From the NCBI RefSeq assembly GCF_000243255.1, contig NZ_CM001436.1, positions 2,458,020-2,522,019 of the forward strand: a stretch of 64,000 bases of DNA, written 5' to 3'. Each line of letters opens with the position of its first letter. Within the stretch, counting starts at the first letter, position 1. The notes under the pieces are model-generated. The model saw nothing but the letters and a program-made list of their open reading frames with translations. It made no database searches and had not been told where the DNA came from. Of the stretch, positions 1-64,000 are shown piece by piece. The DNA is from Methanoplanus limicola DSM 2279 (GTDB lineage Archaea; Halobacteriota; Methanomicrobia; Methanomicrobiales; Methanomicrobiaceae). The position numbers were made by a program, and so were the translations under genes.

Positions 1-1776
1 TCACAGGAAGTCAGGGTAAAAAGAACGGAAGAGAAGATCTTTGAGATTGCAGAAGAGCTTCATTTTGACCTGGACAGCATACATGCAATTCATGAACAGG
101 TCTATGAGATGAAGAGGTCAATAATTCCCCAGGGCCTTCATACTCTCGGTGAAATGTACAAACCTGAGGCATATAAGCATTATATTGAATTTACAATCCG
201 GTATGACAGGGACGGAGCAAAATCCCTCAACAGGATAATTGCAGAATCACAAAAAATCCCCTATGATGAGGCAATAAGGGATAAAGGAAATTATGCAACT
301 GTTCTTGACAGCATTGACAAAAAATGCTCTGAAATTGTCAGTGTTCTGGTTGAACAGGGCATTGATGAAGCTGTTGTCTTCTCAGGAACAGGCGAAGAGC
401 TCCATGACGACCTGAGAAATACCCTTAATCTCGGCCTTACACTTGCAGGCGACTATGCCGACAACGGCCTTGAGCTTGAAAACTGCATCAGGGGGCTGAA
501 TACGGAGTTTATCGCACCGAGGGTCGGGGGCGATGTTATACGCAAACCGGAAGTGCTCCCGACCGGAGGCAACCTTCTTCAGTTTGATCCGACAAAAATC
601 CCTACACAGACAGCTTTTGAACGGGGACAGGAGATTGCAGAGAATACGATTCAGAAATACCTTAATGAAGAAGGAAAGTACCCGGAGAGAGTAGGAACAG
701 TCCTGTGGGGTTTTGAGACAAGCAACAGCGGAGGGGAGACAGTCGGGCAGATCCTCTCTTATATGGGTGTCAGGGTTACAAGAAAAGCCGGCTCATGGTC
801 ACCCGAACTAAAGGTTGTTCCGATGGAAGAGCTTGGCAGGCCAAGGATTGACTGCCATGTGAGCATATGCGGCTTTTTCCGTGACATGTTCCCAAACATC
901 ATGCAGATGATCAATAAGGCTGTTGCCCTTGTTTCAGCACTTGATGAATCTGATGAGATGAATTATGTAAAGAAGCATTCCACCGAAAATATGCAAAGCC
1001 TTACAGAACAGCTGACTGAAGGCCTGCTTGATGAAAAGACCGCAAAGAAATTGTCAACCGCAAGGATCTACGGCCCTCACGGGGGTGAATACGGAACACG
1101 GATACTGGGTCTTATGGAAGATTCTGTCTGGAAGAGTGAAGAGGACCTCGCTGAGGTTTACATGTCTTCCATGTCACACATATATACCGATAATATTCAC
1201 GGTCAGAGCCAGAGGGCACTGTATGAGAATAATGTAAAATCGGTTGAGATAGTATCCCAGATCCGCGACAGGCATGACCGCGAGATAGTTGATCTTGACC
1301 ACTATTTTGAATATTTCGGCGGGCTTAACAAGGCCGTTGAGACAGTATCCGGCAAAACACCGATGCTCATGATCTCTGATACAACAAAGGAGGCTGTCTA
1401 TACAGAGGATGTTAAGGATGTCATCAAACGCGGTACCCGCACCAGGCTTTTAAACCCGAAATGGATAGATGAGATGCTTAAGCATGATTACCACGGGGCT
1501 CAGCAGATTGAGGAGAGGGTCTATATAACCCTCGGATTTGCAGCGACTACCCATGCGGTTGAAAACTGGATCTGGTCGTCTATTGCGGAAAGATTTGTGT
1601 ATGATGAGGAGATGCGTAAGAGGCTTATGGAAAATAACCGGTTTGCAGCCCTTGGGCTGACTGAACGCCTGATGGAAGCGGAGCAGAGGGGTTACTGGGA
1701 AGCAACAGAGGAGGAACTTGAAAAACTCCGCCAGGCCTATATGGAGATGGAAGGTGATATTGAGGAGAGATTATAA
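1..1776 (+). CDS. cobN: CobN/BchH-type chelatase large subunit (5'-truncated by window edge)
   Basis: The reading frame is open from the first base, so this is the C-terminal ~590 residues of a longer protein; family members are usually 1200 residues or more. CobN is the large, macrocycle-binding subunit that inserts cobalt (magnesium in BchH/ChlH) into a tetrapyrrole, driven by the AAA+ I and D subunits. The visible part carries typical CobN C-terminal stretches such as GGNLLQFDPTKIPT, VLWGFETSNSGGETVGQIL, ARIYGPHGGEYGTR and the late GFAATTHAVENW. A chlI/chlD pair lies 6 kb downstream on the same strand and an importer of the BtuFCD type directly follows, which supports a corrin/cobalt role. 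Methanogens often carry several CobN paralogues with different substrates, so cobalt is inferred, not shown. Confidence 0.93.
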   Translation, partial: SQEVRVKRTEEKIFEIAEELHFDLDSIHAIHEQVYEMKRSIIPQGLHTLGEMYKPEAYKHYIEFTIRYDRDGAKSLNRIIAESQKIPYDEAIRDKGNYATVLDSIDKKCSEIVSVLVEQGIDEAVVFSGTGEELHDDLRNTLNLGLTLAGDYADNGLELENCIRGLNTEFIAPRVGGDVIRKPEVLPTGGNLLQFDPTKIPTQTAFERGQEIAENTIQKYLNEEGKYPERVGTVLWGFETSNSGGETVGQILSYMGVRVTRKAGSWSPELKVVPMEELGRPRIDCHVSICGFFRDMFPNIMQMINKAVALVSALDESDEMNYVKKHSTENMQSLTEQLTEGLLDEKTAKKLSTARIYGPHGGEYGTRILGLMEDSVWKSEEDLAEVYMSSMSHIYTDNIHGQSQRALYENNVKSVEIVSQIRDRHDREIVDLDHYFEYFGGLNKAVETVSGKTPMLMISDTTKEAVYTEDVKDVIKRGTRTRLLNPKWIDEMLKHDYHGAQQIEERVYITLGFAATTHAVENWIWSSIAERFVYDEEMRKRLMENNRFAALGLTERLMEAEQRGYWEATEEELEKLRQAYMEMEGDIEERL

Positions 1777-1999
1777 GCGAAAAAATAAGATGGAAAAAAT
1801 CCGGGAGAAAAATACCCGGTCAATCATATTAAAACAATACCAGCAATATATCAGACAAATTCACACTTAATTCAACAAAATTATTTTTTTAAAATAAAAT
1901 AGTTCATTATTCAAATATAGTATTGACAAACATCATAATTTGTAACAATAGTTAATACAAAAAGACACATTTTTAAAAAATGCAGTGACATAATAATAC

Positions 2000-2518
2000 A
2001 TGAGATTTCATCCGACAATAGAGAAAACAATAATTGTGTTTCTTTTCTTATCTCTGATCTCTGCTCCTGCTCTCGCAGGCGGGATGCAGGTTACACGTGA
2101 TATCCAGCCGGAAACTCCCCAGGGAGGTGAGACGGTTACCATGACAGTAAGCCTTCCTCCTTCTTATTATGGCGGAATTATTGAAAAAATCCCGGAAGGA
2201 TTTGATTATGCCGGTTCAGAACATCCCGCAGATGCTGTTAAAACAGACGGGCAGAATGTTATCTTTGCCGTAACCGGAGAAGAAGAGATCGTATATTCCA
2301 TCAAAATGCCTGAAGATGGCTGCGGCTATCTCTATGGAGAATGGGAGGACTTTTCTTCCGGACTTAAGGGAAGTACTGAAGAAACACTTCTGACTACACC
2401 GGGTGCGGATACATCTGACCTGAAAAGTAACCAGAAGTCACCCGGATTTGCTTCATTTCAGGTCCTGGCTGCACTGTCGGCTCTGGCCTGCATATACGTG
2501 ATCAGGAGGTTTAAGTAA
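2000..2518 (+). CDS. Exported surface protein with PGF-CTERM-like anchor
   Basis: A 172-residue protein with an N-terminal hydrophobic signal ending in ALAGG (about residues 10-28), a beta-rich middle (PQGGETVTMTVSLPP, a pattern common in archaeal surface domains) and a C-terminal tail SPGFASFQVLAALSALACIY followed by basic residues. PGF then a transmembrane helix then Arg/Lys is the PGF-CTERM layout recognised by archaeosortase. Its stop overlaps the start of the next gene by one base (taATG), so it is translationally coupled to the binding protein of the importer and probably works beside it at the cell surface. The domain itself is not recognised; a docking or stabilising role for the importer is only inferred. 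Confidence 0.75.
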   Translation: MRFHPTIEKTIIVFLFLSLISAPALAGGMQVTRDIQPETPQGGETVTMTVSLPPSYYGGIIEKIPEGFDYAGSEHPADAVKTDGQNVIFAVTGEEEIVYSIKMPEDGCGYLYGEWEDFSSGLKGSTEETLLTTPGADTSDLKSNQKSPGFASFQVLAALSALACIYVIRRFK

Positions 2519-3741
2519 TGAAATCCGGATTTATGACCGCATTACTCTGCATATTTGCAATAATCACTTTATCTGTAATGCCTGCTGCTGCTTCAGATAA
2601 CGAAAATGTCCCGCAGACCAGTGATGAAATCCAGGCATATGCGCAGGAAATCCTGAGAGAAGAGATCCTTGATTACTTCTCCTCAGAGTACCTTGGTTCA
2701 GGAGATGAACATCTCTCAGCTGATCAGCTAAAAGAGGCTGTCATCAGTTATCCCGAATACCCGCGAAGGATAACAGATTCAACAGGCCGGGAGATTACGA
2801 TTGTAGAGCCACTTGAGCGTGTTGTTGCATACAACTTCCACGCCATGGGAGCCCTTGATGCTGAAGATACAGTTGTAGGAGTTGCAAACAGTGCAATGAG
2901 TGATGCCTGTGTCATTCCCGAACTGGGCAACAAGGTTAATATCGGAGGAGGAGGACCATATGAGCCTGACTTTGAGAAAATTCTTGAATGCGAGCCGGAT
3001 GCCCTACTGACATATACTGAACTCGGGCCGGGTGCTGAATTTTTTGAGGACAGAATGCCGGATGGTGTTCCTGTAATACGCCTTGATTTCATCAGACCCT
3101 GGTCGCTTGTACCTGAGATGAATAAAATGGGTTATCTTATCAATCACACTGACAATTCAGCAGCTTACGAAGAGTGGCATGACGGATGGATGGAAGAGAT
3201 TGATAAAAGGCTGGATGAGATCCCTGAAGATGAAAAAGTCCGTGTTTTCGTCGATGTCTGGTCAACAAGCTATACTGACAGAAACAATGAACGAAGGACA
3301 GTATCTGATGCCGAGCATTACAGCTATTACTGCACTGATGCAGACGGCATCAATGTAGCATCCGACCTTAACAGTCCACAGGGAACTGTTGATATTGAAT
3401 GGCTTGTACAGCAGAACCCTGATGTAATTCTTGGTGTTTCCTATACAGGCAGTTATGACTCAGATGATATGAGTGAACTTAGTGCCCAGTATAATGAGCT
3501 AATGTCCCATCCGGCACTGCAGGAACTTCCGGCAGTGAAGAACAACCGCATTTATGTCCTCAGCTACCGCTACACAAACGGACTTACATACCCGGCAGCA
3601 CGTGCCAGAGTTGCAAAATGGTTCTATCCGGAATATTTTGAGGATATTGATCCATCAGCCATACACCAGGAGTTTGTAACGGATTTCCTCGGATCTTCCT
3701 ATGATGTGACCAAAAACGGCGTATTTAGCTACCCCGATTAG
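2518..3741 (+). CDS. ABC importer substrate-binding protein, BtuF/FecB type
   Basis: A 407-residue exported protein: signal peptide about 1-25 (cleavage near AAASDN, no lipobox), a charged ~60-residue extension, then a cluster A-2 binding-protein fold beginning at the signature TDSTGREITI and containing the usual NPDVILGV and AVKNNRIYVL strands. This family captures corrinoids, haem or ferric chelates and feeds them to a FecCD/BtuC permease. The permease starts 18 bases after the stop. The N-terminal extension before the binding domain is longer than usual and lacks a lipid anchor; the co-encoded PGF-CTERM protein could supply surface attachment. The ligand cannot be read from sequence; corrinoid is favoured by the CobN neighbour. 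Confidence 0.88.
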   Translation: MKSGFMTALLCIFAIITLSVMPAAASDNENVPQTSDEIQAYAQEILREEILDYFSSEYLGSGDEHLSADQLKEAVISYPEYPRRITDSTGREITIVEPLERVVAYNFHAMGALDAEDTVVGVANSAMSDACVIPELGNKVNIGGGGPYEPDFEKILECEPDALLTYTELGPGAEFFEDRMPDGVPVIRLDFIRPWSLVPEMNKMGYLINHTDNSAAYEEWHDGWMEEIDKRLDEIPEDEKVRVFVDVWSTSYTDRNNERRTVSDAEHYSYYCTDADGINVASDLNSPQGTVDIEWLVQQNPDVILGVSYTGSYDSDDMSELSAQYNELMSHPALQELPAVKNNRIYVLSYRYTNGLTYPAARARVAKWFYPEYFEDIDPSAIHQEFVTDFLGSSYDVTKNGVFSYPD

Positions 3742-3759
3742 GCAGGAGAATAATTATCA

Positions 3760-4803
3760 ATGGAAGAAATATCCAAAGGCAGATACCTGAAATTTATCAG
3801 GAAAAAAATATTTTTCCTATTAGCCATAATAATTGCTCTTGTTATCGTAATGGGTGTATCAGTTACAATAGGATCATATGATATGACCATTGCTGATGTA
3901 TACTCAATTATAATTTATGGAATTCTAAATCCCGGCACCTCAACAGCCGATCTTGTCGTATGGAATGTGAGGCTTCCAAGAATACTAATGGGACTTCTTG
4001 CCGGGATCGGCCTTGGAATATCCGGAACTGTCCTGCAGGCAGTACTGAAAAACCCGCTTGCAAGTCCTTTTACTCTTGGAATATCAACTTCAGCAACTTT
4101 CGGGGCATCACTGGCAATAATACTTGGTGCAGGTATTGTCGGAGGGAGTTATATTGTCGTGATAAATGCCTTTATATTTACTCTCATCTCCTCCTTTGCA
4201 ATTTACAGCCTTGCATATGCCAAAAGGTTTACGGCAGGGGCGATAATCATGGCAGGAATTGCCATCAGCTATCTTTTTGGGGCAATGACATCCTTCATAC
4301 AGTTTATCGGGACCGCCGATGCCCTCCAGCAGCTTGTATTCTGGACAATGGGCAGCCTTGGAAAAGCCAACTGGCTATCGATTGAAATTGTAACACTGAT
4401 TCTCGTAGTTACGATTCCGGTGATAATGTGGTATTCAATGGACCTCAATGTCATGGGTTCAGGCGACGAGGCCGCAAAAAGTATGGGCGTTGATATAACA
4501 AGGGTCCGTATAGTAACTATGGTATTAACAGCCCTGATTACAGCCGGAATCATCTGTTTTACAGGGACAATCGGCTTTATCGGACTTGTAGGGCCGCATA
4601 TATGCCGTATGATCATCGGAGCAGATCACAGGTTTTTGATTCCTGCATCCGGCCTTATGGGAGGTCTGATTCTTATAAGTGCGGATGCCTTTGCAAGGGC
4701 GGTATTTGCACCGCTTGTAATACCAATCGGCATTATGACTGCTTTTATCGGAGTGCCGTTTTTCATATATCTGTTTATTAGAAGGAGGGGAACATTCTGG
4801 TAA
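3760..4803 (+). CDS. ABC importer permease, FecCD/BtuC family
   Basis: A 347-residue, strongly hydrophobic protein with about ten membrane segments. It carries family signatures: VWNVRLPRILMGLLAGIGLG near residues 67-87, GTVLQAVLKNPLASPFTLGI (alternative membrane loop) and the coupling-helix region GFIGLVGPHICRMIIGADHR near 270-290. Two copies form the channel of a BtuCD-type importer. It sits between the binding protein and its ATPase in one operon; the ATPase ribosome-binding site lies inside this gene's last codons. The substrate is probably a corrinoid or metal chelate. Confidence 0.92.
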   Translation: MEEISKGRYLKFIRKKIFFLLAIIIALVIVMGVSVTIGSYDMTIADVYSIIIYGILNPGTSTADLVVWNVRLPRILMGLLAGIGLGISGTVLQAVLKNPLASPFTLGISTSATFGASLAIILGAGIVGGSYIVVINAFIFTLISSFAIYSLAYAKRFTAGAIIMAGIAISYLFGAMTSFIQFIGTADALQQLVFWTMGSLGKANWLSIEIVTLILVVTIPVIMWYSMDLNVMGSGDEAAKSMGVDITRVRIVTMVLTALITAGIICFTGTIGFIGLVGPHICRMIIGADHRFLIPASGLMGGLILISADAFARAVFAPLVIPIGIMTAFIGVPFFIYLFIRRRGTFW

Positions 4804-5579
4804 AAATTGTAATTCAGGATCTCGGGTTCTCATACCGGAGTACTCCTGTTCTTAATGATCTTACATTTAATGTAGGTAAAGGAAAATTCCTTGGTCTGCT
4901 TGGGCCTAACGGTTCGGGAAAGAGCACATTGATAAAATGTATCAATCAGATTCTAAGACCGGGCGGCAGAATCGTAATGGATGAGGAAGAACTGCAGAAG
5001 ATGCAGATATCCGATGTTGCAAGAAGAATCGGCTATGTACCGCAGTCAGAGGCAATGGGGATGCCAATGACCGTTTATGATACTGTTCTTATGGGCCGGC
5101 GTGTCCATATGGGCTGGAGACCATCATCACATGATCTGGATGTGGTGAGTGGAGTTCTCGATAAAATGAGTATAGAACCTCTTGCAATGGATGACATCTG
5201 GGAATTAAGCGGCGGCCAGAGGCAGAAGGTATTCATTGCACGTGCCCTTGCACAGGAACCTGAGGTTCTGCTTCTCGATGAACCGACAAGCAGTCTTGAT
5301 CTGCGGCACCAGCTCGATACCATGGAGACAATCTCCGCACTTGTGAAAAATTCAGGGATTTCTGTTGTAATGGCAATTCATGACATAAACCTTGCAGCAC
5401 GGTACGCTGATACGGTTGCAATGATAAGAAAAGGCACAATTTACGGAATTGGAAAACCAAAGGATCTCTTTACTCCTGAAGCCATAAAGGATGTTTATGG
5501 AGTTGAAGCTTCTTTTCTCTATGACAATTTCGGAAATCCGGTGATAGTACCGGTGAAAGCCACAGATGAAGCATTATAA
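4797..5579 (+). CDS. ABC importer ATPase, BtuD/FecE type, with a forced non-AUG start
   Basis: The first ATG in frame (4929) lies after the Walker A motif GPNGSGKST (about 4902-4928), so it cannot be the start. The frame is closed upstream by TAG at 4779-4781, leaving CTG at 4797 (or ATT at 4794) as initiator, six bases after a strong GGAGGGG ribosome-binding site at about 4784-4790. The start overlaps the permease stop by seven bases. The 260-residue product has Walker A, the signature LSGGQRQK, Walker B VLLLDEPTSSLD and the switch His in AIHDIN. It powers the FecCD permease just upstream. GTA at 4800 is the next codon and less likely as a start. Confidence 0.88.
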   Translation: MVKIVIQDLGFSYRSTPVLNDLTFNVGKGKFLGLLGPNGSGKSTLIKCINQILRPGGRIVMDEEELQKMQISDVARRIGYVPQSEAMGMPMTVYDTVLMGRRVHMGWRPSSHDLDVVSGVLDKMSIEPLAMDDIWELSGGQRQKVFIARALAQEPEVLLLDEPTSSLDLRHQLDTMETISALVKNSGISVVMAIHDINLAARYADTVAMIRKGTIYGIGKPKDLFTPEAIKDVYGVEASFLYDNFGNPVIVPVKATDEAL

Positions 5580-5731
5580 TATTTCAGATAAATTCTAGGG
5601 ACTAAAAAAGGATAAAACCGTCGGCGCAACATATTTTCCAAAATTACCGGGTAAATAATCCAAACACGTTCTGTTGTCAGGATTATAGCCTTCATATTTT
5701 TATTTACATTAATTCTGTGGAGACAATACAG

Positions 5732-6724
5732 ATGAATTCAATTGAACTAAAAGAAATAACCAAGATATTCGGGGATCTTACCGCAGTTGACAATGTATCC
5801 TTTTCTGTAAAAAAAGGAGAACTTTTCGGACTCCTTGGGCCAAACGGTGCCGGTAAGACAACTATCATCAATATGCTTACAACTCTTCTGCTTCCGACTT
5901 CCGGAAAAGCTGAAATTGAAGGCTACGACATTGTAAAAAAACCTGATGATGTCAGGCGGAATATCGGCATAATATTCCAGGAACCTTCACTTGATATCGG
6001 TCTTACGGGCTGGGAAAACCTGGAGTTCCATGCCATGATGTACAGCATAAATGCCGATGAGAGAAAGAGGAGAATAAAAGAGGTTCTTGAGGTTGTCGGG
6101 CTTACTGAAAAGGCCGGCGTTCTTGTGGAATATTATTCCGGAGGGATGAAGAGGCGGCTTGAGATTGCAAGAGGGCTGATTCACCACCCAAAGGTACTCT
6201 TTCTTGATGAACCGACTCTTGGCCTTGATGCACAGACAAGAAGAAAGATCTGGGATTACATAAAAGACCTCAATAATAAGTATGACCTCTCCATTATTCT
6301 TACAACCCATTATATGGAGGAAGCTGATTATCTCTGCGAGAGAATAGCAATTATTGATAACGGAAAAATCATCTCGCTTGATTCTCCGGAAAGCCTAAAA
6401 AACCAGCTTGAAGGAGATATTATTACACTAAAAATTCCGGGAGAGAAAGTTACATTTCTCAGAGCTCTTGAGGAGAAGATAAAGATAAAAGATCTGACAC
6501 AAAAAGGGGATACAGTATTGTTAACAATAACAGAAGGCGAGAATAAAATCCCGGAACTGTTTTTACTGGCACAGAAAATGGGAGTTGAAATTAATTCCGT
6601 AAACCTGAGAAAGCCAAGCCTTGAGGATGTTTTTATTCACCTTACCGGAAGCGGCATTCGTGAGGAGGAAGGCAGCAGGCATGCCCATATCCATGCAGGA
6701 ATGAGAAGGAGGATGATGAGATGA
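5732..6724 (+). CDS. ABC exporter ATPase, DrrA/ABC-2 type
   Basis: About 330 residues from ATG 5732, preceded by GGAG at 5719-5722; a GTG at 5717 in the same frame is a weaker alternative. It has Walker A LLGPNGAGKTT, signature YYSGGMKRRLEIARG, Walker B VLFLDEPTLGLD and the C-terminal DrrA-like extension (NLRKPSLEDVFIHLTG). The tail HAHIHAGMRRR is unusually rich in His and Arg. It overlaps the next gene by four bases (ATGA), giving a two-gene exporter. Such systems move lipids, drugs or polysaccharides; the load is unknown, and its place inside a corrinoid block may be coincidental or point to metal or tetrapyrrole efflux. Confidence 0.9.
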   Translation: MNSIELKEITKIFGDLTAVDNVSFSVKKGELFGLLGPNGAGKTTIINMLTTLLLPTSGKAEIEGYDIVKKPDDVRRNIGIIFQEPSLDIGLTGWENLEFHAMMYSINADERKRRIKEVLEVVGLTEKAGVLVEYYSGGMKRRLEIARGLIHHPKVLFLDEPTLGLDAQTRRKIWDYIKDLNNKYDLSIILTTHYMEEADYLCERIAIIDNGKIISLDSPESLKNQLEGDIITLKIPGEKVTFLRALEEKIKIKDLTQKGDTVLLTITEGENKIPELFLLAQKMGVEINSVNLRKPSLEDVFIHLTGSGIREEEGSRHAHIHAGMRRRMMR

Positions 6725-7485
6725 TCCAGCCGGTTGCAGTTTATGTCCTGTGGCTAAGGGAGATGAAAAAGTTTGTCCGTGCAAAATCCCGCGTTGTCGG
6801 GGCTATAGCAATGCCGGCGTTTATGCTTGTTTTTCTGGGACTTGGATTTAGGAGGGTAGAGGTACCGGGGCTTCCGGAAAGTGTCGGATATCTTCAGTAC
6901 CTGGTGCCCGGCATACTTGGAATGACCCTTCTCTTTACAGGAGCATTTGTCGGGATGTCTGTTCTGATGGACAGGCAGTTTGGATTTTTAAAAGAGGTCA
7001 TGGTAACTCCGGCAAGCAGGGTTTCTATAGTACTTGGCAGGATCTCCGGGGGAGCAACAACTTCTATAATCCAGGCTTTAATGATGCTCTTTATCTCGGT
7101 ATTCCTGGGTTTTCATCTGCCTTCCCTGCCGGACATTCTCATATCAGTCTTTGTAATGCTGCTGATTTCCATAATCTTCATCTGCATAGGGCTTATTCTC
7201 TCCTCTGTGATGAAAGACATGCATGGTTTTAATACAATGACAAATTTCATAGTATTCCCGATTTTTCTGCTCTCAGGTGCCCTTTTTCCGGTGGAAAACC
7301 TTCCTGCACCAATCAGGGTTTTCTCATATATTGATCCGCTCACTTACGGTGTCGATGCCTTAAGGGGACTTATGATTGGATATTCTGCATTCCCTCTGGG
7401 ATTTAATTTAACAGTTCTTGTAATTGTCGCATCCGCCATGATCTGGATAAGCAGCATAAGTTTCAAAAAAAGCAAACCTGTCTGA
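6721..7485 (+). CDS. ABC-2 type exporter permease (DrrB-like)
   Basis: A 254-residue membrane protein with about six helices and the ABC-2 signature region near SGALFPVENLPAPIRVFSYIDPLTYGVDALRG (split over residues ~190-225). It starts inside the stop of the ATPase gene (ATGA overlap), so the two are translated together and form one exporter. The substrate is unknown. It is followed by a 120-base AT-rich gap before chlI, likely holding a new promoter. Confidence 0.9.
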   Translation: MIQPVAVYVLWLREMKKFVRAKSRVVGAIAMPAFMLVFLGLGFRRVEVPGLPESVGYLQYLVPGILGMTLLFTGAFVGMSVLMDRQFGFLKEVMVTPASRVSIVLGRISGGATTSIIQALMMLFISVFLGFHLPSLPDILISVFVMLLISIIFICIGLILSSVMKDMHGFNTMTNFIVFPIFLLSGALFPVENLPAPIRVFSYIDPLTYGVDALRGLMIGYSAFPLGFNLTVLVIVASAMIWISSISFKKSKPV

Positions 7486-7605
7486 ACAATTAATTTTAAA
7501 AAAATAAATTTTTATTAGACTATTTTTGAATTAAGTATTATAAAACTTTAAAGAGTAATAAAAAAATAAATTTTAATAACATTGATTACTAAATAATTTT
7601 AGAAC

Positions 7606-8670
7606 ATGACTCACCATATACGCAGGAATATTCTGCCATTTACAGCAATTGTCGGGCAGGACCAGATGAAACTCGCACTTATTCTTAACGCAATTAATCC
7701 CCGGATAGGGGGAGTTTTAGTCAGGGGAGAAAAAGGCACAGCCAAATCTACCGCAGTCAGAGCACTTGCGGAAATTCTTCCGGAAATTGAGGTCATAAAG
7801 GGTTGTCCTTTCAACTGCAATCCACATAACCCAAACGAACTCTGTGATTCATGCTATGAAAAATTAAATAATAGCGAATCCACCGATACCGTAATACGCA
7901 AAGTACAGGTTGTTACACTCCCTTTAGGCTCAACTGAGGATCGTGTAATAGGAACGATTGACATTGAAGAGGCAATAAAGGAAGGAACAAAATGCCTTGA
8001 GCCAGGAATTCTTGCGGCTGTAAACAGGGGAATCCTGTATATTGATGAAGTCAACCTTCTGGATGACCATGTTGTTGATATCCTGCTTGATTCCGCAGCC
8101 ATGGGGGTTAATTCTGTCGAACGTGAAGGAATATCATTTTCACACCCGGCAAAATTCATACTGATCGGAACGATGAATCCTGAAGAAGGAGAACTGCGTC
8201 CTCAGCTTCTTGACAGGTTTGGGCTTCAGGTTACAGTTGAGGGAATTGCCGATGTCAGCGAACGAGTTGAGGTTGTACATATTGCTGATGCCTTTGAGAC
8301 AGATCCAATCTCATTTATGGAGGAGTATGACCAGAAGCAGAAGCATTTCAGGGAGAGAATTGTTTCTGCAAAGGAGATACTGCCAAATGTAGTTATCTCT
8401 GATGAACTTGTACACAGGATAGCACAAACATGCGTGGATATGGGAGTTATGACGCATCGTGCTGAGATTACAATTGTCCGCACCGCCAAGACGATCTCTG
8501 CTTTTAACGGTCGTGAGGAGGTAACAACCGAGGATGTCAGAGAGGCTATGGCCCTGGCCCTGCCGCACCGTATGAGAAGGAAACCTTTTGAAGACCCACA
8601 GGTTGACCAGCAGAAGATCAATGACATGATGCAGGACGATCAAAAAAAAACGATAATGAGCCGGACGTAG
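7606..8670 (+). CDS. chlI: AAA+ chelatase subunit ChlI/CobS-like (zero-frame product of a frameshift gene)
   Basis: A 354-residue AAA+ ATPase of the magnesium/cobalt chelatase I family. Walker A is GEKGTAKST (residues 41-49). A Cys cluster C67, C71, C80, C83 follows in a family insertion, then Walker B ([12 protein letters not shown]) and the sensor region [21 protein letters not shown]. It forms the ATP-driven ring that works with CobN. The frame ends at TAG 8668-8670, ten codons after the CAA-AAA-AAA site at 8641-8649. In the -1 frame the sequence runs on without a stop into a ChlD-type linker and vWA domain ending at 9674, so this short protein and a long ChlID fusion may both be made from one mRNA. 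Confidence 0.92.
8641..8650 (+). promoter_or_regulatory. Candidate -1 ribosomal frameshift site (C followed by nine A)
   Basis: In the zero frame the codons are CAA-AAA-AAA-ACG, giving a perfect A-AAA-AAA slippery heptamer at 8643-8649. A one-base backward slip puts the ribosome on AAC GAT AAT and the chlD frame. A weak Shine-Dalgarno-like AGGA lies at 8633-8636, close upstream. No strong stem-loop was seen at the usual 5-9 base spacing; the best hairpin (8687-8703, GAAA loop) is too far away. A homopolymer length error would give the same picture, so read support over the A run matters. Confidence 0.7.
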
Positions 8671-9674
8671 AGGAGCAGCCGGAAAACAGGGATGAAAATC
8701 CTGAAGAGACAGGGGAGATCCCACCTTTCGATTTTCCTGAAGAGGAAGAGAACCGCGACAACGAAATACCTCCATCGAGCGGATCTCCTCCTCAGGAGAT
8801 GGTATTTGATATCGGAAGACCTATCGAGACATCAGGAATTAACTACAGTTCATGCAAAGACCGGATGAAGCGTTTATATGTATCCGGGAGGCGTGTGGAC
8901 ACTCTTTCTGAAAAGAACCGTGGGAGGTATGCACGTATCTGCATGCCTAAGGATATGGACGATATCGCTTTTGATGCAACTATGCGTGTGGCATCTGTCC
9001 ACCAGAAAAAAAGGCAGAAGAACGGAAACAGGCTTATAATTAAGGACTCTGACATACGTGAAAGGATAAGGGTCGGAAAAGTTTCTGTAACATGTGTCTT
9101 TGTTGTGGATATCAGTGGCTCAATGGGTGCGGATAAGAGGATGGAATGCGCAAAGGGTGCGGTTCTCTCGCTTCTTGAAGATGCCTACAGAAACAGGGAC
9201 AGAGTCAGCATTGTTGCATTCAGGGGCAGTGAAGCGGAAGTTGTCCTGCCTCTCTGTAACAGTGTTGATCTGGCATATAAATATCTCAGGGAAATGCCCA
9301 CCGGAGGAAAAACTCCCTTATCACACGGTCTTATGAAGGCTTATGAGGTCCTGATGAATGAGAAGAAAAAAAGGGAGGATATAATCCCTCTGATTATCCT
9401 CATCTCTGACGGCAGGGCAAATTACGGATTTGGGAAGAACATTAAGGAAGAAATTTTCTCAATATCCGAGAGATTCCGGGATGAGAGAATTCACACTGTA
9501 ATAATAGATACGGAATCCGTTAAAAATTCCTTCATTAAATTTCAGCTTGGCTATTGCAGGGATATAGCAGAGAGATCAGGAGGTTCCTATTACTCTCTTA
9601 GTGAGCTTAGTACAGAGGGCGTCAGTTCAATTGCTCTGAATGAAAAAGAGAGACTTGTTTCTTCATATATTTAG
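8643..9674 (+). CDS. chlD: ChlD-type linker plus vWA domain, reached by -1 frameshift from chlI
   Basis: Frame 0 is open from the A9 run through 9674. It encodes an acidic, proline-rich linker ([16 protein letters not shown], later [19 protein letters not shown]; together about residues 1-60), then a basic segment and a vWA domain with a MIDAS motif DISGS (about 9108-9122), the Thr in GGKTPLSHG and the Asp in LISDGRAN. This is the D-subunit design: acidic linker then integrin I-type domain that bridges the AAA ring and CobN. An independent start would be ATG 8799, but that would drop the conserved linker, and no good ribosome-binding site was seen there. Read as a -1 fusion from 7606 the product is about 689 residues, the usual length of archaeal ChlID. 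Programmed frameshifting in chlD has been described in bacteria and archaea (Antonov and colleagues). Confidence 0.85.
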
Positions 9675-9865
9675 GTGCCTGAATTTAATGCAGTATGAAT
9701 AATCTAAAAATATAACTCTCATTTTACCCTTAAATTCTACTAACGATCAAATTCAATTCCGACTTTTTTTTGTATATTTCGGGAGTGTAAAATACATATT
9801 TGAATCAAGTGTCAAATTTGGGGGCCAATGAAGAACAACTGCTGAAATAACCCGGACACTCTGAC

Positions 9866-10147
9866 TTAAAAATCCAGAATATTACCAATTTCATAGTTTA
9901 AAGGAGTTTCCAGAGTAATATCATCCTTTTCAAATATATCCACATAAACGAGGCCGTCCTTTGAAACATAGATATTATGGCTGTATGGTAGTGCAAAAGG
10001 CATTGAAAAGAGTAAAAACTGCTTAAATTTACTTTTGTCACCCATTGTTGAGAGGTTATTTAAGACATCCTCCAAATTTTCAATCTCATCGACATTACCT
10101 GAGAGTTTCAGGGTGTAATCATTGATCTCAACTTCTTCATTATTCAT
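9866..10147 (-). CDS. Hypothetical 93-residue protein
   Basis: Not recognised. An acidic, soluble-looking protein of 93 residues rich in Asn, Asp and Glu, with an N-terminal NNEEVEIND and a beta-like stretch NIYVSKDGLVYVDIFEKDD. It stands alone on the minus strand between chlD and the insertion sequence, 156 bases from the IS target duplication, and is more AT-rich than chlID. The ORF could be a remnant or a small accessory gene. Confidence 0.5.
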   Translation of the reverse strand: MNNEEVEINDYTLKLSGNVDEIENLEDVLNNLSTMGDKSKFKQFLLFSMPFALPYSHNIYVSKDGLVYVDIFEKDDITLETPLNYEIGNILDF

Positions 10148-10303
10148 ATATCCACATTGGAATGACTGGCATATAATTGTTCATCTGTTTCTCCCGGAAA
10201 TCCAGAAAAAGGGATAAACGGATATTATGAAAATACAGGCAACAGGCAGTATTTAATCCAGGCTGAAATTACCAAACAGGTATAAAATATGATCTGATAC
10301 TTA

Positions 10304-10311
10304 AAGAAATA
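10304..10311. repeat. 8-bp target-site duplication, left copy
   Basis: AAGAAATA lies directly outside the left terminal inverted repeat of the insertion sequence and is repeated exactly at 11604-11611. Confidence 0.9.
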
Positions 10312-11603
10312 GGTTCTTCGCTATTTCATGTGGGTAACCCAAAGTTAAGCTGACCTAGTCTCAGGTAAACCATAGTCATAAAATTCTTAATATTTTTGTA
10401 CCCTCTTGCAGTTCTTTTGAGAGTCTGAATTGAACTATTCAACCCCTCCAAGATACCATTGGTAACATGAGATTTGATGTAATTAACCACGCCGGTCCAA
10501 TGAGATTTTATTGTTTTTGCTGCTGTAATTACTGGTTCAAGTCTTGAGTGTGTTGCCCAGAAATACCACTTCTTTAGATATTTCACCGCAGTGTTTAGAT
10601 CCTCGACGCTCCAAAACATTTGAAGACTTAATTTTATATTATATGCCCTTACAGTCTTTAGATTCATATCCTTTAGGTTTCCAAGACTCTTTTTTTGTTT
10701 ACTGGTTAAATTCTGAGGATTTTTTAACCAAATATAGCGTGTTCTTTTAAGAAGGAGATTATTCACCTGTTCTTCCCTTCTAACTTGATCAACTGCTTCA
10801 TTCATGATTTTCATGACATGGAATTTATCGTAAGTGACTTCGGCCTTCGGAAAATTCTCTTTGCTGCCACTAATGAAAGCGGGAGACATATCACAACAGA
10901 TTTGGGAGATATTCTCAATATCACCATTATGAGCTAAAAAATCCTCTTTAAAACTCTTAATTGTAGAGGAATCCTTTCCATGAGTTAAATACAGGACTTT
11001 TGAATTATCCAGATCAGCAACCACCGTTATATAGTCATGACCCTTTTTGCACGAGGTTTCGTCAATACCAATGGATGTAACATCAGAAAAATCCTCAATA
11101 TCACGAGCTTTGTGAACGTAATGACTAATAACTCTCCATATTCTTGTGTCGGTTTCACCAATTAGTTCAGAAATATGTGATACTGGCATTTTCTGGGCCA
11201 TTATGATTATTAGGCTCTCCATAAGGAGTGTAAAGCCACTTTGCTTTCGTGACCAGGGAACTTTTGCAAGATGAATACCACATTCTTCACATTTCACTCT
11301 TGGTACACGGCAATGAAGATAGCATTTATACTGGAAAAAGTTTAGATGTCGCCATATTTTTTCAGATGTATCATATGCCTTGCAATCTTCTTTCTCACAT
11401 TTAGGGCAAATGAATTCTGATCCTGCTATGAAATTAATCCAAATGTCAAGTTTGTTTTCATCAGGATTAAACTCAATATTTTCAATATACCATGGCTCTT
11501 CAATATTCAATGCAAGTTGAAATAGTTCCTTTTCAAGCATGTTCCAACAAAGAAATTTTGTTAGATGAAGTATTTAAATACCCACACAATTTGACGAAGA
11601 GCC
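10312..11603 (-). mobile_element. Complete ISL3-family insertion sequence, 1292 bp
   Basis: The ends are imperfect 24-bp inverted repeats (17 of 24 match): the left begins GGTTCTTCG and ends TGTGGGT (10312-10335), and the right, read inward, begins GGCTCTTCG and ends TGTGGGT (11603-11580). GGnTCTTCG termini and 8-bp duplications are typical of the ISL3 family. One intact transposase fills the element. The flanking AAGAAATA duplication is exact, so the insertion is probably fairly recent and the element may still be active. It landed in the spacer upstream of the second importer operon and does not break a gene that can be seen. Confidence 0.93.
10326..11540 (-). CDS. ISL3-family transposase
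   Basis: A 404-residue protein with an N-terminal zinc-finger region (CPKCEKEDC and CEECGIH, about residues 39-90), a helix-turn-helix-like middle, and the ISL3 DDE catalytic domain: IGIDETSCKKGHDYITVV (first Asp about 158), CCDMSPAFISG (second Asp) and the late Glu in NGILEGLNS. The stop codon lies within the left inverted repeat, as is common in compact IS elements. No frameshift or stop is seen, so it looks functional. Confidence 0.93.
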   Translation of the reverse strand: MLEKELFQLALNIEEPWYIENIEFNPDENKLDIWINFIAGSEFICPKCEKEDCKAYDTSEKIWRHLNFFQYKCYLHCRVPRVKCEECGIHLAKVPWSRKQSGFTLLMESLIIIMAQKMPVSHISELIGETDTRIWRVISHYVHKARDIEDFSDVTSIGIDETSCKKGHDYITVVADLDNSKVLYLTHGKDSSTIKSFKEDFLAHNGDIENISQICCDMSPAFISGSKENFPKAEVTYDKFHVMKIMNEAVDQVRREEQVNNLLLKRTRYIWLKNPQNLTSKQKKSLGNLKDMNLKTVRAYNIKLSLQMFWSVEDLNTAVKYLKKWYFWATHSRLEPVITAAKTIKSHWTGVVNYIKSHVTNGILEGLNSSIQTLKRTARGYKNIKNFMTMVYLRLGQLNFGLPT

Positions 11604-11611
11604 AAGAAATA
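11604..11611. repeat. 8-bp target-site duplication, right copy
   Basis: AAGAAATA, the exact partner of 10304-10311, just outside the right inverted repeat. Confidence 0.9.
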
Positions 11612-11792
11612 ATTCCCACAATGATTAGGCACACCCGAACAAATTTAGACAATATTTAGTATTACAAAATTATTAAAAATATTTACAAAAATTAAATCTA
11701 AAGGAGAGAAATACATAATCAGTACTACAGATTAAATATATTGTAATACCAAACTTTAGAATTATGCGTAAGTGCAGGAGAGACAGAAAAAG

Positions 11793-12872
11793 ATGACTGA
11801 GCATTTCAGTCTGAGGGAGAAGCTATCAAATATCGGCTATGACTGCTCCGACGGATTTAATGAGGCAAAAAAAACTGCCATCCTGGGAATATTGTTCATC
11901 ATACTCGCCGTAACAGCTTCAGTTGCGGTTGTGATGGGTGCATATGACATAACAATTGCCGATGTCTATAAGACAATATTCACCCATATCACATTCGGAG
12001 ATACTACTGAGATCCCAAAACTTCATAATACAATAATCTGGGATATACGGGTACCAAGAATTCTGCTTGCGGTATTCGTCGGCGGTGCTCTTGCAATCGC
12101 CGGTGCGGTATTTCAGGGCGTATTCAGAAACCCCCTTGTTGAGCCTTATATCCTGGGTGTGTCATCCGGAGCAGCATTTGGTGCCGCAATGGGAATAGTA
12201 TTCCCTGCAATATTCTTCTCAATTCAGCTTTCAGCCTTCGCATTCGGATCGATGGCTGTTGCAATGGCTTATATGCTGGCACGGGTTAGAGGCGAGACAC
12301 CGATTGTAACGCTCATCCTTGCCGGAGTCATTATCGGCTCCATCTTTGCAGCACTGGTATCACTGCTTAAATATATGGCGGACGATACGGCATTAAGGGA
12401 GATAGTCTTCTGGCTCATGGGCGGTTTTTACTATGCAACCTGGAACGACGTCTTCATGCTCGGTCCGGTTGTGATAGTCTGCTTCTTCATACTGTGGGCA
12501 CTTGGATGGAAGCTTAATATCCTCTCGATGGGTGACGAGGAGGCAAGAACCCTCGGTGTAAATCCGGAGAGGTACAAGTTTATCGTTGTCGCCCTCGCCA
12601 CCGCCGTAACCGCCTTTGCGGTCTCGCTTGTCGGCATAATTGCCTGGGTCGGGCTTATGATGCCCCATGCCTCAAGGATGCTGCTCGGCCCCGACAACCG
12701 CTTTGTGATTCCGGCCTCGCTCATGATGGGCGGATTTTACCTCATCGTCTGCGATACCCTCGCAAGGACAATTACAAGTGCCGAAATTCCGGTGGGGATT
12801 TTAGCCTCAATTCTTGGTGCACCGTACCTCTGCTACCTGCTGAGAAACAAAGGCGGTGTGATCTTCGGGTGA
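11793..12872 (+). CDS. ABC importer permease, FecCD/BtuC family (second system)
   Basis: From ATG 11793 the protein has 359 residues; a GTG at 11772 in the same frame is possible but AGGAGAG at 11776-11782 fits the ATG. About ten membrane helices follow a ~35-residue cytoplasmic head. Family signatures are IIWDIRVPRILLAVFVGGAL, GAVFQGVFRNPLVEPYILGV and IIAWVGLMMPHASRMLLGPD. It is first in an operon of six genes ending at 17952, with ATPase, two methyltransferases and two lipoprotein binding proteins. It is a distant paralogue of the permease at 3760. The insertion sequence sits 190 bases upstream and may affect its promoter. Confidence 0.92.
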   Translation: MTEHFSLREKLSNIGYDCSDGFNEAKKTAILGILFIILAVTASVAVVMGAYDITIADVYKTIFTHITFGDTTEIPKLHNTIIWDIRVPRILLAVFVGGALAIAGAVFQGVFRNPLVEPYILGVSSGAAFGAAMGIVFPAIFFSIQLSAFAFGSMAVAMAYMLARVRGETPIVTLILAGVIIGSIFAALVSLLKYMADDTALREIVFWLMGGFYYATWNDVFMLGPVVIVCFFILWALGWKLNILSMGDEEARTLGVNPERYKFIVVALATAVTAFAVSLVGIIAWVGLMMPHASRMLLGPDNRFVIPASLMMGGFYLIVCDTLARTITSAEIPVGILASILGAPYLCYLLRNKGGVIFG

Positions 12873-12876
12873 TATT

Positions 12877-13734
12877 ATGATCCAGGTAAATGACATTCAT
12901 TTCTCATACGGGAATTTTCCGGTCCTCTCCGGGATTTCCTTTGGTGTGGACAGAGGAGAGTTATGCGGACTTTTCGGCCCTAACGGGTCCGGGAAGACGA
13001 CACTGTTTAAATGCTGCCTCGGCTTTCTGAAAACCGGAAGAGGGACAGTATCCATGAACGGTGAACCTACTTCAGGAAAAAAAACAGAAGAGCTTGCAAA
13101 GGTGGTCTCATATGTCCCGCAGGAGCATAAGCCGCCCTTCCCGTACCTTGTCCGGGAAGTTGTCCTGATGGGCAGGACTCCGCATCTCGGCGGATTTTTC
13201 GGCGTAAAAAAGAAGGACAAACAGATTGCCCTTGACGCACTTGAAAAACTCGAGATCTCAGACCTCTCAGACCGCCCTTATAATCAGCTCTCCGGCGGGC
13301 AGAGGCAGATGGTTCTCATGGCACGGGCGCTGGCACAGGATACGCCTGTCCTTTTCCTTGACGAGCCGACAAGTGCCCTTGATTTCCAGAACCAGATGAA
13401 GATCTGGAAGATTATGCGTGAGATATCAGAAGACGGAAAGACCATCATTGCGTGCAGCCATGACCCAAACCACGTCTCCTGGTTCTGTGACCGTGTGGTC
13501 GTCGTCGGCAGTGAGGGCATCGTCGCCAACGGACCGCCGTCCGAGGTCATATCAGAGGAAACTCTCTCTGTGATCTACAGTGATGCATGCTCAGTCAGGT
13601 CGATTGGCGGTGTCCGGATGGTTATGCCGGGCTGTATTATGAACCCGGAAAAATCCCGTGCGGCGTATTCAGAATACTTAAGCGATCCGGAGATGAGCAG
13701 CAGGGCCTGTGAAGTCTCCCTGAATGCAGTGTGA
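12877..13734 (+). CDS. ABC importer ATPase, BtuD/FecE type (second system)
   Basis: A 285-residue ATPase with Walker A LFGPNGSGKTT, signature QLSGGQRQMV, Walker B VLFLDEPTSALD and switch His in ACSHDPNH. It starts four bases after the permease stop and overlaps a GTG upstream of the next gene. It has a ~45-residue C-terminal extension after the ATPase fold (GGVRMVMPGCIMNPEKSR) as in many BtuD proteins. It powers the permease at 11793, probably for corrinoid or metal-chelate uptake. Confidence 0.92.
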   Translation: MIQVNDIHFSYGNFPVLSGISFGVDRGELCGLFGPNGSGKTTLFKCCLGFLKTGRGTVSMNGEPTSGKKTEELAKVVSYVPQEHKPPFPYLVREVVLMGRTPHLGGFFGVKKKDKQIALDALEKLEISDLSDRPYNQLSGGQRQMVLMARALAQDTPVLFLDEPTSALDFQNQMKIWKIMREISEDGKTIIACSHDPNHVSWFCDRVVVVGSEGIVANGPPSEVISEETLSVIYSDACSVRSIGGVRMVMPGCIMNPEKSRAAYSEYLSDPEMSSRACEVSLNAV

Positions 13735-13757
13735 AAAAGATTAAGGAGATTAATATA

Positions 13758-14600
13758 ATGACAGAAAATACCGACTGGAATTTAGTCTGGAAAGAGAAAT
13801 ATGAGAAAAATCTTCTCTCAAGGGGGAAGGGTGACTGTGCAGGTATATGGGACTGTAAAGAGAAGGCAAAGGAGTTTCTTGACCGGTCAAACAAGAACCC
13901 CGGCCGTGTCAGGGAAGTTGTTGAATTTTTAAATCCGGATAAAGACAGCAGAATTCTGGACGTCGGTTCGGGGCCGGGGACTCTTGCAGTGCCGCTTGCA
14001 AAGATGGCCGGGCATGTGACCGCAGTTGAACCGTCGCCCGGTATGGCGGATGTTATGGCCGGGTATGCCGCAGAAGAAGGCGTTAACAACCTTAATATTG
14101 TACGGAAGAGGTGGGAGGATGTCGTTCCCGGAACTGACCTTATGGACAGTTACGATATTGTCTTTGCATCTCATTCGCTTGGAATGCCGGATATAAAAGA
14201 GTCTGTTGAAAAGATGAATGCGGTCTCATCCGGAAAGGTCTGTCTGCTATGGTTTGCCGGAATTACAGCATGGGAGCAGAGGATGGTGGATTTATGGCCT
14301 CAGCTTCACGGGAGGGAATACTGCTGCGGACCGAAGGCAGATGTGCTCTTTAACCTCCTCTGTTCAATGGATATTTATCCACATGCCGAACCGTGGACTT
14401 TTGCAAATAATTTCCATTACCCGGACTATGATACGGCATTTGATGATTTAAGGGAGCAGTATGGCGTATCCACCGCAGAGCAGGAGTCTGTCCTTGCCCG
14501 GTACCTGAAAAGTTCACTGGCAGAGGAGAACGGAAATCTCCTCTTTCCGGGGACAACCACAGGAATGAAACTCTGGTGGGAGACTGACAGATGCAGGTAA
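13758..14600 (+). CDS. Class I SAM-dependent methyltransferase, first copy
   Basis: Start chosen at ATG 13758 because AAGGAG lies at 13743-13748; a GTG at 13731 overlapping the previous stop would add nine residues. About 280 residues. The SAM-binding motif I is LDVGSGPGTLAVPLA and motif II is AVEPSPGM; the protein begins with DWNLVWKEKYEKN. It is cytosolic. A paralogue lies at 15836, and each copy is followed and overlapped by a binding-protein gene. This steady pairing with an importer suggests methylation of the imported compound or a step in its assimilation; the substrate is unknown. Conserved CCGPKADVLFNLL in the C-terminal half is shared with the second copy (CCTPQADIIYNVL). Confidence 0.88.
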   Translation: MTENTDWNLVWKEKYEKNLLSRGKGDCAGIWDCKEKAKEFLDRSNKNPGRVREVVEFLNPDKDSRILDVGSGPGTLAVPLAKMAGHVTAVEPSPGMADVMAGYAAEEGVNNLNIVRKRWEDVVPGTDLMDSYDIVFASHSLGMPDIKESVEKMNAVSSGKVCLLWFAGITAWEQRMVDLWPQLHGREYCCGPKADVLFNLLCSMDIYPHAEPWTFANNFHYPDYDTAFDDLREQYGVSTAEQESVLARYLKSSLAEENGNLLFPGTTTGMKLWWETDRCR

Positions 14601-15832
14601 AGGGAACCGCAGGGTGGATCATTTCGATTTCTGCCCTGGTCTTCCTTCTTATTTTCTCTGCCGGATGCGTATCCCAGACGGCAGAAAAAGGCCCTTTGGA
14701 TACAGTGGCAGATTCAGGAGATTACCGGACTATTACCGATTCAAGGGGCGTTGAGGTTAAAATTCCGGCTGAGATTACACGTGTTGTGACTGTATCCGAC
14801 GGGCTTGTCGAGGGTGTGATGTATGCACTTGGAGTTGAGGACACACTCTCAGGGCTTGGCTCTGCCTGTATTCAGAAGGACTGGACGTACTCTTATCCGA
14901 CAGATGACGGCGGATATGTAAACGGTTCGGGCGGGTGCAATATCATGCAGGTCTTATATCCGGAGATAAGGGAGCTGCCGCTTGTTATGCAGTCAGGTTC
15001 TGCGATGAATTATGAGACTTTATCTTCGCTTGAACCGGACGTTGTGATCCTCAGGCTTGGCAGCTGTTCCCTCCAGGAGAAGGACAGCGAGACTGCAAAA
15101 AAGACGATTGAGACTATAGAATCACTTGGCATCCCGCTTGTTGTCCTGTACAGCCCCAACTGTTACGAAGACGCCTCGCTGTCCCGGATCTCTGATGAGA
15201 TTGGGATTATCGGCGATGTCTTCGGTAAAAAAGAAGAGGCAGAAGAGATTGCCGGATATCTTGAGTCACAGACTGCTTTTGTAGAAGAGCGGACAGCAGA
15301 TATTCCGGAAGATGAAAAGCCGTCTGTCCTGATGTTTGGCTTATCACCCACACACCGTGCACAGGGCGGTGCGGGTGTTGTCCAGGGGCTTGGGACAACG
15401 GAATCCTATATGATTGAGGATTCAGTAAATGCCATAAATGCCTACCAGGTTGAAGCCGGGGCGTTTCAGATTGTGAATGCCGAGCAGGTCCTTGCCCTTG
15501 ACCCCGATGTTATCGTTCTCTGTACTGCATGGGGATATCACCCTCCCGGAGAGCTGACTGAAGCTACATACTATGAGTCACTGAGGGAACTTTCGGCTGT
15601 AAAAACCGGGCGTGTAATGTCACTGCCGTGGACGCCGTGCAACTGTGCAAAGAGACTGGAATATCCGATAGATCTGATGGTCATTGCAAAGGCTGCATAT
15701 CCGGAGAAGTTTGAGAATGTCGCACTCGATGAATGGCTGACTGGATTTTACAAGAACGTATATGGCGTGGATGATAACACGGCAGAGAAACTCAGGGCAG
15801 CACAGTGGATGAACTGGTGTGTGGAGGAATGA
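14591..15832 (+). CDS. Lipoprotein substrate-binding protein, FecB/BtuF type, first copy
   Basis: A 413-residue exported protein with a lipobox (FSAGC, Cys about residue 26), so membrane-anchored. The binding fold starts at ITDSRGVEVKIPAEITRVV and includes SSLEPDVVILR and LALDPDVIVLCTAW. A C-terminal motif TPCNCAKRLEYP is shared with the paralogue at 16717; the C-x-C is unusual for this family and could bind a metal or the ligand. The start overlaps the methyltransferase stop by ten bases. It and the second copy probably deliver related ligands to the one permease/ATPase pair upstream. Confidence 0.9.
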   Translation: MQVKGTAGWIISISALVFLLIFSAGCVSQTAEKGPLDTVADSGDYRTITDSRGVEVKIPAEITRVVTVSDGLVEGVMYALGVEDTLSGLGSACIQKDWTYSYPTDDGGYVNGSGGCNIMQVLYPEIRELPLVMQSGSAMNYETLSSLEPDVVILRLGSCSLQEKDSETAKKTIETIESLGIPLVVLYSPNCYEDASLSRISDEIGIIGDVFGKKEEAEEIAGYLESQTAFVEERTADIPEDEKPSVLMFGLSPTHRAQGGAGVVQGLGTTESYMIEDSVNAINAYQVEAGAFQIVNAEQVLALDPDVIVLCTAWGYHPPGELTEATYYESLRELSAVKTGRVMSLPWTPCNCAKRLEYPIDLMVIAKAAYPEKFENVALDEWLTGFYKNVYGVDDNTAEKLRAAQWMNWCVEE

Positions 15833-15835
15833 AGA

Positions 15836-16720
15836 ATGAATACCAGGAGAAACAGCATCGGAGCTGACTGGGATCTCATCTGGAATGAGGTCAACAGTGC
15901 AAATATCAGCTGTGGTGCGTATGGTGAATGTGCCTCGATATGGGAGAGTAAGGAACAGGCAGAGAGTTTTCTGAAGAGTTCAGAGGATGACCCAACAAGG
16001 CTGAATTATATTCTTGGGGAACTGCCTTTATCTCCGGAATTTCGTGTACTGGATATCGGCTCAGGGCCGGGGACTGTTGCAGTGCCGGTTGCAGGTAAGG
16101 TTGCCCATGTAACGGCGGTTGAGCCTTCACCCGGTATGGCGGATGTCATGGAGAAGTATGCAGCCCGAAAAGGGGTGTCCAACCTGGATATTGTGAGGAA
16201 ACGCTGGGAGGACCTTGACCCCTTTACTGAACTATCAGGCCCTTATGACCTTGTAATTGCTTCTTATTCGCTTGGGATGCAGGACCTGGGGGAGGCAGTC
16301 CGTAAGATGTGTGCGGTTTCGTCCGGACGGGTGTATATATTCTGGATTTCAGGGCTGCCGGACTGGGAGAGAGGTATGGTTAAGCTCTGGCCGGAGCTTC
16401 ATGGCAGGGATTTCTGCTGCACTCCGCAGGCCGATATCATCTATAATGTCCTCTATTCCATGGGTATTTATCCGGATATGAAGGTCCGCAGGATTGAGAG
16501 CAGGACCGTGTTTCCCGATATGAATGTTATGCTGTCGCATTACAGCAGGGTCTATAATGTACAGACCGAAAGGCAGGAGGAGATTTTAAAGAGCTATCTT
16601 GAGGAAATATCAGATAAAAAGAAAGATTGCTGTGAGATCTCAGGAACAAATATGAGTACTGTCTTCTGGTGGGATGTCACGCAGTACGGGAATAATTTGT
16701 ATGATGGAGAATACAGATGA
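15836..16720 (+). CDS. Class I SAM-dependent methyltransferase, second copy
   Basis: A 294-residue paralogue of the enzyme at 13758, with motif I LDIGSGPGTVAVPVA, motif II AVEPSPGM and the same DWDLIWNEV head. It starts three bases after the preceding binding protein and overlaps the next one by four bases (ATGA). The conserved middle (GMADVM, IVRKRWEDL, SLGMQDL) shows that the two enzymes came from one duplication of a [methyltransferase - binding protein] unit. Substrate unknown; a tetrapyrrole, corrinoid ligand or metallophore is inferred from context only. Confidence 0.88.
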   Translation: MNTRRNSIGADWDLIWNEVNSANISCGAYGECASIWESKEQAESFLKSSEDDPTRLNYILGELPLSPEFRVLDIGSGPGTVAVPVAGKVAHVTAVEPSPGMADVMEKYAARKGVSNLDIVRKRWEDLDPFTELSGPYDLVIASYSLGMQDLGEAVRKMCAVSSGRVYIFWISGLPDWERGMVKLWPELHGRDFCCTPQADIIYNVLYSMGIYPDMKVRRIESRTVFPDMNVMLSHYSRVYNVQTERQEEILKSYLEEISDKKKDCCEISGTNMSTVFWWDVTQYGNNLYDGEYR

Positions 16721-17952
16721 ATAACAGAATATTTGCACTCCTTTTTATTCTGCTTGCGGCTTCTGCGGTCTTCTGCGGCTGTACCGCACAGTCGGCAGAT
16801 ACAGTAAAAGCCGCAGGTGCAGATGAATTCAGGACAGTTACCGACTCAAGGGGGGTTGAGGTTAAAATTCCGGCTGAGATCAACCGGGTTGTTACGATCT
16901 CAGACGGTATGGTCGAAGGCATTATGACTGTTCTGGGTGTTGAAGATAAGATTGTCGGGGTTGGCTCGTCATGTATCCAGAGGAATTTTAATTATACCTA
17001 CCAGACTGCCGGTGGCGAATCTTATGAGTATAAAGACGGGATGAACCCTGTCACTTATCTTAACCGCTGGATTATAGATCTTCCAAGGATAAGTGAGTCC
17101 GGGTCAGCTCTTAATTTTGAGGCTTTGTCATCGTTAAATCCGGATGTTGTAATTATGAGGGCTGGTTCATGTTCGGTCCGTTATATTGACGATGAATCAG
17201 TTAAGAAGTCAATTGAGACTATTGAATCGCTTGGCATTCCGCTTGTGGTAATCTATGGTCCAAACTGCTATGATGAGCCTGATCTGACCAAAATTTCGGA
17301 TGAGATAAGAATTGTGGGCGATGTATTCGGAGAGGAGGAGAGTGCTGAAAAGCTTGCGGCCTATCTTGAAGAGCAGGTTCTGATCGTTTCTGAACGGACA
17401 AAGAATGTTCCCGGTGGTGAGAAGCCGAAAGTGCTGATATTCGGTCTTTCGCCGACTGCAAGAAAGGCCGGTGGCGCCGGGCAGGTTTTCGGGCTTGATA
17501 CTATTGAGTCGTATTTTATAACCGATATTTGCCATGCTAAAAATGCCTTTGATGAAGCCGGGTATTTTAAGACCGTTTCATCGGAGCAGATACTTGCATT
17601 AGATCCGGATGTGATTGTGCTCTGTACAGCCTCCGGTTACCATCCGCCTGAGGAACTTTATTCTGCTCCGTATTACCAGAATCTGGCCGAACTAACGGCA
17701 GTGAAAGAGAGAAGAGTTGCAGCACTGCCATGGACTCCGTGCAACTGTGCCAAGAGGCTTGAGTATCCGGTTGATGTTATGGTAATTGCGAAGGCTTCCT
17801 ATCCGGAATTATTTGAGGACATTGAGCTGTCAGACTGGCTTTTGGACTTTTATGAAAATGTCTACGGTGTTGATGCAGGGACAGCCGAAGAGCTGAGAAG
17901 TACACAGTGGATGGACTGGTGTGTTGAGGAATGCCCGACCTGTGCCAACTGA
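16717..17952 (+). CDS. Lipoprotein substrate-binding protein, FecB/BtuF type, second copy
   Basis: A 411-residue exported lipoprotein (lipobox ending FCGC, Cys about 21) closely similar to the protein at 14591. Shared blocks include VTDSRGVEVKIPAEI, GIPLVVIYGPNCYDE, LALDPDVIVLCTASGYHPPEEL and TPCNCAKRLEYP. Near the end there is an extra Cys pair, CVEECPTC, not seen in the first copy beyond CVEE. It is last in the operon. Two binding proteins for one permease suggests two related ligands or two affinities. Confidence 0.9.
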   Translation: MNNRIFALLFILLAASAVFCGCTAQSADTVKAAGADEFRTVTDSRGVEVKIPAEINRVVTISDGMVEGIMTVLGVEDKIVGVGSSCIQRNFNYTYQTAGGESYEYKDGMNPVTYLNRWIIDLPRISESGSALNFEALSSLNPDVVIMRAGSCSVRYIDDESVKKSIETIESLGIPLVVIYGPNCYDEPDLTKISDEIRIVGDVFGEEESAEKLAAYLEEQVLIVSERTKNVPGGEKPKVLIFGLSPTARKAGGAGQVFGLDTIESYFITDICHAKNAFDEAGYFKTVSSEQILALDPDVIVLCTASGYHPPEELYSAPYYQNLAELTAVKERRVAALPWTPCNCAKRLEYPVDVMVIAKASYPELFEDIELSDWLLDFYENVYGVDAGTAEELRSTQWMDWCVEECPTCAN

Positions 17953-18016
17953 ATTAACGCTGGTTTCAGGCGGAATTGTTGAGATGTTGAAATAATAAAA
18001 ATTGTCTGACATTCAA

Positions 18017-18241
18017 TTAATTATTAAGCCATTCTTCTCTTGTTATATTCGCCTGCTTTAGTATTCTTGACAGCAAATCGACACTAATATCTTTTTGATG
18101 CGGATTTGGAATAGTCAGGATGAGATCACCTTTTATCATGTATGGGTGTTTACCACCCTGATATGGTCCGTCAAAATTAAGCTGCCTGAGTCGCTTTATG
18201 AATTCATTCCATGAAACAGGTGATAATTTAGACTGTGACAC
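18017..18241 (-). CDS. hicA: HicA-family mRNA interferase toxin
   Basis: A 74-residue protein of the YcfA/HicA double-stranded RNA-binding-like fold, with SWNEFIKRLRQLNF at the start, the catalytic His region QGGKHPYMIKG and TIPNPHQKDISVDLLSRILKQA. HicA toxins cut mRNA and are held by HicB. It is read after hicB and overlaps it by 14 bases, the antitoxin-first order. It lies between the second importer and the type I methylase gene, in the start of the defence island. Confidence 0.85.
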   Translation of the reverse strand: MSQSKLSPVSWNEFIKRLRQLNFDGPYQGGKHPYMIKGDLILTIPNPHQKDISVDLLSRILKQANITREEWLNN

Positions 18242-18488
18242 CGGTATTCATCCTTGAAAACTCTTCTATTTTATATCCGTCTATAGGCGGTATGGAAAGA
18301 CCTTTTCTAAGCCTTATAACAATCCAGCCATCGATCACTTCAGCAAGATTATTACGGCATTCTTCAAGTGTTTTACCAGTGGCCCAGACTCCTGCAAGTC
18401 CGGGAACTTCACCATAATAAGGCTCATCGTCTTCAATAATCTCGTAATTTGCTTTTGATAATGCTGCCTGAATATATTCAATTATCAT
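18228..18488 (-). CDS. hicB: HicB-family antitoxin
   Basis: An 86-residue HicB/UPF0150-type antitoxin: partial RNase H-like fold with DDEPYYGEVPGLAGVWATGKTLEECRNNLAEVIDGWI and a C-terminal tail ending near SIPPIDGYK. It precedes and overlaps hicA at 18017 and is expected to neutralise it and repress the pair. The short C-terminus (FSRMNTGVTV) is not a clear DNA-binding domain. Confidence 0.85.
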   Translation of the reverse strand: MIIEYIQAALSKANYEIIEDDEPYYGEVPGLAGVWATGKTLEECRNNLAEVIDGWIVIRLRKGLSIPPIDGYKIEEFSRMNTGVTV

Positions 18489-18773
18489 ATTATATACCCC
18501 GTTTAAATTTTTGATTTTCCCGGCACATATAGATTATCGTATTATCAGGCAATTTAATTAATGTATCGTAGATGTACAGATTTTCTTCTTACAAAGGATA
18601 ATAACTATATCACCAGAGGATAACTTCAAAATTGAGTGGTTATTCCTTCTTCTTAAACTTCTCAACAACAATCCTTATTTTTTTGTCTTCACCACGTTCA
18701 ATGGACCCCGGCATGGTTCTGAGCAGTAGTGCCTTCCGGGAAAAATACCAGTATTTTCCATGATGAGTGAATA

Positions 18774-20231
18774 TTATTCTGCTTTTAAGTCCTCATAAAT
18801 CTCTGAAAACTGCTCAATTGCAGTCTGAAGGCTATCTGTTATTTCTCCGGCTATGACATCAGGCTCAGGCAGGTTTTCAGTGTCCTGTAAGCTGTCGTCT
18901 TTGAGCCAGAATATATCAAGGCTGACTTTGTCCCTTTTTATTAGATCATCATAACCAAACTGCCTGAAGCGTTCTGTTTCCCTTCTTTCGTGCCGGTTTT
19001 TCGGGTTATAACAGGCAATGAAGTCTTTTAAGTCCTCGGTTGTGAGAGGGTTTTCCTTCAGGGTAAAGTGTATATTTGTCCTTAAATCATAGATCCAGAG
19101 CGAATCTGTCCAAGGTTCTTCCCTACCGGGTTTTCTATCAAAGAAGATGACATTTGCCTTAACACCCTGTGCATAGAAAATTCCGGTGGGGAGCCTTAAG
19201 AGTGTGTGGACATCGCACTCTTCAAGCAGTTTTCTTCTGATGGTCTCTCCGGCACCGCCTTCAAACAAGACATTATCGGGGACAACGACTGCTGCACTGC
19301 CGTTTATTTTTAAGAGGCTTTTTACGTGCTGAAGGAAGTTCAGCTGTTTGTTGGATGTTGTCGCCCAGAAGTCATCCCTTTCGTATGTCTGCTTCTCTTT
19401 TTCCGCTTTTCCGTCACCGTTGATTATTGTGTAGCTGCTCTTTTTCCCAAACGGAGGATTGGTGAGGACAAGGTCGAAGTGCTCTTTTGGCTCTGAGAGC
19501 AGGGAGTCGCCTACGCTTATCGGGCTTTCATCGCTTCCAATCCCGTGCAGATAGAGGTTCATGGCACAGAGGCGTGCTGCACTGTCTACGATTTCAACGC
19601 CCCTGAAGGTCTCTTCTTTTAAGAACCTGCTCTGGTCACGGTCGAGGTTGTAGTTTTTTACGAGATAGTCCCGTTCTGCGAGGAAGAATCCGCCTGTTCC
19701 GCATGCAGGATCGGTTATTGTCTGGAGGGGCTTTGGCCCTGTCACCTCAACTATTGCCTGTATTAAAGGTCTTGGAGTGAAGTACTGCCCGGCACCGCTC
19801 TTTGTGTCCTCCGCATTTTTCTGTAAAAGTCCTTCGTAGATCTCTCCCTTGACGTCCATGTCAAGTCCAATCCACGTCTCTTTTCCGATGAGGTCAACGA
19901 GGCGTTTTAGTTTTGCCGGGTCCTGTATTTTGTTCAGGGATTTTCTGAATATTATGCCGAGAAGACCTGACTCTTTGCCGAGGTTTTCGAGTGTGTGGCG
20001 GTACTGGAGTTCAAGTTCATCGCCGTCTTTTGATGTCAGTTTCTCCCAGTTGTATTCATCCGGGATTGTGGACGGTCTGTTGAATGGCGGGCGGCTCTGT
20101 TCGTCTGCCATTTTTAGGAATAAGAGATATGTGAGCTGTTCAACGTAGTCCCCGTAGCTTACGCCGTCATCTCTTAGTACATTGCAGTAATTCCATAGTT
20201 TTTGCACAAGTGCCGCAGATTCGGATGCCAT
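18774..20231 (-). CDS. hsdM: Type I restriction-modification DNA methylase HsdM
   Basis: A 485-residue N6-adenine methylase. Visible parts are the N-terminal helical domain (SAALVQKLWNYCNVLRDDG), GAGQYFTPRPLIQAIVE (about 146-162), SAM motif I DPACGTGGFFLA (about 174-185) and catalytic motif IV NPPFG (about 258-262). With HsdS it methylates the target site, and with HsdR it forms the restriction complex. It is the last gene of the locus in transcription order (hsdR, STAND gene, hsdS, AlbA_2 gene, broken hsdS, HicBA on the other strand, hsdM), so accessory genes have been inserted between hsdS and hsdM, where the usual order is compact. Confidence 0.95.
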   Translation of the reverse strand: MASESAALVQKLWNYCNVLRDDGVSYGDYVEQLTYLLFLKMADEQSRPPFNRPSTIPDEYNWEKLTSKDGDELELQYRHTLENLGKESGLLGIIFRKSLNKIQDPAKLKRLVDLIGKETWIGLDMDVKGEIYEGLLQKNAEDTKSGAGQYFTPRPLIQAIVEVTGPKPLQTITDPACGTGGFFLAERDYLVKNYNLDRDQSRFLKEETFRGVEIVDSAARLCAMNLYLHGIGSDESPISVGDSLLSEPKEHFDLVLTNPPFGKKSSYTIINGDGKAEKEKQTYERDDFWATTSNKQLNFLQHVKSLLKINGSAAVVVPDNVLFEGGAGETIRRKLLEECDVHTLLRLPTGIFYAQGVKANVIFFDRKPGREEPWTDSLWIYDLRTNIHFTLKENPLTTEDLKDFIACYNPKNRHERRETERFRQFGYDDLIKRDKVSLDIFWLKDDSLQDTENLPEPDVIAGEITDSLQTAIEQFSEIYEDLKAE

Positions 20232-20530
20232 TATTTGCTTTTTAGTTTTTATTCTCCGGGTGCTTTATTCTGTTGGATTTACTGCCGGAATTTTGTTTAC
20301 CGTCCTGTTTTGTTATCATAACACCAGGTGAGTTCAGGAATATCATAAACAGGAACCTGCCGTTTTATGAGCGGGCAATACATGGCAGGGAGCTATACAA
20401 TAGATCTTAAGATGAGAACAGGATTTAAGAATAATTACAAAAATTTGATGAGGATTAAAGAGGAAAATACCCACAAAGAGACATATTATATTCATGTGAA
20501 TCAAACATAAAAAATAGAGGAGAAAGAAGT

Positions 20531-20755
20531 ATGCTGATAAAATTTGATATATATCGTAATGGAGAATTCTGGTGTGCCCGTGGAATTGGGACTGATATAT
20601 TTACACAGGGTAAATCACTGGATGAACTTATGCAAAATATTAACGAGGCTGTAGAATTGCATTATGAAGATAATATTAATGATGGGGAAGACATTACTGT
20701 TGTTTCTCTGACTGAATTTCAGGTTGGTTCATTTGCCAAAGTTTCCGGTTGTTAG
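20531..20755 (+). CDS. HicB-like antitoxin inside the R-M locus
   Basis: A 74-residue HicB/UPF0150-like protein (FDIYRNGEFWCARGIG, KSLDELMQNINEAVELHYED). A clear GAGGAGAAAG ribosome-binding site sits at 20517-20526. It runs opposite to the restriction genes and overlaps the following hicA-type frame. The pair is wedged between hsdM and the broken hsdS copy, so it came in as a unit and may help keep the locus. Confidence 0.8.
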   Translation: MLIKFDIYRNGEFWCARGIGTDIFTQGKSLDELMQNINEAVELHYEDNINDGEDITVVSLTEFQVGSFAKVSGC

Positions 20756-20948
20756 TGGTTCTCAGCTAATAAAACTACTCAATTCATTGGGTTATACCAT
20801 TGTTCGGCAACGTGGCAGTCATGTCAGACTAATGACAAATACAGTTAACGGAGAGTATCATATTACAGTTCCACTTCACGATGAAATAGCAAGAGGAACT
20901 CTTAACGATATTATTACAAAAGTTTCTGAAAGAAATTCTCTGTCATAA
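20724..20948 (+). CDS. HicA-like toxin inside the R-M locus
   Basis: A HicA/YcfA-family protein of 74 residues with VSGSQLIKLLNSLGY, the His motif QRGSHVRLM and TVPLHDEIARGTLNDIITKV, closer to classical HicA than the copy at 18017. No ATG is available. TTG 20724 or TTG 20733 must start it; the latter is five bases after an AGGTTGG stretch and seems at least as good. It overlaps the antitoxin gene by about 32 (or 23) bases, so translation is likely coupled. Confidence 0.82.
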   Translation: MVHLPKFPVVSGSQLIKLLNSLGYTIVRQRGSHVRLMTNTVNGEYHITVPLHDEIARGTLNDIITKVSERNSLS

Positions 20949-21089
20949 GAAGAAATACTTGAACTGCTGAAATAATTCAAGACCACAGAATATTATATCG
21001 GCTCCTTCTTTTATCTCATTCTTCGTTTAATTATTATTTAGCCCTCCAGGCCTTCTTAGATAATCTGTCATCAGTTGCTGTTATTCCTC

Positions 21090-21375
21090 CTATTTAGCCA
21101 GATTATCCTTTTTAACCCGCTTAGCCTTCTTCTCCTGTTTCGCTCTCTTTGCCGCCTCTGCCCTCTCTTTCTTCTCCGCTAAAATCCTCTCCGGAAGAAC
21201 GGATGCCGGTTCATCATCAGGGTCCTGCGGGATAAGTCTGCCCTAAAACGCTTTTTTAAGAATACTCTGCCAAAAGACTCTTTGCCCGGACAAGTGACTC
21301 ATCAACTGCCTTTTCAATATTATCTATGACAGTCTCCTCTCAATCCCGATTACGATTTCATGTTGTTCTTCAGTT
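21090..21375 (-). pseudogene. Broken duplicate of the hsdS 3' end
   Basis: On the minus strand this stretch encodes a decayed copy of the last ~95 codons of the hsdS at 22891. Matching blocks include the EQHEIV motif (about 21345-21362), AF then a stop (TAG at about 21244-21246 in place of the Glu codon), GRLIPQDPDDEPASVLPERILAEKK (split, residues after the stop) and a basic Lys/Ala tail that ends at 21090-21092. Beside the nonsense codon there is at least one frame disturbance near 21270-21340. It lies in the same direction as hsdS, so the two form direct repeats flanking the AlbA_2 gene. The end of the AlbA_2 gene, including its stop, lies inside this remnant in another frame. Confidence 0.85.
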
Positions 21376-22894
21376 CCTTTCCTTTTTCAGTAAGCCTGTA
21401 CTTCTGTAGTCTGCTTTTTGGCTTATCGGGAATTGTCATCTCAATTAACCCTTCGTTCAGAGCAGGGAGGATGTATGCCTTACGGAAATATTTGGCATCC
21501 TTTAAACCGAGGATTTCCTGAATTTCATTCCGTGACATCTCACCATTTAAGGCATTTATTATTTTCATTACTTCAGGGGTGACTTGGGGGTTGACTTGAG
21601 GGGCGACATAGGGGGTAACTTGGGGGGTAACTTCAGTGGCAAAGAAAGTCAGTGTAACATTATGGCCGTCTTCGGACCATTCAGGAAGAGGAAGCCCTGA
21701 TTTTGTGCATGACTCTCTAATCATTACACTGCCACGTCCTAACCGTTCCATAAATCCACGAAGATACATAACGTGAGCAATATCCGGATTCCGCAGGACT
21801 GAGATATGTCCGGCTGAGAGTTTTTCCGGGGTAACACCTTCGGGGAAAGAGCCGGAGTTCGTAATTTCAAGACGATTTGGATAAATGTTGACAAAAATTC
21901 CTCCTGAAAAACTACTGTAATCCCGGTGAACAAAAGCATTTACAAGCCCTTCACGGATAGCATCAGGAGGATATGAATTATTTTCATTTCGTTTAAGGTT
22001 GTCATCCTCAAAATGTGCAGATGTAGCAGTATTTCTCATAACAAACCTGAAAGTCTCTTCAAGAACAGAAACCAGTGGTCCTTCAAATGATTCAATATCC
22101 AGGTATTTATCATCCGTTTTACCGGCAAAGTAACAGGCAGCACGGAGACGGATCTGTGGGTATCTCACTGCCGGATTTTTGGTAAACAGAACATCGCCTG
22201 CATTTGTAAGCCTGCCATAACTAAATAATGACAGATTTTTAAGAATTTCAGTTGCAAGGTTAAGACGACTATATCCATATATTCCGAAAGACTCCTTTAC
22301 TGCACCGTCAGTCCCTTCAGAACCTGATAAATCATCAGTTTTCCCCGACACTCCAATATTTGCCTGTTTTCCGGACAATGAAAGATCCCGGACTGTGTTA
22401 TCTATTTCTTTCAGGTCAAGGTCTTGGTGAATATCTGCTGCTGAAAACCTTCTCTCCCATCTTTCAGGTTCAACTTGATTCCTAAGGATCATATCACGGA
22501 CAGTTTCATTGTCGGCTACGACTGTAGTGTCGTTTTTCCGGATATAATAAACATCCCTGAATGAATACGGAACATCCAGTCCTGCCGGGACTTCGACTAA
22601 GAGCACTTTTTTACCTTCAATTTCGGCAATATCAACTGAAATCAGTGCTTTTGGAGAGATTCCCATTAGAAGTATCTTCTCAGTATTTTCCTTTCTAAAA
22701 TCAGAGTCTTCAACACCGACAACTGTTCCGTCGTCATTGACACCACAGATAATATAACCACCTGAAGTATTCAGAAAACCACTAACCGCCTGACCAATAG
22801 CATCAATGCCATCAACATCCCGGCAGTCCTCTTTAAATTCGATATTTTGCCCTTCACCAGGCACGAGGAAGTCTCTGATTTTATCCGGAATCAT
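21350..22894 (-). CDS. AlbA_2/Schlafen-like ATP-binding protein (putative regulator or defence factor)
   Basis: A 514-residue protein. The N-terminal AlbA_2 (Schlafen AAA_4) domain starts at GEGQNIEFKEDC (about 12-23) and runs through GFLNTSGGYIICGVNDDG. A GHKL-like C-terminal ATPase region follows (NSYPPDAIREGLVNAFVHRDYSSFSGGIFV is split over about 305-335), then PQVTPYVAPQVNPQVTPEV repeats and a winged helix. This architecture is widespread as COG2865-type regulators and is common beside type I R-M genes. It overlaps hsdS by four bases (ATGA), so it is co-translated with the specificity subunit. Its last seven codons lie in DNA homologous to hsdS, so its C-terminus was set by the duplication. 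Confidence 0.85.
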   Translation of the reverse strand: MIPDKIRDFLVPGEGQNIEFKEDCRDVDGIDAIGQAVSGFLNTSGGYIICGVNDDGTVVGVEDSDFRKENTEKILLMGISPKALISVDIAEIEGKKVLLVEVPAGLDVPYSFRDVYYIRKNDTTVVADNETVRDMILRNQVEPERWERRFSAADIHQDLDLKEIDNTVRDLSLSGKQANIGVSGKTDDLSGSEGTDGAVKESFGIYGYSRLNLATEILKNLSLFSYGRLTNAGDVLFTKNPAVRYPQIRLRAACYFAGKTDDKYLDIESFEGPLVSVLEETFRFVMRNTATSAHFEDDNLKRNENNSYPPDAIREGLVNAFVHRDYSSFSGGIFVNIYPNRLEITNSGSFPEGVTPEKLSAGHISVLRNPDIAHVMYLRGFMERLGRGSVMIRESCTKSGLPLPEWSEDGHNVTLTFFATEVTPQVTPYVAPQVNPQVTPEVMKIINALNGEMSRNEIQEILGLKDAKYFRKAYILPALNEGLIEMTIPDKPKSRLQKYRLTEKGKELKNNMKS

Positions 22895-24519
22895 GATCTT
22901 ACACTGGTCTGACCCCGCTCAGCCTTCTTCTCTTTCTCATTACCCTTACTCTTCTTCCCCTGTTTCACTCTCTTTGCCGCTTCTGCCTTCTTTTTCTCCT
23001 CTGCCTCCTCTTTCTTCCCTTTCTTTTCCGCTAAAATCCTCTCCAGAAGAACGGATGCCGGTTCATCATCCGGGTCCTGCGGGACAAGTTTTCCTTCAAA
23101 CGCTTTTTTAAGAATACTCTGCCGAAGACTCTCCGCCCGGACAAGCGACTCATCAACCGCCCTTTCAACCTCATCAATGACCGAGAACCTCCTCTCGATT
23201 TCGCTTACGATTTCGTGCTGTTCTGAGAGTGGTGGGAGTGGAATGCCTATAGTTTTGAATCTTTCCAAACTAACCTTTTTTTGAGCGACACCTTTTGTTA
23301 TGTGAAGTATTTGTGCTTTGATAATATCTGAGTTTATTGCATAAACAAAGAATAATGGATCTTGAATTTCATCTGAAACATTCAGTTTAATACAATCGGC
23401 TGTAATAATAGCTTTTTGAGAATCCTTTGGATATAAACATGCATCACCCGGCGGATCGCCCATCTTAGTAATTAATACGTTTCCACCATTCACCACATGT
23501 GGTTTTAATTCTAAAGATTTATCCATGGAAACATATTTTGTATTATCATCCTGAAAAACCCCTGATCTAATATTTTTAACAAAAATTAAAGGAACTCCTT
23601 TTGTTTGATAATCAGAAACTTTAAGGTTACTCCCAAAAGGACCAATGGCTAATGCATATGGGTCATTACAATCTTTAATTTCATCAGGTGAGACCCAAAT
23701 CCAACTTTGAGGTAATTTTATTTGAGGTAAATTTTTTGAAGTAATAGGGGGACGGTATTTTAATTTCCACTTATCATTTTTTTGAACCTTCTCTCTTTCG
23801 TTGAATTTATTTAATTGTTCAGTTTCCCATTTATGTCTTAAATTATTTAGACTTCTCTCAAGCAAAACCTCAGCACTCTCAGCATCCGGATTCTCCGCCC
23901 GCCATTCCTTAGTCAGATCACCGCACATTGCTGACTTTAAGACTGACTGCCGGTATTTGGGGATTAATGCCTTTGCCTTCTTCAGTTCGGCAACGCCTGC
24001 GTCAAGGCGGGTGAACTCTTCCTCGATCTTTTCAACGATCCTGTGCTGTTCCGGGAGTGGTGGGAGTATAACCTCAATTTCATTAATTATTTTTTGACTG
24101 ATATTTGGCTGAGCCCCACCTTTTCTTAAGTTAAGTAATTTAGATCTTTGAGCAAATAGGAACCAATACAAATATTTTTTTGATAGCGAAGTTGGCACAA
24201 AGATAGCACATATTGCCTGATTAATTGCAGCATCAATTCCTAATACAGCTAATTTTCCAACAGTTGCTCCATATAGTGCAATTAAGATTGTTCCTTTTGG
24301 AATCATCTTTGTACTTGAATTGTCCAATCCACTTTCTGAGATTGTTTCTTCACTTGAATAAATAATATTATAATCAAGTTCTCCGGATTTTAACCAAGGA
24401 ATATTCCCCTCATAATATGAAGAATTTTTTCTTGAGGGAGTTCCTCCACTTGTTGTATTACAAATGGTTTCTATGATTACATTTGCCCAATTTAATGGAA
24501 TTTCAGATATATTAGTCAT
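22891..24519 (-). CDS. hsdS: Type I restriction-modification specificity subunit HsdS
   Basis: A 542-residue two-domain HsdS. Target recognition domain 1 is about residues 1-150 and is closed by the conserved helix start LPPLPEQHRIVEKIEEEF. Domain 2 is about 260-420 and closed by LPPLSEQHEIVSEIERRF. The two long conserved helices set the spacing of the two half-sites. The last ~60 residues are a Lys/Glu/Ala coiled tail (EEAEEKKKAEAAKRV). Its 3' end is duplicated in decayed form at 21090-21375. The recognition sequence cannot be read by eye. Confidence 0.94.
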   Translation of the reverse strand: MTNISEIPLNWANVIIETICNTTSGGTPSRKNSSYYEGNIPWLKSGELDYNIIYSSEETISESGLDNSSTKMIPKGTILIALYGATVGKLAVLGIDAAINQAICAIFVPTSLSKKYLYWFLFAQRSKLLNLRKGGAQPNISQKIINEIEVILPPLPEQHRIVEKIEEEFTRLDAGVAELKKAKALIPKYRQSVLKSAMCGDLTKEWRAENPDAESAEVLLERSLNNLRHKWETEQLNKFNEREKVQKNDKWKLKYRPPITSKNLPQIKLPQSWIWVSPDEIKDCNDPYALAIGPFGSNLKVSDYQTKGVPLIFVKNIRSGVFQDDNTKYVSMDKSLELKPHVVNGGNVLITKMGDPPGDACLYPKDSQKAIITADCIKLNVSDEIQDPLFFVYAINSDIIKAQILHITKGVAQKKVSLERFKTIGIPLPPLSEQHEIVSEIERRFSVIDEVERAVDESLVRAESLRQSILKKAFEGKLVPQDPDDEPASVLLERILAEKKGKKEEAEEKKKAEAAKRVKQGKKSKGNEKEKKAERGQTSVRS

Positions 24520-24536
24520 TTACAATAAATAATGAT

Positions 24537-26858
24537 TCAGCAATTTTTTTCATGAAGTCCTTCAAACATTTCCTGAAATTCTGATTCTTCTTGAATGAGA
24601 TCCCTTTCTAACAAGTAGTCTTCATATCTATCTTCATCAGGCTCATAATCAGAATAGTATTTTTCAAGATATTCTTCAATAGGGTATGATAATTTAAAAT
24701 TGTCTATTTCAAAAAAATCAGTTATATGAATAATTTCTCTATTTAATTTTTCTAATTCACTAATCTCCGATCCTACTTGTTCGTGACATTTTGAATCTAA
24801 ATCATAACAAAAAAATTGAATTTCACAACTATCCGGATCAGTTTCAATTATGATACCTTCTTGGATAATTTGTTCTAATTGCAACTTTAAAGGTTCAATA
24901 AATGTCCCTTCAAGATTCAGCCCAGTAATTTTATAAAATTCCACTATTTTAGTGAAATCCGTTATGAAGGAATAATTCTCAGATTGAAGAAATATTTTTG
25001 CTTCATTTACCATCTCATAGTAAATTTGTTTGTATTCATCCTCATGTCCATTTAATTCCTTTAGAACTGAAGTTAAGTCTCTATAATAAAAACCCCTCTT
25101 GCATTTGAATTTATTTAAATTCATCTTTAAGATATCATTTGTATATTGAGAAATATTCCCTATTTTTAATTGTCCATTAATTGATAATAAATGAATTGTA
25201 AATGTTGCCAAATTATCGTTAATACCAGATTCAATGTATTTTTTCCCAATTCTTTTAATTGCCAAAAAATAAGAATTGGAAAATCTTGGATAATCTTCTG
25301 AATTAAATGCCTGAGTTTGACTTACAAAAATGTCCCATATTTCAATTATTTGATTTACATCAGATATACAATCACAGATTCTCTCTAAAAGAAAATCATC
25401 AGCATATACTTTATTATAGATGAAATCTTCAACGGATGGGTTTTTATATCTAATTTTTTTATCATAATCCCAGTGATAAGTTATTGATGAGGTAAATGTT
25501 CCATCCAGTTCCTTCAAAGAATTATTAAATGCTTCTTTTAATTTTATTAAATCATCTTCAGAATAATAGTAATATTTAAAGCATTCAAATATAGCATTAA
25601 TGCTTGCTTCACCCTCAAATATTCCTAAAAGAACTAATATTGTCTTTGAATAATCTGATATACAACTTCCAAAAACTCTACTCCAAATCTTTTCGGGATA
25701 TTCAAGGTTATAGAGAAAAGAGTCTACAAAATTAGAACTATTAACTAATATTGAATCAGTCATTGTCTCAATAACTCTTGGATTAAAATTTCTGTGATTA
25801 ATTATCTTTAAATAATTCTCATCTTTAATTATTTGTTCAATATTTTCATCTTTTATTTCTGAATGCCAAAGATGATTGTATAATATTTGAGCTTTAATGG
25901 TTTTTGAGGCATTCTTCAACGAAATAATATATTCTAAATCTCCAAATCTTTCAGCAACATCTGATTTTTGCTGCGCCTGATTTAAAATGTATTCTCTTGT
26001 TGTAAGAATAAACTTTATATTCCCTTTATACCGTTTTATAGCTTTAACAAATGACTCAATAGACTTATCTTCATTTTTCCCAGCATTAATATTATAATAT
26101 GTGGTGCCTAAGAAATCATCATAATAAAAAACCTGTTTTTTACCTCTATCAATTATTTTAAAGGCATCTTTAATATTGTTGGATATTTTAATGGGTTGAT
26201 ATCCATTTGCAGAATACTTAACAACCAGTGCTTTCATAAGTGTAGATTTGCCAATTCCCGGTTCTCCAGAAATGATACATACAGAATCCTCTTCTAAAAT
26301 TTTTTCGACCTTCTGAAATTCCTCTGTTATTACCATTTTTGGTAGAAACTCAATGAAATTTTCTATATCAATATCAGTATCATTATAAATATCTTTGTTC
26401 AAAATATTTTCAAATACAGCAGAACTTGTAAACCACAATTTAGGATGTTTTTTTACTATATCCTCATTATTCCTAAGATAATTCAGAATGTCTTCCCTGC
26501 CAAAGACATCTGACTCACTCTGACAATACGGCTCAAACAAATCCTTGATTTCTGTTTTATTACCTGGAGTTAATCCGGTTGATGCTACAACAATATATTC
26601 ATTTGGCTTAATTTTCTCAATTTTCTCCACTTCTTTCTTTAGATTACTTTTTAATTTACTTACAGAACTTTTGAAATAGTGTTTGCACTGAATAATTGTA
26701 GTTCCGCTTTTGAAACATCCTCTAATATCTATTCCATTGTCTCTTCCTTCTTTGAATGTTTCAAGAGTGACATTCCATTTCTTTTGGAAAATGTCACAGA
26801 CTAATAGTTCAAATTCATGAGATGACAGACACCCTAAATCATAATCAGCCATATTCAC
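24537..26858 (-). CDS. Mrr-like nuclease fused to a STAND-type NTPase, embedded in the type I R-M operon
   Basis: A 773-residue protein (GTG 26858 overlapping the hsdR stop, or ATG 26852). N-terminal ~1-130: PD-(D/E)xK restriction endonuclease fold, with HEFELLV, GRDNGIDIRG (Asp44) and IIQCKHY (Gln57-x-Lys59), as in Mrr/REase_4 proteins. About 150-400: P-loop NTPase with a 5' helix SSAVFENILNKD typical of nSTAND3, Walker A SGEPGIGKST (about 197-206), Walker B VFYYDDFLG and a sensor FILTTREYIL. About 400-773: helical C-terminus with no clear repeat, possibly the sensor. STAND NTPases with nuclease heads act in antiphage sensing (Avs-type). The gene is markedly AT-richer than hsdR and hsdS around it, which suggests separate arrival. 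Confidence 0.85.
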   Translation of the reverse strand: MNMADYDLGCLSSHEFELLVCDIFQKKWNVTLETFKEGRDNGIDIRGCFKSGTTIIQCKHYFKSSVSKLKSNLKKEVEKIEKIKPNEYIVVASTGLTPGNKTEIKDLFEPYCQSESDVFGREDILNYLRNNEDIVKKHPKLWFTSSAVFENILNKDIYNDTDIDIENFIEFLPKMVITEEFQKVEKILEEDSVCIISGEPGIGKSTLMKALVVKYSANGYQPIKISNNIKDAFKIIDRGKKQVFYYDDFLGTTYYNINAGKNEDKSIESFVKAIKRYKGNIKFILTTREYILNQAQQKSDVAERFGDLEYIISLKNASKTIKAQILYNHLWHSEIKDENIEQIIKDENYLKIINHRNFNPRVIETMTDSILVNSSNFVDSFLYNLEYPEKIWSRVFGSCISDYSKTILVLLGIFEGEASINAIFECFKYYYYSEDDLIKLKEAFNNSLKELDGTFTSSITYHWDYDKKIRYKNPSVEDFIYNKVYADDFLLERICDCISDVNQIIEIWDIFVSQTQAFNSEDYPRFSNSYFLAIKRIGKKYIESGINDNLATFTIHLLSINGQLKIGNISQYTNDILKMNLNKFKCKRGFYYRDLTSVLKELNGHEDEYKQIYYEMVNEAKIFLQSENYSFITDFTKIVEFYKITGLNLEGTFIEPLKLQLEQIIQEGIIIETDPDSCEIQFFCYDLDSKCHEQVGSEISELEKLNREIIHITDFFEIDNFKLSYPIEEYLEKYYSDYEPDEDRYEDYLLERDLIQEESEFQEMFEGLHEKNC

Positions 26859-29698
26859 ACCGTTAAAGCCTCATTTAATTCTGCCATAATCGTGTTTAAA
26901 TCGTCACCGAAGGCACGGTATGCGGAGATTAAACCGCCCTTCTGGATAAGACGCTGATTGTACTCAAAGTCATCCGGGGATATGGATATGCTTGTGCTGA
27001 TGTGGTCTTTAATAATATTGAGCCATTCCATCTGTTCAGGGGTGAACTTTCCGCTTCTGTTAGTTTCGTTTGTTTTGTTAGTGTTGTTGATTGTGTGGCT
27101 TTTGTTGCCGGTTGTGTTTGTGTCGCTGTCGTTTGTGCTCCCTTTTGCGTATGCAGACTCCCTCTCCTTAATCCACCTCTCAAAGCGGTGTTCAACCGTC
27201 TCGGAGAAGGGTTCAAGATAGTAATCACTGCCAATCGTAAACCGGACAAGCGAGATAATATCGGTAAGCATCCGGTGAGGATTTGCACCCCTCACCCGAT
27301 CCTTCTCCACCTTTTCATAAGCAGCCCAGACATTATCCGGGGTAAAACCGTAAGGCGGTTCTGACAAAATCTCAGACAGCTCCTTAATCTGCTCAAAAGT
27401 CAGGTGCCTCTCCTTATGCGGACGGCTGTAAATAATCTGAAGGGCTGTAACCGAATCCCTGTTCTCCTCGATAAACTTCCTAAAGTTCGCAACCGTTAAA
27501 ATAGCACGCTCGGAAGCATCCGTTGAAAAACCAGCCTCAAGAAGAGAGTCCTCACTCACCCTGTCAATCACCTGCTCAGACCTGGTTTTCATATCAAGAA
27601 GCAGACGCCGGAAATTCGGGCTGTCAAACGGCCTGCATGCAAGGGACTTAAGCTCAAAACCTGCCTCGGAAAGCTCATCATAACCCGGACTTTTAGTTGA
27701 AAACATCTCCTTTGCAGCACCCTCAATCTCATCGGGATCAAGGGAACTGTAAAGATCATTCACAATCCCTGAAAGCGGCATACCGGCAGAGTCAAAGATC
27801 TCCTCACGCTCCTTATCCCCAATCTTCCTGTCAAGACGGGCAAGCCTTGTCGCAAGCGTTGAAACCGTATCAGTATCATAATTCCCGGAAGCAACCGACT
27901 CCAAAAGCTTCTTAAACGAAACTGAGGGCTTCTTATCCACAACAACAAGCGGACTCTTCGATGACTCACAGACACCAACGGCATCGACCACAATAAACCG
28001 GTCCTTCGCCGGTGCATCCGAAGTTACCTGATGAAGCTCAGTCAGCTCAACCGTCCTTGTCCCACGGCCAAGCATCTGCTCAAAATAGACCTGGGATTTG
28101 ACATCCCTCATAAAAACAAGGCACTCAAGCGGCTTAATATCAACTCCGGTTGACACCATATCCACAGTAACAGCAATCCTCGGATTATACGAACCCCTAA
28201 ACTCCCGGATCATATCATCCGGTTTCCTGCCGGTCCTGTAGGTAATCTTCTTGCAAAAGTCATTTCCACGCTCAAACTCCTCCCTCACAATCTCGACAAT
28301 ATCCTCTGCATGGGAATCATTCTTCGCAAAGATGAGAGTCTTCGGCACCTCATTCCTCCCCGGAAAAAGAGATGTGAAAAGGTGCTCCCTAAACGTCCTG
28401 ACAACAGTTCTAATCTGGTCCGCCGATACGACATCACGGTCAAGCTGATTACCGGTATAGGATAACTCCTCATCAAGAAGTTCCCATCTCCTCTCCCTTG
28501 AAAGCTTATCCCGCTTCTCAACCCAGAAATCAGAATCAACCGTGCTTCCGTTTTTTGTAATCCCGGTAACAATCCTGAACACATCAAAACCGACATTAAC
28601 CCCGTCTGCAATAGCCCTCTCAGTGCCGTACTCCATAACCAGATTTTTATTGAAAAAACCGAGAGTCTGTGCAGAAGGAGTCGCAGTAAGCCCTATCAAA
28701 TGTGCATCAAAATACTCAAGCACCTGACTCCAGAGATTGTATATCGAACGGTGGCACTCGTCCGTAACAATGAAATCAAATGTCTCAACCGGAACTTCCG
28801 GATTATAAACAACCTCCATCTTCCTTCCGTAAAAACCGGATTCAAAAAGCGACATCTCATCATCTTCCGGGCTGTAATCCTCCTCACCGCTCAGAATGGA
28901 ATAAAGCCTCTGAATCGTTGAAATACAGACCCTTGATACTGGATCTATTTTCTGCCCGGAAAGATGCTGAACATTGTAAAGCTCGGTAAACTTTCTCCCA
29001 TCATCCGGAGTTTCATACTTCTGAAACTCCTTAAAAGTCTGAGTGCCGAGACTCGTCCGGTCAACAAGAAAAAGAACACGCCCTGCATTGCAGTGCTTAA
29101 TCAGCCGGTAAATAAAGGATACAGCGGTAAAAGTCTTCCCTGAACCGGTAGCCATCTGAATAAGGGACCGGGGGTGATCTCCTGCAAAAGAACGCTCAAG
29201 ACTTGTTATGGCTTCCACCTGGCACTCACGAAGCCCTTTTGTAACAAGAGGCGGAAACTCCTTCATCCTGCCCCTGAGGGTCATATCCTGCTTAGACCAT
29301 TCAAGTAAAGTTTCCGGGCGGAAAAAACTGTAAACACGCCTGGACCTCGGTTCCGGGTCTCTCATATCCCTGAAAAAAGTCTCCTTTCCTGTGCTCTCAT
29401 AGCCAAAAGGCAGGAAATCAAACTTATTTGGGATACCCGACACTGCACCTTTCAGGTACTTATCAGACTGATCAGACACACCACTAAGAGTAGCACCCTT
29501 CTTCTTAGCCTCAATAACCCCGACTTTTTTCCGGTTCACAAATAAAAGATAATCAGCAAAACCGGAACTGAGATGAAATTCCCGGACTGCAACCCCGACA
29601 CCTGCACCAAGGTTTATATCGTCCCTGTCCTGGACAACCCATCCTGCAGACAGAAGCATCCGATCTATTTCTTCCCTTGATTTCCCCTCAGGCGTCAT
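26855..29698 (-). CDS. hsdR: Type I restriction endonuclease subunit HsdR
   Basis: A 947-residue HsdR of the EcoEI/EcoR124-like type. The N-terminal nuclease site is FADYLLF then VIEAKK (Asp49, Glu63-x-Lys65). The helicase has Walker A QMATGSGKTF (about 181-190), the DEAH-type box DECH and VSTGVDIKPLECLVFMR (motif V) followed by MLGRGTR (motif VI). Near 860-890 there is a low-complexity Asn/Thr/Ser linker (TNDSDTNTTGNKS). It is the motor and nuclease that cuts unmethylated DNA. First in the transcription order, with an AT-rich promoter region around 29700-29720, and coupled to the STAND gene by a four-base overlap. Confidence 0.95.
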   Translation of the reverse strand: MTPEGKSREEIDRMLLSAGWVVQDRDDINLGAGVGVAVREFHLSSGFADYLLFVNRKKVGVIEAKKKGATLSGVSDQSDKYLKGAVSGIPNKFDFLPFGYESTGKETFFRDMRDPEPRSRRVYSFFRPETLLEWSKQDMTLRGRMKEFPPLVTKGLRECQVEAITSLERSFAGDHPRSLIQMATGSGKTFTAVSFIYRLIKHCNAGRVLFLVDRTSLGTQTFKEFQKYETPDDGRKFTELYNVQHLSGQKIDPVSRVCISTIQRLYSILSGEEDYSPEDDEMSLFESGFYGRKMEVVYNPEVPVETFDFIVTDECHRSIYNLWSQVLEYFDAHLIGLTATPSAQTLGFFNKNLVMEYGTERAIADGVNVGFDVFRIVTGITKNGSTVDSDFWVEKRDKLSRERRWELLDEELSYTGNQLDRDVVSADQIRTVVRTFREHLFTSLFPGRNEVPKTLIFAKNDSHAEDIVEIVREEFERGNDFCKKITYRTGRKPDDMIREFRGSYNPRIAVTVDMVSTGVDIKPLECLVFMRDVKSQVYFEQMLGRGTRTVELTELHQVTSDAPAKDRFIVVDAVGVCESSKSPLVVVDKKPSVSFKKLLESVASGNYDTDTVSTLATRLARLDRKIGDKEREEIFDSAGMPLSGIVNDLYSSLDPDEIEGAAKEMFSTKSPGYDELSEAGFELKSLACRPFDSPNFRRLLLDMKTRSEQVIDRVSEDSLLEAGFSTDASERAILTVANFRKFIEENRDSVTALQIIYSRPHKERHLTFEQIKELSEILSEPPYGFTPDNVWAAYEKVEKDRVRGANPHRMLTDIISLVRFTIGSDYYLEPFSETVEHRFERWIKERESAYAKGSTNDSDTNTTGNKSHTINNTNKTNETNRSGKFTPEQMEWLNIIKDHISTSISISPDDFEYNQRLIQKGGLISAYRAFGDDLNTIMAELNEALTV

Positions 29699-29817
29699 AT
29701 ATTTGGCTCTAAATATATATTTTTGCCCCGCTCATTTAAATAATCTGTCATCCGGAAAAATACTGATAATATATTCACGGTGTCAAAAAAGATATTTTCA
29801 GATAAATAACTCTGCTT

Positions 29818-30012
29818 TTAGCAATCAAAATCATTAGCCGGAATTATGCTTATCTTTCTGCCATCAACAGTAATTTCATCCTTCTGGTTAAACGTCAGGA
29901 TATAACTCCCTTTAAAATCAAATTTCTCCATTGCCTCCGGAAGTACGTTTATTTTCCGGTCTGGGAATACCCGATTTTGACGGCAAAATATCTCATATTG
30001 CATTGTAATCAT
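29818..30012 (-). CDS. Hypothetical 64-residue protein
   Basis: Not recognised. A short beta-rich sequence (KFDFKGSYILTFNQKDEITVDGRKISIIP) that starts at ATG 30012 or 30003, with no strong ribosome-binding site. It stands alone between hsdR and the regulator at 30085. The pattern hints at a small SpoVT/AbrB-like or OB-like fold but evidence is thin. Confidence 0.4.
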   Translation of the reverse strand: MITMQYEIFCRQNRVFPDRKINVLPEAMEKFDFKGSYILTFNQKDEITVDGRKISIIPANDFDC

Positions 30013-30084
30013 ATAAGAACAAGAGTCATATTATTTTTAAAAGCATATACAAATAAAGGTGAATCAATGTGAACAGCTATATCA

Positions 30085-30846
30085 TTAAGCCGCCTTTTCT
30101 CCTCTCAAATCCTCCAGAACCTTCTCGGCAGAGCAGGAAAGGTGATAACTTACAACACGGCCTTCTTTACTGGGGAATACAACGCCTGAATCAGAAAGCC
30201 TCTTCATATGCCATGATGCTGTAGAACAGGTTGTTCTGATAATGGATGCAATATCATTTCTCGAAGAACCGGGGCATTGCAGAAGATATTCACAGATTAT
30301 ATAGTCGGTATCATTTCTGAGTGCTGCAAGCATTTCCATCTCATCACGCGAATACCGACCTGAATTTTCAAAATAAAAACCTCTTCTTTTCCTGATCAAA
30401 ACGGCAATCCTGTGCTCACGTCTGAGCGTTCTCAGGTGGTATTCCAGTGTCCCCCTGTTTACTGACAGGTTTTTTTCAATTTCAGTAAAACACACACCGG
30501 GATTTCTAACAATATAATCATATATTCTACCCCTGAGTTCATGATCGAGAACTGTCTTCTTCTCAACACGCCGGAAATTTAAGGATAACATACCCATCCC
30601 TGCAATAATAATCTTTGCCGGAAGAATAAACACGGGAGAAATCAGGGTCAGCATAACCGCAAGGATTACAACCGGAGATACCTGCCAGAAATCAATTGCC
30701 AAAGGAGCCTTTGCTTCGCTTACAGGTGGTGCTTCATCCCAGTTCTGGACCGAATACTCCACGGTAACTGCTGATGCAGGATAAAATGAGATCAGCAGGA
30801 CAGCTATAACCAGAATTTTCAAAACCCGTCTAAAGAAAAACCTCAC
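30085..30846 (-). CDS. Membrane-anchored double winged-helix transcriptional regulator
   Basis: A 253-residue protein. N-terminal signal-like helix (about 8-27), a short outside segment, a second helix (about 50-85, with VSPVVILAVMLTLISPVFIL), then two winged helix-turn-helix domains in the cytoplasm: LRGRIYDYIVRNPGVCFTEIEKNLSVNRGTLEYHLRTL (split, about 104-142) and DYIICEYLLQCPGSSRNDIASIIRTTCSTASWHMKRLSDSG (split, about 176-215). This layout is frequent in methanogens and lets a membrane signal control DNA binding. An 11-bp element before its own TATA box recurs before the two divergent surface-protein genes, suggesting autoregulation and direct control of these. Confidence 0.85.
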   Translation of the reverse strand: MRFFFRRVLKILVIAVLLISFYPASAVTVEYSVQNWDEAPPVSEAKAPLAIDFWQVSPVVILAVMLTLISPVFILPAKIIIAGMGMLSLNFRRVEKKTVLDHELRGRIYDYIVRNPGVCFTEIEKNLSVNRGTLEYHLRTLRREHRIAVLIRKRRGFYFENSGRYSRDEMEMLAALRNDTDYIICEYLLQCPGSSRNDIASIIRTTCSTASWHMKRLSDSGVVFPSKEGRVVSYHLSCSAEKVLEDLRGEKAA

Positions 30847-30879
30847 AACTGATCATCCCTTTTTTAAATTAGTCGGTAC

Positions 30880-30902
30880 TTTATATTAATATTCTGTGAG
30901 AG
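30880..30902 (-). promoter_or_regulatory. Promoter of the regulator gene with shared CTCTCACAGAA box
   Basis: On the minus strand CTCTCACAGAA (30902-30892) is followed by TTAATATAAA (30889-30880), a good archaeal TATA box ~35 bases before the ATG at 30846. The same box precedes the genes at 31217 and 32803. Confidence 0.65.
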
Positions 30903-31149
30903 AAGTCAACACTTCGTAGCCGGATGATACAACCTGCATAAGACAGATTCCGGGGCCGCAAAAATACAGTCATTGCAGTTATATTTTTGACAAAATGCTA
31001 CACAAAATTAATTCACAAATAATATATGACTATAAAATAAATGCTCTGAATAATATAGGAATTACACATAAAAGGTACAAATAACCTGACATCCGGTATA
31101 AAAAAACAAAAGTTCACTCAAATTTCCGGAAGACAGCAGTGTCATTCTG

Positions 31150-31181
31150 ACGAAACCTCTCACAGAAATCACTTACATAAA
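31150..31181 (+). promoter_or_regulatory. Promoter of the 31217 gene with shared CTCTCACAGAA box
   Basis: CTCTCACAGAA at 31157-31167, five bases, then TTACATAAA at 31173-31181 as TATA box, 36 bases before the start codon. The segment 31141-31180 matches 32730-32768 almost base for base, apart from a few substitutions and small gaps. The rest of the 370-base gap between the divergent genes (30847-31216) holds nothing else recognisable. Confidence 0.7.
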
Positions 31182-31216
31182 CCCGGATAATATCAACATT
31201 ACCCAAAGGGTTCATT

Positions 31217-32722
31217 ATGAAAAAAATAATTTACGGAAAAAACGGACCGAAATACGCAACTGCAGCTATATTAATGTTTATCCTCATAATATCGCCGTCA
31301 ATTGCAGCAGAAGTGCTTACAATCGATCCGGTAGCCGTACCCCAGAAACCGGGAGGCGGCATTATTGAGCTTTCAGGAACAAGTTCGCTTTCACCGGGAA
31401 CAGAACTTACATGGCTTTTTGCAAATGAAAACTCCCTCATTGCCGACAGTTATCCTGACAGTATGGACTGGCAGTATGAAAAAAAGGGTACGACAAATGT
31501 ATTCAGGGGGGATGAAAACTCCAGGTGGATAGTGCAGCTGGACACAAAAGAACTCATTCCGGGATATTACAGCTTTGGAATAACAGGAAATGAAGCACTT
31601 GCCGAGAGGATAATAATATTTGATAACGAAAGCAGAGTCGCGGATAACCAAAAACTCTCCGAAATATCCCCTGATATTGATTACTATGCCAGCCCGAACT
31701 CCAAATTTGTTCCCGACAGATCATCTGAATTGCTGTCAGAGATGATCGAAATATTTGACTGCGATATGCCATCAGGACATATATCCTCAGAAGAACCGGT
31801 TGTAATCGGGAACAACATAAATATCGACTTTTTTACAATCCCTGCAAGATCAGCAGGCCTCTGGCTTTACAGTGCATTTCCGGACTGCAATTACAGATAT
31901 TTCACATATACAGGCTCAGATTCATATTGCGGCAGATGTACAATTTCTTTCAACAGGGAGGTAACATCGGGCCTGACTCCGGGAGATTACTACATCTTCG
32001 TAGAAATTTCCGGAAGACACAGATCAGACCTGTTTAACGGAGATGAAGATGAGTATTATGATTATCTTACAACAACACCGGAACCAGGGGACATCCGGGA
32101 CTGGTCAGACCCAAAAGAGCAGATCATAGAATCTCCCAGGTCATCAGTTGCACTCGAAGAGATTCTGAAAGCCAATGAAGAAGAGAGTAAATTCATGCGT
32201 TTTAAGATAAAAGTCATAGAGCCATGGATTAGTCTTGACGATACAGGAGATCTCTTCTCCGGTGAGGACATACTGGTATCCGGGAGGACCAATTTTGAGG
32301 AAAAAACAGTACTTACTGCTGAAATTCTGCCAACCGGAGATAATCCGATACAAAAAGACGGAGTATTAATCAGAGATATTGAAGTTAAAATAGATGAATT
32401 CGGAGATAAACGCTTTCAGACCTTATTTGACTCATCTGCCATTGTTCCCGGCGAATATATAATCAGAGTAAGTGACCGGGATTACAGGCTGGCAGAGGAC
32501 AATGCAGTAATTGAAGTCATTGACAACATATACAACAGAGAGGAGAAAGAGGAAGAAACACTTATTGTTAAGTCATACAGCGTCGATCCGGTGTCAAAGA
32601 CAGTGGTGAAACTTAATGAACCTGCAAAAAAAAGTCCGCTCCTGCCGGTTACCATCCTCACCGGAATAGTCTGTATTTTTATTGTTCTGTATTCTGCAAC
32701 ACTCAGAAGGAAGAGGAGATGA
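31217..32722 (+). CDS. Secreted, membrane-anchored surface protein, paralogue of the next gene
   Basis: A 501-residue protein with signal peptide (about 1-30, ending SIAAE), a long extracellular beta-rich part and one C-terminal helix (LLPVTILTGIVCIFIVLYSA) followed by RRKRR inside. The start EVLTIDPVAVPQKPGGGIIELSGTSSL and the late VIEPWISLDDTGDLFSGEDILVSGRTNF show two copies of an Ig-like repeat that begins with an IDP or EPW motif. A pattern of this kind is common in Methanomicrobiales surface proteins (DUF3821-like), but the family is not certain. It is divergent from the wHTH regulator and probably under its control. Role: cell envelope; exact function unknown. Confidence 0.75.
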   Translation: MKKIIYGKNGPKYATAAILMFILIISPSIAAEVLTIDPVAVPQKPGGGIIELSGTSSLSPGTELTWLFANENSLIADSYPDSMDWQYEKKGTTNVFRGDENSRWIVQLDTKELIPGYYSFGITGNEALAERIIIFDNESRVADNQKLSEISPDIDYYASPNSKFVPDRSSELLSEMIEIFDCDMPSGHISSEEPVVIGNNINIDFFTIPARSAGLWLYSAFPDCNYRYFTYTGSDSYCGRCTISFNREVTSGLTPGDYYIFVEISGRHRSDLFNGDEDEYYDYLTTTPEPGDIRDWSDPKEQIIESPRSSVALEEILKANEEESKFMRFKIKVIEPWISLDDTGDLFSGEDILVSGRTNFEEKTVLTAEILPTGDNPIQKDGVLIRDIEVKIDEFGDKRFQTLFDSSAIVPGEYIIRVSDRDYRLAEDNAVIEVIDNIYNREEKEEETLIVKSYSVDPVSKTVVKLNEPAKKSPLLPVTILTGIVCIFIVLYSATLRRKRR

Positions 32723-32729
32723 GCATCAG

Positions 32730-32770
32730 TCATTAGACGAAATCTCTCACAGAAATCACTTACATATAAA
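32730..32770 (+). promoter_or_regulatory. Promoter of the 32803 gene with shared CTCTCACAGAA box
   Basis: CTCTCACAGAA at 32744-32754, five bases, then TTACATATAAA at 32760-32770. The ATG at 32770 overlaps this TATA box, so it cannot start the gene; this favours ATG 32803. The block is a near copy of 31141-31181. Confidence 0.7.
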
Positions 32771-32802
32771 TGCCGATTTACATGACTGACAGAGGTGATC
32801 TG

Positions 32803-34203
32803 ATGAAAAACCTGATTCACAGAGTTAAATACAGAAATGCAGTATTTGCAGTATTATGCCTGGCACTGACAGCTCTGCCGGCCCTTGCAGGAGAAACAAT
32901 TACAATAGACCCTGTAAACTATGCACTTGTCCAGACAGACAGCCTTATTATAACCGGAAATGCCGATTTTAAAGAGAAGTCTGTCCTGAATTTTGAGCTG
33001 AGCCTTGAGCAGAACTATGATGAGAATGGCAATCTGAAGGACGAGATGGACAAAGCGGGAGGGGCAACGCTGATAACTCCCGGATCAGATGCAAAATGGT
33101 CATTTAACATAGAACTGAAAGATAAAATGCCGGGATATTATCTGTTCAGTGCCTGGAAAGAGGGCAATGAGGAGAGGGTAACCAGACAGGTATTTATATC
33201 CCCCGCAATGGTTGAACTCGCAGGTTCTGCTGAAAGGAGCAAAATATCCGTACCTCTAACAGCACCCTTCGGGGACTATTATGACAATTACAGTTATATT
33301 ACCCCAAATTCCGGAATAGAGTTCTATTTAAATCCGGACTTAGGTATATCTGAAGGTAGATTTGCAAAAGGTCAGGACCTTACCGTAACAGGCAAAGGCA
33401 TTGCAGGCAATGACATCCTCATCTGGATGTACAAAAAAACATCCATCCCCGATATGACATATAGCAGTGGCCATATCATTCAGGCTGATGAAGATGGTAA
33501 TATTTTAGATGAAAATATAATCATCTCCTCAGAAGATACAAAGGATCTGATGTCAGGTAAATGGATCATTTATGCTGTAAGCAGTAGTAATACAGGGATT
33601 TCAGAGCTGAAAAATAAGCTTGAATCCGGAACATTTCCCGATGAGGTCTTTTTAAGGTATGAACAGAACAGCCCGTATCAGAAATTCCCGATCCTGCTTG
33701 AAGAGCCGTGGATCAGGTTTGACCTGGATGATGAAGGTTTACTTCCGGATGCACTTTCAGGCTCTGTTGTTACTTTATCAGGCACAACCAATTTAAAACC
33801 CGGAACTGAATTTAATTTAGTTGCAGAACCTTCGGTCAATGGAAATTCCGGGCTTAAAAAAATTGTTGTCTCAGATATTTACGTTAAAGAGGATACACCA
33901 TATTACACATGGACAACAAAAGTTGATGCAGCATCCTTTGGCCCCGGAGAATATATTGTAACTATTTATGATATAAACAAAAATGCAGAGATTGTCAACA
34001 CCATGAACATATTTGACAGGACATATTTTGTGGACGGTGCCGAAGAGAATTCTCTGACTGTACAGTCATATGTTATTGACCCGGAGACAAAGGATATATC
34101 AGAGACTAACTCCCAAAAGAACAAAAGCCCCATATCTCCGGTCATAATTATTCAGGCAGTGCTTATTACAGGCATTGTGTGTCTTGCTCTTAGAAGGAAA
34201 TGA
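32803..34203 (+). CDS. Secreted, membrane-anchored surface protein, paralogue of the previous gene
   Basis: 466 residues from ATG 32803, which follows GAGGTGAT (32792-32799); an in-frame ATG at 32770 lies within the TATA box and is rejected. Signal peptide about 12-35 (ALPALAGE), then ETITIDPVNYALVQTDSLIITGNADF, matching the repeat seen in the 31217 protein, a long extracellular part including EEPWIRFDLDDEGLLPDALSG, and a C-terminal helix (ISPVIIIQAVLITGIVCLAL) with RRK. The two genes and their promoters arose by duplication. Function in the envelope; not recognised beyond this. Confidence 0.75.
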   Translation: MKNLIHRVKYRNAVFAVLCLALTALPALAGETITIDPVNYALVQTDSLIITGNADFKEKSVLNFELSLEQNYDENGNLKDEMDKAGGATLITPGSDAKWSFNIELKDKMPGYYLFSAWKEGNEERVTRQVFISPAMVELAGSAERSKISVPLTAPFGDYYDNYSYITPNSGIEFYLNPDLGISEGRFAKGQDLTVTGKGIAGNDILIWMYKKTSIPDMTYSSGHIIQADEDGNILDENIIISSEDTKDLMSGKWIIYAVSSSNTGISELKNKLESGTFPDEVFLRYEQNSPYQKFPILLEEPWIRFDLDDEGLLPDALSGSVVTLSGTTNLKPGTEFNLVAEPSVNGNSGLKKIVVSDIYVKEDTPYYTWTTKVDAASFGPGEYIVTIYDINKNAEIVNTMNIFDRTYFVDGAEENSLTVQSYVIDPETKDISETNSQKNKSPISPVIIIQAVLITGIVCLALRRK

Positions 34204-34209
34204 TTTGTT

Positions 34210-35595
34210 ATGATGAAGAGAACTGCTGTCTGCCTGATTATCATCATATCTCTTCTGATTCCATCCGTTTTTGCACTTGAACTTCCCGAACCGGTGATAA
34301 TTGCCAAGAGTGACTCTGCAAAGTACAACTCCGTTGCTTTTGACGGCACGACTGTTGCATGGATTGAATATGGGCTGAATGATGACAATACACTTTCAGG
34401 CTCAATTAAAAAATTTGATATTAATTCCGGCAGACAGGAAACAGTAATTGCCGATCCTTCCGGTAAATTCAGCCTTGAGATATCGGGTGACCGCTATGTC
34501 TGGTCTGACCAGAGGGGGATATTCTATTACGATGACTCGTCAAATCTGCTCACATACCTCTATTCCGTAAATAAACAGCATTCTCCCGTCATTGATGACA
34601 ACATCATCGTATGGGAGGAGAAGACCAGAAATCACTCATTTCTCAGAATGTATGATGTCTCAACCGGAGAATACAGAGATGTAGTCGAAGAGAGTGAGCC
34701 AGGCCACAATTATTACCTGCCGGCAATTTCAGGTGACAGGCTTGTCTTTATAGATAAAAACACAGTAACTTCTGAAATCAGCCTTGTTTTCTGCAATCTT
34801 ACCACAAAAAGTCTGACAGATGTCTCCGGGATGCCGTTTATTTATCAGCCGCCGGCCATTGACGGTGACGTTGTGGTCTGGGTCGGACGGTATAATGATA
34901 ATTATTCCATCTGGATGTACAATATATCCTCCGGGGAAAAAAGACCGGTCGCTCCATCGGATGAATACCAGATGTACCCTGATATTTGCGGAAACAATAT
35001 TGTATGGGGCTGCTATGGGCAGAGCGGACAGAATGTCAGAGATGGCGGAGACATCTGGCTATATGATATTGCCGCAGATGTATCTAAGATGATCTCGCCG
35101 GATGGTGAGAATCAGGACTTTCCAAGGGCCTCTGAGAATTATGTTGTCTGGACTGACAGGCACGGAAGTGCACATGATGTTTATCTCTTCAATATCCCCG
35201 GCAGTTCCGATATTATCTCTTATTCCGGCAGGAATACCGGTGTTCACTCATCCCCGACCCCTTTTCCGACACCCGATACAAAGGTAAGATATTACAGTAA
35301 AATTTCAGAGGGCAAAACCGAGTGGTACTCGTTAAGTCCCTCTGAAGAGAGTGACAGGATTTCTTTTGAGATTAGATGGAAAAATTCAGATGATGAAATT
35401 TCCCTCTCTGTAGTAAGTCCTGACAACTCAATCTGGCATTTTTCAGACGAAGATGATCTAAAGAATGATTCTGCTATCCGGATGACAGTCTCCGGGATTA
35501 ACTCCGGATATTATACAAAGGGGGAGTGGACAATTGCAGTCACCGGAGATGTCATATCAGACAGTAATTCACATTATGACATCTGCTGGTATTAA
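34210..35595 (+). CDS. Secreted beta-propeller protein (TolB/WD-like repeats)
   Basis: A 461-residue exported protein (signal 1-24, ending VFALE). About six repeats of the pattern D-x-x-x-VVW-x-D/E followed by a short strand and Y/F-D/N-I-x-S/T-G carry it, for example DGTTVAWIEYG, DNIIVWEEKT, DGDVVVWVGRY, GNNIVWGCYG and ENYVVWTDRHG. This is the periodicity of TolB-like propellers common on methanogen surfaces. A ~95-residue C-terminal beta domain (from about 365) follows. No membrane anchor is seen. It begins six bases after the previous stop and probably shares its transcript. Confidence 0.8.
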   Translation: MMKRTAVCLIIIISLLIPSVFALELPEPVIIAKSDSAKYNSVAFDGTTVAWIEYGLNDDNTLSGSIKKFDINSGRQETVIADPSGKFSLEISGDRYVWSDQRGIFYYDDSSNLLTYLYSVNKQHSPVIDDNIIVWEEKTRNHSFLRMYDVSTGEYRDVVEESEPGHNYYLPAISGDRLVFIDKNTVTSEISLVFCNLTTKSLTDVSGMPFIYQPPAIDGDVVVWVGRYNDNYSIWMYNISSGEKRPVAPSDEYQMYPDICGNNIVWGCYGQSGQNVRDGGDIWLYDIAADVSKMISPDGENQDFPRASENYVVWTDRHGSAHDVYLFNIPGSSDIISYSGRNTGVHSSPTPFPTPDTKVRYYSKISEGKTEWYSLSPSEESDRISFEIRWKNSDDEISLSVVSPDNSIWHFSDEDDLKNDSAIRMTVSGINSGYYTKGEWTIAVTGDVISDSNSHYDICWY

Positions 35596-35864
35596 AAGAC
35601 CAGAAAAAGGGTTTTTTCTAATCTGAAATTTTGCATATTTTCGATATTATTCCGCTGTGACCTGACAATTTCTGAGAGTTCATCCCTTAGGATCATGCCA
35701 TATGCTGATTGAACCAGACAGAGACATATTTATCCATCACCACCGGACAATAACATCCATTACAAATGAACAATATTAATCATTCCGGATGGAATACTTT
35801 TCTAAAAAAAAGAATTGGGCATTATACGCCCTTTGTGTTCATGAACTGACCTGATTTGTTCAGA

Positions 35865-36662
35865 TTAATACTTCTTCCGGTGCAGTAAAATTCCGGCAGC
35901 GAAGAATACCCCGGAGATGACTGTCACCACCGGAAGCGGAGTTGCGGTAGATTCTGCCCTGGTGCTTTCAGGATTTAATGTCTCTTCCGGAATACCAGAC
36001 GTTATTTCAGGTCCCGGTCCAAAAGGCAGGGTCTCTTCCGGAATTTCAGACGGAATCACAGGCTCCGGCCCAAGAGGCAGGGTATCATTGCCTAAAATCA
36101 GTTCCACCGGCAGTCCTCCGACTGCGAACCACCCGAATCCCGGCATCTCCGGCTTAAAGACTGCAAGGGAGTACCCGTCCTCACCTGCTGCATTAATAAT
36201 CTCTGCACGCTCCCAGGTACCTTCCGGTTCATTATAATACCAGGCTGCAAGAAGCGAACTGTTGTTACTGTCCAGCCATTCCTTTGAGATCTTAGCTGTG
36301 TATGTCACCTCTGATAAGGTCTCCGGAGTGGTGTACTCAAGGGCGGCCTTTACATAATGCTGGACAATACCGTCCTGCGGCACACCCATGCCCTCATCCG
36401 GAGAGTCCATATTCTGTACTGTAACCCTTAACTTAGGAATATTATCTGCGGGAGTTATGCTCATCTCCGTGATGACTGTGCCCGACAGTTCGATTACAGA
36501 AGGCTTACCTGCCTTTAAGTCCTCTGCATATTTTATACATTCAGAGCTGCCGTCAGCTGTGATGTCATTAGATGTTTCTTCTGCCATAACCGGCTGAACT
36601 CCGGCTGTCAGACATAGTGCCAGTACCAGAAGTACTGCGGCTGCAAGGCGATTTATTCTCAT
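35865..36662 (-). CDS. Membrane-anchored surface protein, homologous to the tail of the 1778-residue protein
   Basis: About 265 residues from ATG 36662 (AGGTGA at 36667-36672); an upstream in-frame start at 36710 would add an unlikely hydrophilic head. Signal peptide about 5-28. A ~140-residue domain from YAEDLKAGKPSVIELSGT to MPGFGWFAVGG resembles the PGF-pre-PGF type domain of methanogens, followed by a Pro/Glu/Thr-rich stalk and a C-terminal helix with HRKK. The domain, stalk and helix repeat at the end of the next gene (36854-42190), which lies just upstream in the same direction, so this looks like a copy of that gene's 3' end with its own signal sequence. Confidence 0.75.
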   Translation of the reverse strand: MRINRLAAAVLLVLALCLTAGVQPVMAEETSNDITADGSSECIKYAEDLKAGKPSVIELSGTVITEMSITPADNIPKLRVTVQNMDSPDEGMGVPQDGIVQHYVKAALEYTTPETLSEVTYTAKISKEWLDSNNSSLLAAWYYNEPEGTWERAEIINAAGEDGYSLAVFKPEMPGFGWFAVGGLPVELILGNDTLPLGPEPVIPSEIPEETLPFGPGPEITSGIPEETLNPESTRAESTATPLPVVTVISGVFFAAGILLHRKKY

Positions 36663-36853
36663 CATTTCACCTGAATTATTTAACTTTGATTTTAAAGAAT
36701 AAATAACCATTTAATACCCGGAAAAAAGATAAAATATATATCAGCGGATAAACCGGGGATATTTATGGGAAGTCTCCCGGAATATCACCCGCCGGTTACG
36801 CTTTTTTGCCGCAGCAGATATGAATATATCTGTAATTCTGCCCCATATCCTGT

Positions 36854-39800
36854 TTATTTCACCTGAAACCTCTTCTTATACAGGAAAACCCCGGCAGCCA
36901 TGAATATTCCGGATACAACCACCAGCACAGAAAGGGGCGTTGCTGTGGGCACAGGCGTATCACCCTTCATACCTCCGGCTGGTTCTGCCGGTGTTGCAGT
37001 GGGAGATGCCGGAGTTACGGATTCTGCCGGTTCTTCAGACGTTATTTCAGGCCCCGGTCCAAAAGGCAGGGTTTCATTGCCTAAAATCAGTTCAGCCGGA
37101 ATTCCTCCGGCTGCAAACCACCCGAATCCGGGCATCTCAGCTTCAAAGACTGTGAAAGTATAGCCGTCCTCTGCCCCGGTAACCAGGACCTCCGCCTTAT
37201 TCCATACACCCGCTGATTCGTTGTAATACCATACTGCCGGGAGGGAACTGTTGTTATTATCCAGCCATTCCTTCGGGATCTTTGCTGTATATTCAACCTT
37301 CTCAAGCGATGAAGCAGTGGTATAGTAAAGAGTTGTCTTTATGTATTCAAAAACCCGTGCATCCTCTGGCACTCCCATGCCTGCACCCGGATAATTCATC
37401 TCCTCTGCGGTAATTCTTAAGTCAGAGATATCCTTTGCAGGAGTGATGGCAATCTCCGTAAAGGCCGTGCCGGTCAGAGCAGTTGCAGACACAGAACCTG
37501 CCTTCAGGTCATGCATGTCCTTTATGCAGACCGGATTATCGCCACTGCTGCTGTCAGAGGGTGATGGAGACGGAGTGAACCCTGCTATACCATATACAGA
37601 AAAGCCGTCTGTTTTAACCTGGAAGAGTGACTCAGTGCCGGAAACTCCGAGATAATCAGGCCTGATATTCTCAGATGAGCCGTCATCCTTCCACCGGATT
37701 ATTGTAATCCTCTGCGGCCCTCCCATCGAGTCAACCCACGTTGTATTGACAGAGAAGTTTAAAACTGCCTCTTTTATTGCTGAACTGTTGTCAAATCCTG
37801 TTTTTGTAAAGTAAACAGTATAAGCAACCCCGGTCATCTCAGGGCAGGCAATGGAGAAGGCATTCCTGGCATCATCTGCACATCCGGAAGAAATTTCTGT
37901 TGTAAGACCTGCATTTCCGTTATACCCATCCATTGTAACCGAAACACCGACCGAGGCATTACCAAGTCCCTCACCCAAATCGGCATTCAGGGGCGGCTGC
38001 TCCATAGTCACGGATGTGACCTTCCCGGTGATATTGCCGCCGGACCTTCCGGGCGTCTCATTTGTCTTTATATTGATCCTTGTCCCGTCCGGTTTGTCAA
38101 TAATGATGCCTGAACCTGTCGTTGTTACATTTCCTGCAAGGGTCTCATTTACCGTAATCATCTGTGAACCGTCAGGGAGAACCTCTGTCTTTGTGCCGTT
38201 AACCTCCGAAGATGCCTTCTCCGAGGCCTTTGGCTTTGGCGGTGCTGTGGTTACAAGAACCCTCTTTGTCTCTGACTTTGTAATCTTACTGCTGCTCCAT
38301 ACCGCCTCAAGTGTGACATTGTAATTTCCGGTCTTATCAAAGACAGCTGAAATACTCTCTTTGCTGTAGGTATTCACACTACCGTCCGGCATGGTGATGT
38401 ACCAGTTCCAGGCTGTTACATCCGGAGAAAACTTCGTAATTTCTGCTGTGAAGTTTAGCGGAAGAGGGCCTGAACCTGTGCTCCAAAACTCCGGCACGTC
38501 TGAGAACTGATACCGGATGTACTCTTTATCTCCTGTTTTAACCGGAACAAGCATCCGGGGTGCATCGAAATAATTCTCAAGAGTTATATCAGCAGTGTAA
38601 TTTCCGGGAGGAATATAATAACCGGCAGGCGATTTTCTGCCATATGAGTTTTTATCAAGCAGAATTTCCGCACCCAAAGGATCTGTTAAGACAAGAAGCG
38701 TGCCATACTCAGGGTTATAGTACAGCGTTCTTTCATCAGTTCCGACGGGGGTGTTGTCATTATCATATATTGAGCAGGTGTCGGAGTCACAGATGCCGTC
38801 AAGGTCAGCGTCAGTGCATGTCTGTGATATGCCTGTACCATCCGGTTCTGCCCACACATTTCCTCCGGCATACGGACTGCCTGTAATTGTAAACATCCTC
38901 CTCTCTGTGATGTTGAATAGAGCATTCCACTCAAAAGGTGAAGACTCCGTAGTCTTTGCAATGATATTCTCCCTGTTTAAGAGGAGATTGTCGTACCCCT
39001 CAAAATTATGGGAGTCACGGATAAATATCCCGTCACCACCGTATGCCCTGTTTAAGGCAATAACTGATGATTCAACAACTGTATTATTGGCAGAAATTAA
39101 GGAGATTCCGCCTCCTGCAAGTCTGGCCCGGTTTCCTGAGATGTTGCACCCGGAAATATATGAACTGTCAGTATTCAGGACTGCAATACCTCCGCCCGTA
39201 TCTGCACGGTTATCTGTGATCTCCAAATCCAGAATGAGATAGGAAAAAGCCTCTGAAATCAAAATTTCTGAGCCGGAATCATCGGTGAAGAGATCCTCTT
39301 CATCTTCCCGGGGAGTTGTACTGATAAATCTGCCAATGCCTGCTGAATCTGCCGTATAGGGTGAGAACTCCATAATCTCCGGGAGATCATCGGCATCATC
39401 TCCCATTGCCGAAATATCGGTTATGAAAATCCCGCCTCCGCCGGTTATATTGGCATTTCCTGAAGCTGAATTGTCTGTAATTGTCCCTGATTCGATTAAA
39501 ACCTCTCCCAAAACCGCTGCTATACCGCCGCCGCCTTTTCCTGCGGTGTTTTCGGAGATATAAGGGCCGGCAAATACCGAACTGCTGCCAAGTAAGAGTG
39601 CTGCTCCTCCAAATCCGGTAGCATTGTTCCCATTAAATTCTGAACCCAGGTTTATTGATTCTGAGAGTATCAGGCTTAATCCCCCGCCTGATTTTGCACT
39701 GTTATTCTCTATTCTGTTATTCAGCATTAAAGTTAAAGATAAGATTGTTTCAGCGGCACCTCCACGTTTAGCCCTGTTGCCGGAGAAGTCATTGTTGGTA

Positions 39801-42190
39801 ATAAAAGCCAGATTGCCAACTGTTTTAACTGCACCGCCTGAGATTTCCGCACTGTTGCCGCAGAATGTATTGTTACTGATCAGCACAGGTTTTAATTCAG
39901 ATTCATCGGTATTCAGAATATCAAAGGATGATAATTTATCTGAAAGATATTTCTCCTGAACACCGGAGATCAGATCTCCGGATAAGAACTCTGCAAGTTC
40001 GGCTTCGCTGACTGTAATCCGGCCCGTATATTCTGAGATCAGTTCATCAGCATCTAAGGTGTACAGGGATGATTTTTCATCCCCGAAAAATTCAGAGATA
40101 CTTTCAGGACTGTTAATCTCACCCACGCCAATTATACCGCCCGGAATAAAGAGACCCCCTCCTCCGGAGAGCAGCGGAGTGCCGTTTCCTGCTGTATTTG
40201 AAGAGACTGTATTTTCAGATATTAAAAGTTCTGCTGCAATTCCACAGATTCCGCCACCTCCAAATCCTGCGTTGTTTTCTTCGATGGTATTATCTGTAAT
40301 TTCAGTTTTTCCGGTTAATGCAACTATTCCGGCACCAAAAAGGGATGCGTTGTTCTCTGATATGGTGTTTTCCGAGATTATGGCTGAGCCTGATGCAATA
40401 ATTACTCCGCCACCGGCCATGGTTGCATTGTTATTCTCAATTATATTTCCGCATATCTCCATCTCTGAATTAAAAGAGAGAATGCCGGCTCCCATATCGG
40501 CATAATTGCTTTCTAATCTGTTTCCGGATATTATTCCTTCTGACTCCAGTACTGCAACTCCGCCGCCGGCTACAGCCGGTGTGATGTTCTCAGCCGGAAT
40601 GTTATCTCTGATTTCGTTGTTTTTCAGGGTTAGATCTTCACAGTACTGTGCATATATGCCGGCTCCTGTGTATGGGGTATAATCTTCCTGTTCTGTCCGG
40701 AGGTTGTCCAACCTGTTCATGTCTTCACCGGCAGGGATAACCGGGAACTGATCGATGACGGACAGGAGAACTTCTGTTATGGATGTATCTTCTGAGAGCA
40801 GATTTTCGGTATTGTCCGGAGCAGTGATTATATTATTCTCTACACGGCTCCCGCATACTGAAGAATTTACATTGATTAATGCAATTCCAGCACCTGATAC
40901 TGCTTTATTTCCGGTAAAGTCCGAACCGCGGATTGTGTCAGCGCCGTATCTGCTCAGATATCCGCCTCCAAAATCTGCGGTATTGCCTGAAAAGTCGGTA
41001 TCATAAACTTCTGTATCAGACATAAGGCTTACCAGTCCGCCTCCCGTATTTGCTGCACTGTTTGAGGTGATATCTGAGTAATAAACTGAGGATTCACTCA
41101 TTGCCAGAACAACTCCTGCACCGTTTTCAGCAGTGTTTCCTGAAATATTGGTGTAATGGATCTCACATTCTGAGAATAATGAGAGTATTCCTCCACCGAT
41201 TTCTCCGTTGTTCTGTATTATCCGGGAGTTGCGGATGTCTGCTTTCCCCGATATAACGGTGATGCCTGCACCTTCATAGCCCTCGTTTTCACAGACTGTT
41301 GCATTGCGGACATATACGGAACTGTTGACGATTAATATCCCTCCTCCTGCTGAGGCGTTATTGTTTCTAATCTCTGCTCCGCAGATCCACCCTTCAGCAT
41401 TGTGAAATGTAATTCCTGCACCTATATATCCTGAATTGTCTCTGATTATGCACCGTTTAATTTCAGTCCCGCTGCTGTCGTGGACAAATACGGCACTTCC
41501 CGATATTTCATATTCGGAATCATCCCCGCTGCACCCTGTAATGACAAGTTTGCAGAGAATTATGTTATCTCCGGTTAATTCGGCCCCTGTTCCGTCTGGG
41601 TTTGAGATAACCGGATATTCTGAAGGGACGTCTGACTCCGACATGATTATAAGGTCAGGCACTGATGCAGAAAATCCCGGATATACGGCTCCGCCTGCAT
41701 ATGCGATAAGGATTGTATTTTTTTCTGAGGTGTTGCAGGCATCTGCGGCTGTCTGGATGTCCTGAAACGGCTTCTCCTTTGTCCCGTCTCCTCCTGCGGG
41801 GGCACCGGCATCTACATACCAGACTGTCCGGTTGTCGATGTAGGGAAGAGAATCACAGGAGTTTTTATCCTGACTGAAGGCCTGGACCTTCTCTATTCCT
41901 GTTTTATCTGCTCTGTCAGAATTTCCTGTGCATTCCTGATCAGCCGGCGGGAGCCGGGGGTTATTTCCGGAAGTTCTCTCCCGCACTTCTGTCTGTTCAC
42001 CGGAATTTCCGGGCAGAAAACCCGGATTCGTTAGAATTTCCGGATTGCTGTATTCGTATTCCAGACCTTCTGTAGGGGATGTATTATCCCCTGCCGGCAT
42101 TTCTGCAAACGCCGGCTGAATTAAAAATACCAGCATTAATGACGCCAGTATTAAAATTTTATATGATGTATTTCTGAACAACCTGAACAC
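36854..42190 (-). CDS. Giant surface protein: parallel beta-helix, PEGA, PKD, PGF-pre-PGF-like tail
   Basis: 1778 residues. Signal peptide 1-29 (ending PAFAE). Near 108-150 WYVDAGAPAGGDGTKEKPFQ begins a DUF1565-like cap. About 200-1130 is a long right-handed beta-helix built of ~20-25-residue rungs with GGG-I/A and N-x-A patterns (for example NNNASAGGGILIVNSS, SENTAGKGGGGIAAV). About 1170-1240 is a PEGA-like domain (GAEILLDKNSYGRKSPAG). About 1245-1330 is a PKD-like domain (WNWYITMPDGSVN, FDKTGNYNVTLEAVW). Then a beta region, the PGF-pre-PGF-like domain with MPGFGWFAAGG, a Thr/Pro stalk and a final helix with KKRF. Such proteins bind surfaces or polysaccharide; substrate unknown. Confidence 0.85.
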   Translation of the reverse strand: MFRLFRNTSYKILILASLMLVFLIQPAFAEMPAGDNTSPTEGLEYEYSNPEILTNPGFLPGNSGEQTEVRERTSGNNPRLPPADQECTGNSDRADKTGIEKVQAFSQDKNSCDSLPYIDNRTVWYVDAGAPAGGDGTKEKPFQDIQTAADACNTSEKNTILIAYAGGAVYPGFSASVPDLIIMSESDVPSEYPVISNPDGTGAELTGDNIILCKLVITGCSGDDSEYEISGSAVFVHDSSGTEIKRCIIRDNSGYIGAGITFHNAEGWICGAEIRNNNASAGGGILIVNSSVYVRNATVCENEGYEGAGITVISGKADIRNSRIIQNNGEIGGGILSLFSECEIHYTNISGNTAENGAGVVLAMSESSVYYSDITSNSAANTGGGLVSLMSDTEVYDTDFSGNTADFGGGYLSRYGADTIRGSDFTGNKAVSGAGIALINVNSSVCGSRVENNIITAPDNTENLLSEDTSITEVLLSVIDQFPVIPAGEDMNRLDNLRTEQEDYTPYTGAGIYAQYCEDLTLKNNEIRDNIPAENITPAVAGGGVAVLESEGIISGNRLESNYADMGAGILSFNSEMEICGNIIENNNATMAGGGVIIASGSAIISENTISENNASLFGAGIVALTGKTEITDNTIEENNAGFGGGGICGIAAELLISENTVSSNTAGNGTPLLSGGGGLFIPGGIIGVGEINSPESISEFFGDEKSSLYTLDADELISEYTGRITVSEAELAEFLSGDLISGVQEKYLSDKLSSFDILNTDESELKPVLISNNTFCGNSAEISGGAVKTVGNLAFITNNDFSGNRAKRGGAAETILSLTLMLNNRIENNSAKSGGGLSLILSESINLGSEFNGNNATGFGGAALLLGSSSVFAGPYISENTAGKGGGGIAAVLGEVLIESGTITDNSASGNANITGGGGIFITDISAMGDDADDLPEIMEFSPYTADSAGIGRFISTTPREDEEDLFTDDSGSEILISEAFSYLILDLEITDNRADTGGGIAVLNTDSSYISGCNISGNRARLAGGGISLISANNTVVESSVIALNRAYGGDGIFIRDSHNFEGYDNLLLNRENIIAKTTESSPFEWNALFNITERRMFTITGSPYAGGNVWAEPDGTGISQTCTDADLDGICDSDTCSIYDNDNTPVGTDERTLYYNPEYGTLLVLTDPLGAEILLDKNSYGRKSPAGYYIPPGNYTADITLENYFDAPRMLVPVKTGDKEYIRYQFSDVPEFWSTGSGPLPLNFTAEITKFSPDVTAWNWYITMPDGSVNTYSKESISAVFDKTGNYNVTLEAVWSSSKITKSETKRVLVTTAPPKPKASEKASSEVNGTKTEVLPDGSQMITVNETLAGNVTTTGSGIIIDKPDGTRINIKTNETPGRSGGNITGKVTSVTMEQPPLNADLGEGLGNASVGVSVTMDGYNGNAGLTTEISSGCADDARNAFSIACPEMTGVAYTVYFTKTGFDNSSAIKEAVLNFSVNTTWVDSMGGPQRITIIRWKDDGSSENIRPDYLGVSGTESLFQVKTDGFSVYGIAGFTPSPSPSDSSSGDNPVCIKDMHDLKAGSVSATALTGTAFTEIAITPAKDISDLRITAEEMNYPGAGMGVPEDARVFEYIKTTLYYTTASSLEKVEYTAKIPKEWLDNNNSSLPAVWYYNESAGVWNKAEVLVTGAEDGYTFTVFEAEMPGFGWFAAGGIPAELILGNETLPFGPGPEITSEEPAESVTPASPTATPAEPAGGMKGDTPVPTATPLSVLVVVSGIFMAAGVFLYKKRFQVK

Positions 42191-42324
42191 AACCTGAACA
42201 CTATTGTAGATTTATTAATATAAATTAACAGTTGCTCCAGAGAGGGATTATAATTTCGGATAATTGTTCAGGATGGCTATGTCTTCCGGAAAGTCTGCCC
42301 GGAGTTTTATGTGCCGGCAGGATT

Positions 42325-42471
42325 GATTATTCTGTTATTGAAAATTTTTCAGATGCTATGAGAATGAGGGAAGATGCTGATTATGGATGTTTTTATAATG
42401 CTGAATCAGCTGAATTTGTGGTAAATGCTGCTGAGTGTGCACTCCGGACAGCTAATGACATTCTAAAATAA
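42325..42471 (+). pseudogene. C-terminal remnant of a HEPN-domain (UPF0332-like) toxin
   Basis: The last ~48 codons read DYSVIENFSDAMRMREDADY then a Cys/Phe/Tyr stretch and ESAEFVVNAAECALRTANDI. The R-x-x-A-D-Y-x-x-F motif followed by a long helix is the C-terminal hallmark of HEPN proteins of MNT-HEPN pairs. The front of the frame (from 42232) does not match the family and the catalytic helices are absent, so this is probably a decayed toxin fragment. It may still be read as a 79-residue frame but a function is unlikely. Confidence 0.5.
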
Positions 42472-42496
42472 GATGAAATAGAGTAAATTCTAATCA

Positions 42497-42591
42497 TTCA
42501 GGCATAACCGCTCTGACTGTCCCGGAGAAGGGTGCCGTTTTCAGCTGTAACATTAATGTGTATATTCACCCGTTCGCCCGGACTTTTGGTG
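42497..42591 (-). repeat. 95-bp direct repeat: copy of the 3' end of the 43944 gene
   Basis: This stretch and 43943-44037 match at 92 of 95 positions, in the same direction. It encodes the last ~31 codons and stop of the 222-residue membrane protein at 43944-44612 (VNIHINITAENGTLLWDSQS), without the rest of the gene. The two copies bracket 1.35 kb that contains a broken hicB, VapBC and the 20-bp array, which suggests duplication followed by insertion or deletion. Confidence 0.9.
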
Positions 42592-42703
42592 CTTTTGGCT
42601 GAAACATATTTCTGTATGTCTGATTTTTTTAGGTTTTGAGATGCAGCCTTTAATGAATGGATAACAATGAAAAAAAATAAATTATCTGTCCATAACTATC
42701 ATA

Positions 42704-42923
42704 ATGAACCTGCAGATCCTTCCTGAACCAGGTGATGAGGGAGGATATACTATATGTGCCGCCTCTTCCGGGCTTCGCATAAGCGAAGGCGATAATAAAG
42801 AGGGAGCTTTTAATAATATCCGTGAAGCTATTGTAGCTCTATCCCGAGCCTGTTAAAGATGAGATGTTTCTAAGTGACAGAGCTGAGCAGATCGAGATGG
42901 CATTACAATATGGGGTAAAATGA
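42704..42923 (+). pseudogene. Frameshifted HicB-like antitoxin
   Basis: From ATG 42704 the frame gives MNLQILPEPGDEGGYTICAA, then SEGDNKEGAFNNIREAIVAL, the HicB/UPF0150 pattern, but ends at TAA after SRAC. A single-base shift near 42840-42845 restores YPEPVKDEMFLSDRAEQIEM up to TGA at 42921-42923, the usual family continuation (EPV then a basic tail). No hicA is next to it. It is therefore a dead antitoxin, close to other toxin remnants. Confidence 0.8.
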
Positions 42924-42965
42924 AATATCTATATAAAATCACATTAATATTTACCAATACGGCTA

Positions 42966-43382
42966 TTAAGGATATGGAATTACTTCCAGGTTAGGGACTC
43001 TTGAAAAATCCTTTACGTTTCTTGTCAGGACTTTTGCTCCATTGTAAAGGGCTATTGCTGCAATCAACTCATCAAAAGTCCCAATGTGATTACCATTTTT
43101 TTCAAGCATTGATGATAAGATTCCATATTCTGAATAATAATTTTCTTCAAAGCCGAGAACCACTATTTCTTCCATCAGGGTTCTTATAGCTTCAAGTTCC
43201 CTTTCCTTTTTCAGAGATTTGTATGCCCCCCTGTGCAGTTCAAAAATGTTGACAAATGTTGTTACACAGGGTTCACCAGAATTTAGAAGGTATTCAAATT
43301 TATTTAATATTGGTGAATTATTATTTTTCTTATTGCCGCATCTTATATAATCTACCAGGAAGGTGGTGTCGAGGATTATCAT
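42966..43382 (-). CDS. vapC: VapC-type PIN-domain ribonuclease toxin
   Basis: A 138-residue PIN domain: ILDTTFLVDYIR (first Asp, residue 4-5), the Glu in NIFELHRGA, and GTFDELIAAIALYNGAKVLTRNVKDFSRV with the later acidic residues. VapC toxins cleave tRNA or rRNA with Mg2+. Its start codon directly follows the stop of the vapB-like gene with no gap, so the two are co-translated. It looks intact. Confidence 0.9.
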   Translation of the reverse strand: MIILDTTFLVDYIRCGNKKNNNSPILNKFEYLLNSGEPCVTTFVNIFELHRGAYKSLKKERELEAIRTLMEEIVVLGFEENYYSEYGILSSMLEKNGNHIGTFDELIAAIALYNGAKVLTRNVKDFSRVPNLEVIPYP

Positions 43383-43589
43383 TCACTCGAGATCCTTTAT
43401 TAACTGATCTGCATCTTCATCAGATATTGTCTTTCCTGATCTCTGAAATTCTCTATATGACTCCAATATACTTTTTCTTTTAGGTAATACTCTCAGAATA
43501 ACACTCGTAAAACTTTCTTCATCTGATTGTTTCCATGTTTTAAGGCGCTCATATGCTTCTTCTGAAACGTTTATACTTTTAGTTCCCAT
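43383..43589 (-). CDS. vapB: VapB-type antitoxin
   Basis: 68 residues from ATG 43589, which is preceded by GGTGA; upstream in-frame starts to 43637 give an unlikely head. GTKSINVSEEAYERLKTWKQSDEESFTSVI is the archaeal VapB/DUF217-like antitoxin pattern (beta strand then helices, ribbon-helix-helix-like) and ILESYREFQRSGKTISDEDA is the toxin-binding tail. The 12 x 20-bp array lies directly upstream and could be its operator or a target of another factor. Confidence 0.85.
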   Translation of the reverse strand: MGTKSINVSEEAYERLKTWKQSDEESFTSVILRVLPKRKSILESYREFQRSGKTISDEDADQLIKDLE

Positions 43590-43660
43590 ATATTCACCTA
43601 TAGTCATATTCAGCAATAAATGTTTCACAATTATCAATCAGAGAATATCTGAGGATTTAA

Positions 43661-43900
43661 ATTTGAGAATGTGGATTAAAATCTGACAATATGGATTAAA
43701 ATCTGACAATGTGAATTAAACTTTGACAATGTGGATTAAACTTTGACAATATGGATTAAAATCTGACAATGTGAATTAAAATCCGACAATGTGAATTAAA
43801 ATCCGACAATGTGAATTAAAATCTGACAATGTGGATTAAAATCTGACAATGTGAATTAAACTTTGACAATGTGGATTAAACTTTGACAATGTGGATTAAA
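43661..43900. repeat. Tandem array of twelve 20-bp units
   Basis: Twelve head-to-tail units of exactly 20 bp, consensus ATCTGACAATGTGRATTAAA, with a few variants: the first four bases are ATCT, CTTT, ATCC or ATTT, and GTGG alternates with GTGA and ATGG. There are no spacers, so it is not a CRISPR. A 20-bp period puts every unit on the same DNA face, as in iterons or multi-site operators. It is non-coding (20 is not a multiple of three and stops occur). It lies before vapB and after the 3' end of the 43944 gene. Confidence 0.95.
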
Positions 43901-43943
43901 AGCAAATTTTGAAAATTTTTTTCAGGTTTTAAGTAATCTATCT

Positions 43944-44612
43944 TCAGGCATAACCGCTCTGACTGTCCCAAAGAAGGGTGCCGTTTTCAGCTGTAATATT
44001 AATGTGTATATTCACCCGTTCGCCCGGACTTTTGGTGATGTTAAGTTCAACCGGGTTTTTGGGCGTTATTCCGGTGAGTTTTTCTGCCCCTGTGAAGTCG
44101 CTGCCGTATTCCCTCTCTATCTGGTATTCTATTGAGTAGTTGGCGGTTCCCTCTCCGGTTGGAACTACCCTGAAGATGATATTTTCATCACTGACAAGTG
44201 CTTCTTCAAAGAAGAGTGATTTACTCTCATTTTCAATTATCTCCCGGGCAGCAGGGCTGTCTTTTTTGCCTGAGAGGTCATTGCCGGACGACTGGTCAGT
44301 CCGGGATTCAGGGTTTAAATCTGCCGGGAAGAGGAATAGTGCTGCAAGAAGAATTGCCACAATTGCCACTCCGGATATTATTAATATGGCTGCGGAGGTT
44401 TTTGTGTATTTGTTCACGGAGTTTGTAGGGTTTGTGGCATTTACGGATTTTGCAGATTTTGCAGATTTTGCAGTTTTTTCAGATTTTACGGCAGTTCCAT
44501 CTTTCCGGGTATTGACAGGGTTTTTCCGGTTATTTACAGGGTATTTGGTATTTCCATTTTTGCCGGCATTTGCAGGATTCCCGGATTTTCCGGATTTTTT
44601 GCCTGATGTCAT
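43944..44612 (-). CDS. Single-pass membrane protein with Lys/Asn/Ser-rich N-terminus
   Basis: 222 residues. About 1-70 is a low-complexity, basic region with imperfect repeats (NPVNTRK, KSAKSAKS, NATNPTNSVN). About 72-95 is one membrane helix (AAILIISGVAIVAILLAALFLF). The rest (about 96-222) is an acidic to neutral outer domain with IIFRVVPTGEGTANYSIEYQ and a final VNIHINITAENG, beta-like. The topology is N-in, C-out. The family is not recognised. Its 3' end is duplicated at 42497-42591. Confidence 0.7.
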   Translation of the reverse strand: MTSGKKSGKSGNPANAGKNGNTKYPVNNRKNPVNTRKDGTAVKSEKTAKSAKSAKSVNATNPTNSVNKYTKTSAAILIISGVAIVAILLAALFLFPADLNPESRTDQSSGNDLSGKKDSPAAREIIENESKSLFFEEALVSDENIIFRVVPTGEGTANYSIEYQIEREYGSDFTGAEKLTGITPKNPVELNITKSPGERVNIHINITAENGTLLWDSQSGYA

Positions 44613-44736
44613 GATATATTATAATTATTTATTCCGGATTAACTTAGCATTTCTGATGAGGTTTTTCAGTCATTATGCTGCTGTGCAATGCCCTGCTGCA
44701 ATTATTATAGGTTCGATATTTCAGTTAATAAAACGG

Positions 44737-44921
44737 GTTGCAGCCCTTATTTTGGTGTAACGTCTTGTGCAACCGCCATTCTGCTTCCTTCCGCATATCT
44801 TTATTACCCTGTTGCAGTCCTTATTTTGGTGTAACGCCTTATGCAACTTGAATGTGTCACCTTTCCTCTGCCATTCTGTTTCCCGTTGCAGTCCTTATTT
44901 TGGTGTAACGCCTTATGCAAC
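44737..44921. CRISPR. Mini CRISPR array: three 37-bp repeats, two 37-bp spacers, no cas genes
   Basis: Repeats at 44737-44773, 44811-44847 and 44885-44921. The second and third are identical, beginning GTTGCAGTCC and ending CTTATGCAAC; the first differs at three positions. The ends GTTGCA and TGCAAC are inverted repeats. Spacers are 44774-44810 and 44848-44884, each 37 bp. The degenerate first repeat suggests the trailer end is on the left. A conventional leader is not obvious: 44613-44736 on the left is AT-rich, and on the right an ORF begins at the last repeat. The second spacer is identical to 58688-58724 in the mobile element of this window. No cas gene lies in the window, so function would depend on a Cas set elsewhere. 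Confidence 0.93.
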
Positions 44922-44923
44922 CC

Positions 44924-45274
44924 ATGAAAACTGCTGTGCCTGAATTTTACAGAAAAGAGATTCAGAATTTTGCATTAGCCAGAACAGAGGAAGAAAAAGA
45001 GGAACTTTACGAAGCAAACAGGCAGGATTATGACTATATACTCTTCCCGTCCCGGCGTTCATACGAAATAATCAGAATTCCGACACTCCCATATCCTGAA
45101 GATTACCTCTCCTATCTCGTCAGTGCCTTAATGGGTGATCCTGAAGAGATGGACTCATATGAAAGAGAACTCCTTGTAAGACATGGAATTCTTGAAAAGA
45201 TTAAGACCCACTATCAGCTTACAAAACACGGAGAAGAATTTTTAGAAGTAGTTTGCGGGAAAAAACACCCATAA
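44924..45274 (+). CDS. Hypothetical 116-residue protein at the end of the CRISPR array
   Basis: Not recognised. A charged, soluble protein (FYRKEIQNFALARTEEEKEE, PTLPYPEDYLSYLVSALMGD, ending LTKHGEEFLEVVCGKK). The C-terminal part (ELLVRHGILEKIKTHYQLTKHGEEFL) resembles a winged-helix tail. ATG 44924 is used; an in-frame ATG at 44915 lies in the last CRISPR repeat. If the array is read on the minus strand this gene occupies the leader position. Confidence 0.6.
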   Translation: MKTAVPEFYRKEIQNFALARTEEEKEELYEANRQDYDYILFPSRRSYEIIRIPTLPYPEDYLSYLVSALMGDPEEMDSYERELLVRHGILEKIKTHYQLTKHGEEFLEVVCGKKHP

Positions 45275-45400
45275 GGCGGATAAATTTAAAATTACAATAA
45301 CCAAAAACACCAGCAAATTCCGGCAGGCACAGCCAATAGATTTAATATTCCGGAACATAATATAAAATTGTAATCACACTATGTGAGGTTTTAAGAAGAC

Positions 45401-45565
45401 ATGCAGGTAGTAATAAAAACACCAGACGGAAAACTTGACACAGTAGAGATGAAAGATACAATGTGGCTTCAGACAGGAGATATCCTGCCCGATGGATCGG
45501 AAGTTATTGAACTAAAGTATCCGGATGACATAGACGATGACATGGAAGCACTTGATATGTACTGA
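45401..45565 (+). CDS. Small acidic protein, 54 residues
   Basis: ATG 45401 to TGA 45563-45565 encodes MQVVIKTPDGKLDTVEMKDT then a short hydrophilic part and DDIDDDMEALDMY. The even codon use, strong beta/turn pattern and very acidic end make it a credible small gene. No family is recognised. A purine-rich AAGAAG lies eight bases before the start. Confidence 0.45.
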   Translation: MQVVIKTPDGKLDTVEMKDTMWLQTGDILPDGSEVIELKYPDDIDDDMEALDMY

Positions 45566-45638
45566 TTATTATCATTATAATCATTATTATCATCAGTATT
45601 ATCATCAATAATGCCGTTTTCGATCATCAAAACCTATA

Positions 45639-45722
45639 GATCATGATGACCTGACAAAACTATATTATGAGATCATGATGACCTGACAAAACTATATCAT
45701 GAGATCATGATAGCTTGATAAC
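45639..45722. repeat. Direct repeat, 32-bp unit, about 2.5 copies
   Basis: Units at 45639-45670 and 45671-45702 differ by one base and begin GATCATGATGACCTGACAAA; a third, incomplete and diverged, starts at 45703. The unit contains the palindrome ATCATGAT. The stretch 45566-46050 otherwise shows a simple ATTATCATC-rich tract (45566-45610) and no supported gene. Confidence 0.85.
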
Positions 45723-46050
45723 ACCATGTCCTGAAATCAGGAACCTGAAAAATTAAGAGAACCGGAGGATTAAAATCAGGCCGGAAACAGAACAAAATAA
45801 GAAGACATATATATTATCAGACACAATCTCAATATCGGGCGGTCTTTATTCCAAATCACTTCAATCGTCCGGCAGATAAAAAATCCGCATGCCGTTCCGC
45901 CCCGTTGTTTTCATTGCGGCATCTTCGGGTTTTGGGGCGAATGGAACCGGGCAATATCAGATAAAATCCAATATATCCCGGCCCATATAATTTCATAAAT
46001 TTAAGAAGCACTTTTTTCCCGGAAAAATTCAGACCTCTCTGAACAGATAA

Positions 46051-46258
46051 AAAATCCGGCAAACTGCACAGAAATAATCAAAATTACGGTAAACTGCACA
46101 GAAGTAATCAAAATTACGGTAAACTACGCAGAAGTAATCAAAATTACGGTAAACTGCACAGAAGTAATCAAAATTACGGTCACATCATAGAAAAACTCAA
46201 AATTACGGTCACTTCAAAGAAATAATCAAAATTACGGTAAACAACACAGAAATTATAA
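46051..46258. repeat. Tandem array, ~30-bp unit, about seven copies
   Basis: Units start near 46051, 46081, 46111, 46141, 46171, 46200 and 46229; the first five are 30 bp, later ones 29. The core is AAATTACGGTAAACTGCACA followed by GAAGTAATCA. At each junction GTAAT-CAAA-ATTAC forms a 14-bp inverted repeat, so each unit border offers a dimer binding site. The array runs up to the TATA-like ATTATAAAT (46252-46260) of the nitroreductase gene, whose expression it probably controls. Confidence 0.9.
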
Positions 46259-46301
46259 ATACTCAACCGACCGAATGAGAACCAAAAGGAGTGATTATTA
46301 A

Positions 46302-47135
46302 ATGTCAGTAATTCTGGATCCTGAAAAATGCAACAATTGCGGGATATGTGCAGACGTCTGCCCGGTATCCTGCATAGCAGTGGATAAAGACACATATCCA
46401 TACATACCGGAAGGCTTTGAGGAAACATGCACATCATGCGGCCAGTGTGAGGCATTCTGCCCCAAAGGAGCCATAATATGTGATTCCGGAGGAAAATATT
46501 CCCCATACACAAATATCGATGCACCGGATATAACCGCCGGGCAGCTTCACAGATTCCTGCTCAACAGAAGACCGTTCAGGAATTATAAAAAAAAGAATGT
46601 CGATAGAGAAACAATAGAAAAGATCCTTGACACTGCACGATACGCACCATCTGCCGGAAACGAACAGCCTGTAAAATGGATAATAGTGACAGGAGAAGAA
46701 GCAATATCAGAAATTGTTGAAAAAGCAATAGAAGCAATGGAAAAAGCAGTAAAAAAAGATCCGGAGAGCGAATATGCAGCAATACTCCGCCCCATAAAAG
46801 CCGCATACCTGAGAGGCGAAGATTTAATCTGCAAATCTGTACCACACATAGTCATAGCTTCAATTCCGGAAGAGAGCCCATACTATGACATCGACTCAGT
46901 GATCGCCCTCTCCTGGTTTGAACTTGCCGCATACTCACACGGAGTCGGGACATGCTGGTGCGGACTCCTGCAGACACTGAGCAACTGCTATGAACCACTG
47001 AGAAAAGCACTTGCAGTTCCTGACGGATATAAATCCGGATGTGTAATGATGTTTGGATACGGAAAATACAGAGTACGGCATATCCCTCCAAGAGAAATGG
47101 CGGATGTAAAATGGCTTGGGGAAATTCAGGAATAA
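46302..47135 (+). CDS. Ferredoxin-nitroreductase fusion protein
   Basis: 277 residues with a strong AAAGGAGTGAT ribosome-binding site. About 1-65 is a two-cluster ferredoxin domain: CNNCGICADVCPVSC and CTSCGQCEAFCPKG, each a C-x2-C-x2-C-x3-C set for a 4Fe-4S cluster. About 85-277 is a nitroreductase (FMN) domain: RRPFRNYKKKNVDRETIEKI, ARYAPSAGNEQPVKW and the late GVGTCWCG. This class moves electrons from ferredoxin to FMN and then to a substrate that is unknown. The array of 30-bp repeats just upstream suggests tight control. Confidence 0.93.
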   Translation: MSVILDPEKCNNCGICADVCPVSCIAVDKDTYPYIPEGFEETCTSCGQCEAFCPKGAIICDSGGKYSPYTNIDAPDITAGQLHRFLLNRRPFRNYKKKNVDRETIEKILDTARYAPSAGNEQPVKWIIVTGEEAISEIVEKAIEAMEKAVKKDPESEYAAILRPIKAAYLRGEDLICKSVPHIVIASIPEESPYYDIDSVIALSWFELAAYSHGVGTCWCGLLQTLSNCYEPLRKALAVPDGYKSGCVMMFGYGKYRVRHIPPREMADVKWLGEIQE

Positions 47136-47256
47136 CCCAAAACTCCGGTTAAAAAAGAATATAAACGGCATTTTCAGGACATCTGACAGAAATTGCCTGA
47201 AATTAAAATATCTTTTCATCATCCTTTAATTACAGATATTTTTTAAAGTGATACTA

Positions 47257-47395
47257 AAATTAACATCATGAATATTTCCAAAAATCAAACAAAATGAAAT
47301 TAACATCATGAATATTTCCAAAAATCAAACAAAATGAAATTAACAGCATGAATATTTCCAAAAATCAAACAAAATGAAATTAACAGCATGAATAT
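47257..47395. repeat. Tandem array, 40-bp unit, about 3.5 copies
   Basis: Units at 47261-47300, 47301-47340 and 47341-47380 plus a partial 47381-47395. The unit begins TAACATCATGAATATTTCCA and continues AAAATCAAACAAAATGAAAT; a T/G change (ATCATG to AGCATG) separates the first two from the last ones. It lies 105 bases before the sensor kinase gene. The remainder of the gap 47136-47501 shows nothing else. Confidence 0.92.
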
Positions 47396-47501
47396 CATTA
47401 TATGTGTGACGGACAAAAATTACATTTAGGTGCTTATTTTAACAGAACAGTCCCTTTCCGGATAAAACCGGCACAGAGATTTCCATTCAGAAGGCAATAC
47501 A

Positions 47502-50500
47502 ATGATATCAGTTCTATATACAGACGATGAACCCGCCCTGCTTGAAATCGGAAAAATTTTTCTTGAAAAAACGGGTGATTTCACAGTAAAAACTGCCACA
47601 GGAGCAGATGAAGCTCTCAACCTTCTGGAAAAAGAGAAATTTGATGTAATCGTTTCAGATTACCAGATGCCGAAAATGGACGGGATAGAATTCCTGATTG
47701 AAGTCAGGGAAAGATACGGAGATATACCATTTATTCTCTTCACCGGAAAAGGGCGTGAAGAGATTGTAATTCAGGCTATTAACAGCGGAGCGAATTTTTA
47801 CCTCCAGAAAGGCGGAGAGCCAAAATCACAGTTTGCAGAACTCTCACATAAAATCAAATCCACAGCAGCAGATAAAAAAACAAGAGATGCACTCCGCCAG
47901 AGTGAAGAGCAGTCAGGAGCACTCCTCTCTGCCATGCCCGAACCGGTTCTTGTCCACCAGGACGGCATAATCGTATATGCAAACCCTGTAGCATCTGAAA
48001 TCTCAGGCTACCAAAATGACGAGGTCATAGGACAAAACCTCCTGGATTTTATTCCGGAAGAGAACAGAGAGCCTATCGCCTTAAACATGGCAAAAAGGAT
48101 CTCCGGAGATACTTTGAACGATTATGAAGTTGACATCAAAGGCAAATACGGAGACATCCACCATGCAATAGTCAGGACAGCACCGCTTATATTCAACGGC
48201 AGTCCGTCAACAGTTGTGATACTGGCAGATATAACAAAGAGAAGCCGTGAAGAGAGGAAAATCCGTGAATCAGAAGCACTCTACCGGGCGATATTTGAAA
48301 ATACGGGCACAGGTACGATTATATTTGGGGAAGACACCATTATCCTGAAAGTAAACGAGATCTTTTCAGAGATGTCAGGATATTCACGCAGCGAAATTGA
48401 GGGGAAAAAAAGCTGGACAGAGTTTGTCGCAGAAGAAGATCGTGACAGAATGCTGACATACGGTGAACTGCGGCTCAAAGAACCCGGAAATAAAGATTTA
48501 AAAGCATATGAGTTCAGATTCACTGACCGTAGCGGTAAGGTGAAAGAGTGCATTAATAATGTGGGGATGATTGCCGGAACAGATATGAGTGTTGCATCCA
48601 TAGTTGATATATCCTACAAAAAAGATGCAGAAAGAGAACTTAAAGAGAAGAACGAAGACCTTAAAGCCTCCAATGAGCGTCTTTCAGCGGCTGAAGAAGA
48701 ACTGAAAAAGCAGATAGAGATGCTTGCAGAGAGTGAAAATGCTCTGCGTATGAATGAGGAAAGGCTCATAATGGCGCAGGAGATCGGTAATATCGGGTGC
48801 TGGGAGTACAATCCTGACAACGGAAAAATCTGGGCATCAGCCGAGACAATGCGTATCTTCGGACTGCCTGAAGAGGATAACGAAATTCTCCCGGATGTGT
48901 TAAGACCATGCATCCCCGGATGGGAACCAGACACCAAATCACTCAATAATCTCATCGAAAGAGCAAAAGAATATGATGTAGAATTCCATATACAGCCGGC
49001 TGATGGCTCAGAACTTAAGTACGTAAATCTGGTTGCAAAAATAATCACTGACAGAAACACCGGCCAGAAGAAAATAATGGGCATAATCAGGGATATAACT
49101 GAGGAAAATGCCGGAAAAGAAGAATTAAATCTGAAAAACTACGCAATTGATTCCGCAACTGACGCTATCGGAATAGGGGATCTCTCCGGCAACATAACCT
49201 ATGCCAACCCTGCGTTTTTATCAATAATGGGTTATGACAGCCCGGATGAAGTAATAGGTTCAACTTTCCGGAAATTCCCGTACCTTGCCGAAGAAGGAGA
49301 GAGCGTCTATAAAGCAATAATTACTCATGGGTCATGGTCGGGGGAAATTATGGGTAAAAAGAAAGACGGGACGCCAAAAATTCTCTGGTTTAACGCAAAT
49401 ATGATCAGGAATGATTCCGGACAACCTTTAGCATTAATGTTCTCATTCAGGGATATAACAGATCTAAAAAGGACCGAAGAAGCCTTAAAAAAGAGTGAGG
49501 AGAAATACAGGAGTATCTTTGAAAATGCAAACGACCAGATAATAATCCACAAATTAACAACCGAAAATCGCCCCGGAATAATTACCGAGGCTAATAAAAA
49601 GGCCCTGGATACACTTGGATACACCCCTGATGAAATCTTAAAACTCACAATTGCCGACATATCCAGACCACAGAGCCAGGAAGAGATGACCAAAATAGGG
49701 AATGTATTTTTTAATTCAGAAAAAGCAATTTTTCCTGCGGAGCAGATTGCAAAAGACGGACATATAACCCCAGTAGAGGTCAGCACAAAACTTATTGAAT
49801 CTGAAGGGGAACCTGAGGCAATAGCAATAATCCGCGATTTATCTGAGAGGAAAAAAGCAGAGGAAGCTTTAATTCGTGCACACAACCTGTTAAAACTGAT
49901 CACAGGCATTACACGCCATGATATAAAAAACCAGATAACTGCTCTTACCGCCTACCTTGAACTCACAAAATTTTATGAATCAGAGGAAAAAATAAGAGAA
50001 TACATTGATAAAGCAGATATTCCCGCCCGGAATATTGTATCAATCATAGAGAAAACAAAATCTATAGAGAGCATCGGCATAGATGAACCTGTCTGGCAGG
50101 ACCTGCACACAACGGTAAAGACAGCAGCGGAGAAGTTCTCACAAAAAGGCGTTGTAATTACTAATGATCTCCCGTCTGACATCCGGATACTGACAGACCC
50201 GGTTCTTGACAGAGTATATTACAACCTGATAGAAAATTCACTGAGACATGGCGGAGATATTACAGAGATCAGATTTTTTGGGGAAAAGTCCGGCGATGAC
50301 TACCTGATTATATATTCAGACGATGGCAGAGGTATTGCAGATGAAGAGAAAGAGAAGATATTTGAGAAGAATTATGGCCATAATACCGGTCTTGGTCTCT
50401 ACTTTACACGCGAAATCCTGGCTATTACAGGAATTAGTATCAGGGAGAACGGAATTTACGGCAGAGGAGCCAGGTTTGAGATTAGGGTGCCCGAAAAATT

Positions 50501-50522
50501 ATGGGAGATAGCAAAAACCTGA
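47502..50522 (+). CDS. Soluble hybrid histidine kinase: REC - multiple PAS - kinase
   Basis: 1006 residues with no membrane helix. A receiver domain 1-120 has the acidic pair in YTDDEPALL, phospho-Asp in IVSDYQMPKMDG and Lys in FTGKGREEI. PAS domains lie at about 135-250, 260-375, 425-535, 545-655 and 665-780, with a coiled coil (about 375-415) after the second. The dimerisation/H-box is ITRHDIKNQITALTAYLEL (about 800-820), the form common in methanogens. The HATPase has NLIENSLRHG (N box), DDGRGI (G1) and NTGLGLYFTREI (G2). REC at the N-terminus suggests it takes phosphoryl from another kinase or feeds back. The signal is unknown. Confidence 0.92.
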   Translation: MISVLYTDDEPALLEIGKIFLEKTGDFTVKTATGADEALNLLEKEKFDVIVSDYQMPKMDGIEFLIEVRERYGDIPFILFTGKGREEIVIQAINSGANFYLQKGGEPKSQFAELSHKIKSTAADKKTRDALRQSEEQSGALLSAMPEPVLVHQDGIIVYANPVASEISGYQNDEVIGQNLLDFIPEENREPIALNMAKRISGDTLNDYEVDIKGKYGDIHHAIVRTAPLIFNGSPSTVVILADITKRSREERKIRESEALYRAIFENTGTGTIIFGEDTIILKVNEIFSEMSGYSRSEIEGKKSWTEFVAEEDRDRMLTYGELRLKEPGNKDLKAYEFRFTDRSGKVKECINNVGMIAGTDMSVASIVDISYKKDAERELKEKNEDLKASNERLSAAEEELKKQIEMLAESENALRMNEERLIMAQEIGNIGCWEYNPDNGKIWASAETMRIFGLPEEDNEILPDVLRPCIPGWEPDTKSLNNLIERAKEYDVEFHIQPADGSELKYVNLVAKIITDRNTGQKKIMGIIRDITEENAGKEELNLKNYAIDSATDAIGIGDLSGNITYANPAFLSIMGYDSPDEVIGSTFRKFPYLAEEGESVYKAIITHGSWSGEIMGKKKDGTPKILWFNANMIRNDSGQPLALMFSFRDITDLKRTEEALKKSEEKYRSIFENANDQIIIHKLTTENRPGIITEANKKALDTLGYTPDEILKLTIADISRPQSQEEMTKIGNVFFNSEKAIFPAEQIAKDGHITPVEVSTKLIESEGEPEAIAIIRDLSERKKAEEALIRAHNLLKLITGITRHDIKNQITALTAYLELTKFYESEEKIREYIDKADIPARNIVSIIEKTKSIESIGIDEPVWQDLHTTVKTAAEKFSQKGVVITNDLPSDIRILTDPVLDRVYYNLIENSLRHGGDITEIRFFGEKSGDDYLIIYSDDGRGIADEEKEKIFEKNYGHNTGLGLYFTREILAITGISIRENGIYGRGARFEIRVPEKLWEIAKT

Positions 50523-50558
50523 GAGAAAAACAGAATGAATAATTTCCGGAAAGAGAAA

Positions 50559-51587
50559 TCAGCACCTCTCAGCTGCCATCATTGACTGATGGTTCTTACT
50601 GCGGTCAAACAGAGACTTTGACATTTCTGAGATATTATCTTCAGACCACTTCTCAAGCGAATGAAAAAGTTCTGTCCTGTAAAATTCGTTCCTGTCATAG
50701 AGGTTTCTAAAAAGCCTCTCTAAGTCCCTTAAGAGGACCTTTCTGCCGTCCATCTGCGGATAATTGACATTGATGTCGGCAAGCAGGGCACACATAAGGT
50801 CATGTCCGCGGCACAGCTGCATAGGATGGTCGAAATAATCCGGATTTTTGGCCTTCTCAACACTGAGTGCCGCCATGAAATCCTCATACTTTGCCTTATT
50901 CCTGCCGGAGATGAGGGAAAGAAGCTTATCTTCATCACACCTGAAAGTAACAGGATCTGTAAACTCAAGGAATAAATTTTTCTTCTTGCAGTTGATATGC
51001 TTAAATGTCATATTAAAGCCGTATTTCTGGTTTACATAGAGCGAAAGCCCGATGAGCACCGAGCACCGGACAATGGAGGAGAGAATGCTCTCCTTTCTAA
51101 GGCCAATAGTCATATTTCTCTGAAATTCCCCTCCGGCAGAATGCTTCCTGTAATATTCAAGGACTCTCCCGATCAGTTCATCAGAGATTATCATCGTCTC
51201 GATGTCATGTGTGTCTGTCATAAAGACGTTCTCCCTCTCCTCTGTCCCGTCAGGCATAAAGAACGAAAAATCCCGGTCAACAATCCCTATAACTGAACTC
51301 TCTGCATCCTCTTTAAGTCTGTCAGAGAGAGAATCAATAATTTTAATGACATTCTCCTTTGAATTTGCAAACCTTATCTCGGACAGTTCACAGTTAAAAA
51401 ACCGCGAATAGAACTCATAGTCACCCGGCCCTTCGGTGAGGATGAAGATCTTTGACTTAAGCCCGGGATAATTCCTCTCCATCTTCATTATGGTTCCGCC
51501 AATCTCTTCAGGGTCAGCCCAGATCTCCTCAAGCCTGTAGCTTTCGCCGTACCTGCCCGGTCTTCTTCTGCCTTTAATCATCACCAT
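50559..51587 (-). CDS. ariB: DUF4435 TOPRIM-like effector of a PARIS-like defence pair
   Basis: A 342-residue DUF4435 protein. FILTEGPGDYEFYSRFF (about 48-64) supplies the TOPRIM Glu, and IGIVDRDFSF (about 99-108) the D-x-D; THDIETMIIS is the family's third block. In PARIS the ATPase AriA releases AriB (DUF4435 TOPRIM nuclease, shown to cut tRNA) when phage anti-restriction proteins appear. Here the gene overlaps the ATPase gene by 14 bases and follows it, as in PARIS. A type I R-M system 21 kb away is the sort of target whose inhibitors PARIS watches. The name is given from the domain pair and order. Confidence 0.85.
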   Translation of the reverse strand: MVMIKGRRRPGRYGESYRLEEIWADPEEIGGTIMKMERNYPGLKSKIFILTEGPGDYEFYSRFFNCELSEIRFANSKENVIKIIDSLSDRLKEDAESSVIGIVDRDFSFFMPDGTEERENVFMTDTHDIETMIISDELIGRVLEYYRKHSAGGEFQRNMTIGLRKESILSSIVRCSVLIGLSLYVNQKYGFNMTFKHINCKKKNLFLEFTDPVTFRCDEDKLLSLISGRNKAKYEDFMAALSVEKAKNPDYFDHPMQLCRGHDLMCALLADINVNYPQMDGRKVLLRDLERLFRNLYDRNEFYRTELFHSLEKWSEDNISEMSKSLFDRSKNHQSMMAAERC

Positions 51588-53316
51588 GCCCCTCTGACAG
51601 ATCGACAGTATAGTCCCAGTTGGTGTGAATCAGCTGTGGAGAATGGGTTGCTATTATGAACTCCGAACCGGTAATATCTGTGATCTTCTTTATGTAATCG
51701 AGATACTGCCTCTGCCAGACGATATGAAGTGAGATCTCCGGTTCGTCAATTAAGACGAGAGTGCCGGGATCTGTGAAGAAGATGAGGTCGTAGTACATAA
51801 CGAGCTGGTTTTGCTCCCCGGAAGAGAGCCTTTCAGGCTTTATCCTCTCACTGTCGCCGACCGTGAAGTAAAAGCCCCTGTCTGCCCGGATTTCAAACGA
51901 GAGATTCAGGAAGAGTGCGTTTATTATCCGTATCAGCAGGTCGATCTTCTTTTCAAGGTCACTGAATATGAGGTATTTCTTCTCAGTGTCTTCGATGTAC
52001 AGTGTCAGTGCAGCCAAAACCCCGGTCTCGTCCTTTATCTCATCCTCATCTATCTCAAATATCTCGCCTTTTGCCGGCTCATGTGAGAGAAAACCAAGTT
52101 TCTTAAGCTTCTTCTGTTCGAGCCGGATGTTTGAGAGGCTCTGAATGATAGTCTCTGCCGGTGGCAGCAGCCCTTCCGCCATTTCATAGCAGAGCTTCAT
52201 GTACCTGGAAGGATATGTGGCATCAAGCTGCTGCGTGCTGGCGGCGTAATCGTTTAACATCGCCTGGATGCGTTTTTTTATGTCATCCGAATGGTTGAGT
52301 ATTGTCAGTTCATAGGTTCTCTTTGCCCCGGGAATATGGCTGGTTAAGAGATCGTCCTCGCGTTTCTCCCCGGATTCGGAATTCTGCCAGAGCCTCTGGG
52401 CCGATATGAATTTCACAGGAATTGGAGGAATTATCCGGGAGAGTTCCCACGAGGTCTCATCCTCACTGTAGTTGTCAGGATTTACGGTGTATTCAAGTGT
52501 TTTTCCGGCAGAACAGGTTTTGAAATGTAATGACCACATCTCTTTGCCGGGAAGCTTTCTCCCCTTTGGCTTATCCTGGCTCTTCTCTATTGTCAGTACT
52601 CTTCTCTCTGTTGAATTCTCTTCTTCAGTGTAAAAGCCGATCTCTGCCGAACTGAAGGGGATGTCCCTTATCTCTTTTATGTTTCCGACAAACACGGCCC
52701 TAAGAAGCCTGAGTATTGTTGTCTTTCCGTAACCGTTTGGTGCTGTGACAATGGAGATGTGTTCACCGTTCTCAAGCGGAATTTTATGGTTGAATTTTGA
52801 GAAGAGGCCCTTGATATCTATGTATTCCAGTTTTATCCGGTTGAAACGGAGGGGAGAGTCCCTGGTTATGGCATCTATGAGCCGTCCGAGCATTGCTTCG
52901 GTATTCTCTGAATCTAAAAGCGGGAATTCAACCCACTTGTCTGAGAAGAGTTTTGATACGACATCTATGTATTCTGTATGGAGTTTTTGGCTTCCGAGAA
53001 ATACAACCCTTTCGTAGTTTAAGAGGCCGTCTGATTCTGCGTTGATCTCTATTGTATCATATTCAAGGCCGGATTCGGCAAAGGTTTTCGCACTGTAATC
53101 CGGGATTTCCTCATTTGGGAGTAGAAATCCAAAGCGTGGCGAGAGTATTACGTAGTCTTCCTCATAGAAGATTTCACAGTATTCCCGGCATCTTTCTGCA
53201 AGCCTGCCAGTATAGGCGTCTTTTGCCCTGACGTGCCGGTTTTTGTCGAGGTTTGTATCCCAGTCCCAGATCTTTTCTTCCCCTGCGGGAATTATTACCA
53301 GGGTCTTTAGTGCCAT
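51574..53316 (-). CDS. ariA: AAA/ABC-type ATPase of a PARIS-like pair, with an extra N-terminal domain
   Basis: 580 residues. About 1-150 is an extra domain (TLVIIPAGEEKIWDWD, VILSPRFGFLLPNEEIPDYS) that resembles DUF6884-type domains. About 155-580 is an SMC/ABC-like ATPase: Walker A TAPNGYGKTT (about 191-200), signature LSSGEQNQLVMYYDL, Walker B TLVLIDEPEISLH and the switch His in IIATHSPQLI. The latter half fits AriA-like AAA_21/AAA_15 ATPases that form a ring holding AriB. Published AriA proteins start near the ATPase part, so the N-terminal fusion is unusual as far as I know. Confidence 0.85.
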   Translation of the reverse strand: MALKTLVIIPAGEEKIWDWDTNLDKNRHVRAKDAYTGRLAERCREYCEIFYEEDYVILSPRFGFLLPNEEIPDYSAKTFAESGLEYDTIEINAESDGLLNYERVVFLGSQKLHTEYIDVVSKLFSDKWVEFPLLDSENTEAMLGRLIDAITRDSPLRFNRIKLEYIDIKGLFSKFNHKIPLENGEHISIVTAPNGYGKTTILRLLRAVFVGNIKEIRDIPFSSAEIGFYTEEENSTERRVLTIEKSQDKPKGRKLPGKEMWSLHFKTCSAGKTLEYTVNPDNYSEDETSWELSRIIPPIPVKFISAQRLWQNSESGEKREDDLLTSHIPGAKRTYELTILNHSDDIKKRIQAMLNDYAASTQQLDATYPSRYMKLCYEMAEGLLPPAETIIQSLSNIRLEQKKLKKLGFLSHEPAKGEIFEIDEDEIKDETGVLAALTLYIEDTEKKYLIFSDLEKKIDLLIRIINALFLNLSFEIRADRGFYFTVGDSERIKPERLSSGEQNQLVMYYDLIFFTDPGTLVLIDEPEISLHIVWQRQYLDYIKKITDITGSEFIIATHSPQLIHTNWDYTVDLSEGHGDD

Positions 53317-53512
53317 TCTTTTAAATTATGAGCCGGAATGCAGATTAATGTAGCGAATGGCCGGTATGATAGAATATTTTGATAATCGGAAATTCAAAGA
53401 GGGGTTTTATCCGGCCTTTTTGGTCATGATTAATCCCGGAGAATTCCTCTCTCTTCAGGAGGAACTTCACATCTTCCTCCGGGCAGTCTGACTGGATTTC
53501 AGGAGATTTTTT

Positions 53513-56026
53513 TCAGTGCTCTTTTAACAGCTCAATTCTGTAATTTTTCAGCTCTTCTTTTCTCATATCCGATTCAGGCATTGCTTTTCTTAGAGTACTG
53601 TAAAAGCCCTTACTATGGTTTGGATGGTGGTAGTGGCAGAGTTCATGGGCAACGATATATTCTGTCAGATGGCCTGAGACCATAGCGAGCCTTTCATTGA
53701 ATTTAACGAGATCTCTTCCCGGTGTGCACTGTCCCCAGAACCTTTTGGAGTAGCAGATTTTTATATCCGGAACTGATATTCCAAAGATTTTTGAATATTT
53801 TGGCAGGTATTTTCTAACCTCCTCTCTCGTTAAATCCTGCATGTATTCTGTAACTTCCTGTTCTATGCAGTAATTCTCATCAATGGCATCCTTTGGGATG
53901 GTGACAGTCAGATAACCTTTTTTCAGTTCCGGTCTTCTAATCTTATGTGATTTTACCGCCCGGATCTTTACTTTCTTTCCTTTAATATAGAACGGTGCTC
54001 CGTTATAGAACCCGATTCTCTGTGCAGTCTTTCTCTCTTCATTGCTGATTGTTTCATGAATGAAGGCAGCATTCTCCGCCACCATCTTTTCAACATCTTC
54101 CGGTGCTGCACTGAAGGGCACTACCACCTCGACCGTATCATCTTCATGTATTTTTACGCTGAATTTTTTGGCTCTCTTTGAGTATTTTACTGTGTAACTG
54201 TAGGTTTCACCATTGTAAGTTATAGTGTGGTCAGTTTTGCTGTAAACTCCGGCCTTCTCAACAAGGGGATAATTTTCTGCAATCCACTGCCGGTTGTATT
54301 TTAAAACGGAATATATCTCTTTTTCTTCTGCGCCAAAGGGAGCGGTGACTATGAGCTTTGGCCCGTTTATAATCTTTATTCTTACCTTCCTGAAACGGCT
54401 GCCATACTCTACTGTGAAGGGGATGTCTCTGCCGGAAACTCTGAAAGTCCCTTCACCGTTTTCAGGCTCATGAGATGGCTCTTCCACCTTTGGTTCCGGA
54501 ATATTACCCATATTTCCGGCTGTAGAAGCCTTTAATCTCCTGATTTTTTCGTGGATTTCAGGAGCACTCTGACTGACAGTTCTCTCAACTTCCTGTACAT
54601 CTGCATGAAGAGGGGCTGAAACTTCAATTATTCCACCCATTATTATATTGATTCTTATGTTTTTTGACCTCTTGAGGTACCTGACTGTATATCTGTATAT
54701 CTCACCGTTATATGTCAGGGTGTGCTCACTCCGGCCGTTTACTCCGGCCTTCTCCACAAGCTGGTAGTTGTCATAGATCCACTCACTGTTCATCTCCAGT
54801 ATACCGCAGATGTAATCCCTGCCTATACCCAAAGGGGCATTAACAACAAGTTTTGGACCCTCTTTTATCTCAACACCAGCGCTTTTCAGACGGCTTTTAT
54901 ATATGACTGTGTAAGGAATTTCTCTGCCAAAAACTTTGAAAACTCCTTCGTGCAGTTCCCGGAAATCACTGTTTTCATCCGGATATTTCTCTGATTCTTT
55001 GAAATAGTCATGGACATTGCAGATATGGTCCAGAACCATACCTTCAATATCCTCGTTTTTTGTATACCGGGGAGTGGTAACTTTGATTATGCCGCCTTCC
55101 AGAGTTTCGACCTCAAATCCTTTAATCTTCCTGCTGTATCTGACTGTATAATTGTAGGTGACACCGTCATACTCGATGGAATTGTCTGTTCTGCTCTCAA
55201 TTCCGGCATACTCTAAAAGGATAAATTTTTCACTGATCCAGTCTTTGTTTGCTTCCAAAGCATCGGTGATCTCCTGCTCTTTTGTTCCGGGCGGTGCGGT
55301 AATCAGAATTTCCGGTCCTTTTTTAATCTCGATTCCAATATTTTTGTGCCGGACCCCGCATCTGACAGTGACTGAGACCTCAGCGCCTGCTATATGGATT
55401 GTTCCGCTGCTAAAAAGAGAGCTGTCTGCTTCATCATAATTATCCGGATTTGTGTTTATTTTTTCCAACCTCTTCTCTTCTGCATCGTTAAGCCTTTCAT
55501 CTATGGTCTTTAGCGTAAATGTCTCAAGTATTTCGTTCAGTCTTATTTCGGCAGGATTTGCATCAGAACTATCATTATGAGATTTTTGGGAGTTATCCTC
55601 TTTATCTCCCTTTTCCGGTTCTGCTCCATCTCCAAATGAGAATAACCCTTTCTGCTCGCTTTTAACGAAGGCCGGATTTTTAATCTTCTCACCCGCAATT
55701 ATGAGTTCTGCATCCTCTGCACTTATTGGCACTTTATGCCATGAATCTGAAAGATTTAATCCATTATCAAATATCATACTTAATGGATTAACAAAATTAT
55801 TAATACTCTGGTTAATTTCTTTGAGTGCCCTAATAGTTTCAATGTTTGATTTTATCATGGGGGTTAAGGCCATAAGCAGGATGCGTATCTCCTCTTCGTT
55901 AAACTTTGGCGGCGAGAATACCAGTACCTTTTTTTCACCTCTGAATTCAATCCCTATTTCATCTGTCCCTTCAGTATACTCTGTTTTATACATGAAGGAG
56001 AGGCCGTTGTGCCGATATCTGCCCAT
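53513..56026 (-). CDS. YgjP/DUF45-like zinc metallopeptidase with many N-terminal beta repeats
   Basis: 837 residues, where the family is usually ~230. The C-terminal ~200 hold the peptidase: TEYIVAHELCHYHHPNHSKG (HExxH as HELCH plus a third His), preceded by KRFWGQCTPG typical of YgjP (C-x-S/T-R-x-W-G region). The N-terminal 600 hold about seven copies of a 60-70-residue beta module, for example VRIKIINGPKLIVTAPFGAE, NIGIEIKKGPEILITAPPGT and GVEIKEGPKLVVNAPLGI, each followed by a helix with N-x-x-WI. This module is the one before the peptidase in normal YgjP. Such peptidases often neighbour type I R-M genes; here PARIS and a type I locus are near. Confidence 0.88.
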   Translation of the reverse strand: MGRYRHNGLSFMYKTEYTEGTDEIGIEFRGEKKVLVFSPPKFNEEEIRILLMALTPMIKSNIETIRALKEINQSINNFVNPLSMIFDNGLNLSDSWHKVPISAEDAELIIAGEKIKNPAFVKSEQKGLFSFGDGAEPEKGDKEDNSQKSHNDSSDANPAEIRLNEILETFTLKTIDERLNDAEEKRLEKINTNPDNYDEADSSLFSSGTIHIAGAEVSVTVRCGVRHKNIGIEIKKGPEILITAPPGTKEQEITDALEANKDWISEKFILLEYAGIESRTDNSIEYDGVTYNYTVRYSRKIKGFEVETLEGGIIKVTTPRYTKNEDIEGMVLDHICNVHDYFKESEKYPDENSDFRELHEGVFKVFGREIPYTVIYKSRLKSAGVEIKEGPKLVVNAPLGIGRDYICGILEMNSEWIYDNYQLVEKAGVNGRSEHTLTYNGEIYRYTVRYLKRSKNIRINIIMGGIIEVSAPLHADVQEVERTVSQSAPEIHEKIRRLKASTAGNMGNIPEPKVEEPSHEPENGEGTFRVSGRDIPFTVEYGSRFRKVRIKIINGPKLIVTAPFGAEEKEIYSVLKYNRQWIAENYPLVEKAGVYSKTDHTITYNGETYSYTVKYSKRAKKFSVKIHEDDTVEVVVPFSAAPEDVEKMVAENAAFIHETISNEERKTAQRIGFYNGAPFYIKGKKVKIRAVKSHKIRRPELKKGYLTVTIPKDAIDENYCIEQEVTEYMQDLTREEVRKYLPKYSKIFGISVPDIKICYSKRFWGQCTPGRDLVKFNERLAMVSGHLTEYIVAHELCHYHHPNHSKGFYSTLRKAMPESDMRKEELKNYRIELLKEH

Positions 56027-56135
56027 TGTTATTTATTTTATTTTTTAAGAGAAAAGAGGTTTTTGTTTTTGCAGTTTATCTATAAGTCCCTGACGGATAA
56101 GTGGTACAGATGTTTTAACCCGGAATATTTAGTGA

Positions 56136-57509
56136 TTACATATCATCAAGGTCAAAGACAAAGTAGCCATCCTTACGCAAAGACTCTTTATCGTGGACTT
56201 TTTTTGCAAAGAGTGCAAAATGCTCCTTTCTGGTTTCATTGTTCCATTTCACATATTCTGACTTTCTTTCAAGATCTTTTATCACATTAACAGCATCTTT
56301 TTTATCAAGTGTTTTCCACTTACATTCACCAAATAAGACCTCTTTTGTCTCCTGACTGACCACAATGATGTCTATCTCCTCTTCTTTATACCACCAGCGT
56401 TTAACATCCGAAAAGTAAAAAGGCATGAGGATCTCCTTTATTTTGATCTGCTCTATTACAAAGTTTTCAAATTCTTTTCCATAATATGAATTAATCTGAA
56501 AAGAAATCCGGGAGTAAACCTCATCCACAAGTCCGATTTCAAGGTCAGAAAGATTTGGATAAACAAATCTGAACCAGAACCTGAAATACTGGTCGTTGAT
56601 TTCATAGATTCCGCCCTTTCTTTTTCCAAGTGGCAGTATATGCTCAATGAAATGAAGATTCTGAAGCACTGAAAGATATTTTGAGAGATTTCCCTTCTCT
56701 ATTCCGGTGACTGAAGATATTTCGCCCTGCTTATTATAGCCCAGTGAGAGATATTTAAGAATCAGGGTATAGACCTTTGGTTCCCTGAACTCCTCCCTTA
56801 GTAAAAACAGGGGTTCGTTATAAAGGACCTCTCCCTTCCTCAGTATTTTATCCCTGATGTTTTCTTCAACGGTTAAGGTTTTGTCCAGTTTGTGGAGATA
56901 AAAAGGAACTCCGCCACATATGGCACGGAACCTGAACAGGTCTGCCTTATCATGGGCACTGAAAAAATGTTTCATATGCTTAAACTGCATTGGAGATACT
57001 TTCCACTCGCCTGTACGCCTGCCATAAAGGGGACTTTTGTAGCCCAGAACTTCAGTCTCCATCATTCCCATTGAAGAACCGCATATTATCAGGGATATGT
57101 TACTGCCTGCAAGAATTTCATCGCAGATCTTCTGGAATACTGATACAATCCCACGGTTTAACTCTATCAGGTATGGAAATTCGTCAACAGCTATTATTGC
57201 CTTTCTGTTCCCCATTTCATCTCTGAGATATCTGAAGAGTTCATAAAAGTTTGAGGGGTCTAAATTCCGGAAGTAATCTTTTCCGGTTAAAAGAGCAAAT
57301 TTCTCCTTCATCTCCTTTATGTTCTCTGCAACGCTGTCATTGGTACAGAGAATGTATACGCCTTCTTTGTCTTCAATGAACTTTTTTATAAGCTCAGTCT
57401 TTCCAATCCTCCTTTTACCATAGATGACGATGACCTGGGATGAATCTTCTGCACATTTCCCGTTTAAAAAATCAAGTTCCCTCTCTCTGTTGATGAATGG
57501 TTGTATCAC
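56136..57509 (-). CDS. Archaeal AAA ATPase of the DUF234/DEXX-box type
   Basis: 457 residues from GTG 57509. Walker A VIYGKRRIGKTELI (about 28-41), Walker B AIIAVDEFPYL, a sensor LIICGSSMG and a helical middle, then a winged-helix (YNKQGEISSVTGIEKGNLSKYLSVL) and the C-terminal DUF234 nuclease-like domain with a D-x-x-E-x-K-like set (EEIDIIVVSQETKEVLFGECKW). Widespread in archaea, function unsettled; a chaperone or mobile-element-linked role has been proposed. A perfect 13-bp palindrome touches its start codon. Confidence 0.88.
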   Translation of the reverse strand: MIQPFINRERELDFLNGKCAEDSSQVIVIYGKRRIGKTELIKKFIEDKEGVYILCTNDSVAENIKEMKEKFALLTGKDYFRNLDPSNFYELFRYLRDEMGNRKAIIAVDEFPYLIELNRGIVSVFQKICDEILAGSNISLIICGSSMGMMETEVLGYKSPLYGRRTGEWKVSPMQFKHMKHFFSAHDKADLFRFRAICGGVPFYLHKLDKTLTVEENIRDKILRKGEVLYNEPLFLLREEFREPKVYTLILKYLSLGYNKQGEISSVTGIEKGNLSKYLSVLQNLHFIEHILPLGKRKGGIYEINDQYFRFWFRFVYPNLSDLEIGLVDEVYSRISFQINSYYGKEFENFVIEQIKIKEILMPFYFSDVKRWWYKEEEIDIIVVSQETKEVLFGECKWKTLDKKDAVNVIKDLERKSEYVKWNNETRKEHFALFAKKVHDKESLRKDGYFVFDLDDM

Positions 57510-57522
57510 AAGTATAATACTT
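57510..57522. promoter_or_regulatory. 13-bp palindromic operator at the DUF234 gene start
   Basis: AAGTATAATACTT, perfect arms around a central base, directly abuts the GTG start codon at 57509 of the gene at 56136. Confidence 0.6.
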
Positions 57523-57621
57523 TACCTACAACTATTTAATGTTTTTAGACGGATTAATGCACTATTCTTTACTGCCCCTCTTTAATTGGTCCTGTCTGCC
57601 ACACATATAATGTTGTATGGT

Positions 57622-57634
57622 AAGTATCATACTT
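57622..57634. promoter_or_regulatory. Second 13-bp palindromic operator
   Basis: AAGTATCATACTT, the same palindrome with a different central base, 112 bp from the first. The 366-base gap 57510-57875 holds these two sites and AT-rich sequence, no gene. Confidence 0.6.
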
Positions 57635-57875
57635 ATTATACAAATATGTGGACTAAGTTTGCCGGTCTGAGTGAAATTCTATAGGCAAAATGTCCACTAT
57701 GTCTCCCAAATTTTACCTGATTTTTGTCAGGAAACAGAATTTGACAGTTTTATTGAAAATAATCTCATTAAAAAAATATCAAAAAATAGTTTAGAACATC
57801 TCTAAAAGAGCCGCTGGGGAGAGTATTTTAACTGGTGGTCTAAAGCCTTTAATTTAATCTGATGGATTTCGCAAT

Positions 57876-58457
57876 TCAGTTTTCATTTAATTTGTTGTAG
57901 ATAGTTGTCCGGGAAACTCCATATCTTTTTGCGATCTTAGATATTGGTACCCCTTCAGCCTGAAGCCTCTTAATGTCAGCAGTAGAAATATCCGCTTCAG
58001 GTCTTCCTACCCTCTTTCCCTCCGCTCTTGCCCGGTCTAATCCGGCTTTTGTACGTTCGATGATAATTTCTCTTTCGTACTCTGCAATACTACCTATAAT
58101 ATGATAGAATAATCTTCCGGACGGGGTTGTTGTATCAATGTTATCTGTGACAGATACGAGACCAATATTATGATCAGCTAACCATTGAGCAATTTTGATT
58201 AAGTCAGATAATGATCTTCCTATCCTGTCAAGTTTATAGATCATCACAGCCCGGATCTCTAAAGGATTCTTTTCAAGGTCTTTAAGCATCTGCTGAAAGC
58301 CTGTTCTGTTTGTGTTCTTCCCTGATGCTTTGTCAGTGTAAACCTGAACAATATCAAAGTCCTTTACCTGGGCGTACTCCTTTAATTTGATGATCTGGTT
58401 ATCCAAGTTTTGATCATCAGTGCTGACTCTGGCATATATGCACACTTTTTCCGGCAT
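57876..58457 (-). CDS. Serine recombinase, resolvase/invertase family
   Basis: 193 residues. The resolvase catalytic domain has CIYARVSTDDQNLDNQ (catalytic Ser at about 12), KASGKNTNRTGFQQML and IYKLDRIGRSLSDLI; then EYEREIIIERTKAGLDRARAEGK and a C-terminal Hin-type helix-turn-helix (GVPISKIAKRYGVSRTTIYNKL). It may resolve, invert or integrate the element that continues to the right. No inverted repeats that would mark an invertible segment were found nearby. Confidence 0.94.
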   Translation of the reverse strand: MPEKVCIYARVSTDDQNLDNQIIKLKEYAQVKDFDIVQVYTDKASGKNTNRTGFQQMLKDLEKNPLEIRAVMIYKLDRIGRSLSDLIKIAQWLADHNIGLVSVTDNIDTTTPSGRLFYHIIGSIAEYEREIIIERTKAGLDRARAEGKRVGRPEADISTADIKRLQAEGVPISKIAKRYGVSRTTIYNKLNEN

Positions 58458-58558
58458 ACAGGGTTATTGGTCACAAGTGTAAATAAATGTTATTGTTGCT
58501 GTATAAATTTACAGGTTTTTTAACATGGTAAAATAACGGTCGTTTTTTGAACAAAAAC

Positions 58559-59134
58559 CTATGGTTTTTCTTCCAGAATAGTATAACCCTTATCTGAACC
58601 GAACTTCCGGATCTCCAGATAACCATTTACCCCGTATGCCTGACCGGGGACCCAACCTTTCTTAGCTTCATATCTGCCAGTGCGGGTATTGAATGTGTCA
58701 CCTTTCCTCTGCCATTCTGTTTCCCATGCGAAAAGATAGATCTGAATTCCTGTTGCTGTTATTATGGGGATGCCTGGGCGGGAGACCTTCGGGAAATGTC
58801 CTGGGAAGAATCTGATCTTCCCGTCTATAGTGAATTTGTAACAGGAGCGTGTATCTGGTGTAATTATGCTTAGAGCATAATAGAGAACCGGAATGATCTT
58901 TGTTCCTACTTTTTTAACAAGCTCTCCGGAAGGGGTTACATATATGATCTTTTTATTCAGATCATATATCCGGAAAAGTCTTTCAGGGTTTGGGTATTGT
59001 TCCGGGATGCTCTCCCCAGAGAATAGATAATTTGTTTTTGTCTTAAGCCATGCAGAGAACATTTTATATTCATGAAGGAGAGGGTTATTAAAATCATTCA
59101 GGGTTGTTTGAGATATGGATTTTATCATATACAT
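58559..59134 (-). CDS. Mobile-element protein of unknown function, CRISPR-targeted
   Basis: 191 residues, not recognised. Mixed beta-rich protein (RIYDLNKKIIYVTPSGELVKK, GKIRFFPGHFPKVSRPGIP, YLFAWETEWQRKGDTF), no membrane segment or enzyme motif. It overlaps the preceding small membrane-protein gene by 41 bases if ATG 59134 is used; ATG 59128 is also possible. Positions 58688-58724 in this gene are identical to a CRISPR spacer at 44848-44884. It is the last gene in a long minus-strand run of small genes typical of an archaeal virus or plasmid. Confidence 0.7.
   Translation of the reverse strand: MYMIKSISQTTLNDFNNPLLHEYKMFSAWLKTKTNYLFSGESIPEQYPNPERLFRIYDLNKKIIYVTPSGELVKKVGTKIIPVLYYALSIITPDTRSCYKFTIDGKIRFFPGHFPKVSRPGIPIITATGIQIYLFAWETEWQRKGDTFNTRTGRYEAKKGWVPGQAYGVNGYLEIRKFGSDKGYTILEEKP
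58688..58724. other. Protospacer: 37/37 match to the second CRISPR spacer
   Basis: The + strand here is identical to spacer 44848-44884 (begins TTGAATGTGTCACC, ends CATTCTGTTTCCC). Flanks differ from the CRISPR repeat: GGGTA on the left and ATGCG on the right. The two flanks are the candidates for the PAM, depending on array orientation. Confidence 0.97.
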
Positions 59135-59357
59135 CCTCCCGGTTAATCCGGATACCCTGAACTGCTAACACTCCGAAGAAAGCGAACTGAACAACAAGGT
59201 TTAGATTTCCGGTAAGCAACCCGCTAACAGTCCATAGGGAATTACCGGCAACCCATGAAGCATAACCCGCCTTTCTATATTGCCGGTTCTGTTGCACTGT
59301 AAGAACTGCTCCGGCAATACCTAACAAAACAGCCGGAGACTGAAGGAGATCAAACAT
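59094..59357 (-). CDS. Small membrane protein (2-3 helices)
   Basis: 87 residues from ATG 59357, with GGAG seven bases upstream; ATG 59363 is too close to that site, and the upstream frame to 59459 is unlikely. Helices near 8-24 (PAVLLGIAGAVLTVQ), 35-50 and 55-70 (NLVVQFAFFGVLAVQGIRI). It overlaps both neighbours, so it is part of one coupled run. A YgjV-like or holin-like role is only a guess. Confidence 0.65.
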   Translation of the reverse strand: MFDLLQSPAVLLGIAGAVLTVQQNRQYRKAGYASWVAGNSLWTVSGLLTGNLNLVVQFAFFGVLAVQGIRINREDVYDKIHISNNPE

Positions 59358-59610
59358 TTTCATCTCCTGAATAATACTTCTGCCTGATGTAATCCTGTCC
59401 GGAAGAGAGCATCTGTTCAGCCTCTTCCCGGATGATTTCTTCCGGTGATCTCCATTCACCTGATAGCAGCTCTTCCCGGATGATTTCAGGTAATGCTATT
59501 ATGCTGATTTTGCAGATTGCGTACGGGCTGTTTACAAATTCTGTGATGAGGTTCTGGTAATAATCTGCCTGGGTACTCTGCAGGTACCCGGGGAGTTTAA
59601 GATCTAACAT
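59350..59610 (-). CDS. Small acidic element protein, 86 residues
   Basis: Not recognised. LDLKLPGYLQSTQADYYQNL followed by helical, acidic sequence (ALPEIIREELLSGEWRSPEE, EEAEQMLSSGQDYIRQKYY). It overlaps the gene before (14 bases) and after (8 bases). Confidence 0.6.
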   Translation of the reverse strand: MLDLKLPGYLQSTQADYYQNLITEFVNSPYAICKISIIALPEIIREELLSGEWRSPEEIIREEAEQMLSSGQDYIRQKYYSGDENV

Positions 59611-59971
59611 TACTCACCTCTTCAGAGTCCTCTATCTTTACTAAGTCGTATGTAATGAGGGGACATTCCCATTCTTTATCATACTCAGATGTTATTCTCT
59701 CTTTGAAGAGATACAAAGGATTACCATCATAATCTATGATTCTAAAGTCTTCCATCTCTTCAGGCCACCCATTAGTGTAAGCCTCTTCTTTTAGAGCCTC
59801 CAGACTACTTTCAGCTTCCTTTATAGCTTCTTCCAATGTTAGATAACAGCAGTCCACTCCCCAGAATCCTAAATCTGTTGTATGGAAATATTGACATTTT
59901 AGGCAGCCTTTGAAGGAATTACCGCACCATTCACACATCTCTTTTCTTATCTGGAGATATTTACCTGACAT
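59597..59971 (-). CDS. Small Cys-containing element protein
   Basis: 124 residues from ATG 59971, which overlaps the TGA of the small upstream gene (TGATG), preferred to 59995. The head MCEWCGNSFKGCLKCQYFHT has two C-x2-C pairs, a possible zinc ribbon. Then acidic helical sequence (TLEEAIKEAESSLEALKEEA) and FRIIDYDGNPLYLFKER. Unknown function. Confidence 0.65.
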   Translation of the reverse strand: MSGKYLQIRKEMCEWCGNSFKGCLKCQYFHTTDLGFWGVDCCYLTLEEAIKEAESSLEALKEEAYTNGWPEEMEDFRIIDYDGNPLYLFKERITSEYDKEWECPLITYDLVKIEDSEEVSNVRS

Positions 59972-60111
59972 CAGGCATCCTCTCCTAAAACCCATTTTAG
60001 AGTCCTTATTCTAACATCCAGTCTAACGGAGAAATCTTCACTGTCAGAATGTATTTTCTTTTTCTCTTCATAAATCTGGATTAGTTCCCGGATCTCAGAT
60101 TCAGATTTCAT
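59971..60111 (-). CDS. Small helical element protein, 46 residues
   Basis: ATG 60111 (GGTGAG upstream) to TGA 59971-59973: MKSESEIRELIQIYEEKKKI then HSDSEDFSVRLDVRIRTLKW. It overlaps the gene after it by one base and the one before it by four, which is strong support for translation. Likely coiled or helical; function unknown. Confidence 0.65.
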   Translation of the reverse strand: MKSESEIRELIQIYEEKKKIHSDSEDFSVRLDVRIRTLKWVLGEDA

Positions 60112-60260
60112 GATCTCACCTTCTCCCGGAGAACATAATCAGCTAAGTCTTTCCTGCCTTCCTGCAAGCCTTTTGCCTTCCCTTCATTGTAACCCCATAG
60201 ATACAGGGATAAGCTAAGGATAGCTAAGAAGACAATAGTAAGAATTGAGTAAATAATCAT
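60108..60260 (-). CDS. Small single-pass membrane protein, 50 residues
   Basis: ATG 60260 to TGA 60108-60110, with AGGAG about ten bases upstream. IIYSILTIVFLAILSLSLYL is one membrane helix, then YNEGKAKGLQEGRKDLADYV is a soluble tail. It overlaps the next start by four bases (ATGA). A spanin/holin-like or anchor function is possible, not shown. Confidence 0.65.
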   Translation of the reverse strand: MIIYSILTIVFLAILSLSLYLWGYNEGKAKGLQEGRKDLADYVLREKVRS

Positions 60261-60273
60261 TTTTCATACACTC

Positions 60274-61335
60274 CTAAGTAAATTTATAAAGCCGGTCAAA
60301 ATTAGAGTCAGGTACAGAAAGAGTAAGGAAGCGGGCTTCAAGTTCTGTTTGTTTTTTCAGTATTGCGCCTACAATTTTTGAAAGGTTTGTTAGGTGGTTT
60401 ATCAGACTGCTGTCTGTCGTCTGGTTTTCTTTAATCTCAGTCAGTTGGTTATAAATGGGTTGGAGGACTGCCGAGATATTATTGAGGTATGGATCAGAAT
60501 TTCCAAGCTGAAGGATTCTTTCAAGACCGCGATCCATTGCCGTAGCCCTGGCAGGGTCGAGGGTTTCAACTTCCCACATACCCGGCTTACCGTTGGCTTC
60601 CGGACTGCCGTCTATGAAGAATCCTTCCAAAATGGTTTGGGGTTGCGCTATGGGGGCATTTTTGGAAAATTCAAATCCGTAATGGGTATTTGTAATCTGT
60701 TTCCCTGTGTGTTGCGGGGTGTCGATCTCTATATCGGTGCCGAAGCTTCTTTGTTTTTGGAGGAATGACAAAACAGCTTCGTGAATGGAGGTTTTAATTA
60801 TGGTTTCTGCTTCTTCAATGCTTTCTGCATATACCTGGCTGTTGGCATCAGGATAGGCAACAATCGTTTTGGGGTGCACGTCTATTGTTATGTTTAGTCC
60901 TGACCGGCTTGTTAAACAATATTTGTGCCTGTCGCCTCCCCTCATCTGCCAAGAGGATAGATATTTTGTTCTTCTGTCTTTGCTGAGATTGCCGGATATT
61001 TCATAGGAATATTTTAGCCGGACATTGTGAACCCGGCAGGCCGTAACCTTTGCATCCGGGGTTTTCTTTTCGATCTGCTTTTTCAGGTGTCCGGTTATTT
61101 TATACCAGATGTTATATCCTGACGGGGTTTTATCGGATTTACTGATCAGGTTGTATTTTTCAAGTTTCTTTACAAGCTGGTTAACATACTGTCGGGTAAC
61201 TCCTATTCGCTTGGCTATCTGTGACTGTGTCATCTCCCCGGTGCTGAGAAGATTGATTATCTTCTGCTGCTTCCGGTTTAGGGTGTTAACCCAGTTGATA
61301 GCCTGAACTTCGTTAAGCGATAGTTGTTTGTCCAT
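60274..61335 (-). CDS. Winged-helix protein of the element, possible replication or regulatory protein
   Basis: 353 residues. About 20-85 is a MarR-like winged helix: NRKQQKIINLLSTGEMTQSQIAKRIGVTRQYVNQLVKKLEKYNLI (in parts). The middle (about 100-260) has beta-rich sequence with RYLSSWQMRGGDRHKY-like basic patches, and the C-terminus has a helical tail (LTEIKENQTTDSSLINHLTN, LKKQTELEARF). It could bind the repeats to its right. No catalytic motif for a Rep or polymerase is clear. Confidence 0.7.
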   Translation of the reverse strand: MDKQLSLNEVQAINWVNTLNRKQQKIINLLSTGEMTQSQIAKRIGVTRQYVNQLVKKLEKYNLISKSDKTPSGYNIWYKITGHLKKQIEKKTPDAKVTACRVHNVRLKYSYEISGNLSKDRRTKYLSSWQMRGGDRHKYCLTSRSGLNITIDVHPKTIVAYPDANSQVYAESIEEAETIIKTSIHEAVLSFLQKQRSFGTDIEIDTPQHTGKQITNTHYGFEFSKNAPIAQPQTILEGFFIDGSPEANGKPGMWEVETLDPARATAMDRGLERILQLGNSDPYLNNISAVLQPIYNQLTEIKENQTTDSSLINHLTNLSKIVGAILKKQTELEARFLTLSVPDSNFDRLYKFT

Positions 61336-61633
61336 TCGGGAATAACCTGATAAATTGCTTCTCTTCAGAACCGATTTTCTTAAAAAAGATGGTGAGGGTA
61401 TCCTCTTTTTGCATCAGCTCTATGTAATTGATCTCTTCTCTTTGCAGGATCTCGATAATGTCATCTACAAGGAATCTTAATTTCTTGCCATAGTCCTGAA
61501 AATAGAGGTTATTTTTGTAGCCGTTGATGAATGCTCCGGCTTCGGTAATCATGAAATGCCAGATCGTTAAGGCTTCGGCCTTCTCCCATTGGTTTATGGT
61601 TCTTAAAATCTCGGCTGTGGTGGTGGAGTTCAT
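61313..61633 (-). CDS. Element protein of unknown function, 106 residues
   Basis: Not recognised. Helix-rich (TAEILRTINQWEKAEALTIW, DIIEILQREEINYIELMQKE). It overlaps the following winged-helix gene by 23 bases and is part of the same run. Confidence 0.6.
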   Translation of the reverse strand: MNSTTTAEILRTINQWEKAEALTIWHFMITEAGAFINGYKNNLYFQDYGKKLRFLVDDIIEILQREEINYIELMQKEDTLTIFFKKIGSEEKQFIRLFPNGQTTIA

Positions 61634-61647
61634 GATTCACCCGGTTT

Positions 61648-61869
61648 TTAATCCTCGAATAATTCGGCCTCTTCCTTTTTTGCCTCATCAAGCAGTCTTT
61701 CAAATTCCTGCATTGTCGGCGCTGCATTGAACAGCTTTACTTTTGCGTCCGTGAACTCCTGCCATTCCGGGGTGTTCTTAGAATAATGAGTAATCCTGCC
61801 GTATTTGTTCATCTCTGTTCGGATGATTGTCTTCCTCATTTTTTTAGGTGCGGCACTGGCTTTTGTCAT
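61648..61869 (-). CDS. Element protein of unknown function, 73 residues
   Basis: Basic head (TKASAAPKKMRKTIIRTEMN) and acidic tail (FERLLDEAKKEEAELFED). It starts three bases after the ribbon-helix-helix gene and probably shares its transcript. Family unknown. Confidence 0.6.
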   Translation of the reverse strand: MTKASAAPKKMRKTIIRTEMNKYGRITHYSKNTPEWQEFTDAKVKLFNAAPTMQEFERLLDEAKKEEAELFED

Positions 61870-61872
61870 GGT

Positions 61873-62031
61873 TTACGCCTGTTGTATGGCTTTCCGGATC
61901 TCTTCAGAGCGGTTTGTTTTTCTCATCTCAGCAAGCCTATTTAGTTTTTCGAGGATTTCATCGGGCAGCCGGACTGATATTCTGGTCATGGGTTTAATGA
62001 TGACCTCCTGATCTTCGGTCGCGTGTGACAT
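61873..62031 (-). CDS. Ribbon-helix-helix (CopG-like) regulator, 52 residues
   Basis: ATG 62031 to TAA 61873-61875. MTRISVRLPDEILEKLNRLA then RKTNRSEEIRKAIQQ is the classic RHH pattern: strand, helix, turn, helix. It faces another RHH gene at 62136 over a 105-bp region packed with GTCACAC-type sites, one of which includes its own start codon. Likely autoregulator and copy or lysogeny control of the element. Confidence 0.8.
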   Translation of the reverse strand: MSHATEDQEVIIKPMTRISVRLPDEILEKLNRLAEMRKTNRSEEIRKAIQQA

Positions 62032-62114
62032 AAGAATAAATGGTCACACCTAAAGATAAAGTTTTTTGTCACACGATAGAATAAAAGGTCAGACAAAAGA
62101 ACATATTGTGCGAC
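62023..62114. promoter_or_regulatory. Divergent operator region with five GTCACAC-type heptamers
   Basis: GTGTGAC at 62023-62029 and GTGCGAC at 62108-62114 (inverted sense), with GTCACAC at 62043-62049 and 62068-62074 and GTCAGAC at 62088-62094 between. Spacings are 20, 25, 20 and 20 bp. They lie between two divergent RHH genes and are good candidates for RHH dimer sites. Confidence 0.65.
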
Positions 62115-62135
62115 AACATTTTTTATATTATACCA

Positions 62136-62435
62136 ATGTCAAGAAAAATCGATGTTGAACCCTCATTTAAAGCAAGTTTAAGGATTCCCTATAGGATTCT
62201 TGATAGAATTGATGAACTAGCAAAGGTTCACAACAGAGATAGAACCGGGGAAATTAACAATGCGCTTCAGGAATACATTGAGAGAAACAAGGTTAACATA
62301 GATATTGATAATCTCCTTGATGAATTAGAGGATGATCCAAAGTTTACAGAACTTAATAATAGATACCTGGCATTGAAAGAGAAATTCAATAAAGAACTGG
62401 ATAAGGCATTTTTGGAAGTTATGAAAGGGGATTAA
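62136..62435 (+). CDS. Ribbon-helix-helix-like protein, 99 residues
   Basis: From ATG 62136 (a TTG at 62106 in frame is less likely). SFKASLRIPYRILDRIDELA and NRDRTGEINNALQEYIE are an RHH pattern; a charged helical tail (LLDELEDDPKFTELNNRYLAL, in part) may dimerise or bind a partner. Divergent from the RHH gene at 61873 and probably in a pair of opposing repressors. Confidence 0.75.
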   Translation: MSRKIDVEPSFKASLRIPYRILDRIDELAKVHNRDRTGEINNALQEYIERNKVNIDIDNLLDELEDDPKFTELNNRYLALKEKFNKELDKAFLEVMKGD

Positions 62436-62579
62436 AAATTATGGGGATTAGCAACAGAACAATTAAATTAGGTTCTTCATCACTTTCCATATCTGACATA
62501 AGCATTTCCCGGACTGTTTTGAATTTTGGTGGCATAGTTACATATTGTAACGGCAATATTTAAAAAAGTAATTATGGAT

Positions 62580-62864
62580 TCAGGTTTCTATCAGCCATTC
62601 ACCCCGCTTTAATTTTTCATCGAGGATCAGCCGGTGAACCGGAGTAAACCGGGGATGACTGATAAGCTGGTCATACTCTGCCCTGGTAATTGTCCGGTGT
62701 GGTTCAGGCAGGTGTTTAGTTGTTCGGGAAGTTTTTTTACTCCTTGTGCCTATATCATAGTTGGCGGTTCTGTTATTACTCGGCTGTGGTGGTGGAGAGA
62801 TATTCAGGCCGCCGTCTTCTGTTCTTTTGCTTTCTTTTGGTTTGGTTCGTTGTATGTTCTTCAT
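62580..62864 (-). CDS. Element protein of unknown function, 94 residues
   Basis: Basic and low-complexity head (KNIQRTKPKESKRTEDGG, PPPQPSNNRTANYD) with a C-terminal helical part (RAEYDQLISHPRFTPVHRLI). The family is not recognised. It stands between the RHH genes and the repeat-rich gap. Confidence 0.5.
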   Translation of the reverse strand: MKNIQRTKPKESKRTEDGGLNISPPPQPSNNRTANYDIGTRSKKTSRTTKHLPEPHRTITRAEYDQLISHPRFTPVHRLILDEKLKRGEWLIET

Positions 62865-63084
62865 ACAGATTAACAGTAAAATGTTGCTAACTTATAATAT
62901 GTAGCCGTGCGGAGGGTGAAAGTAAAAACATCCTGAATAATACTCATTTTTATGAATCAGAACTGCCTGCCGGATGGTTGTCATAATGGCGGTTATTCTG
63001 GTTAATTCGTATAAGTTTACCGGAGTCTTTACCGGAAGCTTCCCCGGAGATCTCCGGATTGGCGCTGAGGTTTCAGCTGCCGGT

Positions 63085-63560
63085 TGTCAAGTGATTGACA
63101 TACCCCTGTTACTTTCTCCGGCAAAAGATGTAAACCGGCTTTACATCACTTGACAAATTAAGCCGGAGTAAAACGGACTGATTGAAGAAAGGATAAATAT
63201 ACTGTCTCCTAACATCCCAGACGTTTTTACTTGACAAGTTTAAACGGGCTGTAAATATCGCTTCTTTTTTGCCCTGGCATTAGTCCGGAGAGTAACCGGA
63301 ATACCATATTATCAGGATAGGAATAAATCCATAATTCCGGAAAAGAAGCCGGAGAGAAGGAAGAATTATTGATTAATTTCTTTTGGATATATCAGAGTCA
63401 GGCAGGATCTCCGGGTGGCATCTGCCCGGAAGGGTGCAGGATAGTATATGGCAATGTCAAGTAAGTTAACATCGGTCACTTGACAAGTTGTAAACTGATA
63501 TGTTAAATTTCGTTTAATTCAGGTAATACCTGATAATATTGCTTAAATTAGTTGACATCT
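63085..63560. repeat. Repeat-rich non-coding region, candidate origin or operator cluster of the element
   Basis: The gap 62865-63644 has no supported gene but many dyads. TGTCAA-GTGA-TTGACA (63085-63100); GATGTAAA-CCGGC-TTTACATC (63127-63147), overlapping CACTTGACAAAT; ACTTG-A-CAAGT at 63229-63239 and again at 63478-63488, each followed by TTTAAAC or TTGTAAAC; TGTCAAGTAAG near 63455; and GTTGACATC near 63551. All share TTGACA/TGTCAA cores. Such a cluster beside mobile-element genes suits a replication origin with iterons or a set of repressor sites. Confidence 0.6.
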
Positions 63561-63644
63561 TTTGAAGGTGGTATATAAAGGAAGTAAAGAGGTTATGATA
63601 TAGCTGTTAAATTTGCTTAGAATTGAAAAAGAGGTTTAAATTAT

Positions 63645-64000
63645 TTATGCTTCGGCTTTTAACGGCTCTGCCTTCTCTTCTTTACCAGTTTTGAGAGTAC
63701 CACGATAATAGACCAGTCCTAACCGTTCACCATCTCCATAGAAAGGCATCTTAATCCGGTCTTCCCCATAGTCACGGGAGGGAAGACCCACCCACGCCTT
63801 ATCAGTAGGGGTTTGTGCCCACAGATCGTTGAACCGGGATAACTTCCCGTCTGTGAACTGTGCACCTCTCCGGATGAGAATCCACGGGAAGGAATCACGG
63901 GCAGCAGTGTTGATCACCTTCCAGCTTTGGGCAGCTGCAACGAACCGGACTTTTAAGGATCTCATTGTATAGAGAGAGTCTATAACATCCATTCCAGCGG
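63645..64000 (-). CDS. C-terminal part of an element ATPase-like protein (runs off the window)
   Basis: The frame is open to the right edge, so this is the last ~118 residues of a larger gene. LKVRFVAAAQSWKVINTAAR followed by FPWILIRRGAQF looks like the end of a P-loop ATPase of the HerA/FtsK or packaging type (a late strand, a Gln sensor and an Arg after a helix), but no Walker motif is in view. The end is a charged tail with EEKAEPLKAEA. Taken as element-encoded DNA-handling ATPase only tentatively. Confidence 0.5.
   Translation of the reverse strand, partial: AGMDVIDSLYTMRSLKVRFVAAAQSWKVINTAARDSFPWILIRRGAQFTDGKLSRFNDLWAQTPTDKAWVGLPSRDYGEDRIKMPFYGDGERLGLVYYRGTLKTGKEEKAEPLKAEA

Follow-up and report, generated by a model that had tools for sequence, protein, structure and literature searches.

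A short CRISPR array on the chromosome of Methanoplanus limicola DSM 2279 is very probably what is left of a collapsed, inert type III-A locus, in which an old spacer records a mobile element now resident in the same chromosome or a close relative of it. The array lies in a 64-kb stretch of DNA (64,000 nucleotides, referred to here as the window) and consists of three 37-bp repeats and two 37-bp spacers, with a constant repeat length and unique spacers (Table 1). The locus adds one more case to a type already known and brings no new mechanism. The published description of the M. limicola DSM 2279 genome lists zero CRISPR repeats (PMC4149034), so both the stub and its exact target have been off the record there.

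Table 1. Positions in the window of the array, the adjoining gene remnant and the features of the integrated element.
Feature	Position	Strand	Remarks
Repeat 1	44737..44773	-	Degenerate, 3 mismatches against repeats 2 and 3; leader-distal (trailer) end
Spacer 1	44774..44810	-	37 nt, without protospacer match
Repeat 2	44811..44847	-	37 nt; 84-87% identity to type III-A array repeats of relatives
Spacer 2	44848..44884	-	37 nt; equals 58689-58725; crRNA would come off the minus strand
Repeat 3	44885..44921	-	Now the last repeat; leader past repeat 3 absent
Junction	44922..44923	.	Repeat 3 stands 2 bp ahead of the CARF/HTH start codon
Remnant CARF5/HTH gene (P0001)	44924..45274	+	116 codons; MKTAV joined in frame to C-terminal HTH half
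Probable attL	57809..57819	+	AGCCGCTGGGG; 11-bp copy of the tRNA-Thr(CGT) end
Serine recombinase (resolvase family)	57876..58457	-	PF00239, E=2.8e-47
Target gene	58559..59134	-	191 aa, no known family; protospacer inside
Protospacer of spacer 2	58689..58725	+	Flanks GCGGGTA and ATGCGAA

Spacer 2 and its protospacer are identical at 37/37 positions, and a search of the whole genome (3,200,946 bp, one contig) returned this single match outside the array; a chance match of a 37-mer in 3.2 Mb is of the order of 1e-16. The identity ends precisely at both repeat borders and involves no longer repeat. An earlier note made from the sequence had described the same two-spacer array with a self-match at all 37 positions, which was confirmed, although it placed the target at 58688-58724, one base too low (the correct position is 58689-58725). 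No protospacer for spacer 1 was found in viral contigs (exact 22-mer search) or in phages or plasmids (blastn), and nothing above chance-level 18-mers was seen in 232 genomes of the order; phages likewise gave no match to spacer 2, and viral contigs gave none to a degenerate pattern of it. Spacer 1 has 13 of 14 nt in common with spacer 2 (and its target) in the same orientation, a likeness that was equalled in 29 of 20,000 shuffles, and the sequences hint that both spacers may have come from related genes.

The target belongs to an element of about 13.7 kb that is integrated at the tRNA-Thr(CGT) gene, in line with the earlier description of an integrated virus- or plasmid-like element. The stretch that is syntenic with the sister species (G120) stops at about 57587, synteny returns at tRNA-Thr(CGT), 7.5 kb to the right of the window, and the matching tRNA end is found 13.7 kb to the right of attL (L072:7469). 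The chance of the 11-bp attL repeat alone was estimated at about 1 in 10; it is the position of the tRNA gene and the break in synteny that make attL and tRNA-Thr the probable site of integration. Genes for a serine recombinase and a tyrosine integrase lie near the two ends of the element. For the target protein, searches of phages, viral contigs and genome contigs gave no relative, and the order has a single partial one (in G104). Most proteins of the element had no PHROG or Pfam match and two had no relatives in viral contigs; the element is best termed ‘virus- or plasmid-like’, the PHROG, Pfam and viral-contig searches having assigned no virus family. A related element at another place in the sister species (G120:C1:2626000-2640000, L087) has several genes in common with it, including the integrase, and is devoid of the target gene. 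Beyond the right edge of the window the element contains 100 consecutive N (L072:4516-4615; G000:C1:2526535-2526634), which probably mark a scaffold gap.

True arrays with repeats 84-87% identical to those of the window were found when 232 genomes of the order were searched; a scan of genome contigs for the exact repeat pattern found none, because the repeats of these relatives differ at at least five positions. The same repeat family is used in type III-A loci of G056, G154 and G208 and, more distantly, of G119 and G121. The neighbourhoods in these relatives are those of complete type III-A systems (cas10, csm2-5, cas6, cas1, cas2, CARF5/HTH and csx1) with arrays on both sides; PADLOC called Cas10, Csm2-5, Cas6, Cas1/Cas2, CARF5 and Csx1 in G056, and Cas10, Csm4, Cas6, Cas1, CARF5 and Csx1 in G119. 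G121 and G119, which are of the same family as M. limicola, have the layout array-leader-cas2-cas1-CARF/HTH-csx1; their array and CARF gene are oriented to each other as they are in the window, and the same cas2-cas1-CARF-csx1 cluster is carried by a further member of the family (G116). The window resembles these Methanomicrobiales type III-A (Csm) loci in repeat family and spacer length and in having a CARF5/HTH gene with an MKTAV start, whereas it lacks every cas gene as well as the leader, csx1 and the CARF domain. What is retained is thus a repeat family and an ancillary CARF gene in the orientation seen in the loci of the relatives, from which the layout of the ancestral Methanoplanus locus can be tentatively inferred. 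At the syntenic site the sister species has a transposase gene and transport genes, with no comparable repeat and no CARF fragment. Around the CRISPR remnant there is a cluster of four tandem-repeat patches (43610-43941, unit 20 nt; 45638-45733, 32 nt; 46017-46284, 30 nt; 47257-47395, 40 nt).

The statement in the earlier note that no cas genes are nearby holds for intact genes, but a fragment of a type III CARF/HTH gene, starting 2 bp past the last repeat, had been overlooked. The open reading frame of this remnant (P0001) begins at 44915 inside the last repeat, ahead of the native start codon at 44924; a fusion of the last repeat inside the CARF gene was considered and rejected on the strength of the native MKTAV start. 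The protein matches PF24744 (CARF-associated HTH, E=6e-10) in Pfam and positions 143-245 of 246 of the CARF5 model in PADLOC, and shares 42-52% identity with six full-length relatives over their C-terminal halves. Its first five residues are the conserved start of full-length CARF5/HTH relatives. Because the native start and the C-terminal half are both present, the CARF domain, about codons 6-142, has been lost in frame. The HTH frame is open with its conserved motifs intact, and the 42-52% identity is close to the divergence among intact relatives; this counts against the reading of an inert remnant, and would mean either a recent collapse or a fragment that has kept some function. Repeats 2 and 3 are identical, which shows the array itself to be scarcely decayed as yet.

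In the relatives, read in the orientation used here, the conserved inter-array sequence (the leader) follows the repeats on their right side and the degenerate repeats are found on the left. Since the degenerate repeat of the window array is also the leftmost one, transcription of the array would have run from right to left, and a crRNA from it would carry the 5' handle ACTGCAAC. The conserved leader of the relatives is absent on either side of the array (the leader comparison gave 23/23 matches in G056 against a background of 12/23), which agrees with the earlier remark that there is no clear leader. The junction lies where the same-family relatives carry leader, cas2 and cas1, and with the last repeat 2 bp from the CARF start these are missing from exactly the expected interval. 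No cas remnant besides CARF was found in the window, where csx1, cas6, the csm genes and cas10 have left no fragment. Genome-wide, there was no Cas10 apart from a weak generic HD-domain match common to most of the family, no match to the profile that calls the Cas6 of the relatives, and no Cas3-HD; the possibility of an effector acting in trans (type I or other) was checked through Cas3-HD and Cas6. The sole cas1 gene of the genome is distant and solitary (G000:C1:986793-987584; L005:16680-17615), with no array or other cas gene beside it within the 40 kb read. It lies near the gene for the large subunit of DNA polymerase II, which has an intein-like match. With the promoter-bearing leader, Cas6 and the effector gone, the array would make no functional crRNA and the match of spacer 2 would be without present consequence. 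Of the options set out in the earlier note, that interference is off is the one upheld by a deletion remnant in a genome that has a distant solo cas1 and no Cas10, Cas6 or Cas3-HD.

Judged by comparison with the relatives, deletions have very probably dismantled a type III-A (Csm) CRISPR-Cas locus here, and the array is the stub of its trailer end. One deletion would have brought a repeat to within 2 bp of the CARF/HTH start codon, and another would have taken out CARF/HTH codons 6 to about 142 without a shift of frame; the remainder of the locus downstream would also have been lost. Spacer 2, which sits at the old end of the array, was most likely acquired from this element, or from a near-identical relative, while the system worked.

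It could be argued that autoimmunity drove the collapse, self-targeting having been toxic and only cells that deleted the leader, cas genes and CARF domain having survived. The element would have integrated, or the spacer been taken from the integrated element, whilst the system was active; neither version is likely. The perfect match of spacer and target and the total loss of effector and adaptation genes would fit such a history, and self-targeting is known to select for mutations in cas genes or in the target (PMC3630108; PMC5754349). However, type III interference needs a crRNA that is antisense to the target RNA (PMC5576922), and with the leader on the right the spacer-2 crRNA would have the sense of the target mRNA (the target gene is on the minus strand and is the only long open reading frame there) and hence be useless to interference. 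On the + strand no long open reading frame crosses the protospacer. Even a live type III complex should therefore not see the target transcript, and the match would probably have been tolerable; the element could integrate and stay whether the system was alive or not. In one type III-B system that has been studied, spacers are acquired in both orientations and autoimmune selection purges the antisense ones (PMC5576922). The collapse may also predate the element. Autoimmunity is thus possible as a cause of the collapse, but it is not needed. Whether the element came in despite immunity, as the earlier note offered as one option, no longer matters today; an active type III-A system, too, should not have seen a same-sense target mRNA.

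It is improbable that the in-frame loss of the CARF domain is more than decay and that the 116-residue HTH protein has been kept as a constitutive regulator released from cyclic-oligoadenylate control, with the array stub just upstream of its start codon; defence genes, for example the solo cas1, might then be among its targets. The mini-CRISPR arrays known from archaeal viruses have very few spacers and no adjoining cas genes, and sit in viral genomes. The window array is alike in its few spacers and in having no cas genes beside it, and it has just two spacers, one of them matching a virus-like element. A device for superinfection exclusion or regulation was one of the options in the earlier note; such a device would work with host Cas proteins. 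This is very improbable, since the array is a remnant of a chromosomal locus: it lies beside the truncated CARF/HTH gene of type III-A kind, 13 kb outside the borders of the element (57809 to tRNA-Thr) and in sequence syntenic with the sister species, it has no leader, and no host Cas6 or effector was found. There is hardly any likelihood that the match is an accident of chance or assembly, in which two genomes were joined or a longer repeat was shared. The genome is a permanent draft and the element has a 100-N gap to the right of the window; nevertheless, the window itself contains no N, so that no gap separates array and target within its 64 kb, the array is flanked on both sides by sequence syntenic with the sister species (36.9-44.7 kb and 45.4-57.6 kb), and the match, with its one outside copy in the genome, stops at the repeat borders.

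A collapsed, inert type III-A locus is thus preferred, and it has counterparts in known systems. Self-targeting spacers against integrated mobile elements are known and have been reviewed (PMC6990116); here too a spacer equals a provirus-like element in the same chromosome, but with the effector lost and the spacer in the sense of the target mRNA, no targeting is expected. For the CARF-wHTH regulator MM_0565 of Methanosarcina mazei, binding to CRISPR leaders and induction of a solo cas1 have been reported (PMC7465815). By its description it may be likened to P0001, as a CARF and winged-HTH protein tied to a methanogen CRISPR locus, whereas in the remnant the CARF domain is deleted. By family-level comparison, the case shows how a complete type III-A locus can shrink until two old spacers and a stub of the HTH gene remain, and yet preserve a perfect match to an element that now resides in the chromosome. 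For ‘orphan self-targeting mini-arrays’ in general, deletion scars and spacer orientation should be checked before a regulatory role is proposed.

Two further features of the window lie between the array and the element. At 50559-53316 (minus strand) there is an overlapping gene pair like the PARIS defence system (an AriA-like ATPase, PADLOC E=1.9e-24, and AriB/DUF4435, E=2.2e-19), in a region that is syntenic in the sister species. The adjacent 4 kb (53510-57587), encoding a YgjP-like metallopeptidase protein and a DUF234 ATPase, are 92.6% identical to the sister species, against about 67-75% in the flanking synteny, suggesting recent transfer or strong constraint.
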